This document shows positions 1 through 64,000 of a DNA stretch of 64,000 bases, piece by piece. A program made the position numbers and the translations under genes. Origin of the DNA: Rhizophagus irregularis (lineage: Eukaryota > Glomeromycota > Glomeromycetes > Glomerales > Glomeraceae); assembly GCF_026210795.1 (NCBI RefSeq), contig NC_089452.1:2790001-2854000 (forward strand), read 5' to 3'. The notes below the pieces were generated by a model, which had not been told where the DNA came from, searched no databases, and saw only the letters and a program-made list of their open reading frames with translations. Numbering within the stretch: the stretch's first letter is position 1; each line of letters begins with the position of its first letter.

Positions 1-514
1 ATTCAAGGACTTTAAGTTCAGAAAAGCAATGCTCAGCTCCTGGAATAAGAAATATTTGGTCATAATTGCATGATGTTATTTTAAGGTGAGTGAATTTTGA
101 ATTTTTATTAATAAATAACTTCCATATTTCATCTGCTATGAAACATTGTTTGGATCTTTCAATCTTTCTAGTATAACGGAATAGTAATTCATCTAGGTGA
201 TAGAAATCTAAATATTTACAAAAGCTAACATAATTATATAAAGGTCTTTGTAATATTATTGATGCATTTTTTCCATTTTTAATTTGATTTCTCAGAATTT
301 TTTTTGCCTCATTTGATAAATGTGAAATAATTACATTATTGTTTGATTTTTTGCTTGACCAAGGATTTTTCCAGAGAATTGGAATGATAACACTACACCA
401 TGTTTTATTAACCAAAAGACATGAATATAATGTATTTCTGACGTTTCTGATACTTTTGTTATATTGTAGTTCTTCAAATATTAAAATAAGAATATCAATG
501 TTTAAATTGAACAT
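1..514 (-). CDS. F-box protein, 5' part, runs off the left edge
   Basis: The minus-strand frame is open from the ATG at 514 to the window edge (about 171 codons). It starts MFNLNIDILILIFEEL and carries the F-box pattern (YSCLLVNKTWC, then IPILWKNPW at about residues 38-58). It is nearly identical to the N-terminal third of the gene at 8037-9410, and the similarity continues into the 5' flank to about 680. F-box proteins usually act as substrate adaptors of SCF ubiquitin ligases by binding Skp1; that role is family knowledge, not visible here. The frame has no break in the part seen; the C-terminal half lies outside the window. Confidence 0.75.
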   Translation of the reverse strand, partial: MFNLNIDILILIFEELQYNKSIRNVRNTLYSCLLVNKTWCSVIIPILWKNPWSSKKSNNNVIISHLSNEAKKILRNQIKNGKNASIILQRPLYNYVSFCKYLDFYHLDELLFRYTRKIERSKQCFIADEIWKLFINKNSKFTHLKITSCNYDQIFLIPGAEHCFSELKVLE

Positions 515-890
515 TTTGAAAAGTATAAAAATAAATGATAAAATTATCCAAAGTATATATATATATCACACATTCTATTAAACATAATTATGACTCATTA
601 TTATAGTTTTATTAACACATCATGATGCAGAAAATAACCTTATGAAAAATTTTATTTGGATCAAACATATTTATTTATTTAAAATAAATCAAATAATCTC
701 ATAATCACTAATAATTTATTACTCTGACAAAAAAAGATCTAGCTTTTATTACAAATTTAGTAAATGAATTTCAATTCCATGTGACTAACCTAGGAGGGTT
801 CAATATCAAATTGAAGGTCAAACACATTCCAACCAAGTTTGCTTGATAATAAGTTTATATTAAAAATATGAGTGGATTTCTTATTGAATA

Positions 891-993
891 CTTGTGGATT
901 ATAATAGTGGATCAGAATTATTAAGACTATTTATCAAAAATTGTCAAAATCTTAAAGATCTTAGCCTATCATATTATTTAGAATTTGGTTAAT
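891..993 (+). pseudogene. Short F-box/LRR-like coding remnant
   Basis: A plus-strand stretch reads as a leucine-rich segment (GSELLRLFIKNCQNLKDLSL) of the kind found in the C-terminal halves of fungal F-box proteins, then stops at TAA. There is no start, no F-box and no continuation on either side, so it is probably a relic of another family member. It lies between two F-box N-terminal copies on the opposite strand. The identification rests on one short leucine-rich motif. Confidence 0.3.
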
Positions 994-1437
994 TATATAA
1001 ATCTTTGCTATTAGTTAGCTAGAGTATTTGAATTTCCGAGCTTATTATAAAGAAAAGTCATATATAATTAATATATATCTAGTATATTCGTATGTAAGAA
1101 TGCAATCATCTTTGTCTAATGGATTATTTAATATTATTTACTTAATGTTACTAATTTTACTTTAAATTGGAATCAAAAACCAAGAATGAACATAGCTTAT
1201 ATATAGCCTGGGGAAATTAGCTATTTAATTAATACAATCTTCCTACAATCATGTTTAACTTTAAATTTTACTAAAAGTTTATAATAATTATTTAGTAAAA
1301 TAAATGTATTACTTTTCAGATTATGTAGTCAAAAGAAACCTTATCCATATTTTATTTTTACTAATAGTCAAAATATAGTACAGAGTTGTATTTTTTAATA
1401 CTGAGTTCAATAATAATTTGTATAACAATTTATTAAT

Positions 1438-1765
1438 TTATTTATTTAGATATAGTGAATTTAAATATTTACAAAAGCCAACATAATTAAGTAAAGGTCT
1501 TTTTAGTATTTTTGATGCATTTTCAATATGATTATTCAGAATTACTTTTGTATCATTTGATAAATGTGAAATAATTACATTAAATATTGATTTCTTTTTC
1601 TTTGATGTTTCAAGGATTTCTCCAGAGAATTGGGATGATAATTCTACACCATGTTCTATTAACTGAATCATAGAATGTACTTCTTACTTTTCTAATCTTT
1701 CTATTATTTGTAATTCTTCAAATATTAGAGATGAATATCATCATTTAAATCTGACATTTTGAAAA
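1438..1765 (-). pseudogene. Decayed third copy of the F-box gene N-terminus
   Basis: The minus strand repeats the N-terminal region of the genes at 1-514 and 8037-9410, with shared stretches such as NVIISHLSN and LKRPLLNYVGFCKYL, but with substitutions, an altered start region and a premature stop. The longest open piece is 77 codons (1438-1671). The beginning of the family ORF can still be followed out of frame to about 1765. The 5' flank (about 1790-1920) also matches the flanks of the other two copies, so a segment larger than the coding region was duplicated. Confidence 0.7.
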
Positions 1766-2039
1766 AGTATAAGGATAAAATTATCCAGTTGTACAGTACA
1801 TATATATACAGTACACATATATAGTACAATCATGACTCATTTATCGTAGTTTTATTAATGCATCAATATGATGCAAAAATTTCCCTATGAGAAAACTTTA
1901 TGCAGTTCAAACATATTGCCTAAAAGTGATGCTGTAATTGAAACAATGAACTTAAAGCCTAAATGAATAACAATAATGCCAGATAATAGAATGCACTATT
2001 ATTGCATGGAATTAATGTTCATTGAAAGGAGTGGTATGA

Positions 2040-2975
2040 TACAATACACAAAGTGTTGATTGTGGAGATGATATTGAATCAGCAGTAAAGTATATAGCAG
2101 GTATCCAAGTTGCTAATTTGAATCCTAATAGAAAATGTTATGTAAACTCTAATTATCATGTCAAACTTGACTTTTTATCAATTTAGATAAACAAAATTAG
2201 GTACCATTACAGGAATATACAATCCGCAAGAATGATGAATGAAGGAAATGTTGGTTATATTCATGCACATGCACTACTAGGAGAGTGGAAGGAATGGTCA
2301 CCTGAAAAAAAATAGAAAAGGTTGTTAAAAAGTGAAAAATTGAAAACCAAATCCTACTTTTATGCTTCATACACAATTAAACAATGGACCATGTCAATTT
2401 TGAATAAAAAAAGTGAGTTTACCTGTTTGCCGTATTTATTTCTAAACATAGGTAACATATTTGCTTGTTAGAAAAACAGGGTGAATTAATAAGTAATATT
2501 CAATTCTAGAAATTTTGTTATATAAATTCCTTGATTATAGTAGAACCAAATACTCACTAACCTTGAAAATATTGCAAATAATAAGTGAATTCCCAAGAAA
2601 CAAAGAGGTAATAATTATTGATTATGCTATTTATTTATTTTTTGAATAGTCAACAAGTTTTTACCAGTGGATTGGCTCTAAAAGAAAATGAAAAGATTCA
2701 TCATCCTGGACCAATAAAAAAAATATCTCAACAAGTCAAACATCTTTTAGAAACAATGTTTCGTACTGGAACGGCAAATTCTCATCAAAAATTAAATGCA
2801 CAATAAATGCATGAGACGTGCAGAACTTGGTAAAATTGAAGAAAATGACATCTAAAGTATTTACAGTAATAAACTGAATTTCAACTTTGTCACGTAAATG
2901 GAAAGAGATCATGGCTTGCGTTCCTTGGAAGAAAATATGGACTGAAAATTCATAAAAAATACTTGTAAGAAGTAG
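2040..2975 (+). pseudogene. Decayed plus-strand gene of unknown function
   Basis: Coding-looking pieces appear in succession in different plus-strand frames. About 2060-2187 reads CGDDIESAVKYIAGIQVANL; about 2200-2310 reads MMNEGNVGYIHAHALLGEW; 2690-2806 reads HHPGPIKKISQQVKHLLETM and FRTGTANSHQKLNAQ; and 2807-2975 reads MRRAELGKIEENDI in a shifted frame. Their order suggests one gene broken by several frameshifts and stops. I do not recognise a domain with confidence. The style resembles lineage-expanded, possibly transposon-derived fungal proteins. Confidence 0.4.
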
Positions 2976-3202
2976 AAATATAAATAATGAAATAATGTTT
3001 AATAAAAGCTAAAATTTGTACTTTGAATACTTTGTTAAAGGTGAAATTAATATATTATATATGTATATTTCTGGAAAAAAAGTTTTAAATGATTTTTTTT
3101 TTTGTCGAACTGTACTTTTATGCAGCTTGTCATGTGATTTGGCGGAGCAGTGAAACGACTGGTCATTCCAATTTTTAAATACGAAATGCTGATCGATTTG
3201 GC

Positions 3203-3220
3203 ACAAGTCACGTGACTTGT
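3203..3220. promoter_or_regulatory. 18-bp perfect palindrome centred on CACGTG
   Basis: ACAAGTCACGTGACTTGT equals its own reverse complement. It lies about 145 bp upstream of the F-box ATG at 3366. The core is an E-box (CACGTG), the usual target of bHLH-type factors. That it regulates the F-box gene is inference from position. Confidence 0.35.
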
Positions 3221-3365
3221 ATAATATGAGTAACGTAAGACGAAAAAAAATTTTGGATTACAAATGATTAATTGTGCGACAATATCAGACTCATAACTCA
3301 TAACTCCTTTTTTTTTGCTGAACACAAAATCTAACCTTTCCCCTTCCTCTTTCGCTTATTAAAAT

Positions 3366-5039
3366 ATGGCATGTTCAAAAATATTTTCTGGTGAATTACC
3401 CGAATTATTGAATAAAATTATACAATATTTTCGGAATGATTATTCAACATTACATTCGTGTATTTTAGTCAATAGATTATGGTGTCGTTTAACAATTCCA
3501 ATATTATGGGAAAATCCATTTTATCCATTTTTACCACAAAATCTTAAAAATTATCATTATATTGAAGTTTATTTATATAATCTAAATGATAATGATAAAA
3601 GACGATTAAATGAGTACGGAATTAATCTTCCTTTAAATTCATTATTTAATTATCCCAGTTTTATTCGACACTTAGATATACGTTCAATTTGTGAATGTAT
3701 TAAAAACTGGGTTTTTGCTGAATCATCATATATTTTTACAAACTTTGATGATATATTAAATTTCATTAATAAATCATTAATTAAATTATTCAATGAAAAA
3801 GAAGCAAAATTACATACTCTTAATGTTACATATAAACATTATTTTTTTGATATTATTATTTATGAATTAGTTTTACAAAATTCAAATTTAATTTGTAATA
3901 TCAAAAATCTTTATTTTGAACCTACCAAATATGTAAGTGATAATATAAACCCTCTATTAAAATTTTTAAATTCTAATTGTGATTCAATTTCATCAATCTA
4001 TCTTCCAAATTTTGAAAATCATCATAAAGATAGTAATACATTTATTGAATTATCACGATTAATTAATTCACAAAAAAATCTTAATAAAATTTTATTATAT
4101 AAAGGTTTCCCTCTTTCAATATTATTAAATTCTAATTGTTTAAACACTTTAAATATTATTATATTTTGTGAAATTGATTTTAAAAATATAAATATTTTAA
4201 ATGAAGTATTTGAACAATTAAATGTAATAGAATCTATTCATATTATTGGTTGTTATTCTTTAGATTCTAATTTTACTCAACAAATAATTAATTTAACTAA
4301 ACCATTTAAATTAAAATCTTTGATCTTCTATGAAAAATCTTTGATCTTGAAAGATTCAATGGAATTAATATTACAAAAATCTGGAGATTATTTGGAAAAT
4401 TTTGGATTATCAATTGATCCTACATATAATTATCCAGTTCCACAACTCTTTAATTCAAACCTTCAACTAATTAAATTAATCACAAGTTATTGTACGAAAA
4501 TTAAATTCTTTAAATTACAAGGATTTAATGATCAGGATATTTATTTAACATTTAACTTAATTGAAACCTTTAAACAAAATCTTAATTGTCTTACTATTGA
4601 TATAAATTATCTTGGATTTGGTTTTAGTAATAGACATATTGAACTTAGTTCAACTGTACTTCAAAATTTAGGTCAAATTCTTCCTTTTAAATTAGAATAT
4701 TTGAATTTGTCTCTTGTTTTGAATACAAATGATTTTGTATTATTTTTGAAAAATTCTCAAAATACTTTTATTAAGGAATTATTACTTAATAATATAGTAA
4801 ATGGAACACGAAAAAAAGTTGGTCAAGACAATACGTTATATAATATAAAAGAATATATTATGAAAAAGAAAAGAGTTAAATATTTTGCTTTTCAAAACCT
4901 TTTCACTGATAATTATTCTGGTGAAAATTTGTTTGATATGAAAGATGAAGTAAAGGAATTTAAATTACATGATATAATAGTTCAAAATTATTATAAAATG
5001 AAACTTGATTTTATCGAATTTTTAAAAGAAGAGATTTAA
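3366..5039 (+). CDS. F-box / leucine-rich protein, intact
   Basis: This uninterrupted 557-codon gene starts at an ATG preceded by a long AT-rich leader. The N-terminus has the F-box pattern of this fungal family: LPELLNKIIQYF, then LHSCILVNRLWCRLTIPILWENPF at about residues 10-53. The rest is Leu/Ile/Asn-rich with irregular leucine-rich-repeat-like segments. The expected role is an SCF substrate adaptor (family knowledge). It is only distantly similar to the 8037-9410 gene and lies on the opposite strand. No intron is needed to keep the frame. The palindrome at 3203-3220 is the only notable upstream site. Confidence 0.85.
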   Translation: MACSKIFSGELPELLNKIIQYFRNDYSTLHSCILVNRLWCRLTIPILWENPFYPFLPQNLKNYHYIEVYLYNLNDNDKRRLNEYGINLPLNSLFNYPSFIRHLDIRSICECIKNWVFAESSYIFTNFDDILNFINKSLIKLFNEKEAKLHTLNVTYKHYFFDIIIYELVLQNSNLICNIKNLYFEPTKYVSDNINPLLKFLNSNCDSISSIYLPNFENHHKDSNTFIELSRLINSQKNLNKILLYKGFPLSILLNSNCLNTLNIIIFCEIDFKNINILNEVFEQLNVIESIHIIGCYSLDSNFTQQIINLTKPFKLKSLIFYEKSLILKDSMELILQKSGDYLENFGLSIDPTYNYPVPQLFNSNLQLIKLITSYCTKIKFFKLQGFNDQDIYLTFNLIETFKQNLNCLTIDINYLGFGFSNRHIELSSTVLQNLGQILPFKLEYLNLSLVLNTNDFVLFLKNSQNTFIKELLLNNIVNGTRKKVGQDNTLYNIKEYIMKKKRVKYFAFQNLFTDNYSGENLFDMKDEVKEFKLHDIIVQNYYKMKLDFIEFLKEEI

Positions 5040-5525
5040 TATTTGGAAGATTTACGTAATAATGATATTTAATTTTTGTTACTTATAATACAATGGAGCT
5101 GCGACACATAATTTATTTTTTTTATTAATTGGATGCGTATTTTTTTTTTGTTAAAATAAAAAAGTTTCATCACAAATAATTATTTATTAAATGAATAATG
5201 AATGAATATATGAATTAGGAATAATGACAAAAATGGTCGACATATATAAATTGAAAATCGGAAGTCATAAGGGTTGTCACATTTATTACGTAATATTCAT
5301 TTATTATAAGTACCCTAACCCTAATACTAATCCCTTAATTTTACTATAGAATCTATATACTTAAGTATTACTATATATTTACAAATAGATATTTCCATAA
5401 AAATACTACATATATTAAGTATATATTAAAAGGTTCGGATCAAAAAATTTTTGCTGACAATATTTATTTCATATGTGACAGGTCTTGTATTATTTATTTC
5501 ATGGGGAGTTGGAAATAAATGGGTA
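5040..5525. other. Intergenic, no gene seen
   Basis: AT-rich sequence downstream of the F-box gene. It contains a short telomere-like run (CCCTAACCCTAA near 5310) too small to be meaningful. No ORF or splice structure could be supported. Confidence 0.5.
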
Positions 5526-5726
5526 ATCCCCTGGAGCGTGTCACTCATTAAATATTAACTATTTTAACTATTTTAAACTAAAATTAGTAATTTTCCGGCT
5601 ATCTATATGAGACCGGGAAATAACTAAACGAAGATTCCCGGTCATTTATAAACTCAACTAATCACTCGCAATTTTTAAAAATTAGTATGAAGGTGATCAT
5701 GAGTGACACTTAGTGCGACAGGGGAT
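5526..5726. mobile_element. Small TIR element (MITE), about 201 bp, TA-flanked
   Basis: The ends are inverted: ATCCCCTG with GTGTCACTCAT just inside on the left, and ATGAGTGACAC then CAGGGGAT on the right. The element is flanked by TA on both sides (5524-5525 and 5727-5728). A second inner inverted pair, GACCGGGAA and TTCCCGGTC, lies near 5610-5643. No coding capacity. TA flanks and size fit a Tc1/mariner-type non-autonomous element, but family assignment is tentative. Confidence 0.6.
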
Positions 5727-5728
5727 TA

Positions 5729-6500
5729 ATGTCTAAATTACCTGACTCAAACGACTAATCTGTGTTAGCTGAAAGTAATCAGGTATAAATTAATTTAAAA
5801 ACAGTTAATAGTTATATTGTCTTAGAATCTAATATAGTTTATAAATATAATTTATTACATCTTAATATATGTAAATTTAACTACCATTTGATATTAACTG
5901 TAAAATTCCTGATTTCAACCAATAAAAACTTTTAAATATTTCTAATTTTTAATCAAGTTCACTAATATTAAAGATTACTTTCAATTAGTTTAAGTGGATC
6001 CTATCACAAAACAACAGGCAACTGCTAGTAATTATTTAAGATTTTTTTTTTATCAAAAGATATGATTGTATAATTGTTTGAGATCTTTTTTTTTTTGTCA
6101 GAAATCAAATTAAAATCAACAATTACGAAAGAATCTTTTTTTTTAAAAATAATTAATAAGAATATAATAAATAGAATAGATTATTTTTTTCATTAAACTT
6201 GACAATTTTTTTTTACGAAATTAATAAAATTTGAGATTTAAACATTTCTTAATATTTGTATACATTATTTATTATTTATAACAATAAATATTCATTATTA
6301 TTTCTATTCTAATATTAAGATGATGTCTCATATGGAGCTATTTATAACTAAGTTAATTTGTTAAATTAATAAAATTAAAAAACATATTTGTTTTCCTACA
6401 AAAATCTGCATTCTAAACCTGTCTAAAAAAAGAGAATTTCTGAATCTTAACAAAATTTATACATCCGAGCCATCTAAAAAAAAGAGAATAAAATTTGAAA
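5729..6500. other. Intergenic AT-rich stretch
   Basis: Dominated by A/T homopolymer runs, including several T8-T9 tracts near 6040-6210. No ORF with recognisable protein features. Confidence 0.5.
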
Positions 6501-6504
6501 TGTT

Positions 6505-7330
6505 AAATACATTTCTGCAATTCTGAAGCTTAAATACTGAACCTAAAGGTCAATTAGTAATGTTTAAAATAAAAAAAATTTAAAAAAAAAAATTACGGAA
6601 CATTGTCATCTACCTGTACCTTCCGTATTGAAGCTTCAATACCAAACCTAAATAATGATGGGCTAATAAGTAACATATGAAATAAAACAAAATAAAAAAA
6701 ATTGAAAAACATTAGTAACTACTCACATTATTTCATTTTGATCAGTATCCTCTCCAATATTTAACCTAAATATAGCAATGAAGAAAAATGGCAGGTTGAT
6801 TAGTAATGTTTAGAATGGAAGATACTGATCAAAACAGAGCAATATGGGTAGGTGACAATGTTCCGTAATTTTTTTTATTTTACTTTTTTTTCATTTCAAA
6901 GTTTCAGAATCAAACCTAAAAAATGACAGGCTGATAACATTCAAATGAAAAAATTAAACTATTCACATTATTTCAGCTTGATCAGCACCTTCCATTCCGA
7001 CTGAATCTAAAAATAGCAATGAAGAAGTTATGTTCGAAATAAAAATAAAATAAAAATAAAAATTAAAAATAATCAATTAGTAAAATTTCAATCGGAACCC
7101 TCCATTCTTAAGCTTCAAGGCTAAACCTAAAATAGCAATGAAGAAAAAAGAGCCGATTAGTAATTCAAAATGAAAAAAATAAATACAAAAAATAATGGTT
7201 TTACATCTATCCATATTGTTCTGTTTAAATCAGTTCCTCAGGCCCAAACTAAACCTAAAATAAATAAAGGGTTTGTTAATAGTAATACGAGTAAAAAATG
7301 TAATGGATGACTTTCACAACATTACATTAT
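6505..7330. repeat. Degenerate tandem repeat, unit about 110-150 bp
   Basis: Six or so diverged units share an order of motifs: ACATTATTTCA, TTGATCAGTA, CTTCCATTC, AAGCTTCAA, AACCTAAA, AGCAATGAAGAAAAA, GGCTGATTAGTAAT and then an A-rich tract. Recognisable units begin near 6505, 6600, 6715, 6880, 6955, 7085 and 7215. One part (about 6800-6870) is inverted relative to the others, because the GATCAGTA and TTCCGTA blocks occur in both orientations. Non-coding. Confidence 0.55.
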
Positions 7331-8036
7331 GATCAAATGATAATTAATTAATTGAATAATAATAAATAATGATAATAAAAGATATGTACAGTAATCATTT
7401 ATTTAAAAATACTAATAATAAAATATTTATATTATAAAAATATATATAAATATAGTATCGATCATTCCCGATAAGCCAATTTTTTGCCACCAGCCCCAAT
7501 TACCATTAGTCAGTGGGAGATCAGCTTTTTATACTTAAACAACCTTGATATGCAAAAAAAATTCCAGCCCTCCTCAGAGTACAGATACAGTATCTGAATC
7601 TAAATCTGATACTGGATAGTGGATACAGATATAGATGATAAAATGAACGGTAATTTAGGTTGCACAAATTATTAATAAAAAGATTTTTTTGAAAAAGGAA
7701 ATTGTTTATTTGTTTATTACACAAAAAGACCCAACAATTTGCTAAACATATATAAGAATAAACTAAAAATTATTTTAAGGTGCGCAAATCTCTTGACAGA
7801 TCAGTAATTTGCTGAATATTGGTCTGAGAAGCAAACTGTAACACAGCTTCAAAGTATAATTTGATAATATATTAAATATTCAGCTGCCATTATAAGAATA
7901 ATGAGCTATGATGTAATAATACTAGTAAATTTTTGAAGTATTGATTTGAAATATTAAACTTAAATTTGTTAAACAAATTAAATCTTGTCAATGGGATGTG
8001 CTTGAAACATATGTTACTACTGTATGGCATGATTTA
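7331..8036. other. Intergenic, 3' flank of the F-box gene
   Basis: Contains a short GATACA-rich low-complexity patch (about 7570-7640) and no supportable gene. The stretch just left of 8037 is the 3' flank of the minus-strand F-box gene. Confidence 0.45.
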
Positions 8037-9410
8037 TTATACTATATATGACTTGTTAATTACATGTGTAATCACTGTGTAATCGGTATCAATATAACCA
8101 TTATCATGAAAATTCCTGATTAAATCACCACCACATATGTGACTTTTAATAATTCCTTCATCTATATAATTTTTGATTAAAGTTAACAAATCTTCATCAT
8201 AAATATTTGTTTGTAATAACATAGGATGTCTACCTTTCCAATTATCTAAAAACAATTTAAAAGATTCTAATATAGGTAATTCATAAGTAAAATAAAATTT
8301 GAATTTAAATAAACTAGTTGGTGATGATTTGGCTAATATATTGAGTAATTTATCCCAACCTAGCAAACTATTTTGACCATTATGAGTTCCAATAATAAAT
8401 AATTCAACTAAACATTTACATTTAGTTAATAAAATTTCTAATTCTGAAACTTCTTCATTTATTAATGGTAGTTTCAAATATCTGAGATTCGGACAATTTT
8501 GATAAATTGATTGTATATATCTATTATTTTTATCAAAGAAATTGTCTATGCTGATCTCGGTAAGATATCCTTTTGTACATTCAATTATAATCACCAAATT
8601 TTCAGTTAAGATGCATTCAACTGTTAGAAATTTTAAATTTGGTAAAGATAAATGTTTGCTTAAATAAAAACATGATTGTATGTGCAAACTTATTAAAGTA
8701 TGTTTGGTTAATATTTTCGATTTATAACTATCTATTCCATCTAATACATCACAGACTATGCTATTTAGGTTGTTTTGTACTTCAATTAAATTGAGGATTT
8801 CAGAATTCCACTTACAATTATGAAGTTCAAAAATTTTAATAGATTTGCTTATTTTGGTTAACCATTCCAAAAGTTTTTGATCAGAATCATTATAATATAT
8901 AAGGACTTTAAGTTCAGAAAAGCAATGCTCAGCTTCTGGAATAGGAAATATTTTGTTATATAAGCATGTTGTTATTTTAAGGTGAGTAAATTTTGAATTT
9001 TTATTAATAAATAGTTTCAATATTTCATCTGCTATAAATGACTTTTTGGATCTTTCAATATTTCTAGTATAATGGAATAGTAATTTATCTAGGTAATAGA
9101 GATCTAAATATTTGCAAAAGCTAACATAATTATATAAAGGTCTTTGTAATATTGTTGATGCATTTTTTCCATTTTTAATTTGATTGCTCAGAATTTCTTT
9201 TGCCTCATTTGATAAATGCGAAATAATTACATTATTGTTTGATGTTTTGTCTGACCAAGGATTTTTCCAGAGAATTGGAATGATGACACTACACCATGTT
9301 TTATTAACCAAAAGACATGAATATAGTGTATTTCTGACGTTTCTGATACTTTTGTTATATTGTAGTTCTTCAAATATTAAAATAAGAATATCAATGTTTA
9401 AATTGAACAT
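8037..9410 (-). CDS. F-box protein, full-length copy
   Basis: This intact 457-codon minus-strand gene has its ATG at 9410. The F-box occupies about residues 1-60 (LNIDILILIFEEL, YSCLLVNKTWCSV, IPILWKNPW). It is followed by a conserved family block (NYVSFCKYLDLYYLDKLLF) and a C-terminal region of irregular leucine-rich segments (LRYLKLPLI, CKCLVELFIIG). The likely role is an SCF ubiquitin-ligase adaptor (family inference). The N-terminal third and at least 150 bp of 5' flank are near-identical to 1-680, which implies a recent segmental duplication about 8.9 kb apart in the same orientation. The promoter region therefore was probably copied with the gene. Confidence 0.85.
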   Translation of the reverse strand: MFNLNIDILILIFEELQYNKSIRNVRNTLYSCLLVNKTWCSVIIPILWKNPWSDKTSNNNVIISHLSNEAKEILSNQIKNGKNASTILQRPLYNYVSFCKYLDLYYLDKLLFHYTRNIERSKKSFIADEILKLFINKNSKFTHLKITTCLYNKIFPIPEAEHCFSELKVLIYYNDSDQKLLEWLTKISKSIKIFELHNCKWNSEILNLIEVQNNLNSIVCDVLDGIDSYKSKILTKHTLISLHIQSCFYLSKHLSLPNLKFLTVECILTENLVIIIECTKGYLTEISIDNFFDKNNRYIQSIYQNCPNLRYLKLPLINEEVSELEILLTKCKCLVELFIIGTHNGQNSLLGWDKLLNILAKSSPTSLFKFKFYFTYELPILESFKLFLDNWKGRHPMLLQTNIYDEDLLTLIKNYIDEGIIKSHICGGDLIRNFHDNGYIDTDYTVITHVINKSYIV

Positions 9411-10149
9411 TTTGAAAAGTATAAAAATAAATGATAAAATTATCCAAAGTATATATATATATCACACATTCTATTAAACATAATTATGACTCATTATTAT
9501 AGTTTTATTAATACATAATGATGCAGAAAATATCCTTATGAAAAAATCTCAAGATCATATTTATTTATTACAAAAATTAGCCTTCTGAACAATGTATATG
9601 AATAATAAATATTTCCTTGATATTAATATATGGTTAGCTTTCAGATTTTTGATCAACTACAAGTATACCAGTGTAAAATTAACCCTGTTTGTAATAATGT
9701 TATCACACTAATTATCCTACAAAAATCAATGTGATGAAGATGTAATCTGTACTCAGAAGATCAAATAAAAAAATCTTTATTCAGGGGTAAGGCTGACCCT
9801 GCCTTTATATAATAAATCAAAGTAATATAAAATAAAAATAGTATACCAAAATTAGAATTATGTAATACTAAACATTACAACCAAACTTCAAAAGTAATTT
9901 TTTTAAGGATTTTTTTTCTCCAGCAATTTCGAATACTAAAATAGACAATTTTTGTTTATTAAATGTCATAAAATTTTAACAATCCCTATAATATAATTAT
10001 ATGTTTAAACTTTACAAATAAATAAAGATATTTAAAATTGTAGAATCAAAAAAGTAATACATTAAAAAATAAAGCCTATTCAATTCCCGTTTGACGGTAA
10101 CGTATTCGAAGAATAGTCAAAAATTCTCCACTTGACTACAATAATCTGC
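9411..10149. other. 5' flank of the F-box gene and intergenic
   Basis: Positions 9411-9570 match 515-680 next to the left-edge copy, and more weakly 1766-1920. The rest is AT-rich without a gene I can support. Confidence 0.5.
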
Positions 10150-10854
10150 AACCCTTTTCCAACGAAAAGTAAAACACACAATCTAATCATATTATTTTCT
10201 GTATTAGGTAATTTGCTCAAAAATGCATCTATTTGTTCGTTTCCTATTTCTCCACCAAAATAATTTTTACATTGACCAATAAATTCTTAACTTTTTTCTT
10301 CAATTCTTAATTTCCTGCAAATCTACTCTTCCATCACCATTTATCTCATATCTTTCTTCCTCCGAATTTTCTTCTTCAATAATTGCTATTTCACTATCGT
10401 ATTCTTCATCTCGTTTCCTTTACTTATTCATTCTTTTCACCCATCTTTTGGCTCCCTTTTTCTTGTTTTGTACCATATTTTTTTTAGTTCATTATGTACT
10501 TTTGTAAGCTTTCATTCCTTTTAATTCTGTATTCTTCCATCAATATTAAATAGTACTTATCGCAAATATCTATAATTTCACAATTTACTTTTACCTTTTT
10601 ACTAGGATTTTCAAAAATTTCACTTGAATTTTTTCGTTTCATAATAATAATCAAATAATCCTTTATTAATATATTGTCAAATTTAAATACAGAATATTTA
10701 TACAAAAATAATAATTCGTACAGTTTTCACAAACATTACATTTCTCACTTTTCCTTACTAATTCATTATTTTCTACACTAATTTCATAACTAAAATTCTT
10801 TTCTATTGCTTCATGATGACATCCCTTACATAAAATCCAAAACCCATTTCTCAT
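10150..10854 (-). pseudogene. Decayed gene with a Cys-rich N-terminus
   Basis: The minus-strand frame from the ATG at 10854 encodes CKGC at about residues 9-12, CNVCENC near residue 40 and a further Cys (YYFC), spaced like a small zinc-binding domain. It stops at 10666. Coding-looking sequence continues in another frame from 10705 to 10484 (MKRKNSSEIFENPSKKVKVN). It then continues near 10400-10300 as an acidic piece (DEEYDSEIAIIEEENSEEER) broken by stops. This looks like one gene with several breaks, or several unrecognised introns. I do not recognise the family. Confidence 0.35.
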
Positions 10855-10859
10855 TATAA

Positions 10860-12480
10860 TTCTGTAACACTGTTAATTCTATTGAAAATAATCTTTCACC
10901 TCACCACCAAAGATTGATATGATATCATAAATAATGTGGAAAATAAATTCGCAATGAGCGGCCTCTTTTTTACTAATTAAAATATAGAAATTTTGTTTAA
11001 TTATCATAAAATATATATAGCCATTCCCTGATGACATTCACTACTTAATATTTTTAGATAGAATTTGACCCCTTAAGAACATAAATAATAAATGTATGTT
11101 TTAGCGATTAATCATTTTCTCGCAAATTTGATTATTAATCATAATATTTATTCACTTGTAATTGATAAAGTAGACATGAACTATAACATGAATGGTTAGT
11201 GCATTTTAGTGGACGAGCATTTGTCCAGATTTTAACTAAATCAGGAAATAAATGATAATTAAAAACAAGAGACATTTCAAAGAATTTCTCATAGCTATCT
11301 ATATCGTAAGTATTATGCAAAAGTATTATCTAAATTGAAAAGCAAATACAAATGTTCGCTGTGTATGCAAAAAATGTTTTTGTTACACTTAAATTTATTA
11401 TTATTTACTGTAAAATTGTCAAATTATAAAAGGATGGATTTAATGTCTTTAAAGAAGTTATAGTATAATTTGGTTTAAATTTCATTTCTAATTTCGTTTG
11501 TGATTGTTGTGCTTCAAAATATAACGATTAAAATTAATTTAAACAGGAAGATATTAGTAGCTTATTAATGATAAGTAGACTAAGAAAACTCTAATAATAG
11601 TATTTTTGTAATAATAATCATTTTTTAAAAGCTTTTATGGTTTTAACTTATAGTATTTAATAAAATCGTTAAATGAAAACAGCCTGTTAACGAAAATATT
11701 CAAAATAAAAATGTAAGCTTACATAGTTCAACCAAAAAATATTTTTTTTTAGCATATATTATTGTATATTTCATAATATAAATACATTATCTTATGTACA
11801 TAAAAAATATATACTGATGGATAGTATAGTTATTTTACTGCATAACTGTGCAATCATGATATTCCAGTGACTCCGCGAAATAATTATTTTATATCACCAT
11901 AAAACTCTTTAATATACCTTTTTAACTAATGATTTTCTTGTCCAATATTAAACTTTTTATCCATCTTTTAATAAACATTGTGAGAATATCAAGAAAAAAA
12001 TATCATGAATTATTATTAGGAACGTGAGATAAAAAATAAGATTTTTTTACTTCAAATCACCGGGGTGATCATCACCGTTGGCCAGAATTATCAAATTTTA
12101 CTGGCACTATATTTTTTAATGCTAGTCGATCATCATAATTTTATATATTTTTTACACTAATACAATTATGTTTGTGTACTTTATTATCATATATACGTAC
12201 TATATAACTTCATACGCTCATATACATTTATACACAAAATTTTTCCCAAATCCAATTAATTATAAAGATATCATGAATGTAAAAAACGTATTAATTTAAA
12301 TAAAAAGCTACATATTTAACAAAAATGACATAATATTACTAAGTCAATATTAAATGTAATTTCAAACAGAATGAGAAACGAAAAATAAAAATAGTTACAT
12401 CTATAATTAAAAAGAAAAAAGAAAGCAACAAGAATAAAAAGAAAAAAGAACCAAAAATAAAACTAAAAAGAGAAGAAAAA
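10860..12480. other. Intergenic, no gene seen
   Basis: AT-rich. It contains one copy of the TGGCCAGAATTA motif (12079-12090) next to CACCGGGGTGATC, and an A-rich tract at 12400-12480. A 61-codon minus-strand frame (11135-11320) has no protein-like features. Confidence 0.5.
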
Positions 12481-12499
12481 CTCTATAGTTGAAAAGTTC

Positions 12500-13460
12500 T
12501 ATTTGTCTATGGGAGTAAAAATTTATATCCCAGCTCACATCTTCAACTGCCCTTCAAAATTACCCTGATTAATAGCCATAATTGCATAAAAAGTAAGAAT
12601 TTCACTGGCGCCAACGTTAAGACACCTATTTTAAAGAAAAAATGATTGATATATGTCCTACAAAATTTACAAAATTTTTTAGTCACTATCACCTCATACC
12701 ATATGAGGTTTGCCATCCTGTTAATTATGCCTAAGCAGGGAACCCCAGGACACCCATGTGGCCATTCATTGGATCTATGGCAAATGGACTCATATAGTAT
12801 TCAATAACAATAACTAAGTAAGTGATATGGCATAGGAGATATGTGTCATTTCCAACGGGAACCTGGCCTTCCCTTCCATATGGATCAGCTTGGGGATCAC
12901 CTATATGGCATCATTGTAGCTATGACTTTGTGCACAAAAGCAGATAGCTACTAGCCTGTAGCAAATGGTACGTACTACGAGCACATAAACCCCTATGTCA
13001 ATCATAACAGTTCACCATCCGGAAGACTTTCAGTGAACCCTGCAGTGTTACACCTACACATGCGTCCATCCGGCGAACTATTATAATTATACTTACCACT
13101 TAATGATACAACCTAGCCTCGTTTAGTGTTAGCTTGTCCTCTATCAAAGGAGCTCTAGTAGTAGAAGAGGGATCCGCAGGAGAATGAGAAGAAACAGAAC
13201 CAGAAGCTGGAGCATGAATAGAGGCTTCAAGAGAAGAGTTTTCCAGAGCGGTAAGTTCAGCGGTATTTGAGTATTCATTACTTCCTATACAAGCTCTATT
13301 GAGAAGGGAAAACAAGTGAATATTTGCGATGTGTAACCAAAAGAAGAATGATAACAGTAATAAAACTGCAGTATCATAAATACAGTAGGTACCAAATTTG
13401 GCAAGAACCACAAAACGTCTAAACTGACAAGAATAGTTAGGATGGGTTTTCACTTACAAA
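12500..13460 (-). other. Island of higher G+C, probable repeat or retroelement remnant
   Basis: Base composition changes sharply here. On the minus strand, 13100-13453 is an open frame with a hydrophobic segment (VLLLLSFFFWLHIANIHLF) followed by a Ser/Ala/Pro-rich part (ASGSVSSHSPADPSSTT). Further left, short coding-like pieces such as PYGREGQVPVGNDTYLL and MNGHMGVLGFPA appear between stops. The style differs from the Asn/Ile/Lys-rich native proteins. I cannot name the element; it may be a remnant of a repeat family or a transferred segment. Confidence 0.35.
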
Positions 13461-13553
13461 CAACTTTTAATAGCTAATGAAACTCATTACCCATATGTTG
13501 TCCAAAGGCAGTAAATACAGTTCTTGATGTTGATATATCTTTTTTTCCATTTT

Positions 13554-13945
13554 AGTATTTACTTGCGCGTGAAAAAAGGTATTTACTTGCGCGTGAAAAA
13601 AAAGGTATTTTCTTGCGCGTGAAAAAAGATATTTACTTACGCGTGAAAAAAAGGTATTCACTTGTGCATGTATTTATTGTATTTATTTGCGCGTGAAAAA
13701 AAAGGTATTTCTCTTGCGCGTGAAAAAAAGATATTTACTTACTTGTAAAAAAAGGTATTCACTTGCGCGTGAAAAAAAAGGTATTTCTCCTGCGCGTGAA
13801 AAAAAGATATTTACTTGCTTGTAAAAAAAGGTATTCACTTGCGCGTGAAAAAAAGGTATTTATTTGCGTGTGAAAAAAAGGTATTTGTTAGATATTTATT
13901 TGAAAAGAAAGTATTTATAAAAAAAGTATTTAGTTGTGTTTGAAG
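13554..13945. repeat. Minisatellite, unit about 24-26 bp (TTGCGCGTGAAAAAA)
   Basis: About 15 units of the form TATTTACTTGCGCGTG followed by A6-A8 and GG. Variants replace GCGCGTG by CTTGT or GTGCATG. Within it, a three-unit higher-order block of about 76 bp occurs twice in a row (about 13707-13782 and 13783-13858). CpG-rich GCGCG cores stand out against the AT-rich surroundings. A 64-codon frame through it is only the translated repeat. Confidence 0.8.
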
Positions 13946-15800
13946 GCGGAATGAAAGAGATGGAGGGGAGATATGTATTAAAAAAAAGAAAAGAAATAAA
14001 TATTATTTTTTTTGTTGTACAATGATCATAGAAAAAGTATAAATGACATCAATATCTGCAATCAATTAAATCAATTACTCAACAATTTCAATACGTATGG
14101 TTATATTGTAGCTTTTAATTACCTAACATGACGTATTTACCTTTATATACATCTTTTATTCATATGAATAATTAGTTTAGATTGTGTTATCCGAAGTATT
14201 GTGTTTTGTATGATTTGTTTGCTAGTTTTTTTTTTGTAGTAAACTTTTTGCGTGTTTTACTTGTTTTATCTTTATGTTTGTCATTATTTGTTTGATAGAT
14301 TTTTATCTTTAAGAAACACTTACATTGTTTACCATCATTATTAATTTTCTACTGAGAATTATTAGTGATACCTTATATTTTTTTACAATATTATTGTAAT
14401 ACTTATAATCTTATTACTTGTCCTTTTTGTCACGACTGTTCAATTTGATATCTCTGTCGTTAGTTATCACTCCAGACCAAATCAGTAATAACACTATTAA
14501 TAGTTTGATACTCTTAGTATCAAGAACATTCCTGGGCTTAAGCTATCAAAAAGATTAAAGTCACTTCTAAAAGGATGTACTAATACAACTGGAAATATTT
14601 TGCTGAAACTCTTGATTCCTTTTTGATATCACTTCTTCTCAAAAACAACATATAGTTACGTCATCATGTTTTGAATTCACCTTTTTGTAATGAAATAAAA
14701 AGTTAGAAAACTAACATCCTCCGCTGATCCAAAACCTTAATGATCCAAACAAAAACAAAAGCAAATGGCGAGGACCAGGAAGTAGCTGATACTCCTGAGT
14801 CAGGAGGTAGCTGATCTGGGGCTCCCTTCCATAATTAAATTGAAATGAAATACCTTCTTTTTTATGTCATTGTATAATGCTCGGTTCATCTCTCACCTTG
14901 CACAGGAATCTTCCAGCCCAACTACAATCAAGAGCATTCCAAATGTCTAAAAAATGGCAGTAGAAAGAAAGCCATAGATTATTCCTTTTTTACATGGTTT
15001 AAAGCTAATGTACCTACTATACTTAAGGTTTCTTAGAGTTTAGATATTGCTAACATATGTAAAAGCTGTATTAACAAATATGAAATCAAAACAACAAAGA
15101 AAACAAATATAAATATCTTTGAAACCACGTAGGTTAGTCTGATAGTTATATCAGAAGTTGAAATCAATGTAGATAATCAAGAAATGAATAATCTTATTCC
15201 CAAACTCATATCTAAGGACGAAAATCTAAAGAAAGATTAGTTGTTCAAAGTAAATCTTGATTCACGTGATAAACTGACACCTGACATAACTGGACCGTTC
15301 AAAATTTTACTTTGTCCCAAATAATATGAAAGCAGTTATAATAGTAATATTTTTTATATTCAGTTTTTACCGTAAATACTTTTGCAAAATACAATAATAA
15401 TAATAAAAGTTGTAAATATAATTTATATCATTCCAATATTATAGATGTAAATCATTTAAATTATAAAATCAAATTATAAATTATCTAAAATATCCAAATA
15501 TAAATAAGAAACTTTATCATTATGTCGATTTATTTAAACTAATCAATCCTATTGTAATGCAACAGGCTACAGTTATATATAAAGGAAAATATTTACAAAT
15601 TAAAATTAAACTATTTTGGGTGAAGCAATCTCTGAATTTTTATTTTTCTTTATATTCCTATCTTTTAATAAAAAAAAAATCAATCTGTTAATAATATCAC
15701 TAACATCCAAGTTAAACTTATTCAATGTTAATGTAACAACTAGCTCAAATATATCTAATTCTTAAATATAATTTTATAACTTTATTTATAAAAAATCTGA
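13946..15800. other. Intergenic, no gene seen
   Basis: AT-rich with scattered stops in all frames. It contains the palindrome CTCCTGAGTCAGGAG flanked by two direct copies of GTAGCTGAT (about 14780-14815), and a TCACGTGA site at 15262-15269. Confidence 0.45.
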
Positions 15801-15976
15801 ATAATTTATCATTTTGAACCTGCTAGAATCAAATAAATCAGATTTATTTGTTACAAAATTTATAATTCCTTTTATGGAATTTCATTACCTGAAAAAATTG
15901 TCATTTAAATATGCATTTGATGATCTATTGTTCTTTACATTTTTACGTAATCCTTTTAGAATTCTAGAACAAACTT

Positions 15977-16225
15977 ATGGAAACTCTTTATCGTAGCTTG
16001 TTAAAATGTGAAAAAGGAATATACGTGACTAGCCGGTATTATTGCATTAAGAAGTTAAATGAGAGTGACAAATATGATTTCACACCTTGTAAAAACCAAA
16101 GTTCCAAAAATACTTATAAAAATGAGAAACGCGATTGCCTATCAGATCACGTGGTAAAAATTTTGGAGAAAGAATTAGTTGACCAGTATCACTCAAAAAA
16201 TTTTGATAAAGTTAATAAAGTTTAA
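15977..16225 (+). CDS. Possible small hypothetical protein
   Basis: An 82-codon ATG frame of mixed hydrophilic composition (KNQSSKNTYKNEKRDCL, ILEKELVDQYHSKNFDKVN). It overlaps by 20 bp a 60-codon frame ending at 15996. Composition is protein-like but no domain is recognised. It may be an exon, a fragment of a decayed gene or chance. Confidence 0.2.
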   Translation: METLYRSLLKCEKGIYVTSRYYCIKKLNESDKYDFTPCKNQSSKNTYKNEKRDCLSDHVVKILEKELVDQYHSKNFDKVNKV

Positions 16226-17160
16226 TAAAACTCGTTACCTTATTCATATTTACAGAAAAAATATTTATTTTACTTTTTATTTTATTTATTTTGTCTTATT
16301 TTATTTAAGATATACTGTATATGTTAATATTCAAAGTTCAAACCCACACTGCTGTGGAACGTCAATTTATAATTGAATAATAAGAGTTTACTAAAAATTT
16401 TTAAAAGATTTCTTTTCATTTGTGCTTCAATGGCTTTTCTAAAGGTAAAATTAATAATGCAGTTGATATCAATGAGTCAAAGGTTTTTTTTGCAAAAGAA
16501 CGATTATCATATTGATTAAACTGATTTCATTAATAAGATACTATAGTTTTTTAAAATAATCAGAGAATTTTTTAAAAGAAATAAAATTCAATAAAATAAT
16601 AATCATGCCCAAAAAGAAAACATTTTTACAAGCATATTAACCAATCTCTTCTCTAATTTAACTCCATGATTCCTTTTATCGATTGTTGTGTTTCATTATT
16701 TAGGAATAGAAATTCAAATTGTTATATTATTTTATTATATAGTCTACATACTGTACATTTCCAAAAAATTGTAATTAATGTGCCCAACTTGATTCTTGAT
16801 TTCACCCTAGTGTACAACATTCCTCATACTGACAATTTTAGTTTTACTTATGAAAAAATTTTATTTCATTACAATACACAACAACTTTTTAATTACATAA
16901 TACTCAAATATTTTTTTTATTTATTTCGTCATTTAATCTTACCTATTATAGAAAATTTAATTGCCGATCAGATTATTGTGTTCCCTCTGTGCCCTTTGTG
17001 TATTTTAACTAGTCTTGTTTCACAATTTTGTTGCCGATCTTGAAATTATTCAATATAACGTTTCACTACTTTTTTTATCTTTTTTCTTTTCCTTTATTAT
17101 TTTGCAATTTTTACATACGAATTAATAACATATTTTTTGTTTAATAAATTATTTATTAAA

Positions 17161-18638
17161 ATGAACAAAATTAAATATTTATTTAAGCAAATAAAAGATT
17201 TTAGTCGTTATCGTTTAACTAAAGAACAAGAAGAACAAGAATTGTTAATTGATAAACAAGAATTAAAAGAATGTTATAAAGAATATGGTTTATGTAAAAT
17301 TTGTAATCAGCCTAAAACTGATTCTATTTATTGTCGATCATGTAATTCACAATATTTTAAACAAAATTTCAAAAATTGGACAAGTGGAAATCATGACGTT
17401 GATGAATTTATTCAAAAAGCACAATTAAAAGCTAAAGATAATGACCATATTATAGAATGGATTGAATATGATAAATTTGAAGATGTTGAATATTTAGCAA
17501 AAGGGGGATTTGGAACTACTTTTAAAGCAATTTGGAAAGATGGACCTTGTGCAATAAATAATTCTCAATTGGAAAGGCAAGGTGAAACAAAAGTCGCTTT
17601 AAAGTGCTTATATAATTCCCAAGATATTACAGATTTTTTAAAAGAAGTAAGATATTTTTTACTGATTTTTAGTATTATTAGCCTTTATAAATGTTAAACT
17701 AACTATAATTTTCTTTTAAGGTTGAATCAAATATTTTAGTATATATTACTGAATATGTAGTTCGTTGTTTTGGTATTACCAAAGATCCAAAAACAAATAA
17801 TTTTATAATGGTTATGGAATTAAAAAATGGTAGCTTAAGACAATATTTAGATAACAATTTCATTTTACTGATTTGGGAGTATAAGTTGCTGATTTTAGTA
17901 TATATTTCGCATGGTCTTGATTATATTCATACAAATGGATTAATTCATCAAGATTTTCATTGTGGGAATATATTAAGCAATTTTAATAGAGGTGTTGCTA
18001 TTACTGAATTGGGATTATGCCAACCAGCAAATGTTAAATCCTCTCAAAATACTCAAAATAGTAATAAAAAAATATATGGTGTATTACCTTATGTAGCTCC
18101 AGAAGTTTTAAGAGGAAAAGAATATACTCAAAAAAGTAATATTTATGGATTTGGAATTATTGCATATGAAATTTGTACAGGTTTCCCTCCTTATTATGAT
18201 ATAGCTCATGATGATTTCTTGGCAATGAAAATTTGTAATGGATTGAGGCCAAAGTCTAATTATAAAATTCCTCAATTAATTTTTGACATTATTAATCAAT
18301 GTTGGGATGCAGACCCCTCAAAACGACCTAGTTCAGATGAATTAGTCGAGTTATTTGATGATTTATGGTTAAATATATTTGAAAAGAATTGTATTATCAA
18401 AGAACAAATCAATGATGCAGATGAAATTAATAAAAATTCGTTCTCATCATTTTCAACAGCTCAATCACCATTATCTTCTACAAGTACACTCCAATATATG
18501 ACACATCCTCAAGCAGTTTATATAAGTAGAATTTTAGATTTTAAAGATCTTTCAGAACCAAAAAATGCCAATGGTAATGATGATTTACTTGAAATAGAAC
18601 ATTCAAATAAATTATATGAATTTAATTTGTTTTATTAA
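17161..18638 (+). CDS. TKL-like protein kinase, two exons, DFG-type Asp replaced by Glu
   Basis: Exon 1 is 17161-17646 and exon 2 is 17721-18638. The 74-bp intron has GTAAGA and TTTTAAG ends and phase 0; without it the frame stops. The product is about 467 residues. The N-terminus has a CxxC-x(n)-CxxC motif (CKICNQP and CRSCNSQYF, residues 44-63). The kinase domain follows: glycine loop AKGGFGTTFKA (about 112), VALKCL (Lys about 146), IHQDFHCGN (about 236), APEVLRGKEYT and CWDADPSKRPS. The metal-binding motif reads ITELGLC where family members, including the minus-strand kinase here, have DLGLC. Phosphotransfer may therefore be impaired. A Ser-rich tail follows. The ATG at 17161 is the first in frame. 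Unusual sequence (LLIWEYKLLILVYIS) before the catalytic loop may reflect drift. Confidence 0.8.
17647..17720 (+). other. Intron of the kinase gene
   Basis: 74 bp, donor GTAAGA, acceptor TTTTAAG, between FLKE and VESNIL. Removing it joins two parts of the kinase N-lobe in frame. Confidence 0.8.
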
Positions 18639-20199
18639 ATTGTATTTTTGATACAATATTTATTTCTGGCTTTATATATACATTAGAATCAATAAAAGTT
18701 GATTTTACCAAACTCAATATCAATTCCGAAGATTGCAATTAAATTCTCTGTTTATATAGTTAATAGAATATTAAAATAATGTAAAAGCAAATTTTTGTTT
18801 ATCATCAAATTTAACCTTATACTGTATCTTATACTTGTTAAAGTTTATATGTTTAAAAAATTATCTTAATATATATTTATATATTTCTTATACATTAAAG
18901 GAAATATTTTCTGGAATCCTCTATTAAAAATTTAAGAGAAAAAAGAATGATTTCTATTTTTTTATCATCGTAGTGGATTAAAGAAAAAATTACATAATTT
19001 TTTTTAAAAAAAATATCATTTTGATTATTCATGAAATAACATTTGATTAAAAGGACAAATTTAAGGTATCAGGAAATAAAAAGATCCTCTAGCACACTTA
19101 GGATGTTAAAAGAAAGTTTGGCTTGATCCAGAAGTATCTTAAATCTCCAATGCTAATTTCTTGTGAGTTAGTAAATCAAAATTGTTGATTAATTTGTATT
19201 ACAATTTTTGGTGTTCAATATTACCTTTATGTTGTTAGATTAGACATTACAGGCAATAAATTAGCTCATAGTTAAAAAAGAGAGAATGTATTTCTTATAT
19301 TATAATTGACCCACCCTTTTTACTGGCAAAAACTAGATTAGGTTGATATGTGGTGAGTGGTGACTTTGTCACCGCTACTGATTGAGTTATACAAAAAAAT
19401 TTTTTCATATTTATATTTAAAATTTATTTTCTATTTATTTCTGAAAAAAATTCCATATTTTTAGATTCCTGAATTATGCATTTTTATTTTTAAATAAAAA
19501 AAAAATGTTTTAGCAAAACATATAAAAGAGGCTCATTTACTCTTTCATTGCTCATTTATTCAATTTATTTATTGAATTCATATTTCAAAAACATACAATA
19601 AAAATAATTCTTCACCCATCTTATTTTATTTATTTGTAATTCATTTTAGTTCAAACAACAAAAATAACTAATATGATCACAAGTATTACAATCACTCTTA
19701 TACACACTTTCTGTATTAGATGAAAAAGCATCTCATAAAAAAAAATAGATAAGAAATTTTCTGTAAAAAGTACATATAAAAAAAACATGATAAAAATCTG
19801 ATCAATTACATACCATAAAATTACATTTTATATACTGAAAAATACTAATGAAATTATACAAATTACTATATTTTTAAACATGATTCATAAAATCTATATA
19901 TATTTTATAAAATTTTAATTTTAAATAATATTTTTAATTAATAATATTTTCATTAAATATAATGTTATCTGTTATCAATTTAATATTTTATATTTTATTA
20001 ATCTATAGTAATTTTAGAATTGTCTAACCAAAATTTTCTAGATAATAAAAAAACACCCACAACACAAAAAAAAATACCCATGAAGAAAGAAATCACGAAG
20101 AAATCAACCCACGAAAAGGAAATAACTTACAAAAAAACAGACTTATAAAAAAGAAAAAATTTTCTTTTAGTTTTCTTTGATGAATATTTATTAACATAA
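18639..20199. other. Intergenic, no gene seen
   Basis: Very AT-rich. A short richer patch near 19330-19395 (GTGAGTGGTGACTTTGTCACC) has a small inverted core (GGTGAC and GTCACC) but no element ends could be defined. Confidence 0.45.
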
Positions 20200-20318
20200 G
20201 TTTATTTTTTTTTTTATGTTTCAGATGAACCTTGGACAGAGAGATTTTGAAGGTATTACAACTATTTTTTTTTAGGTTTTAGACAGCTTATGTATGGAGG
20301 CATTCTGGTAAAACAAAC

Positions 20319-21272
20319 TAGGGATTGAAATCAATTCTGCCAAAATCGAATTAATCAAAAACCCGATTAGAATCAATTAAACTCGATTATTAAATAAAAA
20401 ATCAAAACTATAGTGTCCCCGAATTTACGAAACGATAAATCACGTGACATCGGATCTTTGCGTTATGCGAAATTTTGAATTGTGTTACACTAAAGTTTTC
20501 CAGGGTGGCGCTGTCAGTAGAGATGGTCAGTCGGTCCTGCGGTCTTTGATCGGTCCTGATCGGTCTTTAGGAAATTTTTGGAAAAGTAATAAGGCTGTGC
20601 TTCCAATTTTTTGTAGCACAACAGAACTGATTAAAGACCAAAAAGTGGTAAATTTTGGTCTTGATCTAATCACCCAATTTAGAGCTAGGCAGGTTTTTAT
20701 TTTGCCAAAACCAGTATTTTTTGCTTTTTTCGGTCTTTTTCCAATTTCGCCTCTGCTGGTCTTAAAAAAAGAAGTATAAAGGCCAAATTTTGACATTTAT
20801 TGGTCTTTAGCCATACTTGCTGCGCCTTAAAAATTCAAGGGTGCATTCCTTATAACTTTCCCAAAGACCGGGCAGGACCGTTCAGGACCGAAAGACCGAC
20901 TGACCATCCTTAGCTGTCAGGTTTGGCGGTTTGGTTCACGATTTAATTTAGAATTACTTTAGGCTTACGTATAGTTCGTCCCTGTAATTTGTATCGTGAC
21001 TTTGTTCACATGGAATTTAAAAATAAAAATAAAAATAAAAATAAAGTTTTAATTCTGGCCGGAATTATAAGCTTGGCCAGAGTTACCGCTGATCACTGAT
21101 TATTCGTGCTATTCGTGCAATAAACGTTTTATTTTAAATGCAAAATCATAAATGATTTATATGTTAAATTTGTGATCATTTGAAATTTTCCTGTCGAAAT
21201 TTAAGAAACGATTAATCGCGATTAGTCGATTCTAAAATCGATTCTAATTATGGAAATCGATTCCAATCCCTA
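20319..21272. mobile_element. hAT-type non-autonomous element with 8-bp duplication
   Basis: The ends are TAGGGATTGAAATCAATT on the left and AATCGATTCCAATCCCTA on the right (inverted). It is flanked by a perfect 8-bp direct repeat AAACAAAC (20311-20318 and 21273-21280). hAT elements make 8-bp duplications and have ends of the form YARNG, which TAGGG fits. No transposase frame. A (AAAATA)n-like microsatellite lies near 21019-21045. It sits in the intron-like array and is itself the host of a second element at 20518-20912. Confidence 0.85.
20518..20912. mobile_element. Second hAT-type element nested in the first
   Basis: 395 bp. The left end is TAGAGATGGTCAGTCGG, and the right end in reverse complement is TAAGGATGGTCAGTCGG. 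Inverted similarity continues about 50 bp with repeated CGGTCCTG and CGGTCTTT blocks. The perfect 8-bp duplication GCTGTCAG lies at 20510-20517 and 20913-20920. The ends fit YARNG. The 111- and 89-codon frames crossing it on opposite strands follow from the inverted repeats and are not genes. Confidence 0.85.
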
Positions 21273-22329
21273 AAACAAACTTTTCAAATCCTTTATTAAA
21301 TTTTTTCTTCAAAAATTTTTTTTTTCTCTTAAAATGGAACGTAAATGAAATGACTGGTTTTTTTCTTTTGTATTTACTGGAATTAGAAGGTAACCTTCAA
21401 AACTTTCTTTTTTTTAAACAAAACATTTAGCTAACGTCTTCATTTATTTATTTTGTAGATGCCTACTTCATAGTAAAACTTTAAAGATTTTTTTATATAT
21501 ATTTTATTAATGAAACGTACTAACATTTTATTTTTTATCTTTTTTGTAAGAACTGGACTCCACTGCTGCTATTTTTTGAAGTTAAACTTCAAAAAGTATA
21601 TTTATTTAATTATTTATTTATTGTAGGTGCAGGAAGAAACAGGTTCTGGATTCCCATTTTGAAAGTAAAAAAACTTTGAAATTGTTCCTTCCTTTTTTTG
21701 TTTTTATTTTATTGAAATGTTATTAACGCTTAATTTTCTTTTTTTAGGTTCAGAAAGCTTAAGTCGTGTATTCATTCTGATCTTCCAATTTTTTATTTTA
21801 TTTTTATTTTAGTGGAACATTACTAACGTTTCAATTTTCTTTTTTTTTTAGGTTTTCGTCTCTCCTGAACTCTTTTGGACAGAATTTTGAAGGTATTTCT
21901 TCAAAATTAATTTATTTTTTGTTTTTATTTAAGCGAAATGTTGACTAACATTTGATTTTTTCTTTTTGTAGGTTCACAGCTTTTTCGAAGGTAAAAACTT
22001 GAAATTTTTTTTTATTCTTATTTAAAGAATATTAACTAATGTTCGCTTTATTTTTTATAGGCCTAGAACGACAAAGGTATACTTTCGATGTTTTGTGTCC
22101 CAATAAACCAATAAAACATATTGCATTATAATTAAATCAAATATTACTTTATTCGGATTTCAATTAGCAAACTCGTAATACTGATCACACGATTATGTAA
22201 CCGTACTGGATAGAAGATTACTCGCTAGATTTCAGTATAATATTGTGGGTAGTAATCTTAAAAAAATGTAGTTTTTGTAAGTAAGAATAACAATTGTTAC
22301 TCTTTTATTTCTAAGCAATACAAGTTGAG

Positions 22330-22795
22330 ACACATTTATTTTTATGCAGATATTTCGAGATGGGCAATACAGCAAGTAGGGCTTTGGATGAAGCAAGACA
22401 TAAAAATGGAACTCAAACACGAACTTTATGCTGAGGGATTGAAGTTTAAGTGTGAATTAGAAATTAGAACAATAGTGATACCCTTCAGGTCGCTCTTCCA
22501 CTCTTAGAACAACTTAAAAATGACAAATTGTCGAATTTTAATGAGAGAAGCTATTGAGACTTCTATAAAAAAAAAAATTTATGATGTAATATTTTATTTT
22601 TTGTTGCTTTTTATTGATCCCTAATTGCTTCTTCACGTTAACGATCTATTATTTTAGAGCTATATAACTCCTGAAAAGCTTCTGGATTACTCATAAAACA
22701 AATCAAAGAACTTCAGCTTAAGCAAGACGAAGAATTTACGATCATCGCGTTAAGTGCGAGATTAAAGACTAATTTTTATCGGATAATTTAGAATA
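22330..22795 (+). pseudogene. Decayed or unresolved multi-exon gene
   Basis: An ATG at 22360 opens MGNTASRALDEARHKNGTQ, with a Gly at position 2 as in N-myristoylated proteins. It stops after 24 codons. Further coding-like pieces follow: LQVALPLLEQLKNDKLSN (about 22490-22550), YITPEKLLDYS (about 22660-22695) and IKQIKELQLKQDEEFTIIAL (from about 22697) in another frame. A T-rich intron-like gap ending TATTTTAG lies just before the third piece. The parts read like one gene with breaks. It lies directly downstream of the intron-like array and could be its 3' part. No family recognised. Confidence 0.35.
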
Positions 22796-22799
22796 TCTG

Positions 22800-23719
22800 A
22801 ACTTCAATGCTAAATAAATTACTTTCAATTGTTATTCATCTTGTTATTAGATGCATATAGTTTAATCCCCTTAAAAAAAAAAATAGTATAATTAGTAAAA
22901 TAAATTTCTCCTTACTTTTTGGTTTCATAATTATTTTTAGCTTATTTACGTTAATTTCTTTTTTCAATAGTTTATAACTAGCCGGCAATACATCATAAAT
23001 TCACCACTGACACTGGTGATATTTAGCAATATCCATAAAAATTTTATTTATTTTAAACAATATAATGAATGAGATAACGTCTGAAAAGCTAAATAAAAGC
23101 TTTTCCTCACGTATGAAATTTACTATTTTAGTAGACTGCAAATTTGAACCTTTCATACTACAGTATATAAATATACTAAATAGAAGTTCCTGAACGTACA
23201 TATATCTTATCTTTCATTACATACACTTGCTAAACTAAAAAAAGAAAAAAAATTTTATTACATACTCGGAACTTTTCGTACTTAACAAATTAGATGGTTT
23301 ATTAAATATAATTTACTGTGTGCATTCTTTTTAAAGTGTTTATTAATCATCTTGTTAATAAAAAGTTTGAAAAAAGTTAACTTTTCAAATTTACAAAATA
23401 AATCATTTAATAATTAATAAGTGAATAAAAAAAAAGAATAATAATAAAAAAATTTTCAACTTAAAAAAAAGCAAAAATTAAAAATAAAATATTTTTGGTT
23501 TAAGAAATCAATTTAAGATCGATATTTTTTTTTGTTTGAAAATCAAAATCAAGAAAAAAAAAAATTTAAAATTTTAGAAAAAAAAATTGTCTGTACGAAT
23601 CAAAAAAAAAATGGTATATTTTTTTTTATAAATAATAAATTTCCTGGTTTATATGGACTGAAAAAAAAACTCATTTTAATTTTAACAGGCTTTTCTGAAA
23701 AATAAAATATGATTAATAA
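22800..23719. other. Intergenic AT-rich stretch left of the LINE
   Basis: Long A and T tracts, especially 23440-23720. No supportable gene. Confidence 0.5.
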
Positions 23720-23941
23720 GACAACTTTTTTCTTTTTTTTTTTTTTTTTTTTAAATAGTAACGCATTTATTAATTATTTGAATTTATACAATAAATTACA
23801 TAATTAAAAGTAAACACCTAGAGCTTGAAAAATTCAAACCCTATAACTAAGTATTTATCGAACTATAACTAAATCACCTAAATCTATCGTAAAAATCGTA
23901 ATAAAAATTTCACGCTATATCTAAATATCGCTAAACTAAAT

Positions 23942-26900
23942 CTAAACTAGAGCGTTCGTTAATTTAATTGTTGAATTCCAAGATTTAGCTATATTAATAC
24001 CTTCTGTGATTAATCCTTTCAATTTGTCTAACGTTACTAAGCTAATTTGTCTATTTATATTTGTATTTTTTTCTTTTTTAACTAAATTTTCTTTTGTTTT
24101 TTGTTTTTTCATTTTTCCTGGTAATATATCCTTGTCGATTTCATCTTCTACTATATCATCGTTTGCGGCTCTTCTCCTTCTAAGATCTATTTTTTTAATT
24201 TGTTCTCTTTCTTCTAATCTTTTAATTTCTTCGCATCGTGGTATCCATATTCGTTTCTTAATCTCGTCATACGTGAACATCCAAAGCTTTTTGATTAGAT
24301 CTTTAACTTTTTTCTCTTTAGATAAATCATTGAATTTATTATTATAAATCCCTCTTAATAATTCCCATTTTCTGCTTTTCCCCAACAAAATATTTGAAGG
24401 ACTTTCTATTATATTAATAAATTCACAATTGTAGTTTCTTAAGATATCTAGTTCTTCGGTTTGGTTAGAGTTATCCAAAACTTTTTCGAAATTATATGGT
24501 GATTCTCGTATGATTTCATCAATTGATATATCGTTATCTTCACATATCCATATGTGTTCCCAATCTTCCGTGAAGATTTTCCCACATCTTATACATTTAT
24601 CTGTATCAATTTTGTTCGTGTTTCTTTTAAATAAAGTGTTATATGTGGGCAATTCTTTAAGTAAATTTTTGATTCTGTATGAGCGTTCAATTGTGTCTCT
24701 ATCACCACATTGTCTTTGCGAAAATTTAACTCTATTACTAATAAATTCAAGACTTGCGATCCAGTCGAATTCGTTTCTATAATTGTACATAAATAGATCT
24801 TCTAACCTCTCGCTGTTTAAAATTTCATTTTTCCAAATTGCTAATGTCACTGCTTTCCTCCAAACTCGGAATCCTCCTGTTATTAATTTGTTATTCCAAA
24901 TTAAATTATATTCATTCGTAATTAAACCTTCGTCTATTAATTCAAAATTATATTTTATCTTATCTACTATCTTATTGTTCTTTAACATTTCCTGCATCTC
25001 TTTTCTTTTTTCTTTTATGATTCTCTGTATTTTCTCTTTACCTTCGATTAATTCAATATTATTTGTTTCTAAAAAGTTTTCTAAAAATAAAAGCTCTAAA
25101 TAGTAATCACTATCTATTTTCTTCCTATTACTAAAATTATTAGTAAATTCAATTATTAGTCTATTGACTTTCTCGTTTATTCCTAAAATTAATTCGCTAT
25201 TCTCACTTATTATCATAATTCCTAGAATTATACATCTAAGAATAATTTTGAATTCGTTTTCGTAATTACATTCATAGCTCGCTAGTAGGATCACTTCCTC
25301 GCTCTCTTTTCCTTCGTAATTCAGTTCAAATATTTTCCATACTACATTATATCGATAAACTCTTTTACCTTTATTATTAATTTCCCATTTCTTTTTGTTT
25401 GTATTAATTAGTAAACAAAATCTTCGTTTTGTAATCGAAATCAAATTATCTTCTTCTTCGAAAATACTGTTTTTGATTATATCCAGAAAATTTTTGTCAT
25501 TCGTGTTAATTATTTTGTCGATTAATTCTATTTTTTTGTTAAATGACTCATCTTTTTTATCTTCTTTTGTATACGTTCGTAACCATTCATTCTTTTTTAT
25601 AATATTATTTAGAGTTTCGTACGGTTTAATATAGTCTTCTTCTTTTCTTCTATCTAAATTTCTACAGATTTCGTTTTCTATGTATATTAGACATTCGTTG
25701 CTCCCCTTTTTTTTACTAATGTTTCTAAAACATCCTTGACATTTCTTCAGTTGAGGCGAATTGTTTAGATCATAACTATCTCCGTCTAGTTCTAAATGTA
25801 TTCCTATTCTTTTGTATTTCTTACTCTGCGATTTTTTTTTATTAATACTAAATATCGGGTATTCTCCGTAGTCGTTCCAAGTTACAATACTATTTTTGTC
25901 CGATTTTTCATCTTCATCAAAATAGTTTATGTGAATATTTTCTTTTTGTGCTTGTCCTATAAACTCGTTTCTTATTTTTCTTACTTGTCCACTTTCGTCT
26001 GCTATTAGTTTCAATTCTAATTTTTTAAACCATTTAGGCGATTTTCCTTTCGTGTTCTTTCCTCTTTCTTTACATAAATGCTTCCATTTTAGTAAAGTGA
26101 TACCGTCTGCCTCTAGGATGTCTTCTAAAAACATTATTTTTTTTGTTTTTCTTGATTGAGTACTTGTTATAAAATCCTTACACTCCATTAAATCAATTAG
26201 GTCAGTCTTTCCTCCTTTGATTCTATGGCTTTCTCTAAAATCTTTTATTTCATGATTACATATTTTAATTTTTTCGTTATTTAACGCCTTTAGAGCTGAT
26301 ATGATCCAATTATTTTTCCTGTAATTTGTTATTTCTATTTCTCCGGGACATCTCGAAGTCCATATATTTTTCTGTTCTTGGATCATTTTAATTTTAAATA
26401 AAATTTGTAATTTGTAATTTCCATTCGCCTGATAAAGCAAATTCTTACATATCATTTCCATCTGTAAGTCGTAAATATGTTTTATACCTAAAATGTCTTT
26501 ATCATAAATTATAAAATTTGGAGTTGATCTTGCTAGGCCAGCTCTTTTTTTGATTATCATATTTATTCTTGTCATCAATTTCTCACATTCCCATTTCTTT
26601 AGGACTATGGCTGCCAGCTGATACTCTATCCTTGGTATAATAACTATATTCCAAACCGCTATGATTTGTTTTTCGTTTAATCTTTTCCAATTAAATATAT
26701 TGCAGGCGTTATTGATTATTGATGTTATTTTCTTTTTATATATTTCTCTTTTGTTGTCGTATCTAAAAAATATTCCTAAGTAACGATTACCTTCTTCACT
26801 ATTTGTTTTTGTGATTGATTCTCCTTTAATTAAAAGTTCTTCTTTATCATTATTTATTTTTATAAGTTCATATTTCGATACATTTGCTTTTATGTCATTT

Positions 26901-29659
26901 ATATTAAAAAATTGATGACATATCTCAATCATTTTTTCTAATTGTTTTTTATTTTTACTGATAAGCGTTGTATCGTCCATAAATGCCGTAACGTTAATCG
27001 ATATTTCAAGTATTTCTTTATCTTTTTTATTATTATCGATTAATTTTTCCTCGTAAAAGTTGTAACCTGTCTCCTCTTTCATTTCATTTAATCTACTTAA
27101 AAGCGGGTCATAAAAAATTCTCCACAGTATCGGTGACCATACTTCGCCTTGGTCGATACCGTCTTCTACATGGTATTCATCTGTAAGTTCGTTGTTTACT
27201 AGCACCCTATTAAATCTATTTAAATTGACGTCCATAACTATGTTAATAAAATTTGGTGGCAGTTTAATTCTTTCCAGGCTTCTTTTTAGCATTGTTGTGT
27301 TTACTGAATCGTAAGCTTTGGATATATCCATCAATAGTATCCATGCTTCTTTTTTGTAATTATTAGCGTCTTCTATTATTGCTTGGATGATTTTTATTGG
27401 CTCTAGGGTGCTTTCGTTTTTTAGTGCTGCAAAATTCGTATTTGTCAAAATCTGTTCTTTTGTTAAAATTTCGCCTAATCTATTTACCAATATTTTAAAC
27501 CAAATTTTTCTTGCCGTTTCTAAGAGCACTATCGGTCTCGTCAAGTTTAAATCTTGATTCCAATTTGAACGTGAAGTTTTATTTATCGGATATATAAATC
27601 CTTTTTTCCATTCATCCGTTACGTTCTCTTTGGCCATGCTGTCGTTAAAGATGTTTAATAATAAATTCCTCGTTAGGTTTCCGCTTTTCTTCCAAAAGTC
27701 GTAAGTTATACCACTTGATCCTGGTGCTTTGTTTGTTTTTAGGTTTTGTAATACCCTTTCTAGTTCTTCCATCCTTATCGGTGTCATTAGATTTTTGTAA
27801 ATATTTTCGTTTATATCTTCATTAGGTGTATAGATCTCTCTCCACTCCGGATCATATTCTAGTTCATCTAGGTCTATTTCTCTTTTCTTTGTCCAATCTT
27901 TGTTATGTTTTAATACTTTATCTTTTATCTTTTTTTTGTCTTTTTCTATCGTGATTCTTCCATTCTCTTTTATTACTAATCCTGTCATATTAATTTTCTC
28001 TCTCTTTTTTTCTAAAATTCTATTTAACATTTTTCCTATGTCTTCTTCTAGGTACGTTTCGCGTTTTCTTATGTTTATTTCTATGTTCAGGCTATTAATT
28101 TCCACATATAGGCTTCTCATAATTTCTGCTCTTTTTGTTCTTCTTTCTTTTAACTCTTTGCGGTTTCTATATTTTCTTAGTTTATCTATCGTGATTCCGT
28201 ATTCAATGTTTTTTTCGAGTCTATCATGTATGTTGATTAATTTTCCTAGTTTTACCGCGTTGTGTTTACCTGTGTCCGTTGTTCCCCATTGCTCTATTAT
28301 TATTGTTTCTTCGAATTCTTTGAAATTATATTTGTATTGAAAGGCTTTTCTATCTTGCCATAATTTCTTTATAACTTTATCTGTTATCTTACTGATTCCA
28401 TGTTCTATCGTATCAATTTTTTCTAAGTTTTCGTATTCTGTGATTAATTCCTCTAATCTTTCTTCGTTTGTTTTCATTAAACTTTCGTCTCTTTCTTTTT
28501 TTGAATCTTCTTTTCTTTTTCTGATTTTAATTAGTTGTCTATTCTTTTCTTCGTCGTATATATCTACTATCGTTTTCCATATCATTTCTCGATTTAAATG
28601 TTGTGTTGTATTCTGGTCTAACGTTTCTAATCTTGTTTCTACTTCTTCTGCTATTTCTTTCCAATCTTCTTGTTCTAATTTTATGTGTCTTATTTCCTTT
28701 TTTATTTCTTTCATAAATCCGGGTTTGTTTATTCCTAATTTTTCTTTAATTTCTATTTTAACTGTTAGTGCTTTGTGATCTGTGTCGAAATCTTCTATTT
28801 CTAGTATCTCATGACTTATAATACTTTCTTGAAAGCCTTCGCTTGCGAAAATAAAATCTATCCTGGATGAATTGTCTCCACTCTTCCAAGTGTCTAGTCT
28901 ATCTTCCGCTACTGTTAAACTTTCGTGAATGTCTTGTAAGCCATGATTCTTGATTGTGTTTGTTAACGGTTTTAATTTTTTCTTGTTATTGGCTGATTCA
29001 TTGAAATCTCCCAAAATTATCGTTTCATATTCTAGGTTTATTGCTTCGTTCATCCATTTTGCCAAATGTTTTTCTATGTTATTCGTAGTTGGTTTGTCGT
29101 TATTTGGATTATATATTCCTATGATTCTTATGTTTTTCTGATTTCCTTTGAATAATAAGTCGAATTTAATCACGTGACCGTTGATTGTTTCTATCTTATA
29201 TCCTCTATCGTAGATATCTCTTCTTATCATTATTATTATTCCATTCTTGTTGTTTTCGTTGTTGTAGCTACTGTTAATGCATTTGTATTTATCCCAGCCA
29301 TTGTATATATATTTACCTTTTGCTTCTTTTAGTTTAGTTTCATTAATTATTGCTATATCCCAGTTTTCTTTTGATAAAAATTTTCTTATATCGCCTTGTT
29401 TTTTTGTATCGTTCATCCCCCTTACGTTTATACAACCTATTTTTAGTTTGTTATGTTTTTCTTTTTTCTTATTATTTTCTTGTTGTTTTTGTTTTATGTA
29501 AGTTTTTCCTTTTTTTGTTTTATTTGTTGTGATGTTTTCCTCTTCGTTCTCTTTTAAATTTTCTTCACCTACGCCTCTTTTTTCTTCATTTTCTTCTTCT
29601 GTTGTTGTGTTTTGGTATAGTTGCCGGTCAATAGCGTCTAGCCATTCGACGCCTATCAT
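23942..29659 (-). CDS. LINE ORF2: APE-type endonuclease and reverse transcriptase
   Basis: The open frame extends to 30283, but its first 208 codons overlap ORF1 in another frame and are Thr-rich as a mirror of Asn codons. I choose the ATG at 29659, 32 bp before the ORF1 stop. Numbered from 30283, the endonuclease lies at about residues 283-505 (KIGCINVRG, INETKL, ILGDFN, RIDFIFAS, DTDHKAL). The reverse transcriptase lies at about 890-1180 (LMDISKAYDSVN near 985, GIDQGEVWSPILW, FMDDTTLIS near 1103, YLGIFF). A CCHC-like motif (CIRCGKIF, then HIWIC) is near 1900. It nicks target DNA and copies the element RNA. The catalytic box is FMDD rather than the commoner YADD or FADD. A region near 1660-1780 resembles RNase H in layout but I do not see its catalytic acidic residues. 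Apparently intact. Confidence 0.92.
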   Translation of the reverse strand: MIGVEWLDAIDRQLYQNTTTEEENEEKRGVGEENLKENEEENITTNKTKKGKTYIKQKQQENNKKKEKHNKLKIGCINVRGMNDTKKQGDIRKFLSKENWDIAIINETKLKEAKGKYIYNGWDKYKCINSSYNNENNKNGIIIMIRRDIYDRGYKIETINGHVIKFDLLFKGNQKNIRIIGIYNPNNDKPTTNNIEKHLAKWMNEAINLEYETIILGDFNESANNKKKLKPLTNTIKNHGLQDIHESLTVAEDRLDTWKSGDNSSRIDFIFASEGFQESIISHEILEIEDFDTDHKALTVKIEIKEKLGINKPGFMKEIKKEIRHIKLEQEDWKEIAEEVETRLETLDQNTTQHLNREMIWKTIVDIYDEEKNRQLIKIRKRKEDSKKERDESLMKTNEERLEELITEYENLEKIDTIEHGISKITDKVIKKLWQDRKAFQYKYNFKEFEETIIIEQWGTTDTGKHNAVKLGKLINIHDRLEKNIEYGITIDKLRKYRNRKELKERRTKRAEIMRSLYVEINSLNIEINIRKRETYLEEDIGKMLNRILEKKREKINMTGLVIKENGRITIEKDKKKIKDKVLKHNKDWTKKREIDLDELEYDPEWREIYTPNEDINENIYKNLMTPIRMEELERVLQNLKTNKAPGSSGITYDFWKKSGNLTRNLLLNIFNDSMAKENVTDEWKKGFIYPINKTSRSNWNQDLNLTRPIVLLETARKIWFKILVNRLGEILTKEQILTNTNFAALKNESTLEPIKIIQAIIEDANNYKKEAWILLMDISKAYDSVNTTMLKRSLERIKLPPNFINIVMDVNLNRFNRVLVNNELTDEYHVEDGIDQGEVWSPILWRIFYDPLLSRLNEMKEETGYNFYEEKLIDNNKKDKEILEISINVTAFMDDTTLISKNKKQLEKMIEICHQFFNINDIKANVSKYELIKINNDKEELLIKGESITKTNSEEGNRYLGIFFRYDNKREIYKKKITSIINNACNIFNWKRLNEKQIIAVWNIVIIPRIEYQLAAIVLKKWECEKLMTRINMIIKKRAGLARSTPNFIIYDKDILGIKHIYDLQMEMICKNLLYQANGNYKLQILFKIKMIQEQKNIWTSRCPGEIEITNYRKNNWIISALKALNNEKIKICNHEIKDFRESHRIKGGKTDLIDLMECKDFITSTQSRKTKKIMFLEDILEADGITLLKWKHLCKERGKNTKGKSPKWFKKLELKLIADESGQVRKIRNEFIGQAQKENIHINYFDEDEKSDKNSIVTWNDYGEYPIFSINKKKSQSKKYKRIGIHLELDGDSYDLNNSPQLKKCQGCFRNISKKKGSNECLIYIENEICRNLDRRKEEDYIKPYETLNNIIKKNEWLRTYTKEDKKDESFNKKIELIDKIINTNDKNFLDIIKNSIFEEEDNLISITKRRFCLLINTNKKKWEINNKGKRVYRYNVVWKIFELNYEGKESEEVILLASYECNYENEFKIILRCIILGIMIISENSELILGINEKVNRLIIEFTNNFSNRKKIDSDYYLELLFLENFLETNNIELIEGKEKIQRIIKEKRKEMQEMLKNNKIVDKIKYNFELIDEGLITNEYNLIWNNKLITGGFRVWRKAVTLAIWKNEILNSERLEDLFMYNYRNEFDWIASLEFISNRVKFSQRQCGDRDTIERSYRIKNLLKELPTYNTLFKRNTNKIDTDKCIRCGKIFTEDWEHIWICEDNDISIDEIIRESPYNFEKVLDNSNQTEELDILRNYNCEFINIIESPSNILLGKSRKWELLRGIYNNKFNDLSKEKKVKDLIKKLWMFTYDEIKKRIWIPRCEEIKRLEEREQIKKIDLRRRRAANDDIVEDEIDKDILPGKMKKQKTKENLVKKEKNTNINRQISLVTLDKLKGLITEGINIAKSWNSTIKLTNALV

Positions 29660-31742
29660 TGGAACTGTTTCCTTCATTCCAATCTCTGTTGTATCCGTTG
29701 TAGTTGTTCTTTCCATTCTCGTTGTATCTCTCTGTGTTGTGACCGTTGTTGTTATGGTTATTGTATCCATTATATCTTTGTTGTTGGTGGTAAAAACTTT
29801 GTCGGTTTCCTCTAGTCTCATCTCTGCCATTTTCTCTGTTAATGTTGTTGTTGAATCTTCTTCTTGAGTGTATTTGTTTTCCTCTGTTGGTGTAGGCGTT
29901 GTATCTGTTGTCGTCGTGATCACTGAATTGTTGTTGTTGCGTGTCATATCTGAACTTTCCTTCATTGTCGTATCTACCTTTTCTATGTCTATATGTTTCA
30001 TTCCAGTTGTCGTTCCAGTTTCTTCTGTTTTCATGTGTTCTGTTTCTATTGTTGAAATAACATTCGTCTGTGATGTGGTTATTCCTTTTGCATATATTAC
30101 ATCTGGATCTTCCGGTCTTTCTTCCATCGTACATTTCTTGTTGAAATCGTTTGCCAAATCCATTATCATTTCTTCTTTCATTACGAAAATTATTCTGTCT
30201 TCCCGGTCCAGTCCGAAAAAACCAAGTAAAAATCTTTCCGTCGATTTTGATTTTTTTGTTAATTGCTTGTTTTCTGTCTTCATCGTTGTTGAAGTATATC
30301 TTCATGTTATATGTTCCTTTCATCCTGTTGTTGGTTTTGAACCAATATCTTGCGTTGGTAGTTTTAAGTATTTTTGAGAATGTTGTTTCATCGATTTCGT
30401 TAGGTATATCGAGTATTTCCGCCATAATTCTTCCTCGTTGTTTGGTTATATGATGTTTGTAATTCATTGGTTCGATTTTTATCATTTTGTTTTTGACTAG
30501 GACTCCCCAGGTGTTAAATAGTTCGTCCTCTGTACATTTAATGTCCATTTCTAGTTTCATACTTATCCATTTTCCATTTCCTGTTTTTTGTGTTACGTTT
30601 TTGAGTTTACCTAATTTGTCTTCTATTGCTTGGATAACTTCGTTGATATCTGTGTTTTCTCCGTCTATTCCGGTTGCTGATATGATGATTGTTTTGTTCA
30701 ATTTATTTAACCATTCTAGATCTCTGAATTTTCCTATCGTTCCCAATATTCTTCCGTCGTTTATAAAATCGTTTTTCGCTGCTTCTGTGAAAAAGCCTAA
30801 GTACGTGTATTCGTTGCCGTGATGAGTAGTTCTACCTAGTGTGTTCACGTGATATTCTAAAATTTTATTGGTGTTGAGATATTCTATTATCGATTGGTCA
30901 GTTTGTCCATCCCTTATTTGGACTGTAAAAAGTCCTGCGAAATATTTCAGATCTTTTTCCGATTTTGGTTGATGCACGGACTCTTTACTTTTATTAGATT
31001 TTTCTCCCATGTTGTGATCGGCAGTGATCGCCATTGTTAATGATTGGTCTCTTGATTTTGTAAAATTTCTATTTTTATTCTCGACCTGCATTCTCGAAGT
31101 ATTATTGGTGTTTTCATTTGTCTGGTGTGATGCATTGTTGTAAACGTGGTATTTTTGGTTCATTTTCCCTTCGTCCCATGATTCTTCACTGGGTGTGTTG
31201 CTTTCTATTTCCCACGTATGTTGAATTATCTCTTCGTCTTTGTCGCTGTCCTCGTCGAGGTTGTTCATAGTTATCTTTCTACATTCATTCATAATTTTCT
31301 CTTTTTCCTGTTTTTCTATCCTTATCCTGTCTTCGTTATCTACCGCTCCTAGTTCGGTTTGTATTTGGTGCGCTTTTATCGATGTATTTTTGAAATAATA
31401 TTCTTCTTTGATGTTCCATTGTTCTTCTTTTAGTCGGGCCCATTCGTTCATTTCTACAGTTTTTTGTTGTATCATATCGTTTGTTGCTGTCTTGTAATCT
31501 TCTATGTATTCGTTAAATTCTTTTGTTCTTTGGTTGTTAAAGTGTCTTAAGCATATCGTGATTATTCCCCTAATAAAACAACCTAGTATTTCGTCTTCTG
31601 AACCCAAAAATTGTGCTATCTCTTTGTCGTTATCGGTTATTTCCATTCCCGCGTTTTGTATTATTGCTCTGCGCTCTTCTTCGCTTTTTTTTGCGTATCC
31701 TTCTAGGGCTACGAAGTCTTCTCTTGACGGTGTTATACCCAT
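29628..31742 (-). CDS. LINE ORF1: gag-like RNA-binding protein with CCHC knuckle
   Basis: A 704-codon frame from the ATG at 31742. The N-terminal part is acidic and partly helical (KEEQWNIKEEYYF). The middle holds RRM-like or gag-like blocks (LKYFAGLFTVQIRDG, YTYLGFFTEAAKNDF). A canonical zinc knuckle CNICKRNNHITDEC (CX2CX4HX4C) sits near residue 547. The C-terminus is a long Asn/Arg/Gly-rich tail, typical of nucleic-acid-binding ORF1 proteins that coat the element RNA. It overlaps the ORF2 frame. Apparently intact. Confidence 0.88.
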   Translation of the reverse strand: MGITPSREDFVALEGYAKKSEEERRAIIQNAGMEITDNDKEIAQFLGSEDEILGCFIRGIITICLRHFNNQRTKEFNEYIEDYKTATNDMIQQKTVEMNEWARLKEEQWNIKEEYYFKNTSIKAHQIQTELGAVDNEDRIRIEKQEKEKIMNECRKITMNNLDEDSDKDEEIIQHTWEIESNTPSEESWDEGKMNQKYHVYNNASHQTNENTNNTSRMQVENKNRNFTKSRDQSLTMAITADHNMGEKSNKSKESVHQPKSEKDLKYFAGLFTVQIRDGQTDQSIIEYLNTNKILEYHVNTLGRTTHHGNEYTYLGFFTEAAKNDFINDGRILGTIGKFRDLEWLNKLNKTIIISATGIDGENTDINEVIQAIEDKLGKLKNVTQKTGNGKWISMKLEMDIKCTEDELFNTWGVLVKNKMIKIEPMNYKHHITKQRGRIMAEILDIPNEIDETTFSKILKTTNARYWFKTNNRMKGTYNMKIYFNNDEDRKQAINKKIKIDGKIFTWFFRTGPGRQNNFRNERRNDNGFGKRFQQEMYDGRKTGRSRCNICKRNNHITDECYFNNRNRTHENRRNWNDNWNETYRHRKGRYDNEGKFRYDTQQQQFSDHDDNRYNAYTNRGKQIHSRRRFNNNINRENGRDETRGNRQSFYHQQQRYNGYNNHNNNGHNTERYNENGKNNYNGYNRDWNEGNSSNDRRRMARRY

Positions 31743-31830
31743 ATTTCTAGTAAATTTTATTTTGCTGCGGATTCTTATGAAAATCGATTTATGCAGGAGA
31801 GAGTTTTTTTTTTTTCAGACAACTTTTTTC

Positions 31831-33237
31831 ATTAATTAGCAAAAAAAATAAAATTTCATTAACCGAAACTTTTATTACAGTGAAAATGACACTGACAGCC
31901 AATCAAATTATTAAACATGGAATAGGTTTCCAATTACACAATTCAAATTATTTATATAGGTCAAACCGTTACACAGGAATATATAGATGATACATTATAT
32001 AGAACTTGCTGATGAAAAATTCACACGAAAAATTTATTATTTATAAGTTGCGTGTTGCTAGGCTTCCCAACATGAATACTTCAGCTAATGATAAAGAGCA
32101 TAATAATGAAAATTGAAAATATCCTTAACCGAAAGGTTAGGGTTAAACAATTAACAAAGAGACAAATAAATATATTAAGTATGTACTGAAATAATTTGGC
32201 CTTAAATCGATAATGTAAGTTTGTATAAAAAGATAAAAAGCTCACCGCTAATAATATACTCGCAGTTACTGTATGTATAGGACCTCTTTACTAACATATT
32301 GTGAGAATACTGATATACAAGACTGAAAGTTTTCTATCTGGTTCCATAAATACTCTTTGACTATCCACAAAAATATTTATGGAACTTTGCATGGATTTTA
32401 TTTGATAAGATTATCAAAAAATTTAAGCTATACGTGATACAATTGATATAATAACCCAGGCGAAAATACTGTAGGACCCGAAATATATATACAGGATTGG
32501 GTACATTCATCATATAATAATTTTACATAAATTTTGCAGATAATAAATACGGTATTTATTTATTGAAAATTAAACAAAATCATTGTGAATAGCAAATTTG
32601 TGTGGTTATTGTATTATTAAAAAAAAAACGTCCTTACTTCTTTTAGCCAAATACGACATGTTGACTATTTTTTTTTTTTGTTTAACGCTGACCGAATTTT
32701 TAAATCTTAAATTGCGTACTAATGAAAAAATAGAAATACATATAAAGTAAAAGTATTTTACTTTTTATTCTCAACCTTTTATGACAAAGATTTTCCCCAT
32801 ATATTCCATTTTGATACAAAGATGAAAGATGCAAGCGAAGCGTGAATGATGCAAAATGAATGGTTATAGAAAATCACTACCAATTTTCTTTGTAACAAGT
32901 TATTGAAAAAAAGAAAAATCATTATCACGGAGTATGTACTGCGTTGATGTACATATAATCAACAATAAATTTCGACATTTTTAAACGAAAATCACAATAT
33001 GCTTTATGCAGAATTGTAGATTGTCCTAAATGTAGTAATTATAAGTTCCGATTTCCAGATTTCGGAATTATTTATTATTGATTATTCCGTTTTCTAAATT
33101 ATACGAATTGAGAAATTATAAATAAATATAAATACTATGTATATGTACCAATTATAAACTTTGTCATGAAATTTATCGAGGGAACAATTCTTTAACATAT
33201 TATATTCATTTACATTCTTTATTTTTTTTCCCCCAAT
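31831..33237. other. Intergenic, with one copy of a dispersed repeat
   Basis: About 31850-31990 shares ordered motifs with about 41110-41320 (CATTAACCG, CTGACAG, TTACACAATT, AAATTATTTATATA). Near 32473 there is TAGGACCCGAAATATATATACAGG, split here as TAGGACCC and AAATATATATACAGG, resembling one end of the TIR element at 39412-39961; no partner end was found. No gene. Confidence 0.45.
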
Positions 33238-34096
33238 ATGACGCTTGAAGTTGCCGGAATTACCTTATTTTCAAAGATTCTTTTAAATGCAACGTTTCTA
33301 AAGAATCTCACAAAAACGACCGTTACGATATCGATTGAAAATAATAGTTCATACTCCCTCACAAATCCAACAAATTACCTTAAAAGTGGTATTTCTGTAA
33401 ATTCAGCCGGCCCAATAATTTCACCCAAATGTATTACGTAAGTAAACTAGGTTTGATTCAATATTTTCAAGTTCAAAATAAATTATTAATAGGTATTAAT
33501 TATTTTTATTTATTGGGTACTGGGTAGACAATTTGTAGTTAGGAATGGAAAAAAGGGAATGCTTTGTTACAAGATTGAGGGTTCATATGGGCCAAATAAA
33601 GACCCTTATTATCTACTAATAAGTTGGAAGGTAAAAAGTTGGAAGGTAAGATGACTTTGATACCTTATACCTTTTATGCTACCAAAATATAATTCGTCAA
33701 CTAAAAATTATTGTGATTTCCATTGAAGTCGAAGTTGAAACGATTTTCTCGTAGTAAAAATCAATTCTGTCTCGTTCTTCATGAATCTAAAGAGTTGCCA
33801 CTTCCTAGAGTATCAAATAAAATGAAGAATTTTTTTGAATCAAAACATAAAAATTATAAATATTCCAATGATCGAGATGGCTTTCATTTGGAAGGTAAAA
33901 ATTCAGAGTTGGCGCTACTATGTCTAGCAAGTATGTAAATATTATTTAATATTGTGTTAATGTTTATAATAATTAAAGTATATTAAAAAAAACTTTTGTT
34001 GATATTAGTGATTCACCAATTATTAAGATCAGTTTAGAAGACTGTAAATCTCGAACTAATAAGAGGTCATTTATTCAAAAAATTCGATGTTATTAA
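33238..34096 (+). CDS. Four-exon gene, actinoporin-like pore-forming family (tentative)
   Basis: The exons are 33238-33437, 33528-33645, 33729-33934 and 34009-34096. All introns have GT-AG ends (GTAAGT, GTAAGA, GTAAAT donors) and phases that keep one frame to a TAA. Exon 1 opens with a short VAG segment and then a hydrophobic helix-like stretch and the pattern IxIENxS near residues 31-38. It continues with a Y..SG region and a Pro-containing loop. This layout resembles actinoporin-type cytolysins (VAGA, I.N.S, Y..SG), which insert an N-terminal helix into membranes; in fungi such homologues may be defensive. Exon 2 ends in a 15-bp tandem duplication that creates two donors (33631 and 33646), so a five-residue alternative form is possible. 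Family assignment rests on motif order only. No break is seen. Confidence 0.5.
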
Positions 34097-34500
34097 ACAT
34101 TAATTATTATATTATATATACATATATATTATCCACCATTTTTATTTGATTCATATTGTTAAAGGATTTATATTTTTTAAACCAACGTCATATTATCCAC
34201 AGTTATATCAGTTATAAAAACAAAAAAACAAAAAAAAATTTTAATTTTTTTCTTGGGATTTTTATTAAGATATTTTTTTAACTTTTTTTATGATGATTTT
34301 GCCAGTAAGTTCAAAATTATGTTATTTTTATATATATAAATTAAGAAAATTTTTTTTATTATGAATAAATTATGTAATATTAAGTAAAAAAAAAAATCAT
34401 TATGGATAACGAAAAACGATATTATTTATTATTATTTTTTATAGTAAATTGTGTAAATTGTCATGTGAAAATCATATTAACACATTTCTTAGAAATAATT

Positions 34501-35370
34501 TTTTTTTTTTAGTAACACACGTTTTTATTGAAATTTATCGAGTCATACAACAAATAAATTTACTTTAAAAACTACCTAGAAATATCATAGAATCTATCTA
34601 TGACGAAACTATTTACTAATTTATAAATAATGGAGCACTACTATAGTAAAGAAAAGGAAAAAATATAAAAAAAAATTGCTTTTTACTCCTAACAACACCT
34701 TCAACTTATAAAATAATCTGATTTCAAAATATCCGCTGCGGCATTGTCCTTGTTGTACTTCCCAGAATTTGTTAGGTCCCAGAACTCGGCTTTGGATTGG
34801 AATTCTTCTTGTTACTCTTAACCATGCTCCCTTGATTATCTTTTTGTGAAGCCCTTCCCGTTGACCTCTTGCCAGGAGATTTCTTTTTTTTGCTTCAAGA
34901 TAGAACGAACCATTGGTAATTCTTCTTTTCATATGTGAAAGGCATTTCTAAATCTTCCAACAAATCCTCCTATCAACATATTTTTACCTCTGGCATCTTT
35001 TATAACCTTGTAGCTCTTGAATTATTTAATATCGCGGCGCAGTAATAAACGCTCATGCATTGCATCAGGCACGTCTCTCATGCTTGTTTTCTTTGCGGTA
35101 AAGTCCAGCGACACGAAACCATCTAACTTGGACATTACCCAGCATATAAAACTAAATCCTCCGATCGTAGCTAGGTAATGTAAATGCGATCTGATACGTT
35201 TTGTTTTTCGACATTGATGTAGCACTTCAAGCCGTAAAGTTCGTTAAGAATTTTTCTGGGATCCAAGTTTAGGTACGCCATATATCATTACAGTATGTCT
35301 CGGATGTTCGGCATTATTTCCTCCGAGATCATTTATCCAGTAATTACGTGATAGATGGCGTAGTCTTATC
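34501..35370 (-). pseudogene. Decayed minus-strand coding remnant with A-tail, possible truncated retroelement
   Basis: The region is richer in G+C than its surroundings. It carries minus-strand coding-like pieces broken by stops: 35022-35225 (LHYLATIGGFSFICWVMSKL, RDVPDAMHERLLLRRD) and 34621-34932 (LLARGQREGLHKKIIKGAW, LRVTRRIPIQSR). On the minus strand it ends in a run of about 13 A (34500-34513 as T). That is what a 5'-truncated LINE copy or retrocopy would leave. I found no convincing target-site duplication and do not recognise the protein. Confidence 0.4.
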
Positions 35371-35375
35371 TAAAA

Positions 35376-36689
35376 AAAAATTATTAAACAAACCTACAAA
35401 CCTACTAAAAAATGCTATCAATTTAATTGCTTGCTTAACGTATCCACCCCCTCTCTATTTTTTTTAAAAAATCTAAATTTTGATAAACGTATACATAACA
35501 ACTTAAATGTTTTAAATACCCTCTTTAAATTTAAATTACGATTTTCCGAAATTTTCCGAAATTTTCCAAAAATTTCCATATTCATTTCGTTTAGTTTGTT
35601 TAATGAAAACCTTCTTCCCTCTCTAACTTTTCCGAAAATCCAGAAAATTAAGAAGTTAATAAGCAATTGAGTTTGGAACAACCTTATATTGAAAAAAAAA
35701 AAAATTATCATATATACACTATAAATTTATTTTTTTGAAACTAAAAATCTGAATTAAATAGCAGAATGTGTATTTAGTTAATGTACAGGTCTTAGTAAAT
35801 TTATAACGATAATAGTATTGATAATAAAAAAAACATAATTTATTAATTTTATTATTAATGTATTTCGTGAAAGGAATATCAGAAGTAAAGTATCACAAAG
35901 TAATATAAAAAGTATTACGATTAATTAAACGAATAATTTGGTAATAAACTTACTCAAAGGAAAATTGTTTCTTGAAACATATTTTAAAGTTTAAAAAAGC
36001 AATTGTAAGTCTAAATAATAATATCATTGCTTTATTAAAAGCTTATTCAAAATACAAGGATTTTTTAAAAAATAAATAAAATAATCAAGTTTTAAGTATA
36101 TGTTCTAAATATCCATTATAAATAAATTATAATATCTGTTTCTAGACTTTTAGTATATAATTATTGTTTTAATTTAACATATATTAAAACTCACTCACAA
36201 ATTCAAATGCACCATAAAATTTTTAAAAAAATTTATGATAAATTGATTTGATCACTTTCGCATCTCAATGATGCAATCCCATCCAATAACTATAATAAAA
36301 AAGAATTCCAAGAACTTTGCATAAATTTCAGAGGTTAGTAATTCTAATAGATAATAAATTGTCATAATTGATCTATATGACTATAAATAACCATAATATA
36401 AAAAATAATGAAAGAATAATTTGAGATTCTTGTAACTTTGAAAAAAAAATTCTTTGATTGTTCTACCCTTGACTAAAATAAATAATAATATTATAATAAT
36501 AATCGGAAAAGAACTAATCATGATAGTAAAATAAAACATAATTGTCACTGTGATTAATCAAATAAAGATGCCAAATAAAAAAACACATTATATAAAAATA
36601 TTAAAACTGAATCCAAATATGAGTAAACCAACTATAATTCTGAGAAATTCAGTATAATTCAGAAATATAATTTAAAAAATTTAAAAGAA
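35376..36689. other. Intergenic AT-rich stretch
   Basis: Contains a small direct repeat TTTTCCGAAA (about 35545-35575), which makes short frames open on both strands. No gene supported. Confidence 0.45.
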
Positions 36690-36985
36690 GATTTCAAACT
36701 CTTTAAACCGTGATATAGTATCTATTATTCAAGATGATACAAAAGAAACGATTAATAAAAATCCAATTTGGGGATTACTGGTTTAAGATATTTAAATGAG
36801 ATTATTAATAACAAATGATTTGGTAAACATTTACTAATACTTACCGAAGATGAAACTATTTTCAAAATTTTAACATCTTTGACCCGCTCCGGAAATTTAA
36901 GAAATTTATATAAGATGTTAAAATTTCATCATTCATTTCAAACTTTTCAAAAGCCATATCATAGTAATCAAATGGAAGAATAAAG
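36690..36985 (+). pseudogene. Short coding remnant of unknown gene
   Basis: From 36822 to a TAA at 36981-36983 the plus strand is open and protein-like (LLILTEDETIFKILTSLTRS, NLRNLYKMLKFHH). The sequence before it continues the style but is broken by stops. No start or domain recognised. Confidence 0.25.
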
Positions 36986-37799
36986 TATTATTAAGATTTG
37001 GAAGAATATAAATTGAAGTTACAAGCTAGGAAAGCATAGAGACTAACCCTTGTGTAGCTACTCTTATTATTCTACCACGTCCTAAGAGCATTCCAAACGT
37101 ACCAAAAGTTACATTTCTTAAATTAATTGAAAAATTATAACACTATACAACAGTAAATGGTTTATTTCTTTGGAATAACAAACTTTGATCAAACGCATAT
37201 GCTAGATATGGCGCAAAGTATATAAAATAAAAATCTGTGTTTTCGTTATTATCATCGGCTCTAACCGTGGAGATCGAAAGCAGAAAATTTAAGAAGATGG
37301 TTGATAATTTATCGTTAATCAAGGATGATAATTTCTTAATATCTAAAAATTTTTGCTTTAGAAAACAATGAATAACGGTATCTGTGTAACACATTGGAAG
37401 AACTAATCTCAAATCTTCAAACTAAATATTAAATTGTTCTATTTGCAGGTGCGTGACATAATTTCTTAGTGTCACACATTATTTTCTTCAGTCGCTTTAA
37501 TTGCTGTCGAACGGAAACCATACTATAATTATTTAATTACACAAACTCGATTTTATATTCATTATATTCATTTGTTCATAATTAATCATAATCATATGAT
37601 GTGTTACAGTACGTGTGTTATTTCATTTTTGTTTGGAAAGAGTCAGTTATGATGTAGTTGCCACAAATAAATTACAATAAAACCAAGATGATATTTTATA
37701 AAAATTGCTTAACAGTATTACATTTTACTATTACTAAACACTAAACATGTTAAATTTAGTCAAATATTAATAGAAGATAAAAGAGTAAATTTTTTCAAA
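36986..37799. other. Intergenic, upstream of the Sel1 gene
   Basis: No gene supported. An 89-codon minus-strand frame (37143-37412) has no recognisable feature. Confidence 0.4.
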
Positions 37800-38910
37800 A
37801 TGTCAAATGATAAAGATAATCCAGTTACAAATATTTCTATAATGAATGATAAAATTTTTATAAAAGAATTTTCAAAAGAATTTTATCAAAAAATTATTGA
37901 TATAAAAGATATCAATACATTTGAAATCACTTTAAAAAAATGGATAAAAAATCTTGATAAAAACATCAAATCAATTTTAGAATTAATGAAAAATCATAAT
38001 AAAAATGAATTATTATTTTCCAGTATTATTGGATTTTTTTATCAATATGGTATCGGTTGTAATATTGATAAAAATAAGGCATTAAAATTATATTTATTGG
38101 CAGTTAATAATAATGAAAAATCTTTAAATGAAAGTTTTGAACATTTACAATTTTCTGAAGAAGAAAATGATAATGAATTTGATATAATACAAAATAATAA
38201 TATTATTATTGGAAAATATTTATTATCATTATTTTATTATAAAGATATTATTTTAAGTATTAAAACCTTAGGATATCGTTATCATTATGGTCAAGGAGTA
38301 GTACAAAATTATAAGAAAGCATTTAAATGGTATTTAAAATCAGCCAAATATGGATGTGCTGAAAATCAATATAGTTTAGGGTTGTGTTATAAGAATGGAA
38401 TTGGAATAGATAAAGATTATGATAAAGCATTTAAATGGTATTCCATGTCAGCTAATAATGGATCTGCTTTGGGTCAATATGGTTTAGGTTTGTGTTATCA
38501 TTATGGTATAGGAACAGTTAAAGATTATTCTAAAGCATTTGATTTATTTTTAAAATCAGCTAATAATGGGTGTGCTAAAGGTCAATATAATTTAGGTTAT
38601 TGTTATTATAATGGAATTGGAATAAGTGTGAATTACAAAGAAGCGTTTAAATGGTATCTAAAGTCTGCTAAATTGGAAAATGCAATGGCAAAAAATAGTT
38701 TAGGAGAATGTTATTTTTATGGTAAAGGAGTACAAAAAAATTATGAAGATGCATTTACATGCATGGTATTTAAAATCAGCTAATGATGGATGTGCTTTGG
38801 GAATATATAATTTAGGGGTTTGTTACCATTATGGCTTAGGAACTAATAAGGATAAAGAAGAAGCAATCCTTTTGTTTAAAAAAGCCTCAGATAACGGAAT
38901 TCAGGTTTAA
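37800..38910 (+). CDS. Sel1-repeat protein with one frameshift near its 3' end
   Basis: The first frame (37800-38783) encodes a 327-residue product. An N-terminal helical part is followed, from about residue 156, by successive Sel1 repeats of about 36 residues with the pattern LG..Y..G.G...DY.KAF.WYLKSA..G. Near 38756-38768 the frame shifts inside ATGCATTTACATGCATGG, and the next repeat (WYLKSANDGCALGIYNLG) continues in another frame to a stop at 38910. Sel1 repeats form alpha-solenoid scaffolds, often in signalling or protein-quality-control complexes (family knowledge). The truncated product would lose only the last one and a half repeats, so it may still be functional. A sequencing error in the ATGCAT repeat is possible. 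Confidence 0.8.
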
Positions 38911-39403
38911 GAGGTTAAAGAATAAATCTTTGATGTTATTACATACCATGGGCGCTGTAGTATAAATATAATTGTAACTAGTTGTAGTACATATAAGTTT
39001 TAAATAAATTTATAATGGATTTATTGTTCAGAAGTTTCATATTTTTAGTTTTATTTAATTCTATCATAAAATTATTATTCTATATATATCGTTAAATTTT
39101 AAACTGTACCTTACGATAACGCCATATTAAAGTCAAAAAAGACCGGCTGAGCATCTTTTATCTCTAATTGTCCCATAATTAATTTTTAATTTCGGTAAAT
39201 TTTTCTCCATCCCCATTTATCAAATAACAAATTACATCAATTTTCATATTATCGTTTTCATTACTATCAATCTTTTGTAACTTTTTACACAAATCATTTT
39301 TAATTTTAGTATTTCTGTATGTATGGTTTAGTAAAACTATTATTTGAATTTTTCTCTTTCCTATAATTAATAATACTACTTTTTTTCATTTCCTTTGTCA
39401 TTC
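38911..39403. other. Intergenic 3' of the Sel1 gene
   Basis: AT-rich; nothing supportable. Confidence 0.4.
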
Positions 39404-39411
39404 AATTTACT

Positions 39412-39961
39412 AGGACCCAGAAATATATATATAGGGGTCAGGTGGCGAAAAATTTTTTTACTATGAGCTGTACGCAGAGACTTTTTATATGAGTAGTACG
39501 CATAATTGACACCTGATATTGAAAATCCTGCAAAAATATGCAAATAAAATTTCAGACATTAAGTTATTAATTATTTTATCATGGCTTCTCTATTATTTAT
39601 AAAACCAAATACTAATGTGAAAAAATAGAATTACCCATTTTTTCAATAATATTTTTCTAAAATTTCACTTTTAACCATTAGAAATTTCTTTCAATTAATA
39701 CTAAATATTACAATGCAGTTAATTAAATAAGTACGTACAATAAAAATATTTTATATATAAGATTAGCCAAATTTAGGCCAAAAATACGCAAACTAATTTT
39801 TTACATATAAAAATTTTGATAAAAAATACGCAATCTTGATGACCTAACTATAGATGAAAAATTCTAAAATTGTACGCAAATCAAAACTTTACTCCGTCTA
39901 ATTCCACTATGATGGCGACGCATCTGTGTACCCTACCCCTGTATATATATTTCTGGGTCCT
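39412..39961. mobile_element. TIR element, about 550 bp, 8-bp duplication
   Basis: The left end is AGGACCCAGAAATATATATA and the right end is its inverse up to CTGGGTCCT. It is flanked by the direct repeat AATTTACT (39404-39411 and 39962-39969). Subterminal TACGCAA motifs recur inside (e.g. near 39475, 39785 and 39820). No coding frame. The 8-bp duplication suggests a hAT-type element, although the exact end is ambiguous by one base because TAGGACCC would also fit. Confidence 0.75.
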
Positions 39962-39969
39962 AATTTACT

Positions 39970-40739
39970 TATATTTAAATTACAACCAACACAATTTCAA
40001 ATTAGGTGAATTTTCATGCATCATTATCTGCTGTAGCCTGTAGATATCAAATGTAACACAATATTACGATAATTTTTACTTCGCGATTTTTTTCTTACAT
40101 TGTTATAAATTACATTATTATAATTAGTCCAAATTATCAATTCCTTTTTATCAACTTTAACTATATATTGATTATATTATTTATACAGTATCTTTTTCAT
40201 TAATTTGCTTATACTACAAAAGATTTTTCTCTTTAATTTTATTATCATTTCTTATATACAATTCCACTTCAATAATCTTGTTATTGTCTATTTGTTATAA
40301 AAACAAAAATATTCTTATTTTTTTAACGATACTCTCATTTTACTATTTACTGCATCATTTATTATGATTTTAATTTAAAAATATTTTATTTTATATAATT
40401 AAAAATTTACTACAACTTATGTTAGAGGACGGAGATAACCAAAAAATTGTCTTTTTATTAGTGTTAATTATAAATGAATAAATACAATAAAAAAAACGAA
40501 TAATAAAAAAAAATAGCAAAAAAAAGTTAATCTATTTCTTAATTACTTGAAGTGATTAAAAAGCGATATAGTAACTAATGACCTTTTGAGTCCTTTTTTT
40601 TTTTCACTACTTCTTTTCTTCAATAAATATTAATTCTGTAAAATATTGATTATCAAGTCATCTTCTACTACTTTCCTTGTTCATAAAATAATTTATAAAT
40701 CCTTTCCTATAAAATTATCAACTAATAAAATTAATAATT
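39970..40739. other. Intergenic AT-rich stretch
   Basis: No supportable gene or repeat structure. Confidence 0.4.
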
Positions 40740-40754
40740 AAAAAAATTAAAAAA

Positions 40755-41050
40755 ATTCGGGTTTAAAAAAACCGGAACGAAAATATCAAAATACAGTTTT
40801 TTTTAAAAAAAAAACTGGAAAGATAAAAAATCATTAAAATATTGGTTTTAAAAAACTGAAAAAAATATTATATAAAAACAAGAATTTGGTCTAAAAAAAG
40901 ATCGAAAAAAATATTATTTTAAAAAAATATATAATTTCAGTCTAAACACAAAGACCGAAAATTTTTTTTTAAAAAAAATCGGCTCTAAAAAAACCGAAAA
41001 AGAATAATATTGTTATTTAAAGAAATAATTCGGTCTAAAAAAAAGACTTA
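40755..41050. repeat. Array of short A-loop hairpins, unit about 50-60 bp
   Basis: At least six units pair a few bases around an A-rich loop: GGTTTAAAAAAACCGG, TTGGTTTTAAAAAACTGAA, TTGGTCTAAAAAAAGATCGAA, AGTCTAAACACAAAGACCGA, CGGCTCTAAAAAAACCGAA and CGGTCTAAAAAAAAGAC. AAAAATATT-type spacers separate them. The stems differ in sequence but are partly self-complementary in each unit. Confidence 0.55.
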
Positions 41051-41089
41051 TTTGGATAGCTATGGCCGAAAATGAAAAATCATTAGTAA

Positions 41090-41320
41090 TACAAACTAAA
41101 GCTTTTTTAACGAAAAAAGTTTTTTTCATTAACCGGAGCTGTATTAGCAATGAAAAATCTTACATCGTAACGTACACATGATCCTGACAGTCAAATCATA
41201 ATTATATAGCACGAGATTCAAGTTACACAATTAAATTATTTATATATAAACGTCAGATAAAATTATTTTAATTTATATATATAGGTTATATCGTTACAAA
41301 AATATTTTTTTTCCATATGA
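41090..41320. repeat. Second copy of a dispersed repeat
   Basis: Shares ordered blocks with about 31850-31990 (CATTAACCG, GACAGTCAAATCA, TTACACAATTAAATTATTTA). No ends or duplication could be defined. Confidence 0.4.
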
Positions 41321-41829
41321 TCTATTATTATTACTAAAATAAGTTAATTTTTCACTTATTAATATTGGTAAAGCAACCTAAAAAATAATTAAATTGTATA
41401 TGAGGACTAGAGTGATCGTGATTTTGAGAGAATCGCATTTAAAGTCACATGATAATTCTGCCGATCATCTCAGAAAAATTGAACATATTCTTTTGTATGA
41501 ACAGCGTTAACATGTAACCATCATGTACACGCAAAGCATCACGCTTCGATCATGTAATCAATAAAGTATCTATCTAAAATATTAAACAACATAAACTAAA
41601 AGAAACAAAAAGAAGAAAAACAAAAAAAAACAAAACTAATAATCCCTATCTATAACTCGCTAATTTAATTTGATAATGTAAGCTACAAACTTTATGCTAC
41701 ATCTAAATTAGCAAACCTACTAATTAATTACTCACGAAAATTTAGCAACGAATCCAAAAAGATAGATATAACGTAAAATCACGTGACTTTGAATACGATC
41801 AATCGATCTACTCGTTCCATTCTCCATCT

Positions 41830-43058
41830 TTTCTGATACTTCCTTGCCCTCTTTTCATTTATATTCTTTTCATTTATTTCCCCGTTCCCCTTACTCTTTT
41901 TGTGAAATCATTATTTAATGTCGTAAATTTTTGTATCATGTCATGTGATTCCGTCGTTTTAATGATTCTTTCTTTAACTTTGTCAGCCACTCCGAAGACT
42001 GTATTGAACGATCATCCTCAAATTCTTTGTATGTCTCTTATATCACTTCTCATGCCATTACTTCTCCGAACTCTTTGAATATATTCTTCAATTCCTCAAC
42101 TTTCGGTAACACTTCTTCTAATTTTAAGAATTTACGTTCCTTCAGTGTTAATGATTTTGATGTACTAGATTCATTCTTTTCCGATAGAATTGATGAGAGT
42201 ATATAACGTTGATAAGGAATTTTCTCTTTTTCTTCCCATCTCTTTGATCGCTAATAATATTTACCACCTCTTCTGTTGTAACGTTATCTCTTGCTCATTA
42301 CTTTATTATCTTGATCAACTTCCTCTTCTACTCCTTTTTTATATCTATTTATCGCATCCACTACCTCATTCTTCGTTAATGCTGTCGATTTTTCATGACC
42401 TTTATTGATACTTTTTGTATTTTGATACTTACTAATGTCATCCAATTCAGAAAAACTCTTTTCCAACAAAGGTTCATTCAACTTCTCTTCGTCGTTCGTT
42501 TTTAATTTCTCTTCCATTTTCTCTTTATCTACAGTACTTTTTGTAAGCCCACTTTCTTCTCTTGTTTCTTCTCTCCTCTATATATTTCCTTCAAATCTCT
42601 ATATTTTCTGTATTGCCGTTAGCTATCGATCTTTCCACCGCTTGTTCCATGGATTTTTGATCCTTAAGATATGCTATAATTTTCCAATTTTTGATATTTT
42701 AAGGATCTTAGAAAATTTACCGACTGACAAGTCATAATTCATTTTTTAACAAACTCGTACTCGTTGTTTTTGCATTCTTCCATCTCCTCAGCGGTTAAAT
42801 CTCTAGTTAATTGCCAACGATCACGGTCATTGCTTCCTTTAACCGTGCTATCGCCTCTAATAACACCTGATCCAATGTCAATGCCGAAAGAATTGTTCAA
42901 AAACTTTAATTTAAAGTTTTCACTTTATAATTTGTTTGCTCTAACGGATTTGTATTTGTATTGGACCTTTACTTTAATACTGAAAAATTACCTAGCTTCG
43001 ATAACTCTTTACCTATGTCTTCATTATCGAAAGGGATAAACATAATTGGTGTTAATAT
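41830..43058 (-). pseudogene. Decayed minus-strand gene of unknown function
   Basis: Protein-like pieces in successive frames: MFIPFDNEDIGKELSKLGNF at the 5' end (43040 leftwards), then IDIGSGVIRGDSTVKGSN and RWQLTRDLTAEEMEECKNNE, then an acidic helical part (42284-42517, with LNEPLLEKSFSELDDI), then FLKLEEVLPKVEELKNIFKE. Stops and frameshifts separate them. It may be the remnant of an ORF1-like or other repeat-encoded protein. No domain named with confidence. Confidence 0.4.
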
Positions 43059-43254
43059 TATTTTCTGTTAAATTTGCAATGCTGATTATATAAAGCGATA
43101 AACTAATAAATTTATTCATTTTAACATGCGCAAATGTACTTGTACATCATAATATTTGGGTTTATCAAGAAAAATAACTGATATGTCATATAATCCCAGC
43201 AGATTTATGTTAACCAAGTATTTAAATAATATTAAAATAAAGGTTAACAATATA

Positions 43255-43679
43255 CAGTCGACTCTGGTTATAACGAACCTGTTTGTACCGAAACCTCGTT
43301 ATACTGATACCGAATCATAATTTCCAGAACCGATTTTTTATAAATAATTTCACTGGATATAACGAACTTTTATAATAAAACACTATATAACGCATCCGAA
43401 CCAAACTTAACCAGCCCCTATATATCAGCTATATAATAACTTTATACTTTCTATAACGAACGGTCATGTGACTATATAGTAACCCAGATAGTGCTGGCCA
43501 GAATTACTAGTAATTTTTTCGAAAATTTATGTTAAAAGAAATTATAATTTTGGCCAGCATTACAAATTTGGCCTAAATTACCTATAAAGAAAACTAGTAC
43601 GGTATATTATATAACGAATTCACTATATACCGAACCAAACCTCCTGGAACGGAAGGTTCGTTATATCCAGAGTTGACTG
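43255..43679. mobile_element. Tc1/mariner (pogo-like) non-autonomous element, 425 bp
   Basis: The ends are CAGTCGACTCTGGTTATAAC on the left and, inverted on the right, CAGTCAACTCTGGATATAAC, continuing to CGAACC. They are flanked by TA on both sides (43253-43254 and 43680-43681). Ends beginning CAGT with a TATAACGAAC block and TA duplication are typical of pogo-type Tc1/mariner elements. ATAACGAAC recurs internally. TGGCCAGAATTA occurs at 43495-43506. No transposase frame. Confidence 0.8.
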
Positions 43680-44211
43680 TAAATTAAAAACAATTAGCTA
43701 TTAAAATGAGTATAAAAATATTACATTATTTAATTTTAATTTTATGCATTGGAAATGGTTTTATATACTTTTTTTGATAATTTATATTTAATACTAACTG
43801 GAAAAATTATATAAAAAAAAAAGATTTATTTAAATTACAAACTAAGAAATTTGTAAAATATTTACTACTCTAGACCTAGTGTTTAAATAATTCCAAAAAG
43901 AGAATACATATATTTAATATTTGTATAAATATAAAGGAATTATTTAAATTACAAACTAAGAATCTTTAAAATAATTTTACTACTCTAGCCTTAGTGTTTA
44001 AATAAATCTAAAAGAATAAAATAAAGAACAATTTTTGTTGAATGCATGATATCAAATATCACTTAAAAAAAAAACTATAAATCATTTTAAACACACATAA
44101 TTGGTTAATTTTCATCTGTTTTAATATAATAAAATAAAATTACTTTTATATAAATAATTTGCAAGATTAAATTTTATATGTATTATATTGCATACCTAAT
44201 GACTTCAAATC

Positions 44212-44336
44212 TTAAATTATATAATCATTCAAATCTTCACTTACTAGTATTTCATTTACTTTTACACTAACTTGTGAATCTTCACTTTCAAGAATTTCAC
44301 TCAAGTTTTCACTAGTATTTTCGTCTGCTTTAATAT
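44212..44336 (-). CDS. Kinase gene, possible last exon
   Basis: Follows an acceptor (TTAATTAG) and reads IKADENTSENLSEILESED and ends LNDYII before TAA. It is a duplicate of the end of the preceding exon (SEKLNEILESENLDNYMI). The flanks, including the donor-like GTATGCAA, are duplicated as well (about 44165-44260 versus 44395-44480). The stop arises where the older copy has Lys. Confidence 0.4.
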
Positions 44337-47300
44337 CTAATTAATTAAATAAATAAATCATTTTCATGTAAATAATTTTCAAGATTAAATTTTATATGTA
44401 TTATTGCATACCTTGCATACCTAATGACTTTAAATCTTTAATCATATAATTATCCAAATTTTCACTTTCAAGAATTTCATTCAATTTTTCACTAGTGAAA
44501 TCATGTAAGCGACTTGTATAATATGCTTTAGGATGAGATTTAATAGCTAGATCATAATGCCCAATTGGTGCATCTATAAATTCCATAATGTTGCTTTTTA
44601 ATTCTTCACTAACTAATTTATAATAAGGACGGAAAATCCAATTCTTAATAACACCTTTCACTTCTGAAGTAGATGGTCTTTTTAATGGATCTTCATTCCA
44701 ACATTTTTTCATTAAATCTACATAGCATTGTGGAGTATTTTCAATAATTTCAGGACGTTCACCTTTACAAATACTTAAACTAAGTTAAAGATCATGTGCT
44801 CTATTATTAAATGGTGGTGCCCCAGATGTAAATTCCCACATAATCATAGAAAAACTATATATATCACTAGCTGGAGTATAAGATTTGCCTCTTAAAACTT
44901 CAGGTGCCATAAATGGTATAACACCATAAATATCATACTTTTTCAAAAATGATTTTACAGGTTGGCATAACCCTAAATCACTAATATAACTTCTATTATC
45001 ACCATACTCATCATTATGATTTAAAATATTACCATCATGAAAATCACAATGAATAAGACTTTTTCCATGTATCTTACTAAGTCCAGAAATAATTTCGTAC
45101 AACATATGTAATTTTTGATTCCAATGATTTTCGACTATTCCTGTTAAATTTTCTCTTAAATTGCCTTTATTTGCATAATCCATTACTACCATATATTTTG
45201 AAGTATTTAGATCTTTTGTAAATCCATAAAAATCAATAATATTATCTGAACCTAAACACTTTTTATGATATTCCCACTATAAAAAATAATAATAATTCAT
45301 TAATATAAATAAGTTATAATTTAAATTAAATTAAAAATAGGAAATAATATATTATCATACTTCTTTTAAAAATTCACTTAAATTTTCACTTAAATTCTTG
45401 TGACATTTAAGAATTACTTCATCATCTTCATTATCATTCAACCAAATAGCTTTGTATATAGTACCAAATCCTCCTTCACTAAGATATTCAACATATTCAA
45501 ATTTATTATAAGGAATCCATTTAAGTCCATTTTTAAGAATAAAATCATCTATAATTGCATTTCCACTTTTTCCGAACCTATAAATTTAAATAATAAAATT
45601 ATATTATAGTTTATATTAAAATTTACACTAAAAAATGAATTTATAATTAGCACTTACTCTAAAATTCAAATAGAAATTTATATGACATAAATTTTAGTTT
45701 TTGGATAAAATTATATAATAATAACATATAATTCACAACTTACCAACTAAAGTAATGGGTGTTTTTAAATAAAAGGATCCAGTTAACAAATAAATATTAT
45801 ATAAAATATATAACAATAGAAAAAACGAATAACTTACAAGCTATATAATTAAATAATTTTTTAAATAAAGAATTTAGTTTAAATTATATAAATATTATAC
45901 AAATAAGTAATAATAAAATTAAATAAATAACTTACGAACTGTTGTATTATTAAATAATTTTTAAATAAAGAATTTAGTTAGTTTAAATTATATAAATATT
46001 ATATAAATAAGTAATAATAAAATCAAATAAATAACTTATAACTTACGTTCTAATTAAATAAAGAATTTAGTTAGTTTAAATTGTATGTAAATATTATATA
46101 AATGAGTAATAATAGAATTACTTATGACTTACCAACTAAAATAAATTATAAAATAATTTTTTAAATAAAGAATTTAATTAGTTTAAATTATATTTAAATA
46201 TTATATAAATAAGTAATAATAAAATTAAATAAATAACTTACCCTCTATATTATAAAACAAATTTTTAAATAAAAAATTTAGTTAGTAGTTTAAATTATAT
46301 GTAAATGTTTTATAAATAAGTAATAATAGAATTAAATAAATAACTTACTCTCTATATTATTAAATAATTTTTTAAATAAAGAATTTAGTTAGTTTAAATT
46401 ATATTTAAATATTATATAAATAACTAATAATAAAATTAAATAAATAACTTATAACTTACTATCTAAAATAAATTACAAATTATAAATAATTTTTTATAAA
46501 GAATTTAGTTAGTTTAAATTATATGTAAATATTATATAAATAAGTAAATAAATAACTTACTTCCTATATTATTAAATAATTTTTTAAATAAAGAATTTAG
46601 TTAGTTTAAATTATATGTAATTAAATAACTTATAACTTACGTTCTATATAAAAGAATTTAATTAGTTTAAATTATATGTAAATATTATATAAAATAGGTA
46701 ATAATAATTAAATAAATAACTTATAACTTACGTTCTAAAATAAATTACAAATTACAAAATAATTTTTTAAATAAAGAATTTAGTTAGTTTAAATTATATT
46801 TAAATATTATATTAATAAGTAATAATAGAATTAAGTAAATAACTTACTCCCTATCTTTGCTGAAACCCATGAAATCGCGGCTATGTAGTAGCCATGCTGC
46901 CGCCACTTAACGTAGTAGGCGTACGGCTACTCTATGTTAATTCTAACGCAATTGTATGTATTTAATATAGAAAATATGTAGTAAATTATAGTCATAATAT
47001 AGAAATTGTATTGCCAATATAAAGAAACTATACAAATGTCAGCAAGAAACTGTATAAATGATTTAAAGTAATGATATATATGTGATGTAGTAAATTCATA
47101 ATAAATATATAGTAAATTTGTAGTAACTTTATAATAAATTGTAGTAAATATATAATAAATATACAGTAAATTCATGGTAAATATATAATAAATACATAGT
47201 AAATTGATAGTAAATATATATGTATTCTTGTATATATGCAAATTTGTGAGTCCCAATCACGTTCTAAAGGAAGGAACTTCTCTCTACTGATCCTCAACCC

Positions 47301-50300
47301 ATAATTTTTGCGAAGTAAAAAGGTGATAGTTGACGCACTTTTTAGTGGTACTGCAATGTGGAGTTGATTAGTGAGATGATATTTGCATTTTTTTAGCGAA
47401 AAGTCAGAAGTTTTTCTTACCAAGAAACCAGACAAAAAGATAGTTCTTTTGGTAGGTTAACTCGTATTCAGTTTTTGTAGAGTTTTAGAGAAGTAGCTAC
47501 TTTATTACGCCTTTCTCTTTAAATTTTCTTTGTGCTTATTTGTAAGTATGAACAAGACCTGGCAGTAACATACTGCGATGGTATACCTAGCTGGCTGATA
47601 TCTTTTATCAACGTACTATTCTTCACAAGAAGGTCTGGTGCACTGGTTAAAGTTAATAGTGATAAAATGAAATGGGATTAGTAATAATAATGGCAACCAT
47701 GAGTTTAGTGGTTTTCTCAGAAATGTTTTTGTCTTCGTACACGAAGCTTCATACAACTTTTACAAATAATGAGGTAAAGCAACAAGAAAATGAGAATTCT
47801 GCAGTCAGAAATAATAAACCACTCGTCCAGATACCAAAGATAATGATGTTATAGAAGCTTTGCATACTTTGGAAATATTAAAGAATAGAAATATGAAATT
47901 TTGAATACATCAATACGCACAGAAGGAATGAAAGATTAATCAACAAAAAATAAGATGATTTGATCACAAAACATGATCCCTTCGTCAAAATAAGGTGTGG
48001 TAAAGAGGAAGGTTCTTAGTGATCTAAAGATTTGAATTCAAGGTTTGTTATAAAAAAATACACGAAAAAACCAAAGTTATTTCATTTATCCAAAAAAGTA
48101 AAATAAAAATCCAGAATAGAAATCTACAAAAAAAAGAAGAAACTGTTAGTATACGTCTTTTCAACTAAAATTTTAAGTTCAAAATATTTCAAAACTAGCC
48201 TACCTATTACAACACATCCAGATTCAAAGAGAAAGCAACCTAAAAAAGAAAGAAAACAAAATGTTATAAAACGTCTCATTTTAAAGAATAAATTCAAGAA
48301 GAAAAAAAATGATAAAAATTGATTTTTTACTGAAATTCTACACGTCTAAAGACCAGAAGAATGGATGCTGTAAAAAAAAAAATGAAATAAATGAAATGTT
48401 AGTGATTCTGTGATTGTTTTGTTAAAAGGATTAATTCAAAGCAAAAGTAAAAGACTGACCGAATCTTCTAAGCGTTTAAGCACCCAAAAAGCTGGCCATT
48501 TACAAAAAAATGAAAATAAAACGCTAGTAGCTATTTTATTAAAGTAAAATAGAGACTGAAAGATGCACCTAAAAAAAAGAATAAGAAATAGACTGTAAGT
48601 AAAGTTCATTAAAAATAAAAATAAATTAATTTTTCTTTACCTTTGAGATTATAATATCCAAGCTAAAGCCGATTTTCCTACAAAAAAAAAAGAAAAAAAT
48701 GTTTAAAATTTTTTTTTAAAAAGTATATTTTTGATTATTTTGGAAACTTACTCAATTGCATGTTTTTGGAAGAAAAGTGTTTTGCTCTCTACTGTTACAG
48801 CGGAATCTTCTGATTGGTGATGTACTGTACAATGGCGGTATTGACATTTCGCTCATAGTCCAAAAGCCAGACTCCAAAACCCACAAAATAGAAACAAAAT
48901 AAAGTTTCAATATAATGTTTTTTATTAAAGTTCTTGAAATTCAAAAATTATCTAGAGATCCAAAATCAAAATTTGGCCAGATTTTTACAAGATAGAAATA
49001 AAAAAATGTTAAAATAACATTTTTTAACAAGTTTTGAAAGATTCCATGTTTTTGATGCTTAGAGGTGTGAACTGGCCATCTAAAAAGCCTAAAAATAAAA
49101 AAAATAAACTGCTAGAAACTGTTCATTAAAAGCAAATAAAGAAAAAAAATGAAAAGTATATCAAAATTTCGTGTCAACTGAAAAGAATACCTAAAAAAAA
49201 AAAATTGAAACATTAGAAAATGTCTTGTTAAGAATTTTTTAATAGAAAGTGTAAGTCAGGTAAGCAAAATAAGGGATTTTTATGAAAGAAGTGGGAAAAG
49301 AGAAAAAAAAGACAAAGGGAAGGAAAAGATGAAGTAAACGAGAGAAAGGGGAGGGAGGGGAGAGAAAAAAGAGGAAAAGGGAGTTTGTTTAAATTTTAAA
49401 AGTTTAAATTTAACTTTTGTGATACGCGTTATGTGGTAGTGTAGTACACAAATACGTGATGTTCTTGTTTAATCAGCTGATGCCGATTTGTCTTATTTTG
49501 ACTAGTGATAGTGTTATAAATGGAAAAATTATTATTAGGAATACAACATCGGTCAGCAGTCAAAGGCTTTTATTTTACAATAGGAGCGTAAGGGTGAAAA
49601 GGGTGAAGTAATCAATCAGTGTTACAATAGGAGCACGGGGATAAAGGTTTTATTAATCAATGTGTGAAAAGACGAATGCTTTTTATTAATTTACTCATAT
49701 CATATGGACAATATTTTTTGTTTTTTTATTTCTATTATCGAGGTTATTGTTAGATTTATACTGTATGTATAAAAGTTTAATTGTTAACAAAAGCTTATTT
49801 ATCTGTTATTGATACATAGAGTTTTTAATATATTTAAACTTATATAAAGAAAAGTCTATTGTTCTATTTTTAAACTTTAATATTTAAGTTTAAATTATTT
49901 GTTTAAATAAACTTTTTGACCTTTTCTTATAACTCAAATATACTTTTTATATTTTTCTCATATAACTAATAAACTTTATTAATAAAAAAATCACTTCAAA
50001 TTTCGTGGTTACAGTATTTTTCATTTTAAGAATTTTTTTCAAATATTATAAATTAAATAATTATTTAAAATGACAAGATTGCGAAAAAGTACTATGTAAA
50101 ATCTAACATAATATTACAATTTTTTGTTTATTTTAATTTAATCATGAACGTGAATGTGGTTGTGGTCATGGCAGTAAAATCTGCCTGCAAGTCCAACCCA
50201 AGTGTAAAAAACCAATGCAGGTAACAATTTTAGACTGTTTTTGAAGAAATTAGCAGTATTTTTTCTTATTTTAGCAATTTTTACTCATTTACATCTATTT

Positions 50301-53257
50301 TAACCAGGTAATCAAAGTATTTAAAGCTAATGATAATATAGTAAGAAGCTTAAAAATTTTGGATGATTTCCAGTGAATACTTGCTCTTTAAATGAATCTA
50401 GACGCATAAAATTTAGTTGAATTATTTTTTGGGCTAATTCTTAGGTATAGTAGGTGTAATATGACAAATGGTAGTAAGTGTGAGGCGTAGTTATCACGTG
50501 ACATCTTCTCACATGATGCTAAACTGGAGATATGTCATCATTTCGTGGTGTAGATTGATAAAATGTTTATTTATTCAAGGGAATACTGATGACAAGCTAG
50601 ATGCGTAGCAATAGAGAGTGAAAATTCTATTATTATTATTGATTAATAATCTTGGAAAATTCAAGAATAATCGAGTTGATTAAGAAATTCAAAATGAAAA
50701 TTTGAATTTTGGAATGAAATTCAGAGTTTGACAGAAATGATCGTCTGCAGTGAAGTTTTGAATATATTAATTTTGTATTTTATTATTTTATTTTAATAAA
50801 GATCTAGGTGAAAAAATAATTTCTTTATGGTTGAGAAGTATGGTGGTATTGAACCCATATCACTACGTGTCCATGTCCTTATATTTGGCTGTAAAATTTT
50901 CTGGGATCATCTGTACGAGTCGAGGGTGCAAATCATAAATATATTGGATTCATCGATTGATATCATGTAATTATGAACAAAAATGAAAGTATTTATTTTT
51001 TTTATTTTAATTGTTTCTTTTAATTAATGTTTACTAATTGTTCATTTATTTTTTGTTTAGAGTTAGGAAACCACTTTTCTCCTTTCGTAGAAATTTTACA
51101 AAGTTTTTTATCTTTTATTAATGAATCTTTTATTAATGTGGGTTACTTCATAAGCTTTCTCACCAGCTGGCAAAGTGTATGAAATTTCTTTTAATTCACA
51201 AAAGAAAGCCTTGCTAAAGTCATCTTTAGCGTAGGTCTAGTAATACATTGCCTTAATTGAGCGTGGCTATGGAGTTTATGAAGCCCCTATTGATATATCT
51301 TATATCTAATTACACAATTTATTTACTATTTAAATTTAAATGCATGTACGAAAGTCATAGAATCTTTATTCTTCTTAATGCATTTCAGTAATATATTGTA
51401 TGTATATATTGTCTTTGATAATAAATTACACACAAATTTCGTACTATATATTTAATAATACTATACATTTTAACAATACTATATATTTAATAATATAGAT
51501 TTTATAATGCATCTAAAAAAACTTTATACTCTATAAATATTAGGTAAATTTACACAGTTTTATTTTCGTACTTTTAAAATTAATAAATTGTCGTATTAAC
51601 ATTCTTCATCGCCACTATATAGAAGATATGAAGTAAAAAGATAGAATCTATAATTGCATAATTTTTTAAAAAAAAATAATTGTATTTTTTTAAAATTAAA
51701 AACGTATTTCTCGAAATTAAAAATAAATAAAGTTTCATATTACCTCCACGTAGACAATATAAAGTAATGAGGTAGAAACTGGACAGCCAAAACGAAAAAA
51801 ATGCCACTAGCAATCAACCATATAGTCACATGATAGTCACATGACAGAAGTGTTAAAGTAGCTAAATCTGAGGTTTCAGCAAAGATATTATTAAATAATT
51901 TTTTAAATAAAGAATTTAGTTAGTTTAAATTATATGTACATATTATATTAATAAGTAATAATAAGAATTAACTCATAACTTACGTTCTATTTAAATAAAG
52001 AATTTAGTTAGTTTAAATTATATGCAAATATTGTATAAATAAGTAATAATAGAATTAAATTAACTTCTTACCCCCTATATTATTAAATAATTTTTTAAAT
52101 AAAGAATTTAGTTAGTTTAAATTACGTGTAAATATTATATAAATCAGTGATAATAAATAACTTATAACTTACGTTCTAATTAAATAAAGGATTTAGTTAA
52201 TTTAAATTATATGTAAATATTATATAAATAAGTAATAATAGAATTAAATAAATAACTTATAACTTACCATCTAAATAAATTAAAATTACAAAATAATTTT
52301 TTAAATAAAGAATTTAGTTAGTTTAATTTATATGCAAATATTATATAAATAAGTAATAATAGACTTAAATGAATAACTTATAACTTACATTCTAATTAAA
52401 TAAAAAATTTAGTTAGTTTAAATTATATGTAAATATTATATAAATAAGTAATAATAGAATTAAATAAATAACTTATAACTTACGTTCTAATTAAATAAAG
52501 AATTTTGTTAGTTTAAATTGTATGTAAGTATTATATAAATAAGTAATAATAGAATTAAATAGTAAATAACTTATGACTTACCATCTAAAATAAATTACAA
52601 AATAATTTTTTAAATAAAGAATTTTTTAGCTTAAATTAAATAAATAATAGAAATATAAATGTAACTTACACCCTATATATTATTAATTATTAATTAGTTA
52701 GATATGAACATAATATAAAAATATTTACTGAAAAATTAAATATATTACTTACAATCTATATTAAGAATATAATTAGTTAAGTTATAGCTATATAAGATAT
52801 TAAGCAAATAAAATAATATATATTGTAGCTTACCATCTGTAATATAATCAATTATTAAATAGTTGTTAAGCAAAGATTTTAGTTATTTGAATATTATGTA
52901 AAATAAGTAAAGTAAAAACTAAAGATTTAAATAACTGATAACTTACCAACTATAGTATTATTAATTATTAAATAAATTATTTAGTTACATGAAAAATAAC
53001 AAAAATAATAAGTAAATTATTTAACGTGATTTTTGTATAATATAAAAAATTATATTTGTATATTATTATATAAGATATAATTATAGATGGTATTTAAATG
53101 CATTTGCAAATAAAATTTAATTTTTCAACTTGTTTAATATACCTTTATTACTATTTACTTTAAATTCCTCAATATTTTCCTCAAATTCTTCAATACTACT
53201 TTTTATTTTATTGCGAATTTGTTTAAAAATACTACCCTTATTATTACTGTAAGCCAT
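44212..53257 (-). CDS. TKL-like kinase gene with an array of 3-nt exons, interrupted by a 5-kb element
   Basis: Proposed minus-strand model: exon 1 53257-53143, then 23 exons of 3 nt and one of 1 nt (52949 to 45658), then 45577-45361, 45276-44421 (or -44412) and 44336-44212. Exon 1 ends in phase 1, 3-nt exons keep that phase, the 1-nt exon changes it to phase 2, and the next exon enters with one base before the kinase frame. Every junction has AG before and GTAAG after. The micro-exons spell VDDWYEQYERER and KQRNKKVELPFE with no stop. The product would be about 460 residues: an acidic helical N-terminus, a charged linker, then a kinase domain (SEGGFGTIYKA, IHCDFHDGN, DLGLCQP, APEVLRGKSYT). 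One in-frame TAA (44787-44785) and the inserted element suggest it may be decaying. All splice sites are by eye. Confidence 0.6.
44412..45276 (-). CDS. Kinase gene, main catalytic exon with an in-frame TAA
   Basis: Opens WEYHKKCLGSDNIIDFYGFT after acceptor TTTTATAG and contains MVVMDYANKGNLRENL, the catalytic loop IHCDFHDGN, DLGLCQP, YGVIPFMAPEVLRG, SDIYSFSMIMWEF and, after the TAA, ICKGERPEI and CWNEDPLKRPS. The stop at 44787-44785 interrupts AHDL and LSLSICKGERP; family members usually have Gln there, so a CAA to TAA change is the simple explanation. Both halves are in the same frame. Without readthrough the product lacks the end of the C-lobe. Confidence 0.8.
45361..45577 (-). CDS. Kinase gene, N-lobe exon
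   Basis: Between acceptor TTTATAG and donor GTATGA. It reads FGKSGNAIIDDF, WIPYNKFEYVEYLSEGGFGT, IYKAIWLND, then ILKCHKN with the ATP-binding Lys, and ends FLKE. The 84-bp intron to the next exon is phase 0. The exon needs two bases from upstream, which the 1-nt exon model supplies. Confidence 0.8.
45658..46852 (-). repeat. Micro-exon / intron array, left segment
   Basis: Twelve 3-nt exons and one 1-nt exon separated by introns of about 77-113 bp. Each unit is AG, three bases, GTAAG, then TTATTTAATT.TATTATTACTT, TATATAATATT, AATTTAAACTAACTAAATTC and A/T. Micro-exons in minus order: GGA 46850-46848, AAC 46734-46732, AAC 46643-46641, GAA 46563-46561, ATA 46462-46460, AGA 46351-46349, AGG 46244-46242, TTG 46135-46133, AAC 46049-46047, TTC 45938-45936, CTT 45840-45838, TTG 45746-45744, and the 1-nt A at 45658. 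A competing 1-nt option (T after TTTTTTAG) lies in the last intron. Confidence 0.75.
46855..51884. mobile_element. 5,030-bp TIR element inserted in one intron of the kinase gene
   Basis: Perfect 13-bp inverted ends: CTTTGCTGAAACC and GGTTTCAGCAAAG. On both sides the sequence is the intron array, and removing the element restores the unit (CCCTAT joined to ATTATTAAA). A 2-bp duplication AT (46853-46854 and 51885-51886) best fits the neighbouring units; TA one base over is the alternative. It lies 2 bp from an acceptor AG. No transposase is recognised, so it is non-autonomous or decayed. Inside: a (TAGTAAATATATAATAAATA)-like tandem repeat (about 47085-47222), a minus-strand intron-like array (about 47900-49300), a purine-rich tract (about 49280-49385) and a short Cys-rich reading (CGCGHGSKIC, near 50165). 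Confidence 0.8.
47900..49300 (-). repeat. Intron-like tandem units inside the 5-kb element
   Basis: On the minus strand several segments end in long T tracts and TAG or CAG after CTAAC- or CTAATG-like sequence, e.g. CACTAACATTTCATTTATTT, then T-tract and ACAG. They are followed by exon-like text such as GCTTTTTAGATGGCCAG or GAAAATCGGC and GTAA-type donors. The layout resembles the array at 20.2-22.1 kb. No continuous reading frame was established. Confidence 0.4.
51887..52951 (-). repeat. Micro-exon / intron array, right segment
   Basis: Eleven 3-nt exons in minus order: TTG 52949-52947, ATG 52836-52834, ATT 52755-52753, GGT 52672-52670, ATG 52584-52582, AAC 52486-52484, AAT 52391-52389, ATG 52270-52268, AAC 52175-52173, GGG 52074-52072, AAC 51986-51984. 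Each is flanked by AG and GTAAG, with introns of about 78-118 bp. Units 5-11 are most alike; those nearest exon 1 are more diverged, suggesting older copies. The intron between exon 1 and the first micro-exon is longer (193 bp). Confidence 0.75.
53143..53257 (-). CDS. Kinase gene, proposed first coding exon
   Basis: ATG at 53257, 38 codons plus one base, to a GTATAT donor. It reads MAYSNNKGSIFKQIRNKI and continues as an acidic helix (SSIEEFEENIEEFKV). No other start is needed. It lies just upstream of the first micro-exon on the same strand and its phase matches the array. Confidence 0.6.
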
Positions 53258-54472
53258 TAGTATATAATTAACTGGAAAAGATAATGTAAATATCTTTTTT
53301 ATTCTCCTTTGAGTATAATAAAAAAAAAATAAAAAAAAATTTATCTTTTTTATTATTAAACGTTTTATTAGTATGGATATATATATTTATGCAAAATAGA
53401 TATGCAAAAATGTTGATCACAAGTACAAGCATTGCATCATGCATGTATAACGAACAAATTTGCACATAAAATTTGTGTCGATCATCAAGCATCGCAAAAA
53501 TTAATAAAAATAAAATTTCTTGATACATAATATATAAACTTCTTAAAGTTGTTAAGTAGATTTATGTATCTTTAACTACTTTGCAAATCTATTTAGAATG
53601 GCAAAGGTAGTTTTGGATCACTATTTTGATTTTTTTTTTTTATTAAAACCAACTTGGAAATGATTGGCCACATTTAACATCCAAAGTGGTGATTAACTAA
53701 TTATACTCTCTTCTACATTATTACTACAATTTATTAAAATTATAAATGTGATTTCATAGAGGTTTAAAATTAAATTGTCAGCAATAAATAAATAAAAGTA
53801 TTGCTAAATTTAACTGGAAGAGAATTTCCTTCTCCCTCCCTCTCTGTAAAATTTTTATTTGCTAACTTTTTTAATATTTAAATAAAAATAAATTAATGTA
53901 AAAATGGTAAAAACTTTATTAATTTTTATAAATATACATACCAAAAATAAAGATAATATAACATAAAAAAAACAAATATACCACAAATATATGGTGCAAG
54001 AAATTTATCTTTCTACACTTTAAAAAGATAAAATTTTAAAAAAATAAACTGGTTACAAGACAAGTACTATTAATTTACCAGTCAGATTTTAAAAAAATAA
54101 CCACATAAAAGTTATAAGCATTTAAAATATGGTAATTTTATATGATTGACCTATATTTGAAAAAAAAATCTCCAATATTTTTTAATTCTTTTATCATTCC
54201 AAGCCTTAAAATATTAAAATTTATCCCAATATTTGAATTATTAGTTGTTGCTTAATTTAATATTATTGAGACAAGTCTTAAACTGTCATAACTTTTAGTT
54301 CACTTTTTGCCAATTTCCTTTATTATACCCCCTCATATTTTATTATTATATTTTTCACAATAAAATTGAGAGTTTTCATTGGCTATTTATTACTTATATG
54401 ATGGATTAAAAATTTGAAACATTGTCAAATATAAGTTTCTTGCACTGTACCACAAAAATAAATTAAATAAAC
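53258..54472. other. Intergenic, upstream of the kinase gene
   Basis: AT-rich. The region 53258-53640 would hold the kinase promoter. No gene supported; an 86-codon minus frame at 53268-53528 has no protein-like feature. Confidence 0.4.
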
Positions 54473-54480
54473 CACAAAAC

Positions 54481-55287
54481 TATACTTGGGTGCCGAAACC
54501 TTTTGGCTATATGCCGAAATCGAAACACTTTTCGGCATATAATAGTTTCCGAAATCCCAAATCCCAAACTATTGCCGAAATCCCAAATCATTGCTGAAAT
54601 CCCAAACTATTGCCGAAATCTAAAACCATTGCCAAAATCCAAACCATTGCCGAAATTCCAAACCATTTCAGAAATCCCAAATCATTGCCAAAATCAAATC
54701 CATTGCCAAAATCCAAAACTAGAGCTCTGAACTGAACCGAAAAAAATTTTTTCGGTTCAGTTCGGTAATATATGATAAGTTTTTATAATAATTAATATTA
54801 ATTTTTCTTTTACTGAATTACTAAACATTAACTTTATTATTTGAATGATAAAATAATAAGATCAACACGACCTCTATTAAAGTGAGGACTTTGATACGAT
54901 GCCTCCAGTGGGATGTTGGTAGGTATCACTACCAAAACTTTTATGAATTATTCTGCTGTGTCACCTACTCCATGTTCTATATAAACCGTGGGTACTGGGA
55001 AAAAAAGTACTGGCTAGGTTTTTATTATATTATATAGATTATACTTTTGGGATTTGGCAACGGTTTTGGGTTTCGGCAATTATTTGGGATTTCGATAAAG
55101 GTTTGGGATTTTGGCAACGTTTGGATTTCGGCAACTGAATGGTTTGGGATTTCGGCAACGGTTTGGGATTTCGGCAATAGTTTGGAATTTGAGATTTGAG
55201 ATTTCGGCAAAATTCTGAAACTATATTTGGGCATATGTCAAATCCCAAACATGTTTTGGCACCTATAGGTTTCGGCACCCAAGTCTA
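54481..55287. mobile_element. hAT-type element with long subterminal repeat arrays, 807 bp
   Basis: The ends are TATACTTGGGTGCCGAAACC and, inverted, TAGACTTGGGTGCCGAAACC. A perfect 8-bp duplication CACAAAAC flanks them (54473-54480 and 55288-55295). Inside each end lie about ten tandem copies of a CCGAAATCCCAAACCATTG-like unit, in opposite orientations at the two ends (54525-54715 and 55045-55220). Such subterminal arrays are typical transposase-binding sites of hAT elements. The 69-79-codon frames rich in PK and AEIPN are translations of this repeat. Confidence 0.85.
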
Positions 55288-55445
55288 CACAAAACATCAC
55301 AAAAATGGATAAATACGCAAACTCATCAAAAAGGGAGAGAAAAACAGTAATAATAATGCAATAATAGTTTATAAAAATGTAGAGAAAAAGAAGAAAAAAT
55401 AATGAAAAAAGATTTACCTAAGAAAAAACTGCTGATACCGGAGAT

Positions 55446-55668
55446 TAGGATTGGAATCAATTAACCGAAAATCAACAGAACATAGTAAAATAGATTCTAG
55501 AGAATCGATTCTCAGCAATTTTTTACATATAAGTTAACCTGACTCCAAAGTAATTTTCATGCCGGCCAAGTGCTGATTATTTTTACTGAAATTAGAAACT
55601 GATTCAAAGTCAGGTTGGTCGTCTATAAGAAAAATCTTGAAAAGATTCGATTTTTGATTCCGAAGAAA
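55446..55668. mobile_element. Decayed relative of the hAT-type element at 20319
   Basis: The left end TAGGATTGGAATCAATTAAC resembles the TAGGGATTGGAATCGATT end of the 20319-21272 element, and AGAATCGATTC recurs inside. The right part ends TTTTTGATTCCGA, a weak inverse. No duplication could be found. Confidence 0.4.
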
Positions 55669-55669
55669 A

Positions 55670-57581
55670 CATAAGATTATCTGTTATGATAAACAAATTA
55701 CAAATGTATATTGTGTAACATAACTGATAAGCAAACGCATTACAAAATTTATGAAAATGAGATAATTCCAGCCAGAATTATGTGATTGTCATATAAATTT
55801 CCTTTTTGGATTTGTAACATCTTGTGATATAGACGACGTTTTTATAACTAGCTATGTAAATTATCAATATTTATGGGGAGGAAATTCCCCCAGTTAAGTT
55901 TGGTAATAAAAATAAAAAAACGTTCATGTTCGGCCATGTGATTTTCATATTAACTACGTGCTCAATAGAGGCGTGACCAAAACCTCAAAATAAATAGTAA
56001 AAATTGAAAACAGGAATGTAATGTAGAGGGTAATGAATTTGAATTTTTTTAAAATCACATAATCAAATATGACTTTTAAATATTCCTAAAAATGAATCTA
56101 ATTAAATTCAAAACTTATAAAAATATAGTTTACTTGCAGAAGAAGGAATCATTAACATTAAATTGGGGTTTTTTTATCAAATTTTTATATATTATTATAT
56201 CTATTTTTTACATTCCTTTAATATTTCACATTTTTCTTATAACTTTTATTACAATCAATACAATTTTTACATTAGAAAACAAGATTTACATATATTTATT
56301 TTCTAGTTTATAATAAATTTAATAAAGTGTAAAAGTAATACTTTTAAATGTTTTTATTGTAAAAGTAATAAATAATTTATTACAATATTCTAAGAAAAAA
56401 ATATCCCTTTTTCCTTTTTTCTTTTTTTTTTGTCTTCGGGGGTTTTTTTTTTAATATAAATGTTATAAGCCAATCAAAAATTAGTTGCTAAAAAATCACG
56501 TGGGGAAGAATTCGTTGGTAAATGTCGATCATCACAAATACTGAAAATAAAATATTATTTACTTATGCATAATAAAGAAAATTATGAAAGCATTTATAAG
56601 GCAAAAAGCTAACAGCTAAATTTACACCTTTTTTATTAAAATATTATATATGGAAAAATGATATTTCTGAAGGTTAGATTAATAGAGCATATGATTATAA
56701 CAAATGCTCAAAATCCAACCTGTTGAGATGGTCCCCATATATTAGTAATTAACATGGAATTTGCTGATTAAAATTCTAATTATAAAAACATGGAATAGAT
56801 CAGGCACAGATGATCACGTTAACGGTTACATGAATACATTTCTTTAGTTATATAGAAGATGTGCATGTCATGTCATAATCATTTTATTAAAATTTAATAC
56901 TGGCCAAAATTAGACTAGCAAAAATTGAACAAAATTGTTCAAATAAAAAATTTGGTACCAAGAACTCGTTCAACATCACTGAAGAAATTCAATTATATAA
57001 ATTATTAAATAATATACATTTTATTAAGTACATGGTTATTTCATAATTGTATAAAGCTGGTAGATTTATGACTTCAGACGCATTGCAACAGAGTTAAAGT
57101 GTTCAGCGCCTATTAAGGTTTACAACAACTTACCACAATGATAAAATTTAATAAAAAACATATGAAAAAAAAATTAATATATATCCTAAAAATATAACAT
57201 TAGAGGTTAAATCTGTTATCCGTATGATATCTGGATATCTAGTGGATATACAATGTTATGCAAAACTTTTACTCAATTTAAAGGATTTTATTTATTGAAG
57301 TTAACAAACGCGTCTTTTAATACTTTTAATATAAAAAATGTGATTAGTATGGGTTTTTATTGAATGAAATGTAAAAAAAACACGCCTAGTTTTTTTTTGA
57401 AAAAAAAAATGAAAATCAATTGTTTTATTAAAACATTTTTTTTATTAAAAAAAATGAAAACTGGTTTTCTTATTAAAAAAACACATATTTTTACTGTAAT
57501 ATAAAGCTCAACAAACTGAAAATTGTCTTTTTTAATATTGCTGACTTAGCTCACGTCAATTAATCATCACGAGCCGAATCA
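55670..57581. other. Intergenic, no gene seen
   Basis: AT-rich with small richer patches (GGCCAGAATTA-like text near 55770, GGGGAGGAAATTCCCCC near 55875). A 73-codon frame at 56092-56313 is hydrophobic and low-complexity; not supported. Confidence 0.45.
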
Positions 57582-57589
57582 GTTGGTCA

Positions 57590-58242
57590 TAGTGCTCCTA
57601 CCGGGTCAAGTCGGGTCGGGTTTTGAGAATATATTCGACCCGACCTGAAGTGAAAAAGGAGGGACTCGTATATGTTCAGGTCACACAATTTTATAACCCG
57701 AAATCGACTTGACCCGAGTGTAGTTTAACCCGTATAACCCGGGTTCAAACTCGAATTTTTGGTTAACCAATAATAAGAAAAATTGACCTACAAGATAATG
57801 ACAATGATCATCATGTAGGTTGCACAACTTTTATCTATCGTATTTAAAGTTATATATTATTCAATTACATTTAATTTTAAACTTAAAAGAATTTACATTA
57901 CATATGTATAATTAACTATTTAATTAAGATTAGAATTAAAATTCAAAATTTTATTAAATACATCAATAGAAACTCAATAATACCTTTATTTCTGCCAGAA
58001 TTTCAAGCACATGCTCTAATTGTTTCGTTTTAACTTAATAAAGGTGCGAAAAAAAAGATTTGGATAATCAAATGATTATTCGGGTTAAAACCCGGGTCAA
58101 GGAAATATATGACCCGACCCGTCGGGTCGGGTCATGCGGGTCATGCGGGTCACGAGTCACTCAAAATTACAAGTATCGACCCGATTTAAAAGTCGAGTCG
58201 GGTCAAAATAACCCGGGTTAACTCGGATTATTCGGAGCACTA
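57590..58242. mobile_element. hAT-type element with GGGTCGGGTC subterminal repeats, 653 bp
   Basis: The ends are TAGTGCTCC and, inverted, TAGTGCTCC (GGAGCACTA on the right). A perfect 8-bp duplication GTTGGTCA lies at 57582-57589 and 58243-58250. TAGTG fits YARNG. Both ends are filled with GACCCG/CGGGTC and CCCGGGTT motifs. No coding frame. Confidence 0.88.
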
Positions 58243-58250
58243 GTTGGTCA

Positions 58251-59634
58251 TTGACTGATAATAAAAAGAGATCATCCCTTTGAAGAACCGAGGAAGGAGT
58301 AACATTGATTCCATTTTATTTGCATTATTCTTCTTTTTTATCATAAGCTAAACAAGCGAATTTGTTTGTTTATTATTTTTTTGATAATAAAATTTATACT
58401 TAATAACGTGATATTATTTGCTGGCCTCCTATTACATAGATTCGGGGGTGAAAGCTCTAATTTCAAATACTTCTTTGCTATCAGTGGTGATTTTTTTGGT
58501 AGTATTTTATAATGCTTTTTAAATAATATTAATAGGAATTTTTGACATGTCATGTAAATATCATATTTAATAACATATATATTAATAAGTCTATTAACAA
58601 GTATGATATTTAATATTATTATTGTAATTAATATAAAAGGATAATTGTCATATATTACAAAATTATTATTTTTTTATATTTCATTGTAATATGGTATTTT
58701 AATATATATTAAATTATAATAGCAATTATATTGTCAATTATTACAAAATATACATTACAGAATTATTATATGGTAATCAAAAAAATAGGCACTGATAGCT
58801 AAGTTCGTCTTATCTTCCAGTTCATTTATCCAACCCTAAGAGAAGTATTATCCAACTCCTTAAAAAATAAAAGTCTTTTGCACTGACTTTCCAATGATCT
58901 AATTGTAAATTTGAGCGAATTTATTTCTTCAAAATATTTGTCCTTAAATTCAGCATTTACAAGTAATTAGGGAGATTCATTAATCATTTAACCTTATTTT
59001 TAACATCGAAATAAAATTGACAATAACCATTTTTTCTTTTTGAGTATTTATCCTGCAACTTACAATTACTAATTCATCTTCAAGCATCAAAAAAATAAAT
59101 GAATGAATGGCGCTAGAGAATAACAATTTAATACAATTATTATTCCTACACTTATTCTTGAACTCTAATCCTTGTATTAAAAGAAATTTCATCATTTCAT
59201 CAAAAATTTTGGCATTTCAGAATTTCGGCTTTTTAAATATACAGTATTTAAGATTTCGGATTCGGTATTTTAATAATAAATAACGATAGCTAGTTATAAT
59301 TAGCGTTTTTTTTTATTTAATTTTTTAATTTTAATTGTTAACTTTTCATGTTATCTATTTTTTAATTTCTTTGCAATATTTTTCATAAACATGTACATTT
59401 TTTTTTTAAAAAAAAAATCAATATATCAATATTATTACTAATAAATGTTAACTCATTTGTTTTATTTATTCATTATTTCAAATAGAATTTTGGAATTTTT
59501 GGAATATATATTATTAGTTATTGTATTTGGTTGAGTTCAGATATTACTGTATAATATTAGAACTATATTTTTGTGATATCCGTGGGTAAATGATAATGAT
59601 AATACTTCACGTAATTTGACTTTATGTTAATGCG

Positions 59635-59665
<31 letters not shown>

Positions 59666-60110
59666 AGATAATAAAACCGCAAAAATCTAATGGGCTTTAA
59701 AAAATATCGTGACATTAAAAATTATAATAACTTGGACAAAGTTTTAATTCTATTTTAAACTAAAATATTTTTTTTTTTTGTTGTAAATGACTACTGCACC
59801 ACATAAGCTCTTTATATAATCGGACAATAATGAACGTTTGGACTTTGGACAAATGGTTCCAAGAACCTTGCTTTATTTATGACAATGTAGATAACACTGG
59901 TTATAGAATGGTATTGAATACTAGAAAGATAATAACATACCAATAAAAAAAAATATCATAAAAATTATTTTACGAAATAAAACTGTTAACTGAATACTAG
60001 AAAAAAAAACCATAAAAGTATCATAAAATTATAAAAACACGAAAAAGATTGAATTCACTAATATGAAAAAAAAATAGTCAATTAATAATACTGAGGGTCG
60101 CAAATGAAAT
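58251..60110. other. Intergenic, no gene seen
   Basis: AT-rich. It contains a T24-25 homopolymer near 59641-59665, and TTTCGG-type short repeats near 59220-59265. Confidence 0.45.
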
Positions 60111-60111
60111 G

Positions 60112-60376
60112 CTATACTGATACGGTGATACCTACTCTGCAATTCCTGCAACCATAAACGCATAGACAAGTTGTGCCTATGGGACCTCCACAGTGCCCAC
60201 AGCAGGGACGTCTATTGCCATCTCGGACCTTATATTTGCAATGATAATTGCATACACCTGGATTCCATGGGCAACCAAATCTGGTAAACTCTCCACAGTC
60301 GTTAAATTCAATTTGTGTAGATAGGATGACTTGTGCAGACACTACTATCCAAATGAAAAAAAAAGAGGAGTCGCAT
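60112..60376 (-). CDS. Defensin-like cysteine-rich secreted peptide, start out of frame
   Basis: The minus-strand frame ending at 60112 encodes a compact Cys-rich domain: a Cys, then CPWNPGVCNYHCK, PCCGHCGGP and CLCVY. The CxxxC and CxC spacing and the aromatic end match cysteine-stabilised alpha-beta defensins, including fungal plectasin-type peptides (family knowledge); such peptides are secreted and bind microbial envelopes. Just upstream lies a hydrophobic stretch ending VVSAQ, like a signal peptide. The only nearby ATG (60376-60374) is one base out of frame, separated by a T9 tract. Either this is a real one-base break, a homopolymer error, or the start lies in an unseen upstream exon. 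A Cys-rich tail of about 14 residues (CRNC) follows CLCVY, which is unusual. Confidence 0.6.
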
Positions 60377-60869
60377 GTTTATGTCTTAGTGAATAAGGAG
60401 TAGTAGTTGATAATATGGCGACAGTAATTGTCCGATGTGTTAAGACAAATTGTTTCTTTTATAAAGTTTTCGTTTGAGATTTTAAATGAATGTAGCGTAT
60501 GATAAATACATATCGTTATGGTCACACAAATGTATTGTTATTTGTCAGTTCTTATAAGCTTAAAAATAAGCTATACATTAAAAAATGTTTATATTTAATA
60601 AAGCAGAAGGTAATTTTAAAGATCAACGCATATGTTAAAATCAATCCAATCAGATGTGAATAGAGTATCGCTTCACACTGGCGCATACAATCAGACACAA
60701 ATAAGGGAAGGCAGATTAACCATATAAAACCAAACTTAAAATTAAGGTGTATATTAAAGGGTAAACATTTTATTAATTAAATTCTTCACACATGTTTCTA
60801 TATTTTTTTCTTTAATTACAGTCTAATTACAGGTCTATATATACATAAATTTCCAAACTAAAAATGTTT
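60377..60869. other. Intergenic
   Basis: AT-rich upstream region of the defensin-like gene. Nothing further supported. Confidence 0.4.
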
Positions 60870-61010
60870 AACATATGCTACATATGCTATATATCCTATA
60901 TATGCTATATGTTCTATATATTCCATATATGCTACATGTTCTATATATCTCATATATGCTACATGTTCCATATATTCTATATATTCTATATATCGGACAT
61001 ATGAACATGT
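60870..61010. repeat. Short tandem repeat, unit about 16-18 bp
   Basis: Repeats of ATATGCTACATGTTCTAT and close variants (CATATATGCTACATG, TATATATTCTATA). The 64-codon MLYMLYVLYI frame is its translation. Confidence 0.7.
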
Positions 61011-61029
61011 CAAACATATTCAACATTTG

Positions 61030-61890
61030 CTACATTGATCGGCATCACGGGTCCAGTTATATCACATGATTGCTGCGCAACATTTTACTGCGTAACAGTA
61101 TCTCACAATCTGTTTATGGAGGAGAATTATATCATGTTGAGCCTAGAAGTTTTAGGTATATTTACTGACACAGTCACATATAGATCAATTCGATTTGGGC
61201 GTGAGTAAAATATTAGATCCCAAAAGTAGGATAGACAATTTTCTTTGTAGCTAGCGAGTATATTTTTAGTATTTACGTGCTGGAGGGTAATAACTGATAA
61301 AGTGGAAAGATCGAATGACAAAGACACAAGAAAATGATGTACTTCATTAATACAGGAAATAAAAATTAAATGCAAGTGTGTTGATGATACATTATATTTT
61401 ATACTATTACTATACATAATTATTCTTTCAAATGATATTCCTCTATTCTAACTTTTTTATTTGAAAGAGAGTCCGTCCTCTGCATATTAGGGGCTTAGAT
61501 CCAGTAAATGAGCCTAATGGCTTATTATTCCTAAGATTACGTATTTATCCGTTCACTTTTTGACAGGATATCCGGATTTTCTCACAAGAAAAATAGGATA
61601 TTCATCTGGATATGATGTAAATATGATGTAAATATGTAAACATGATGTAAACGTGATGTAAATGTGACTAATAAAATTGATTTCTAACGGCACATAATAA
61701 AATATTTATTTTCAATTATTTCAATAAAACTTAAAGAAAAAAGATGTCTAGCCAAAAACGTAATATAATGACCTAAATTTTGATGATTGTTGAAAATAAC
61801 GATAATAAAAGATTATAGAATCTGGTGGGATATATGCATAAAAGGTTCTTGATTCTACAATGTTTTGATGCTTTTTATGGGCCAAAGAAA
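61030..61890. other. Intergenic, with a small ATGATGTAAAT repeat
   Basis: Positions about 61608-61670 repeat ATGATGTAAAT/ATGTAAAC four to five times. No gene supported. Confidence 0.45.
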
Positions 61891-61891
61891 T

Positions 61892-62136
61892 AAAATTATT
61901 CGTTTCTCATGAAAAAAAATTGCTAAATTTGATTTATTTTTCAAAAAAAATTTAGCCGATTCCTAGATGATGATTGGTTGATTTAGTAAATTTTTTGCCC
62001 GGGTCACCGGGTGGAAAAAAAAATTTATTTTTTTATGATTATGATTGGTCAAAACTAAAATCACATGACTAAATAATAAAATATCTTTTTGTAACATTTA
62101 CATGACCCGCCCGGTTATGAGAAACGAATAATTTTA
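61892..62136. mobile_element. Short inverted-repeat element, about 245 bp
   Basis: Inverted ends AAAATTATTCGTTTCTCAT and ATGAGAAACGAATAATTTT, with an internal palindrome-like GCCCGGGTCACCGGGT and CCGCCCGG. TAAAA-type ends blur the duplication, so the family is open. No coding frame. Confidence 0.55.
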
Positions 62137-62277
62137 TATACTTGACCTTACCTAAAATAGATTCTTTGTTGTTTGTTCAGATCTCGCTCAAATTTATTTA
62201 CAATAGAAGAGAAAAGTACGTATGTAACATGTAAATAAAATATTTAAGAAATTTACATAAAAAATCATCAACTTCTT

Positions 62278-62362
62278 TTAAAACTTAGGTACTTCCAGAA
62301 TAGATGTCCCATCTATCATTTCAAGTTCTTCCTTGGTGAAGTATTTCATAATTAATTGTCCT
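62278..62362 (-). CDS. Possible terminal exon of an unknown gene
   Basis: After an acceptor-like TATTGAG the minus strand reads QLIMKYFTKEELEMIDG, then TSILEVPKF and TAA. The composition is that of a real protein end, but no preceding exon could be traced to the right. It could be a relic. Confidence 0.25.
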
Positions 62363-64000
62363 CAATATTAAGAATAAAGAAATGAATAATACTATAAAAC
62401 AAAAATGCAATTGTTACAATTCTTCTTACACAAACATAATCTCACACATGATTGCTACTAACCGCTCAAACTCCAGCTTTTACCCTAGTTTATATAGCTA
62501 TTCCTCCAGATGAAAGTTTCCATATGTATAGTATTTCTATTTATTGCTCTATAAGCTCTCATAATTCTTCTCTTGATTTTTCTTACTCACCTTTCTAAGC
62601 AAAAAAAGCATAATTGTGAAAAATCAAGTCTAAAAATTCTTAATAAAGATTTACTTTAATTTTCTTTACCACTTTACTTTTTTCACCTCTTGATTATTAA
62701 TACCCGTCCTTTAGTTAGTAGTGAAAATATTAATAAACATTTACAGCTATAATAACATCTGTCAGATATAATTTATTTCAAGAACTGAAGTATCCAAATC
62801 TGAATCTTTATCATTCTCAGAAACATTAGTTTCTAACTATATACATATTCCACTTTTTGTAATAAGCATTAACATAAATATAATTAACTTGATTTCAGGA
62901 AATATAGAAGGATCTGACAGATTGGAAATTTGTGGTTATTGAGACTGTAAATAAGAGTTATATTAAAGGTAACAGCATATGATGAAGAATTATTAATGTT
63001 GGAATTAGAATATCGGAAATTTTCATCATATCTAGCCTTCAAGTTTATTTAAAATCGATTATTTTAAATACAAAAAAAAAAATACTATTTTGGTTTAATT
63101 CTAACCTTATTAGACAAAGATTATAGAAACTTACATAACGATAAGTCGATAATCATTCAAAAAAGATTTCTGCTTTTTTTTTATTTTTGATTATTTTTAA
63201 CCACAGTTTAGATATCTTTTCTTTATTATTTGTTAAACAGATAAATAAGCATAATAAATTTACGTTGGATTTTATTTCAAAAAAAACTTTGAAATCTTAC
63301 TTTTGGGATGATGGAATTATATTTAACCTTTTTACAAAATTTATATATATTATGAAGTGTATTAAATGAACATAAAAAGTCTTGCAAAATCATAAATACT
63401 AAAAATATATATTAATTCTTTCATATTAAAAGTTTCTAAAAAAGAATAATTGTAAAGTTTTTATATCCATTATTATTCATTATCTTATGAATAAAAACAA
63501 TTAATAAATGATATTAATAAACTGAAGAAAAAAATTATTAAGTTAGATAAAAACTACCAATTTTACTTTACCTAATTTAAGACAAAAAGTAAAAGTAAAT
63601 ATAAAAGTTATTGCATAATATACAAAGTATCTTACCTTATATTAATGCCAATTTTTTTTAAAAAGAAAATTTTATTTTTAGTTAGCTATTAATAATTCAC
63701 AGACAGACAGAATTATTATTATTGGAGTTAAGTTATTTAATTACTTTATATAATTATATTGAAATATATAAAGTTTGTAGGCAAATCCTAATATTACAGT
63801 ATATTGACTTAGTTTCGTTATTCTTTTGTATTAAAATAATCAGATAAAGTGATAGCTTCCTGCAATATAGACTGATATTCTCCCAGATGCAAATTCTTTC
63901 TTATCTTTTATTATATATATGTTAAATATTAAAAGATTTGCATGTAAACTTTAAAATATTAATATTTCAGCATCCTTCCTGTCTGATGACTAAATATGCT
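62363..64000. other. Intergenic to the right edge, no gene seen
   Basis: AT-rich without a supportable gene or repeat. A 60-codon frame at 63187-63369 is low complexity. Confidence 0.4.

Follow-up and report, generated by a model that had tools for sequence, protein, structure and literature searches.

Closest described systems and the array in the window

Genes with many short exons are known from Schistosoma, whose micro-exon genes (MEGs) encode secreted proteins and are described with exons of 6 or 3 to 81 bp, the vast majority of them 15 bp long, and introns that measure between 100 and almost 5,000 bp (PMC10526429). The kinase gene presented here would share with them the many short exons per gene, mostly multiples of three, that are hard for automatic annotation (PMC10526429), but it departs from them in that the putative exons measure 3 nt and occur by the dozens, the introns of about 98 nt are often near copies of each other, and the affected region is a kinase linker. 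Exons of a single base have been reported for the plant genes APC11, where the exon is constitutive, and VPS55, where its donor is GTRAGT; like the units described below, they were missed by annotations (PMC4674806, PMC8831610). The consulted parts of these accounts, however, describe single 1-nt exons in conserved genes and no arrays. Drosophila homothorax offers a 3-bp micro-exon, yet this is one exon, alternatively spliced from another (PMC7392893). Recursive splicing at zero-nucleotide AG|GT sites resembles the present arrangement in that an acceptor abuts a donor and removal is stepwise, whereas those sites leave nothing behind and typically lie in long introns, while here 3 nt would stay and be translated (PMC13149111). 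Among the matches listed for open-access PubMed Central, we recognised by title or abstract start neither arrays like these nor micro-exons in mycorrhizal fungi. The layout could be categorically new, although its parts (micro-exons, short introns and ordinary splice signals) are known; under a stricter view it could count as an extreme form of micro-exon gene.

The stretch of Rhizophagus irregularis DNA that was analysed (64,000 nt; the window) carries on its minus strand the array pointed out in the initial annotation, namely 23 AG-NNN-GTAAG units (52949 to 45744) followed by a single AG-A-GTAAG unit at 45658 (Table 1). Simulations of the same 8 kb under a first-order Markov model gave a mean of 0.18 and a maximum of 3 such 3-nt units in 500 runs, which rules out a chance origin. 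Neighbouring units were spaced by 80–121 nt, in agreement with the earlier description. The one exception is the interval from 51986 to 46850, in which a 5.0-kb element splits the array; the units thus do not stand "in a row" without interruption, as had been stated. Likewise, the introns turned out by eye to be of several related types instead of near-repeats of one intron. The phases proved to be as claimed: exon 1 leaves one base, and this phase is held through the 23 triplets until the 1-nt exon changes it to the one in which the N-lobe exon fits. The 24 new codons of the window gene contain no stop and translate as VDDWYEQYERERKQRNKKVELPFE.

Table 1. Array gene of the window: putative exons and insert (window coordinates)
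Feature	Position	Strand	Remark
Exon 1, MAYSNNKGSIFKQIRNKIKSSIEEFEENIEEFKVNSNK + 1 base, donor G|GTATATTAAAC	53143..53257	-	115 nt, leaves phase 1
3-nt exon 1, TTG	52947..52949	-	AG-NNN-GTAAG unit
3-nt exon 2, ATG	52834..52836	-	AG-NNN-GTAAG unit
3-nt exon 3, ATT	52753..52755	-	AG-NNN-GTAAG unit
3-nt exon 4, GGT	52670..52672	-	AG-NNN-GTAAG unit
3-nt exon 5, ATG	52582..52584	-	AG-NNN-GTAAG unit
3-nt exon 6, AAC	52484..52486	-	AG-NNN-GTAAG unit
3-nt exon 7, AAT	52389..52391	-	AG-NNN-GTAAG unit
3-nt exon 8, ATG	52268..52270	-	AG-NNN-GTAAG unit
3-nt exon 9, AAC	52173..52175	-	AG-NNN-GTAAG unit
3-nt exon 10, GGG	52072..52074	-	AG-NNN-GTAAG unit
3-nt exon 11, AAC	51984..51986	-	AG-NNN-GTAAG unit
DNA-transposon-like insert, in intron between exons 11 and 12, outside coding array	46852..51887	.	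Perfect 16-nt terminal inverted repeats beginning with TA
3-nt exon 12, GGA	46848..46850	-	AG-NNN-GTAAG unit
3-nt exon 13, AAC	46732..46734	-	AG-NNN-GTAAG unit
3-nt exon 14, AAC	46641..46643	-	AG-NNN-GTAAG unit
3-nt exon 15, GAA	46561..46563	-	AG-NNN-GTAAG unit
3-nt exon 16, ATA	46460..46462	-	AG-NNN-GTAAG unit
3-nt exon 17, AGA	46349..46351	-	AG-NNN-GTAAG unit
3-nt exon 18, AGG	46242..46244	-	AG-NNN-GTAAG unit
3-nt exon 19, TTG	46133..46135	-	AG-NNN-GTAAG unit
3-nt exon 20, AAC	46047..46049	-	AG-NNN-GTAAG unit
3-nt exon 21, TTC	45936..45938	-	AG-NNN-GTAAG unit
3-nt exon 22, CTT	45838..45840	-	AG-NNN-GTAAG unit
3-nt exon 23, TTG	45744..45746	-	AG-NNN-GTAAG unit
1-nt exon A	45658..45658	-	AG-A-GTAAG, phase 1 to phase 2
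Kinase N-lobe exon (FGKSGNAIIDDF...), first base completes a codon	45361..45577	-	Sequence
Kinase exon to in-frame TAA (44787-44785)	44785..45276	-	Same frame open again to 44401

The perfect inverted ends of the 5.0-kb element (TATCTTTGCTGAAACC) lie at 46852-46867 and 51872-51887, and one of them has 41 matches genome-wide, itself included. The element was inserted immediately in front of the acceptor AG of the GGA unit, and its terminal TA seems by eye to provide the A of this acceptor. Given the insert in the array and the stop in the kinase domain, the window copy is probably decaying and may no longer make a whole kinase; we therefore judged the case on its relatives. The closest proteins were from R. 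irregularis, and the best two, 96–97% identical over 55–56% of the query, were taken as models of this locus. Both models start inside the last array intron, without exon 1 and triplets, which speaks against the reading proposed below, and both lack the codons around the TAA. The P0001 model presumably stems from the R. irregularis annotation built with short- and long-read RNA. Both read types are documented for that annotation (PMC10234402), and a short-read mapper reportedly misses a 1-nt exon that is not annotated (PMC8831610). Elsewhere in the window (38278-38796) we noted a coding-like 108-bp tandem repeat with 36 residues per unit. We take it to resemble Sel1 repeats.

Array family in the genome

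To look beyond the window copy, we inspected the 10 kb upstream of each of its 20 nearest kinase paralogs, a sample chosen by similarity and not at random. Arrays were found on the sense strand in all 20. Counting lengths up to 12 nt, the sense strands contained 745 3-nt units, along with 2, 1 and 7 units of 2, 4 and 6 nt, respectively, a distribution that lacks the Schistosoma-type 15-bp majority as far as this length range can tell; the zero-nucleotide form of recursive splicing occurred 3 times in the 20 loci. The antisense strands of the same stretches contained no 3-nt unit. Exactly one 1-nt unit stood at the array end in each of the 20 paralogs, being A in 19 and T in L035. The arrays comprised 10 to at least 81 strict units, and those of L029 and L037 may be longer since they reach the edge of the 10-kb stretch. 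In 17 of the 21 arrays (window plus 20), ATT GGT was among the first strict units, often preceded by CTC TTG ATG, and most of the 21 ended with CTT TTG or a near form followed by the 1-nt unit. Together with three further similar arrays (C13x, C11x and C2x, from L024, L025 and L026-L028), the data set amounted to 24 arrays with 862 strict AG-NNN-GTAAG units. All 862 have the size (about 30 nt or less) and the splice signals of micro-exons, the signals being part of the search definition. A few deviating forms were also seen: between units 5250 and 5467 of L040 (sense strand), the 6-nt units TTGTTG and CAGATG stand beside 3-nt ones, and in L028, a member of a more distant subfamily, a 1-nt exon G with the donor GTAAAT, located past the last unit and ahead of the N-lobe exon, may by eye replace the A unit. 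Among 768 strict units from 21 arrays, the middle base of the triplet was T or G in more than 90% and C in 0.9%, and GTN triplets were nearly absent.

We then searched the genome (146.7 Mb, 32 contigs) with the pattern TATAG-NNN-GTAAGTTA. The 3-nt form, TATAGNNNGTAAGTTA, was found 2,129 times, compared with 27 matches for its 2-nt version, 9 for its 4-nt version and 15 for the reversed 3-nt version. As 385 of the 862 strict units match TATAGNNNGTAAGTTA, the genome would hold about 4,800 units, a rough figure because the 24 arrays are not a random sample. The N-lobe exon of the kinase family had at least 150 matches in the genome, and the curated cut-offs of the Pfam protein kinase entries PF07714 and PF00069 were both passed by all four deposited relatives in the scan (P0002, P0005, P0044 and P0008). 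The initial annotation had held that the same periodicity in arrays unlinked to any gene would refute its reading. When such arrays were looked for, 97 of the first 100 places listed genome-wide adjoined a kinase N-lobe exon, lying about 10 kb or less upstream of it on the same strand (hand count). The other three (G000:C1:1937611, C1:5227566 and C1:7918334) were solitary TATAGNNNGTAAGTTA units, none of them near a listed kinase exon. Introner elements are near-identical introns that occur in large numbers, dispersed over many unrelated genes of a genome. Introns that are nearly the same inside a locus and across loci were found here as well; as far as seen, the array introns are confined to a single position in a single kinase family, and their copies are separated by 3 nt.

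This genome-wide invariance of the 3-nt length bears on the notion that the arrays are dead repeats, i.e., tandem copies of intron fragments inside one long intron that is spliced out whole or not transcribed. Such a reading would agree with the deposited models taken as this locus, which skip the array, and with the insert and stop of the window copy. It would leave unexplained why the length is kept throughout the genome and why stops are avoided at neighbouring junctions (see below), and the window gene would shift frame if the array and the 1-nt exon were skipped together. We thus regard dead repeats as highly improbable.

Reading phase of the triplets

In phase 1, a junction codon consists of the last base of one triplet and the first two of the next (n3|n1n2). 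For strict units separated by introns under 160 nt, none of the 764 neighbour junctions in the 24 arrays formed a stop codon, whereas 21.3 stops were expected when the triplets of each locus were placed in random order; 16 of the 24 loci contributed more than 0.3 to this expectation. A first count had given one stop in 747 junctions, but the 198 nt of that junction include an overlooked unit, AAG-GGG-GTAAG, and it therefore falls outside the strict set. When gaps were filled by admitting weaker splice signals, a single stop (L047, ATT then AGA) was observed in 839 junctions against 24.1 expected, and none of 2,000 shuffles was as low. The three further arrays on their own had 0 stops in 93 junctions where 3.0 were expected; 35 of 2,000 shuffles reached an equally low count, so this result is weak by itself. 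The avoidance was confined to neighbours in this phase. Triplets 2 to 10 units apart formed phase-1 stops at about the chance rate (107 in 3,406 at lags 2 to 6), and phase-2 stops arose at 107 of 839 neighbours, this type being somewhat more common between neighbours (12.8%) than at other lags (9.2–10.5%).

Genome-wide pairs gave a concordant picture. The stop-forming combination of NNT followed by A[AG]N was found once, on C4, while in 297 pairs the T was replaced by A, C or G and 132 pairs had NNT followed by the harmless GGN. In the arrays analysed, the stop-forming class was empty and its harmless counterpart numbered 47; about 250 of the 297 harmless pairs thus come from outside these arrays. 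Before GGN, the analysed arrays had A, C or G in 88 cases and T in 19. Since 125 of the 549 units in that context end with T in the arrays analysed, about 88 stop-forming pairs would be expected genome-wide instead of the one observed.

A shared duplication history was considered as the cause of the stop avoidance, and all controls opposed it. In a rotation test that kept the block structure, one stop was found at the true offset, while rotated offsets had a mean of 24.4 and a minimum of 13 (0 of 5,000 as low). The array cores, i.e., arrays of more than 14 units without their first five and last three units, showed no stop at 584 neighbour junctions. Here TAA, TAG and TGA were each absent against 7.6, 7.3 and 3.3 expected, and were the three most depleted of all junction codons whose expectation was 3 or more; the next lowest stood at 0.55 of expectation. 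When each neighbour pair of the cores was counted once, 0 of 246 distinct pairs gave a stop, compared with 8 to 16 of 220 to 268 at lags 2–8; the lag control given above agrees with this.

Both ends of the array require the same phase. An upstream exon was recognised in 5 of the 20 paralogs (L030, L033, L038, L039 and L040) and always ended with ESK G|GTA in phase 1; in L030, L038, L039 and L040 the donor was like that of the window, ESK G|GTATATC. In the remaining paralogs the upstream exon was not found (11) or unclear (4). As the first base of the N-lobe exon completes a codon, the two sides agree in requiring phase 1 plus one base. The N-terminus encoded by exon 1 was MGQC or MDQC in L039, L040 and L045 and MAYS in the window gene. 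The former may be a lipid-anchor signal. Overall, the triplets look translated in phase 1, each together with its genomic neighbour. This part of the initial annotation is supported for the window gene and its 20 nearest paralogs, where the triplets behave as translated single-codon exons in the claimed phase, followed by a 1-nt exon.

Translation in phase 0, with each triplet as one codon (Gly, Leu, Met, Ile, Phe), AGTAA as last exon and a hydrophobic linker as product, was weighed against this. At least 7 of 101 deposited relatives read the array in this way by eye (P0008, P0014, P0015, P0026, P0033, P0037 and P0039); in these models each triplet is a codon and the row ends with LSK, as a last exon AGTAA|GT would give. 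Two of them are from R. diaphanus, including P0026, where MIG opens the row as ATG ATT GGT would give. The linkers of the seven suggest that gene models of further isolates and of a sister species include rows of 3-nt exons. Phase-0 stops are also few, with 4 in 768 triplets against 22 expected from the column make-up, but these affect four arrays. Furthermore, phase 0 offers no explanation for the absence of stops solely at neighbour junctions in phase 1, and the upstream exon, where recognised, ends in phase 1. The sole one of the seven with an upstream exon, P0008, matches the triplets of L040 and seems to reach phase 0 by reading through the unit GGT into the intron. We consider phase-0 translation very unlikely. 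A deposited protein with a phase-1 linker was not found among the matches listed in a search with 11 of the 24 joined linkers. The models that begin inside the array and those in phase 0 suggest that deposited models of the kinase family lack or misread a coding region.

The lag dependence also informs on exon skipping. According to the initial annotation, any subset of triplets could be skipped without frameshift. A rival reading would be that the arrays act as dials of alternative splicing, with many subsets in routine use and linkers of varied length. Frame would indeed survive, as nearly all units are of 3 nt. Selection has not preserved open frames in the skipped products, though: stops appear at the chance rate between triplets 2–10 units apart while strict neighbours have none, leaving out one exon would create a stop in about 3% of cases (lag 2), and the 1-nt exon is not skippable without a frameshift. 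We thus deem combinatorial skipping unlikely. The absence of stops at neighbours, together with the chance rate at larger lags, speaks for all exons being normally included in order, and routine skipping is not supported.

Proposed splicing and codon diversification

The strict introns under 160 nt were 68–154 nt long (median 98.5). A CTAAY motif 12–60 nt from the intron end was present in 635 of 764, and in 633 of these 635 the AG of the unit was the first AG after the motif. A second GTAAG was not found inside any of the 635 CTAAY introns. With complete signals and no second donor, most introns would be unambiguous targets, and scanning for the first AG would select the right site. Each unit would accordingly represent a complete short spliceosomal intron with a GTAAGT donor, usually a CTAAY branch point and the first AG thereafter, and every removal would leave three bases right before the next donor. 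Since a 3-nt exon would hardly leave room for spliceosomes on its two sides simultaneously, the introns are probably removed in turn, by intron definition and most simply from 5' to 3' during transcription, so that the upstream exon would gain one codon per step. The process would be like recursive splicing but leave one codon behind each time. All triplets would be joined in order, and the final 1-nt exon would correct the frame for the kinase exons. From the units, their genome-wide family and the stop-free neighbour junctions in one phase, which are features of the sequence itself, we infer this splicing and its order, and we conclude that these loci very probably contain real arrays of single-codon exons, all joined in order, with the 1-nt exon setting the kinase frame.

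The predicted product is a gene-specific linker that connects a short N-terminal segment to the protein kinase domain and measures 10 to more than 80 residues. Abundant residues of these linkers are Arg, Asp, Tyr, Gly, Phe, Trp and Asn. Apart from the lack of stops, an excess of Phe and Trp and a deficit of Val, the residues at neighbour junctions are near random expectation, so that they seem little constrained.

A comparison of introns and triplets revealed a sharp difference in variability. We examined 936 unit pairs from 20 of the 24 arrays, each pair from the same array and with far flanks at least 94% identical, the near flanks being unused in the choice and the AG and GTAAG sites being invariant by definition of a unit. 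Near flanks differed at 2.0% and 2.4% of sites and triplet sites at 32%. The variability of the triplets thus exceeds that of the near intron flanks on either side by a factor of about 14–16, and the change is abrupt at the edges. Among 224 pairs with identical 58-nt flanks on both sides, the triplet differed in 36, in 11 of them at all three sites, which opposes plain tandem duplication followed by point mutation. For instance, 16 of the 25 listed introns of L044 are by eye near copies of one sequence of about 101 nt, placed between CTC, GGA, ATG, GGT and TTC. The serial duplication of an intron plus one codon, as originally proposed, therefore holds for the spacing of three, which is kept, but not for the codons, which do not follow their introns faithfully (2% versus 32% mismatch).

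Intron likeness did not fall with distance along the array. Pairs at 95% identity made up 13.4% within and 4.2% between loci; the best full-length match was in another locus for 342 introns and in the own locus for 321 (93 ties, 8 without match), other loci being hit about as often because many more of them are available. Two further origins were rejected. A transposon-like 3-bp target duplication is opposed by the frequency at which neighbours share a triplet, 0.168 compared with 0.135 after shuffling, which is only a slight excess; plain insertion of introns into an old exon would, by argument, not force a spacing of 3 nt. We tentatively propose, as a possibility rather than a probability, that the arrays are a codon-by-codon generator of diversity. 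Near-identical introns would serve as recombination tracts through which codons are added, lost or reshuffled within and between genes of the family with the frame intact, and some further process or strong diversifying selection would keep altering the triplets but leave the introns similar.

Known exons of 1–3 nt stand alone in the cited literature, while here there are apparently thousands, about 4,800 by the rough extrapolation, in rows of up to 81 or more. This raises the question of how the spliceosome joins dozens of 3-nt exons in order and misses none, with implications for recursive splicing as well as for exon and intron definition. Alike introns next to variable codons point to protein diversification by an unexplained route. 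The affected kinase family belongs to a model mycorrhizal fungus, and if the proposed diversification is true, each kinase would carry a private linker, perhaps for signalling specificity or self-recognition.
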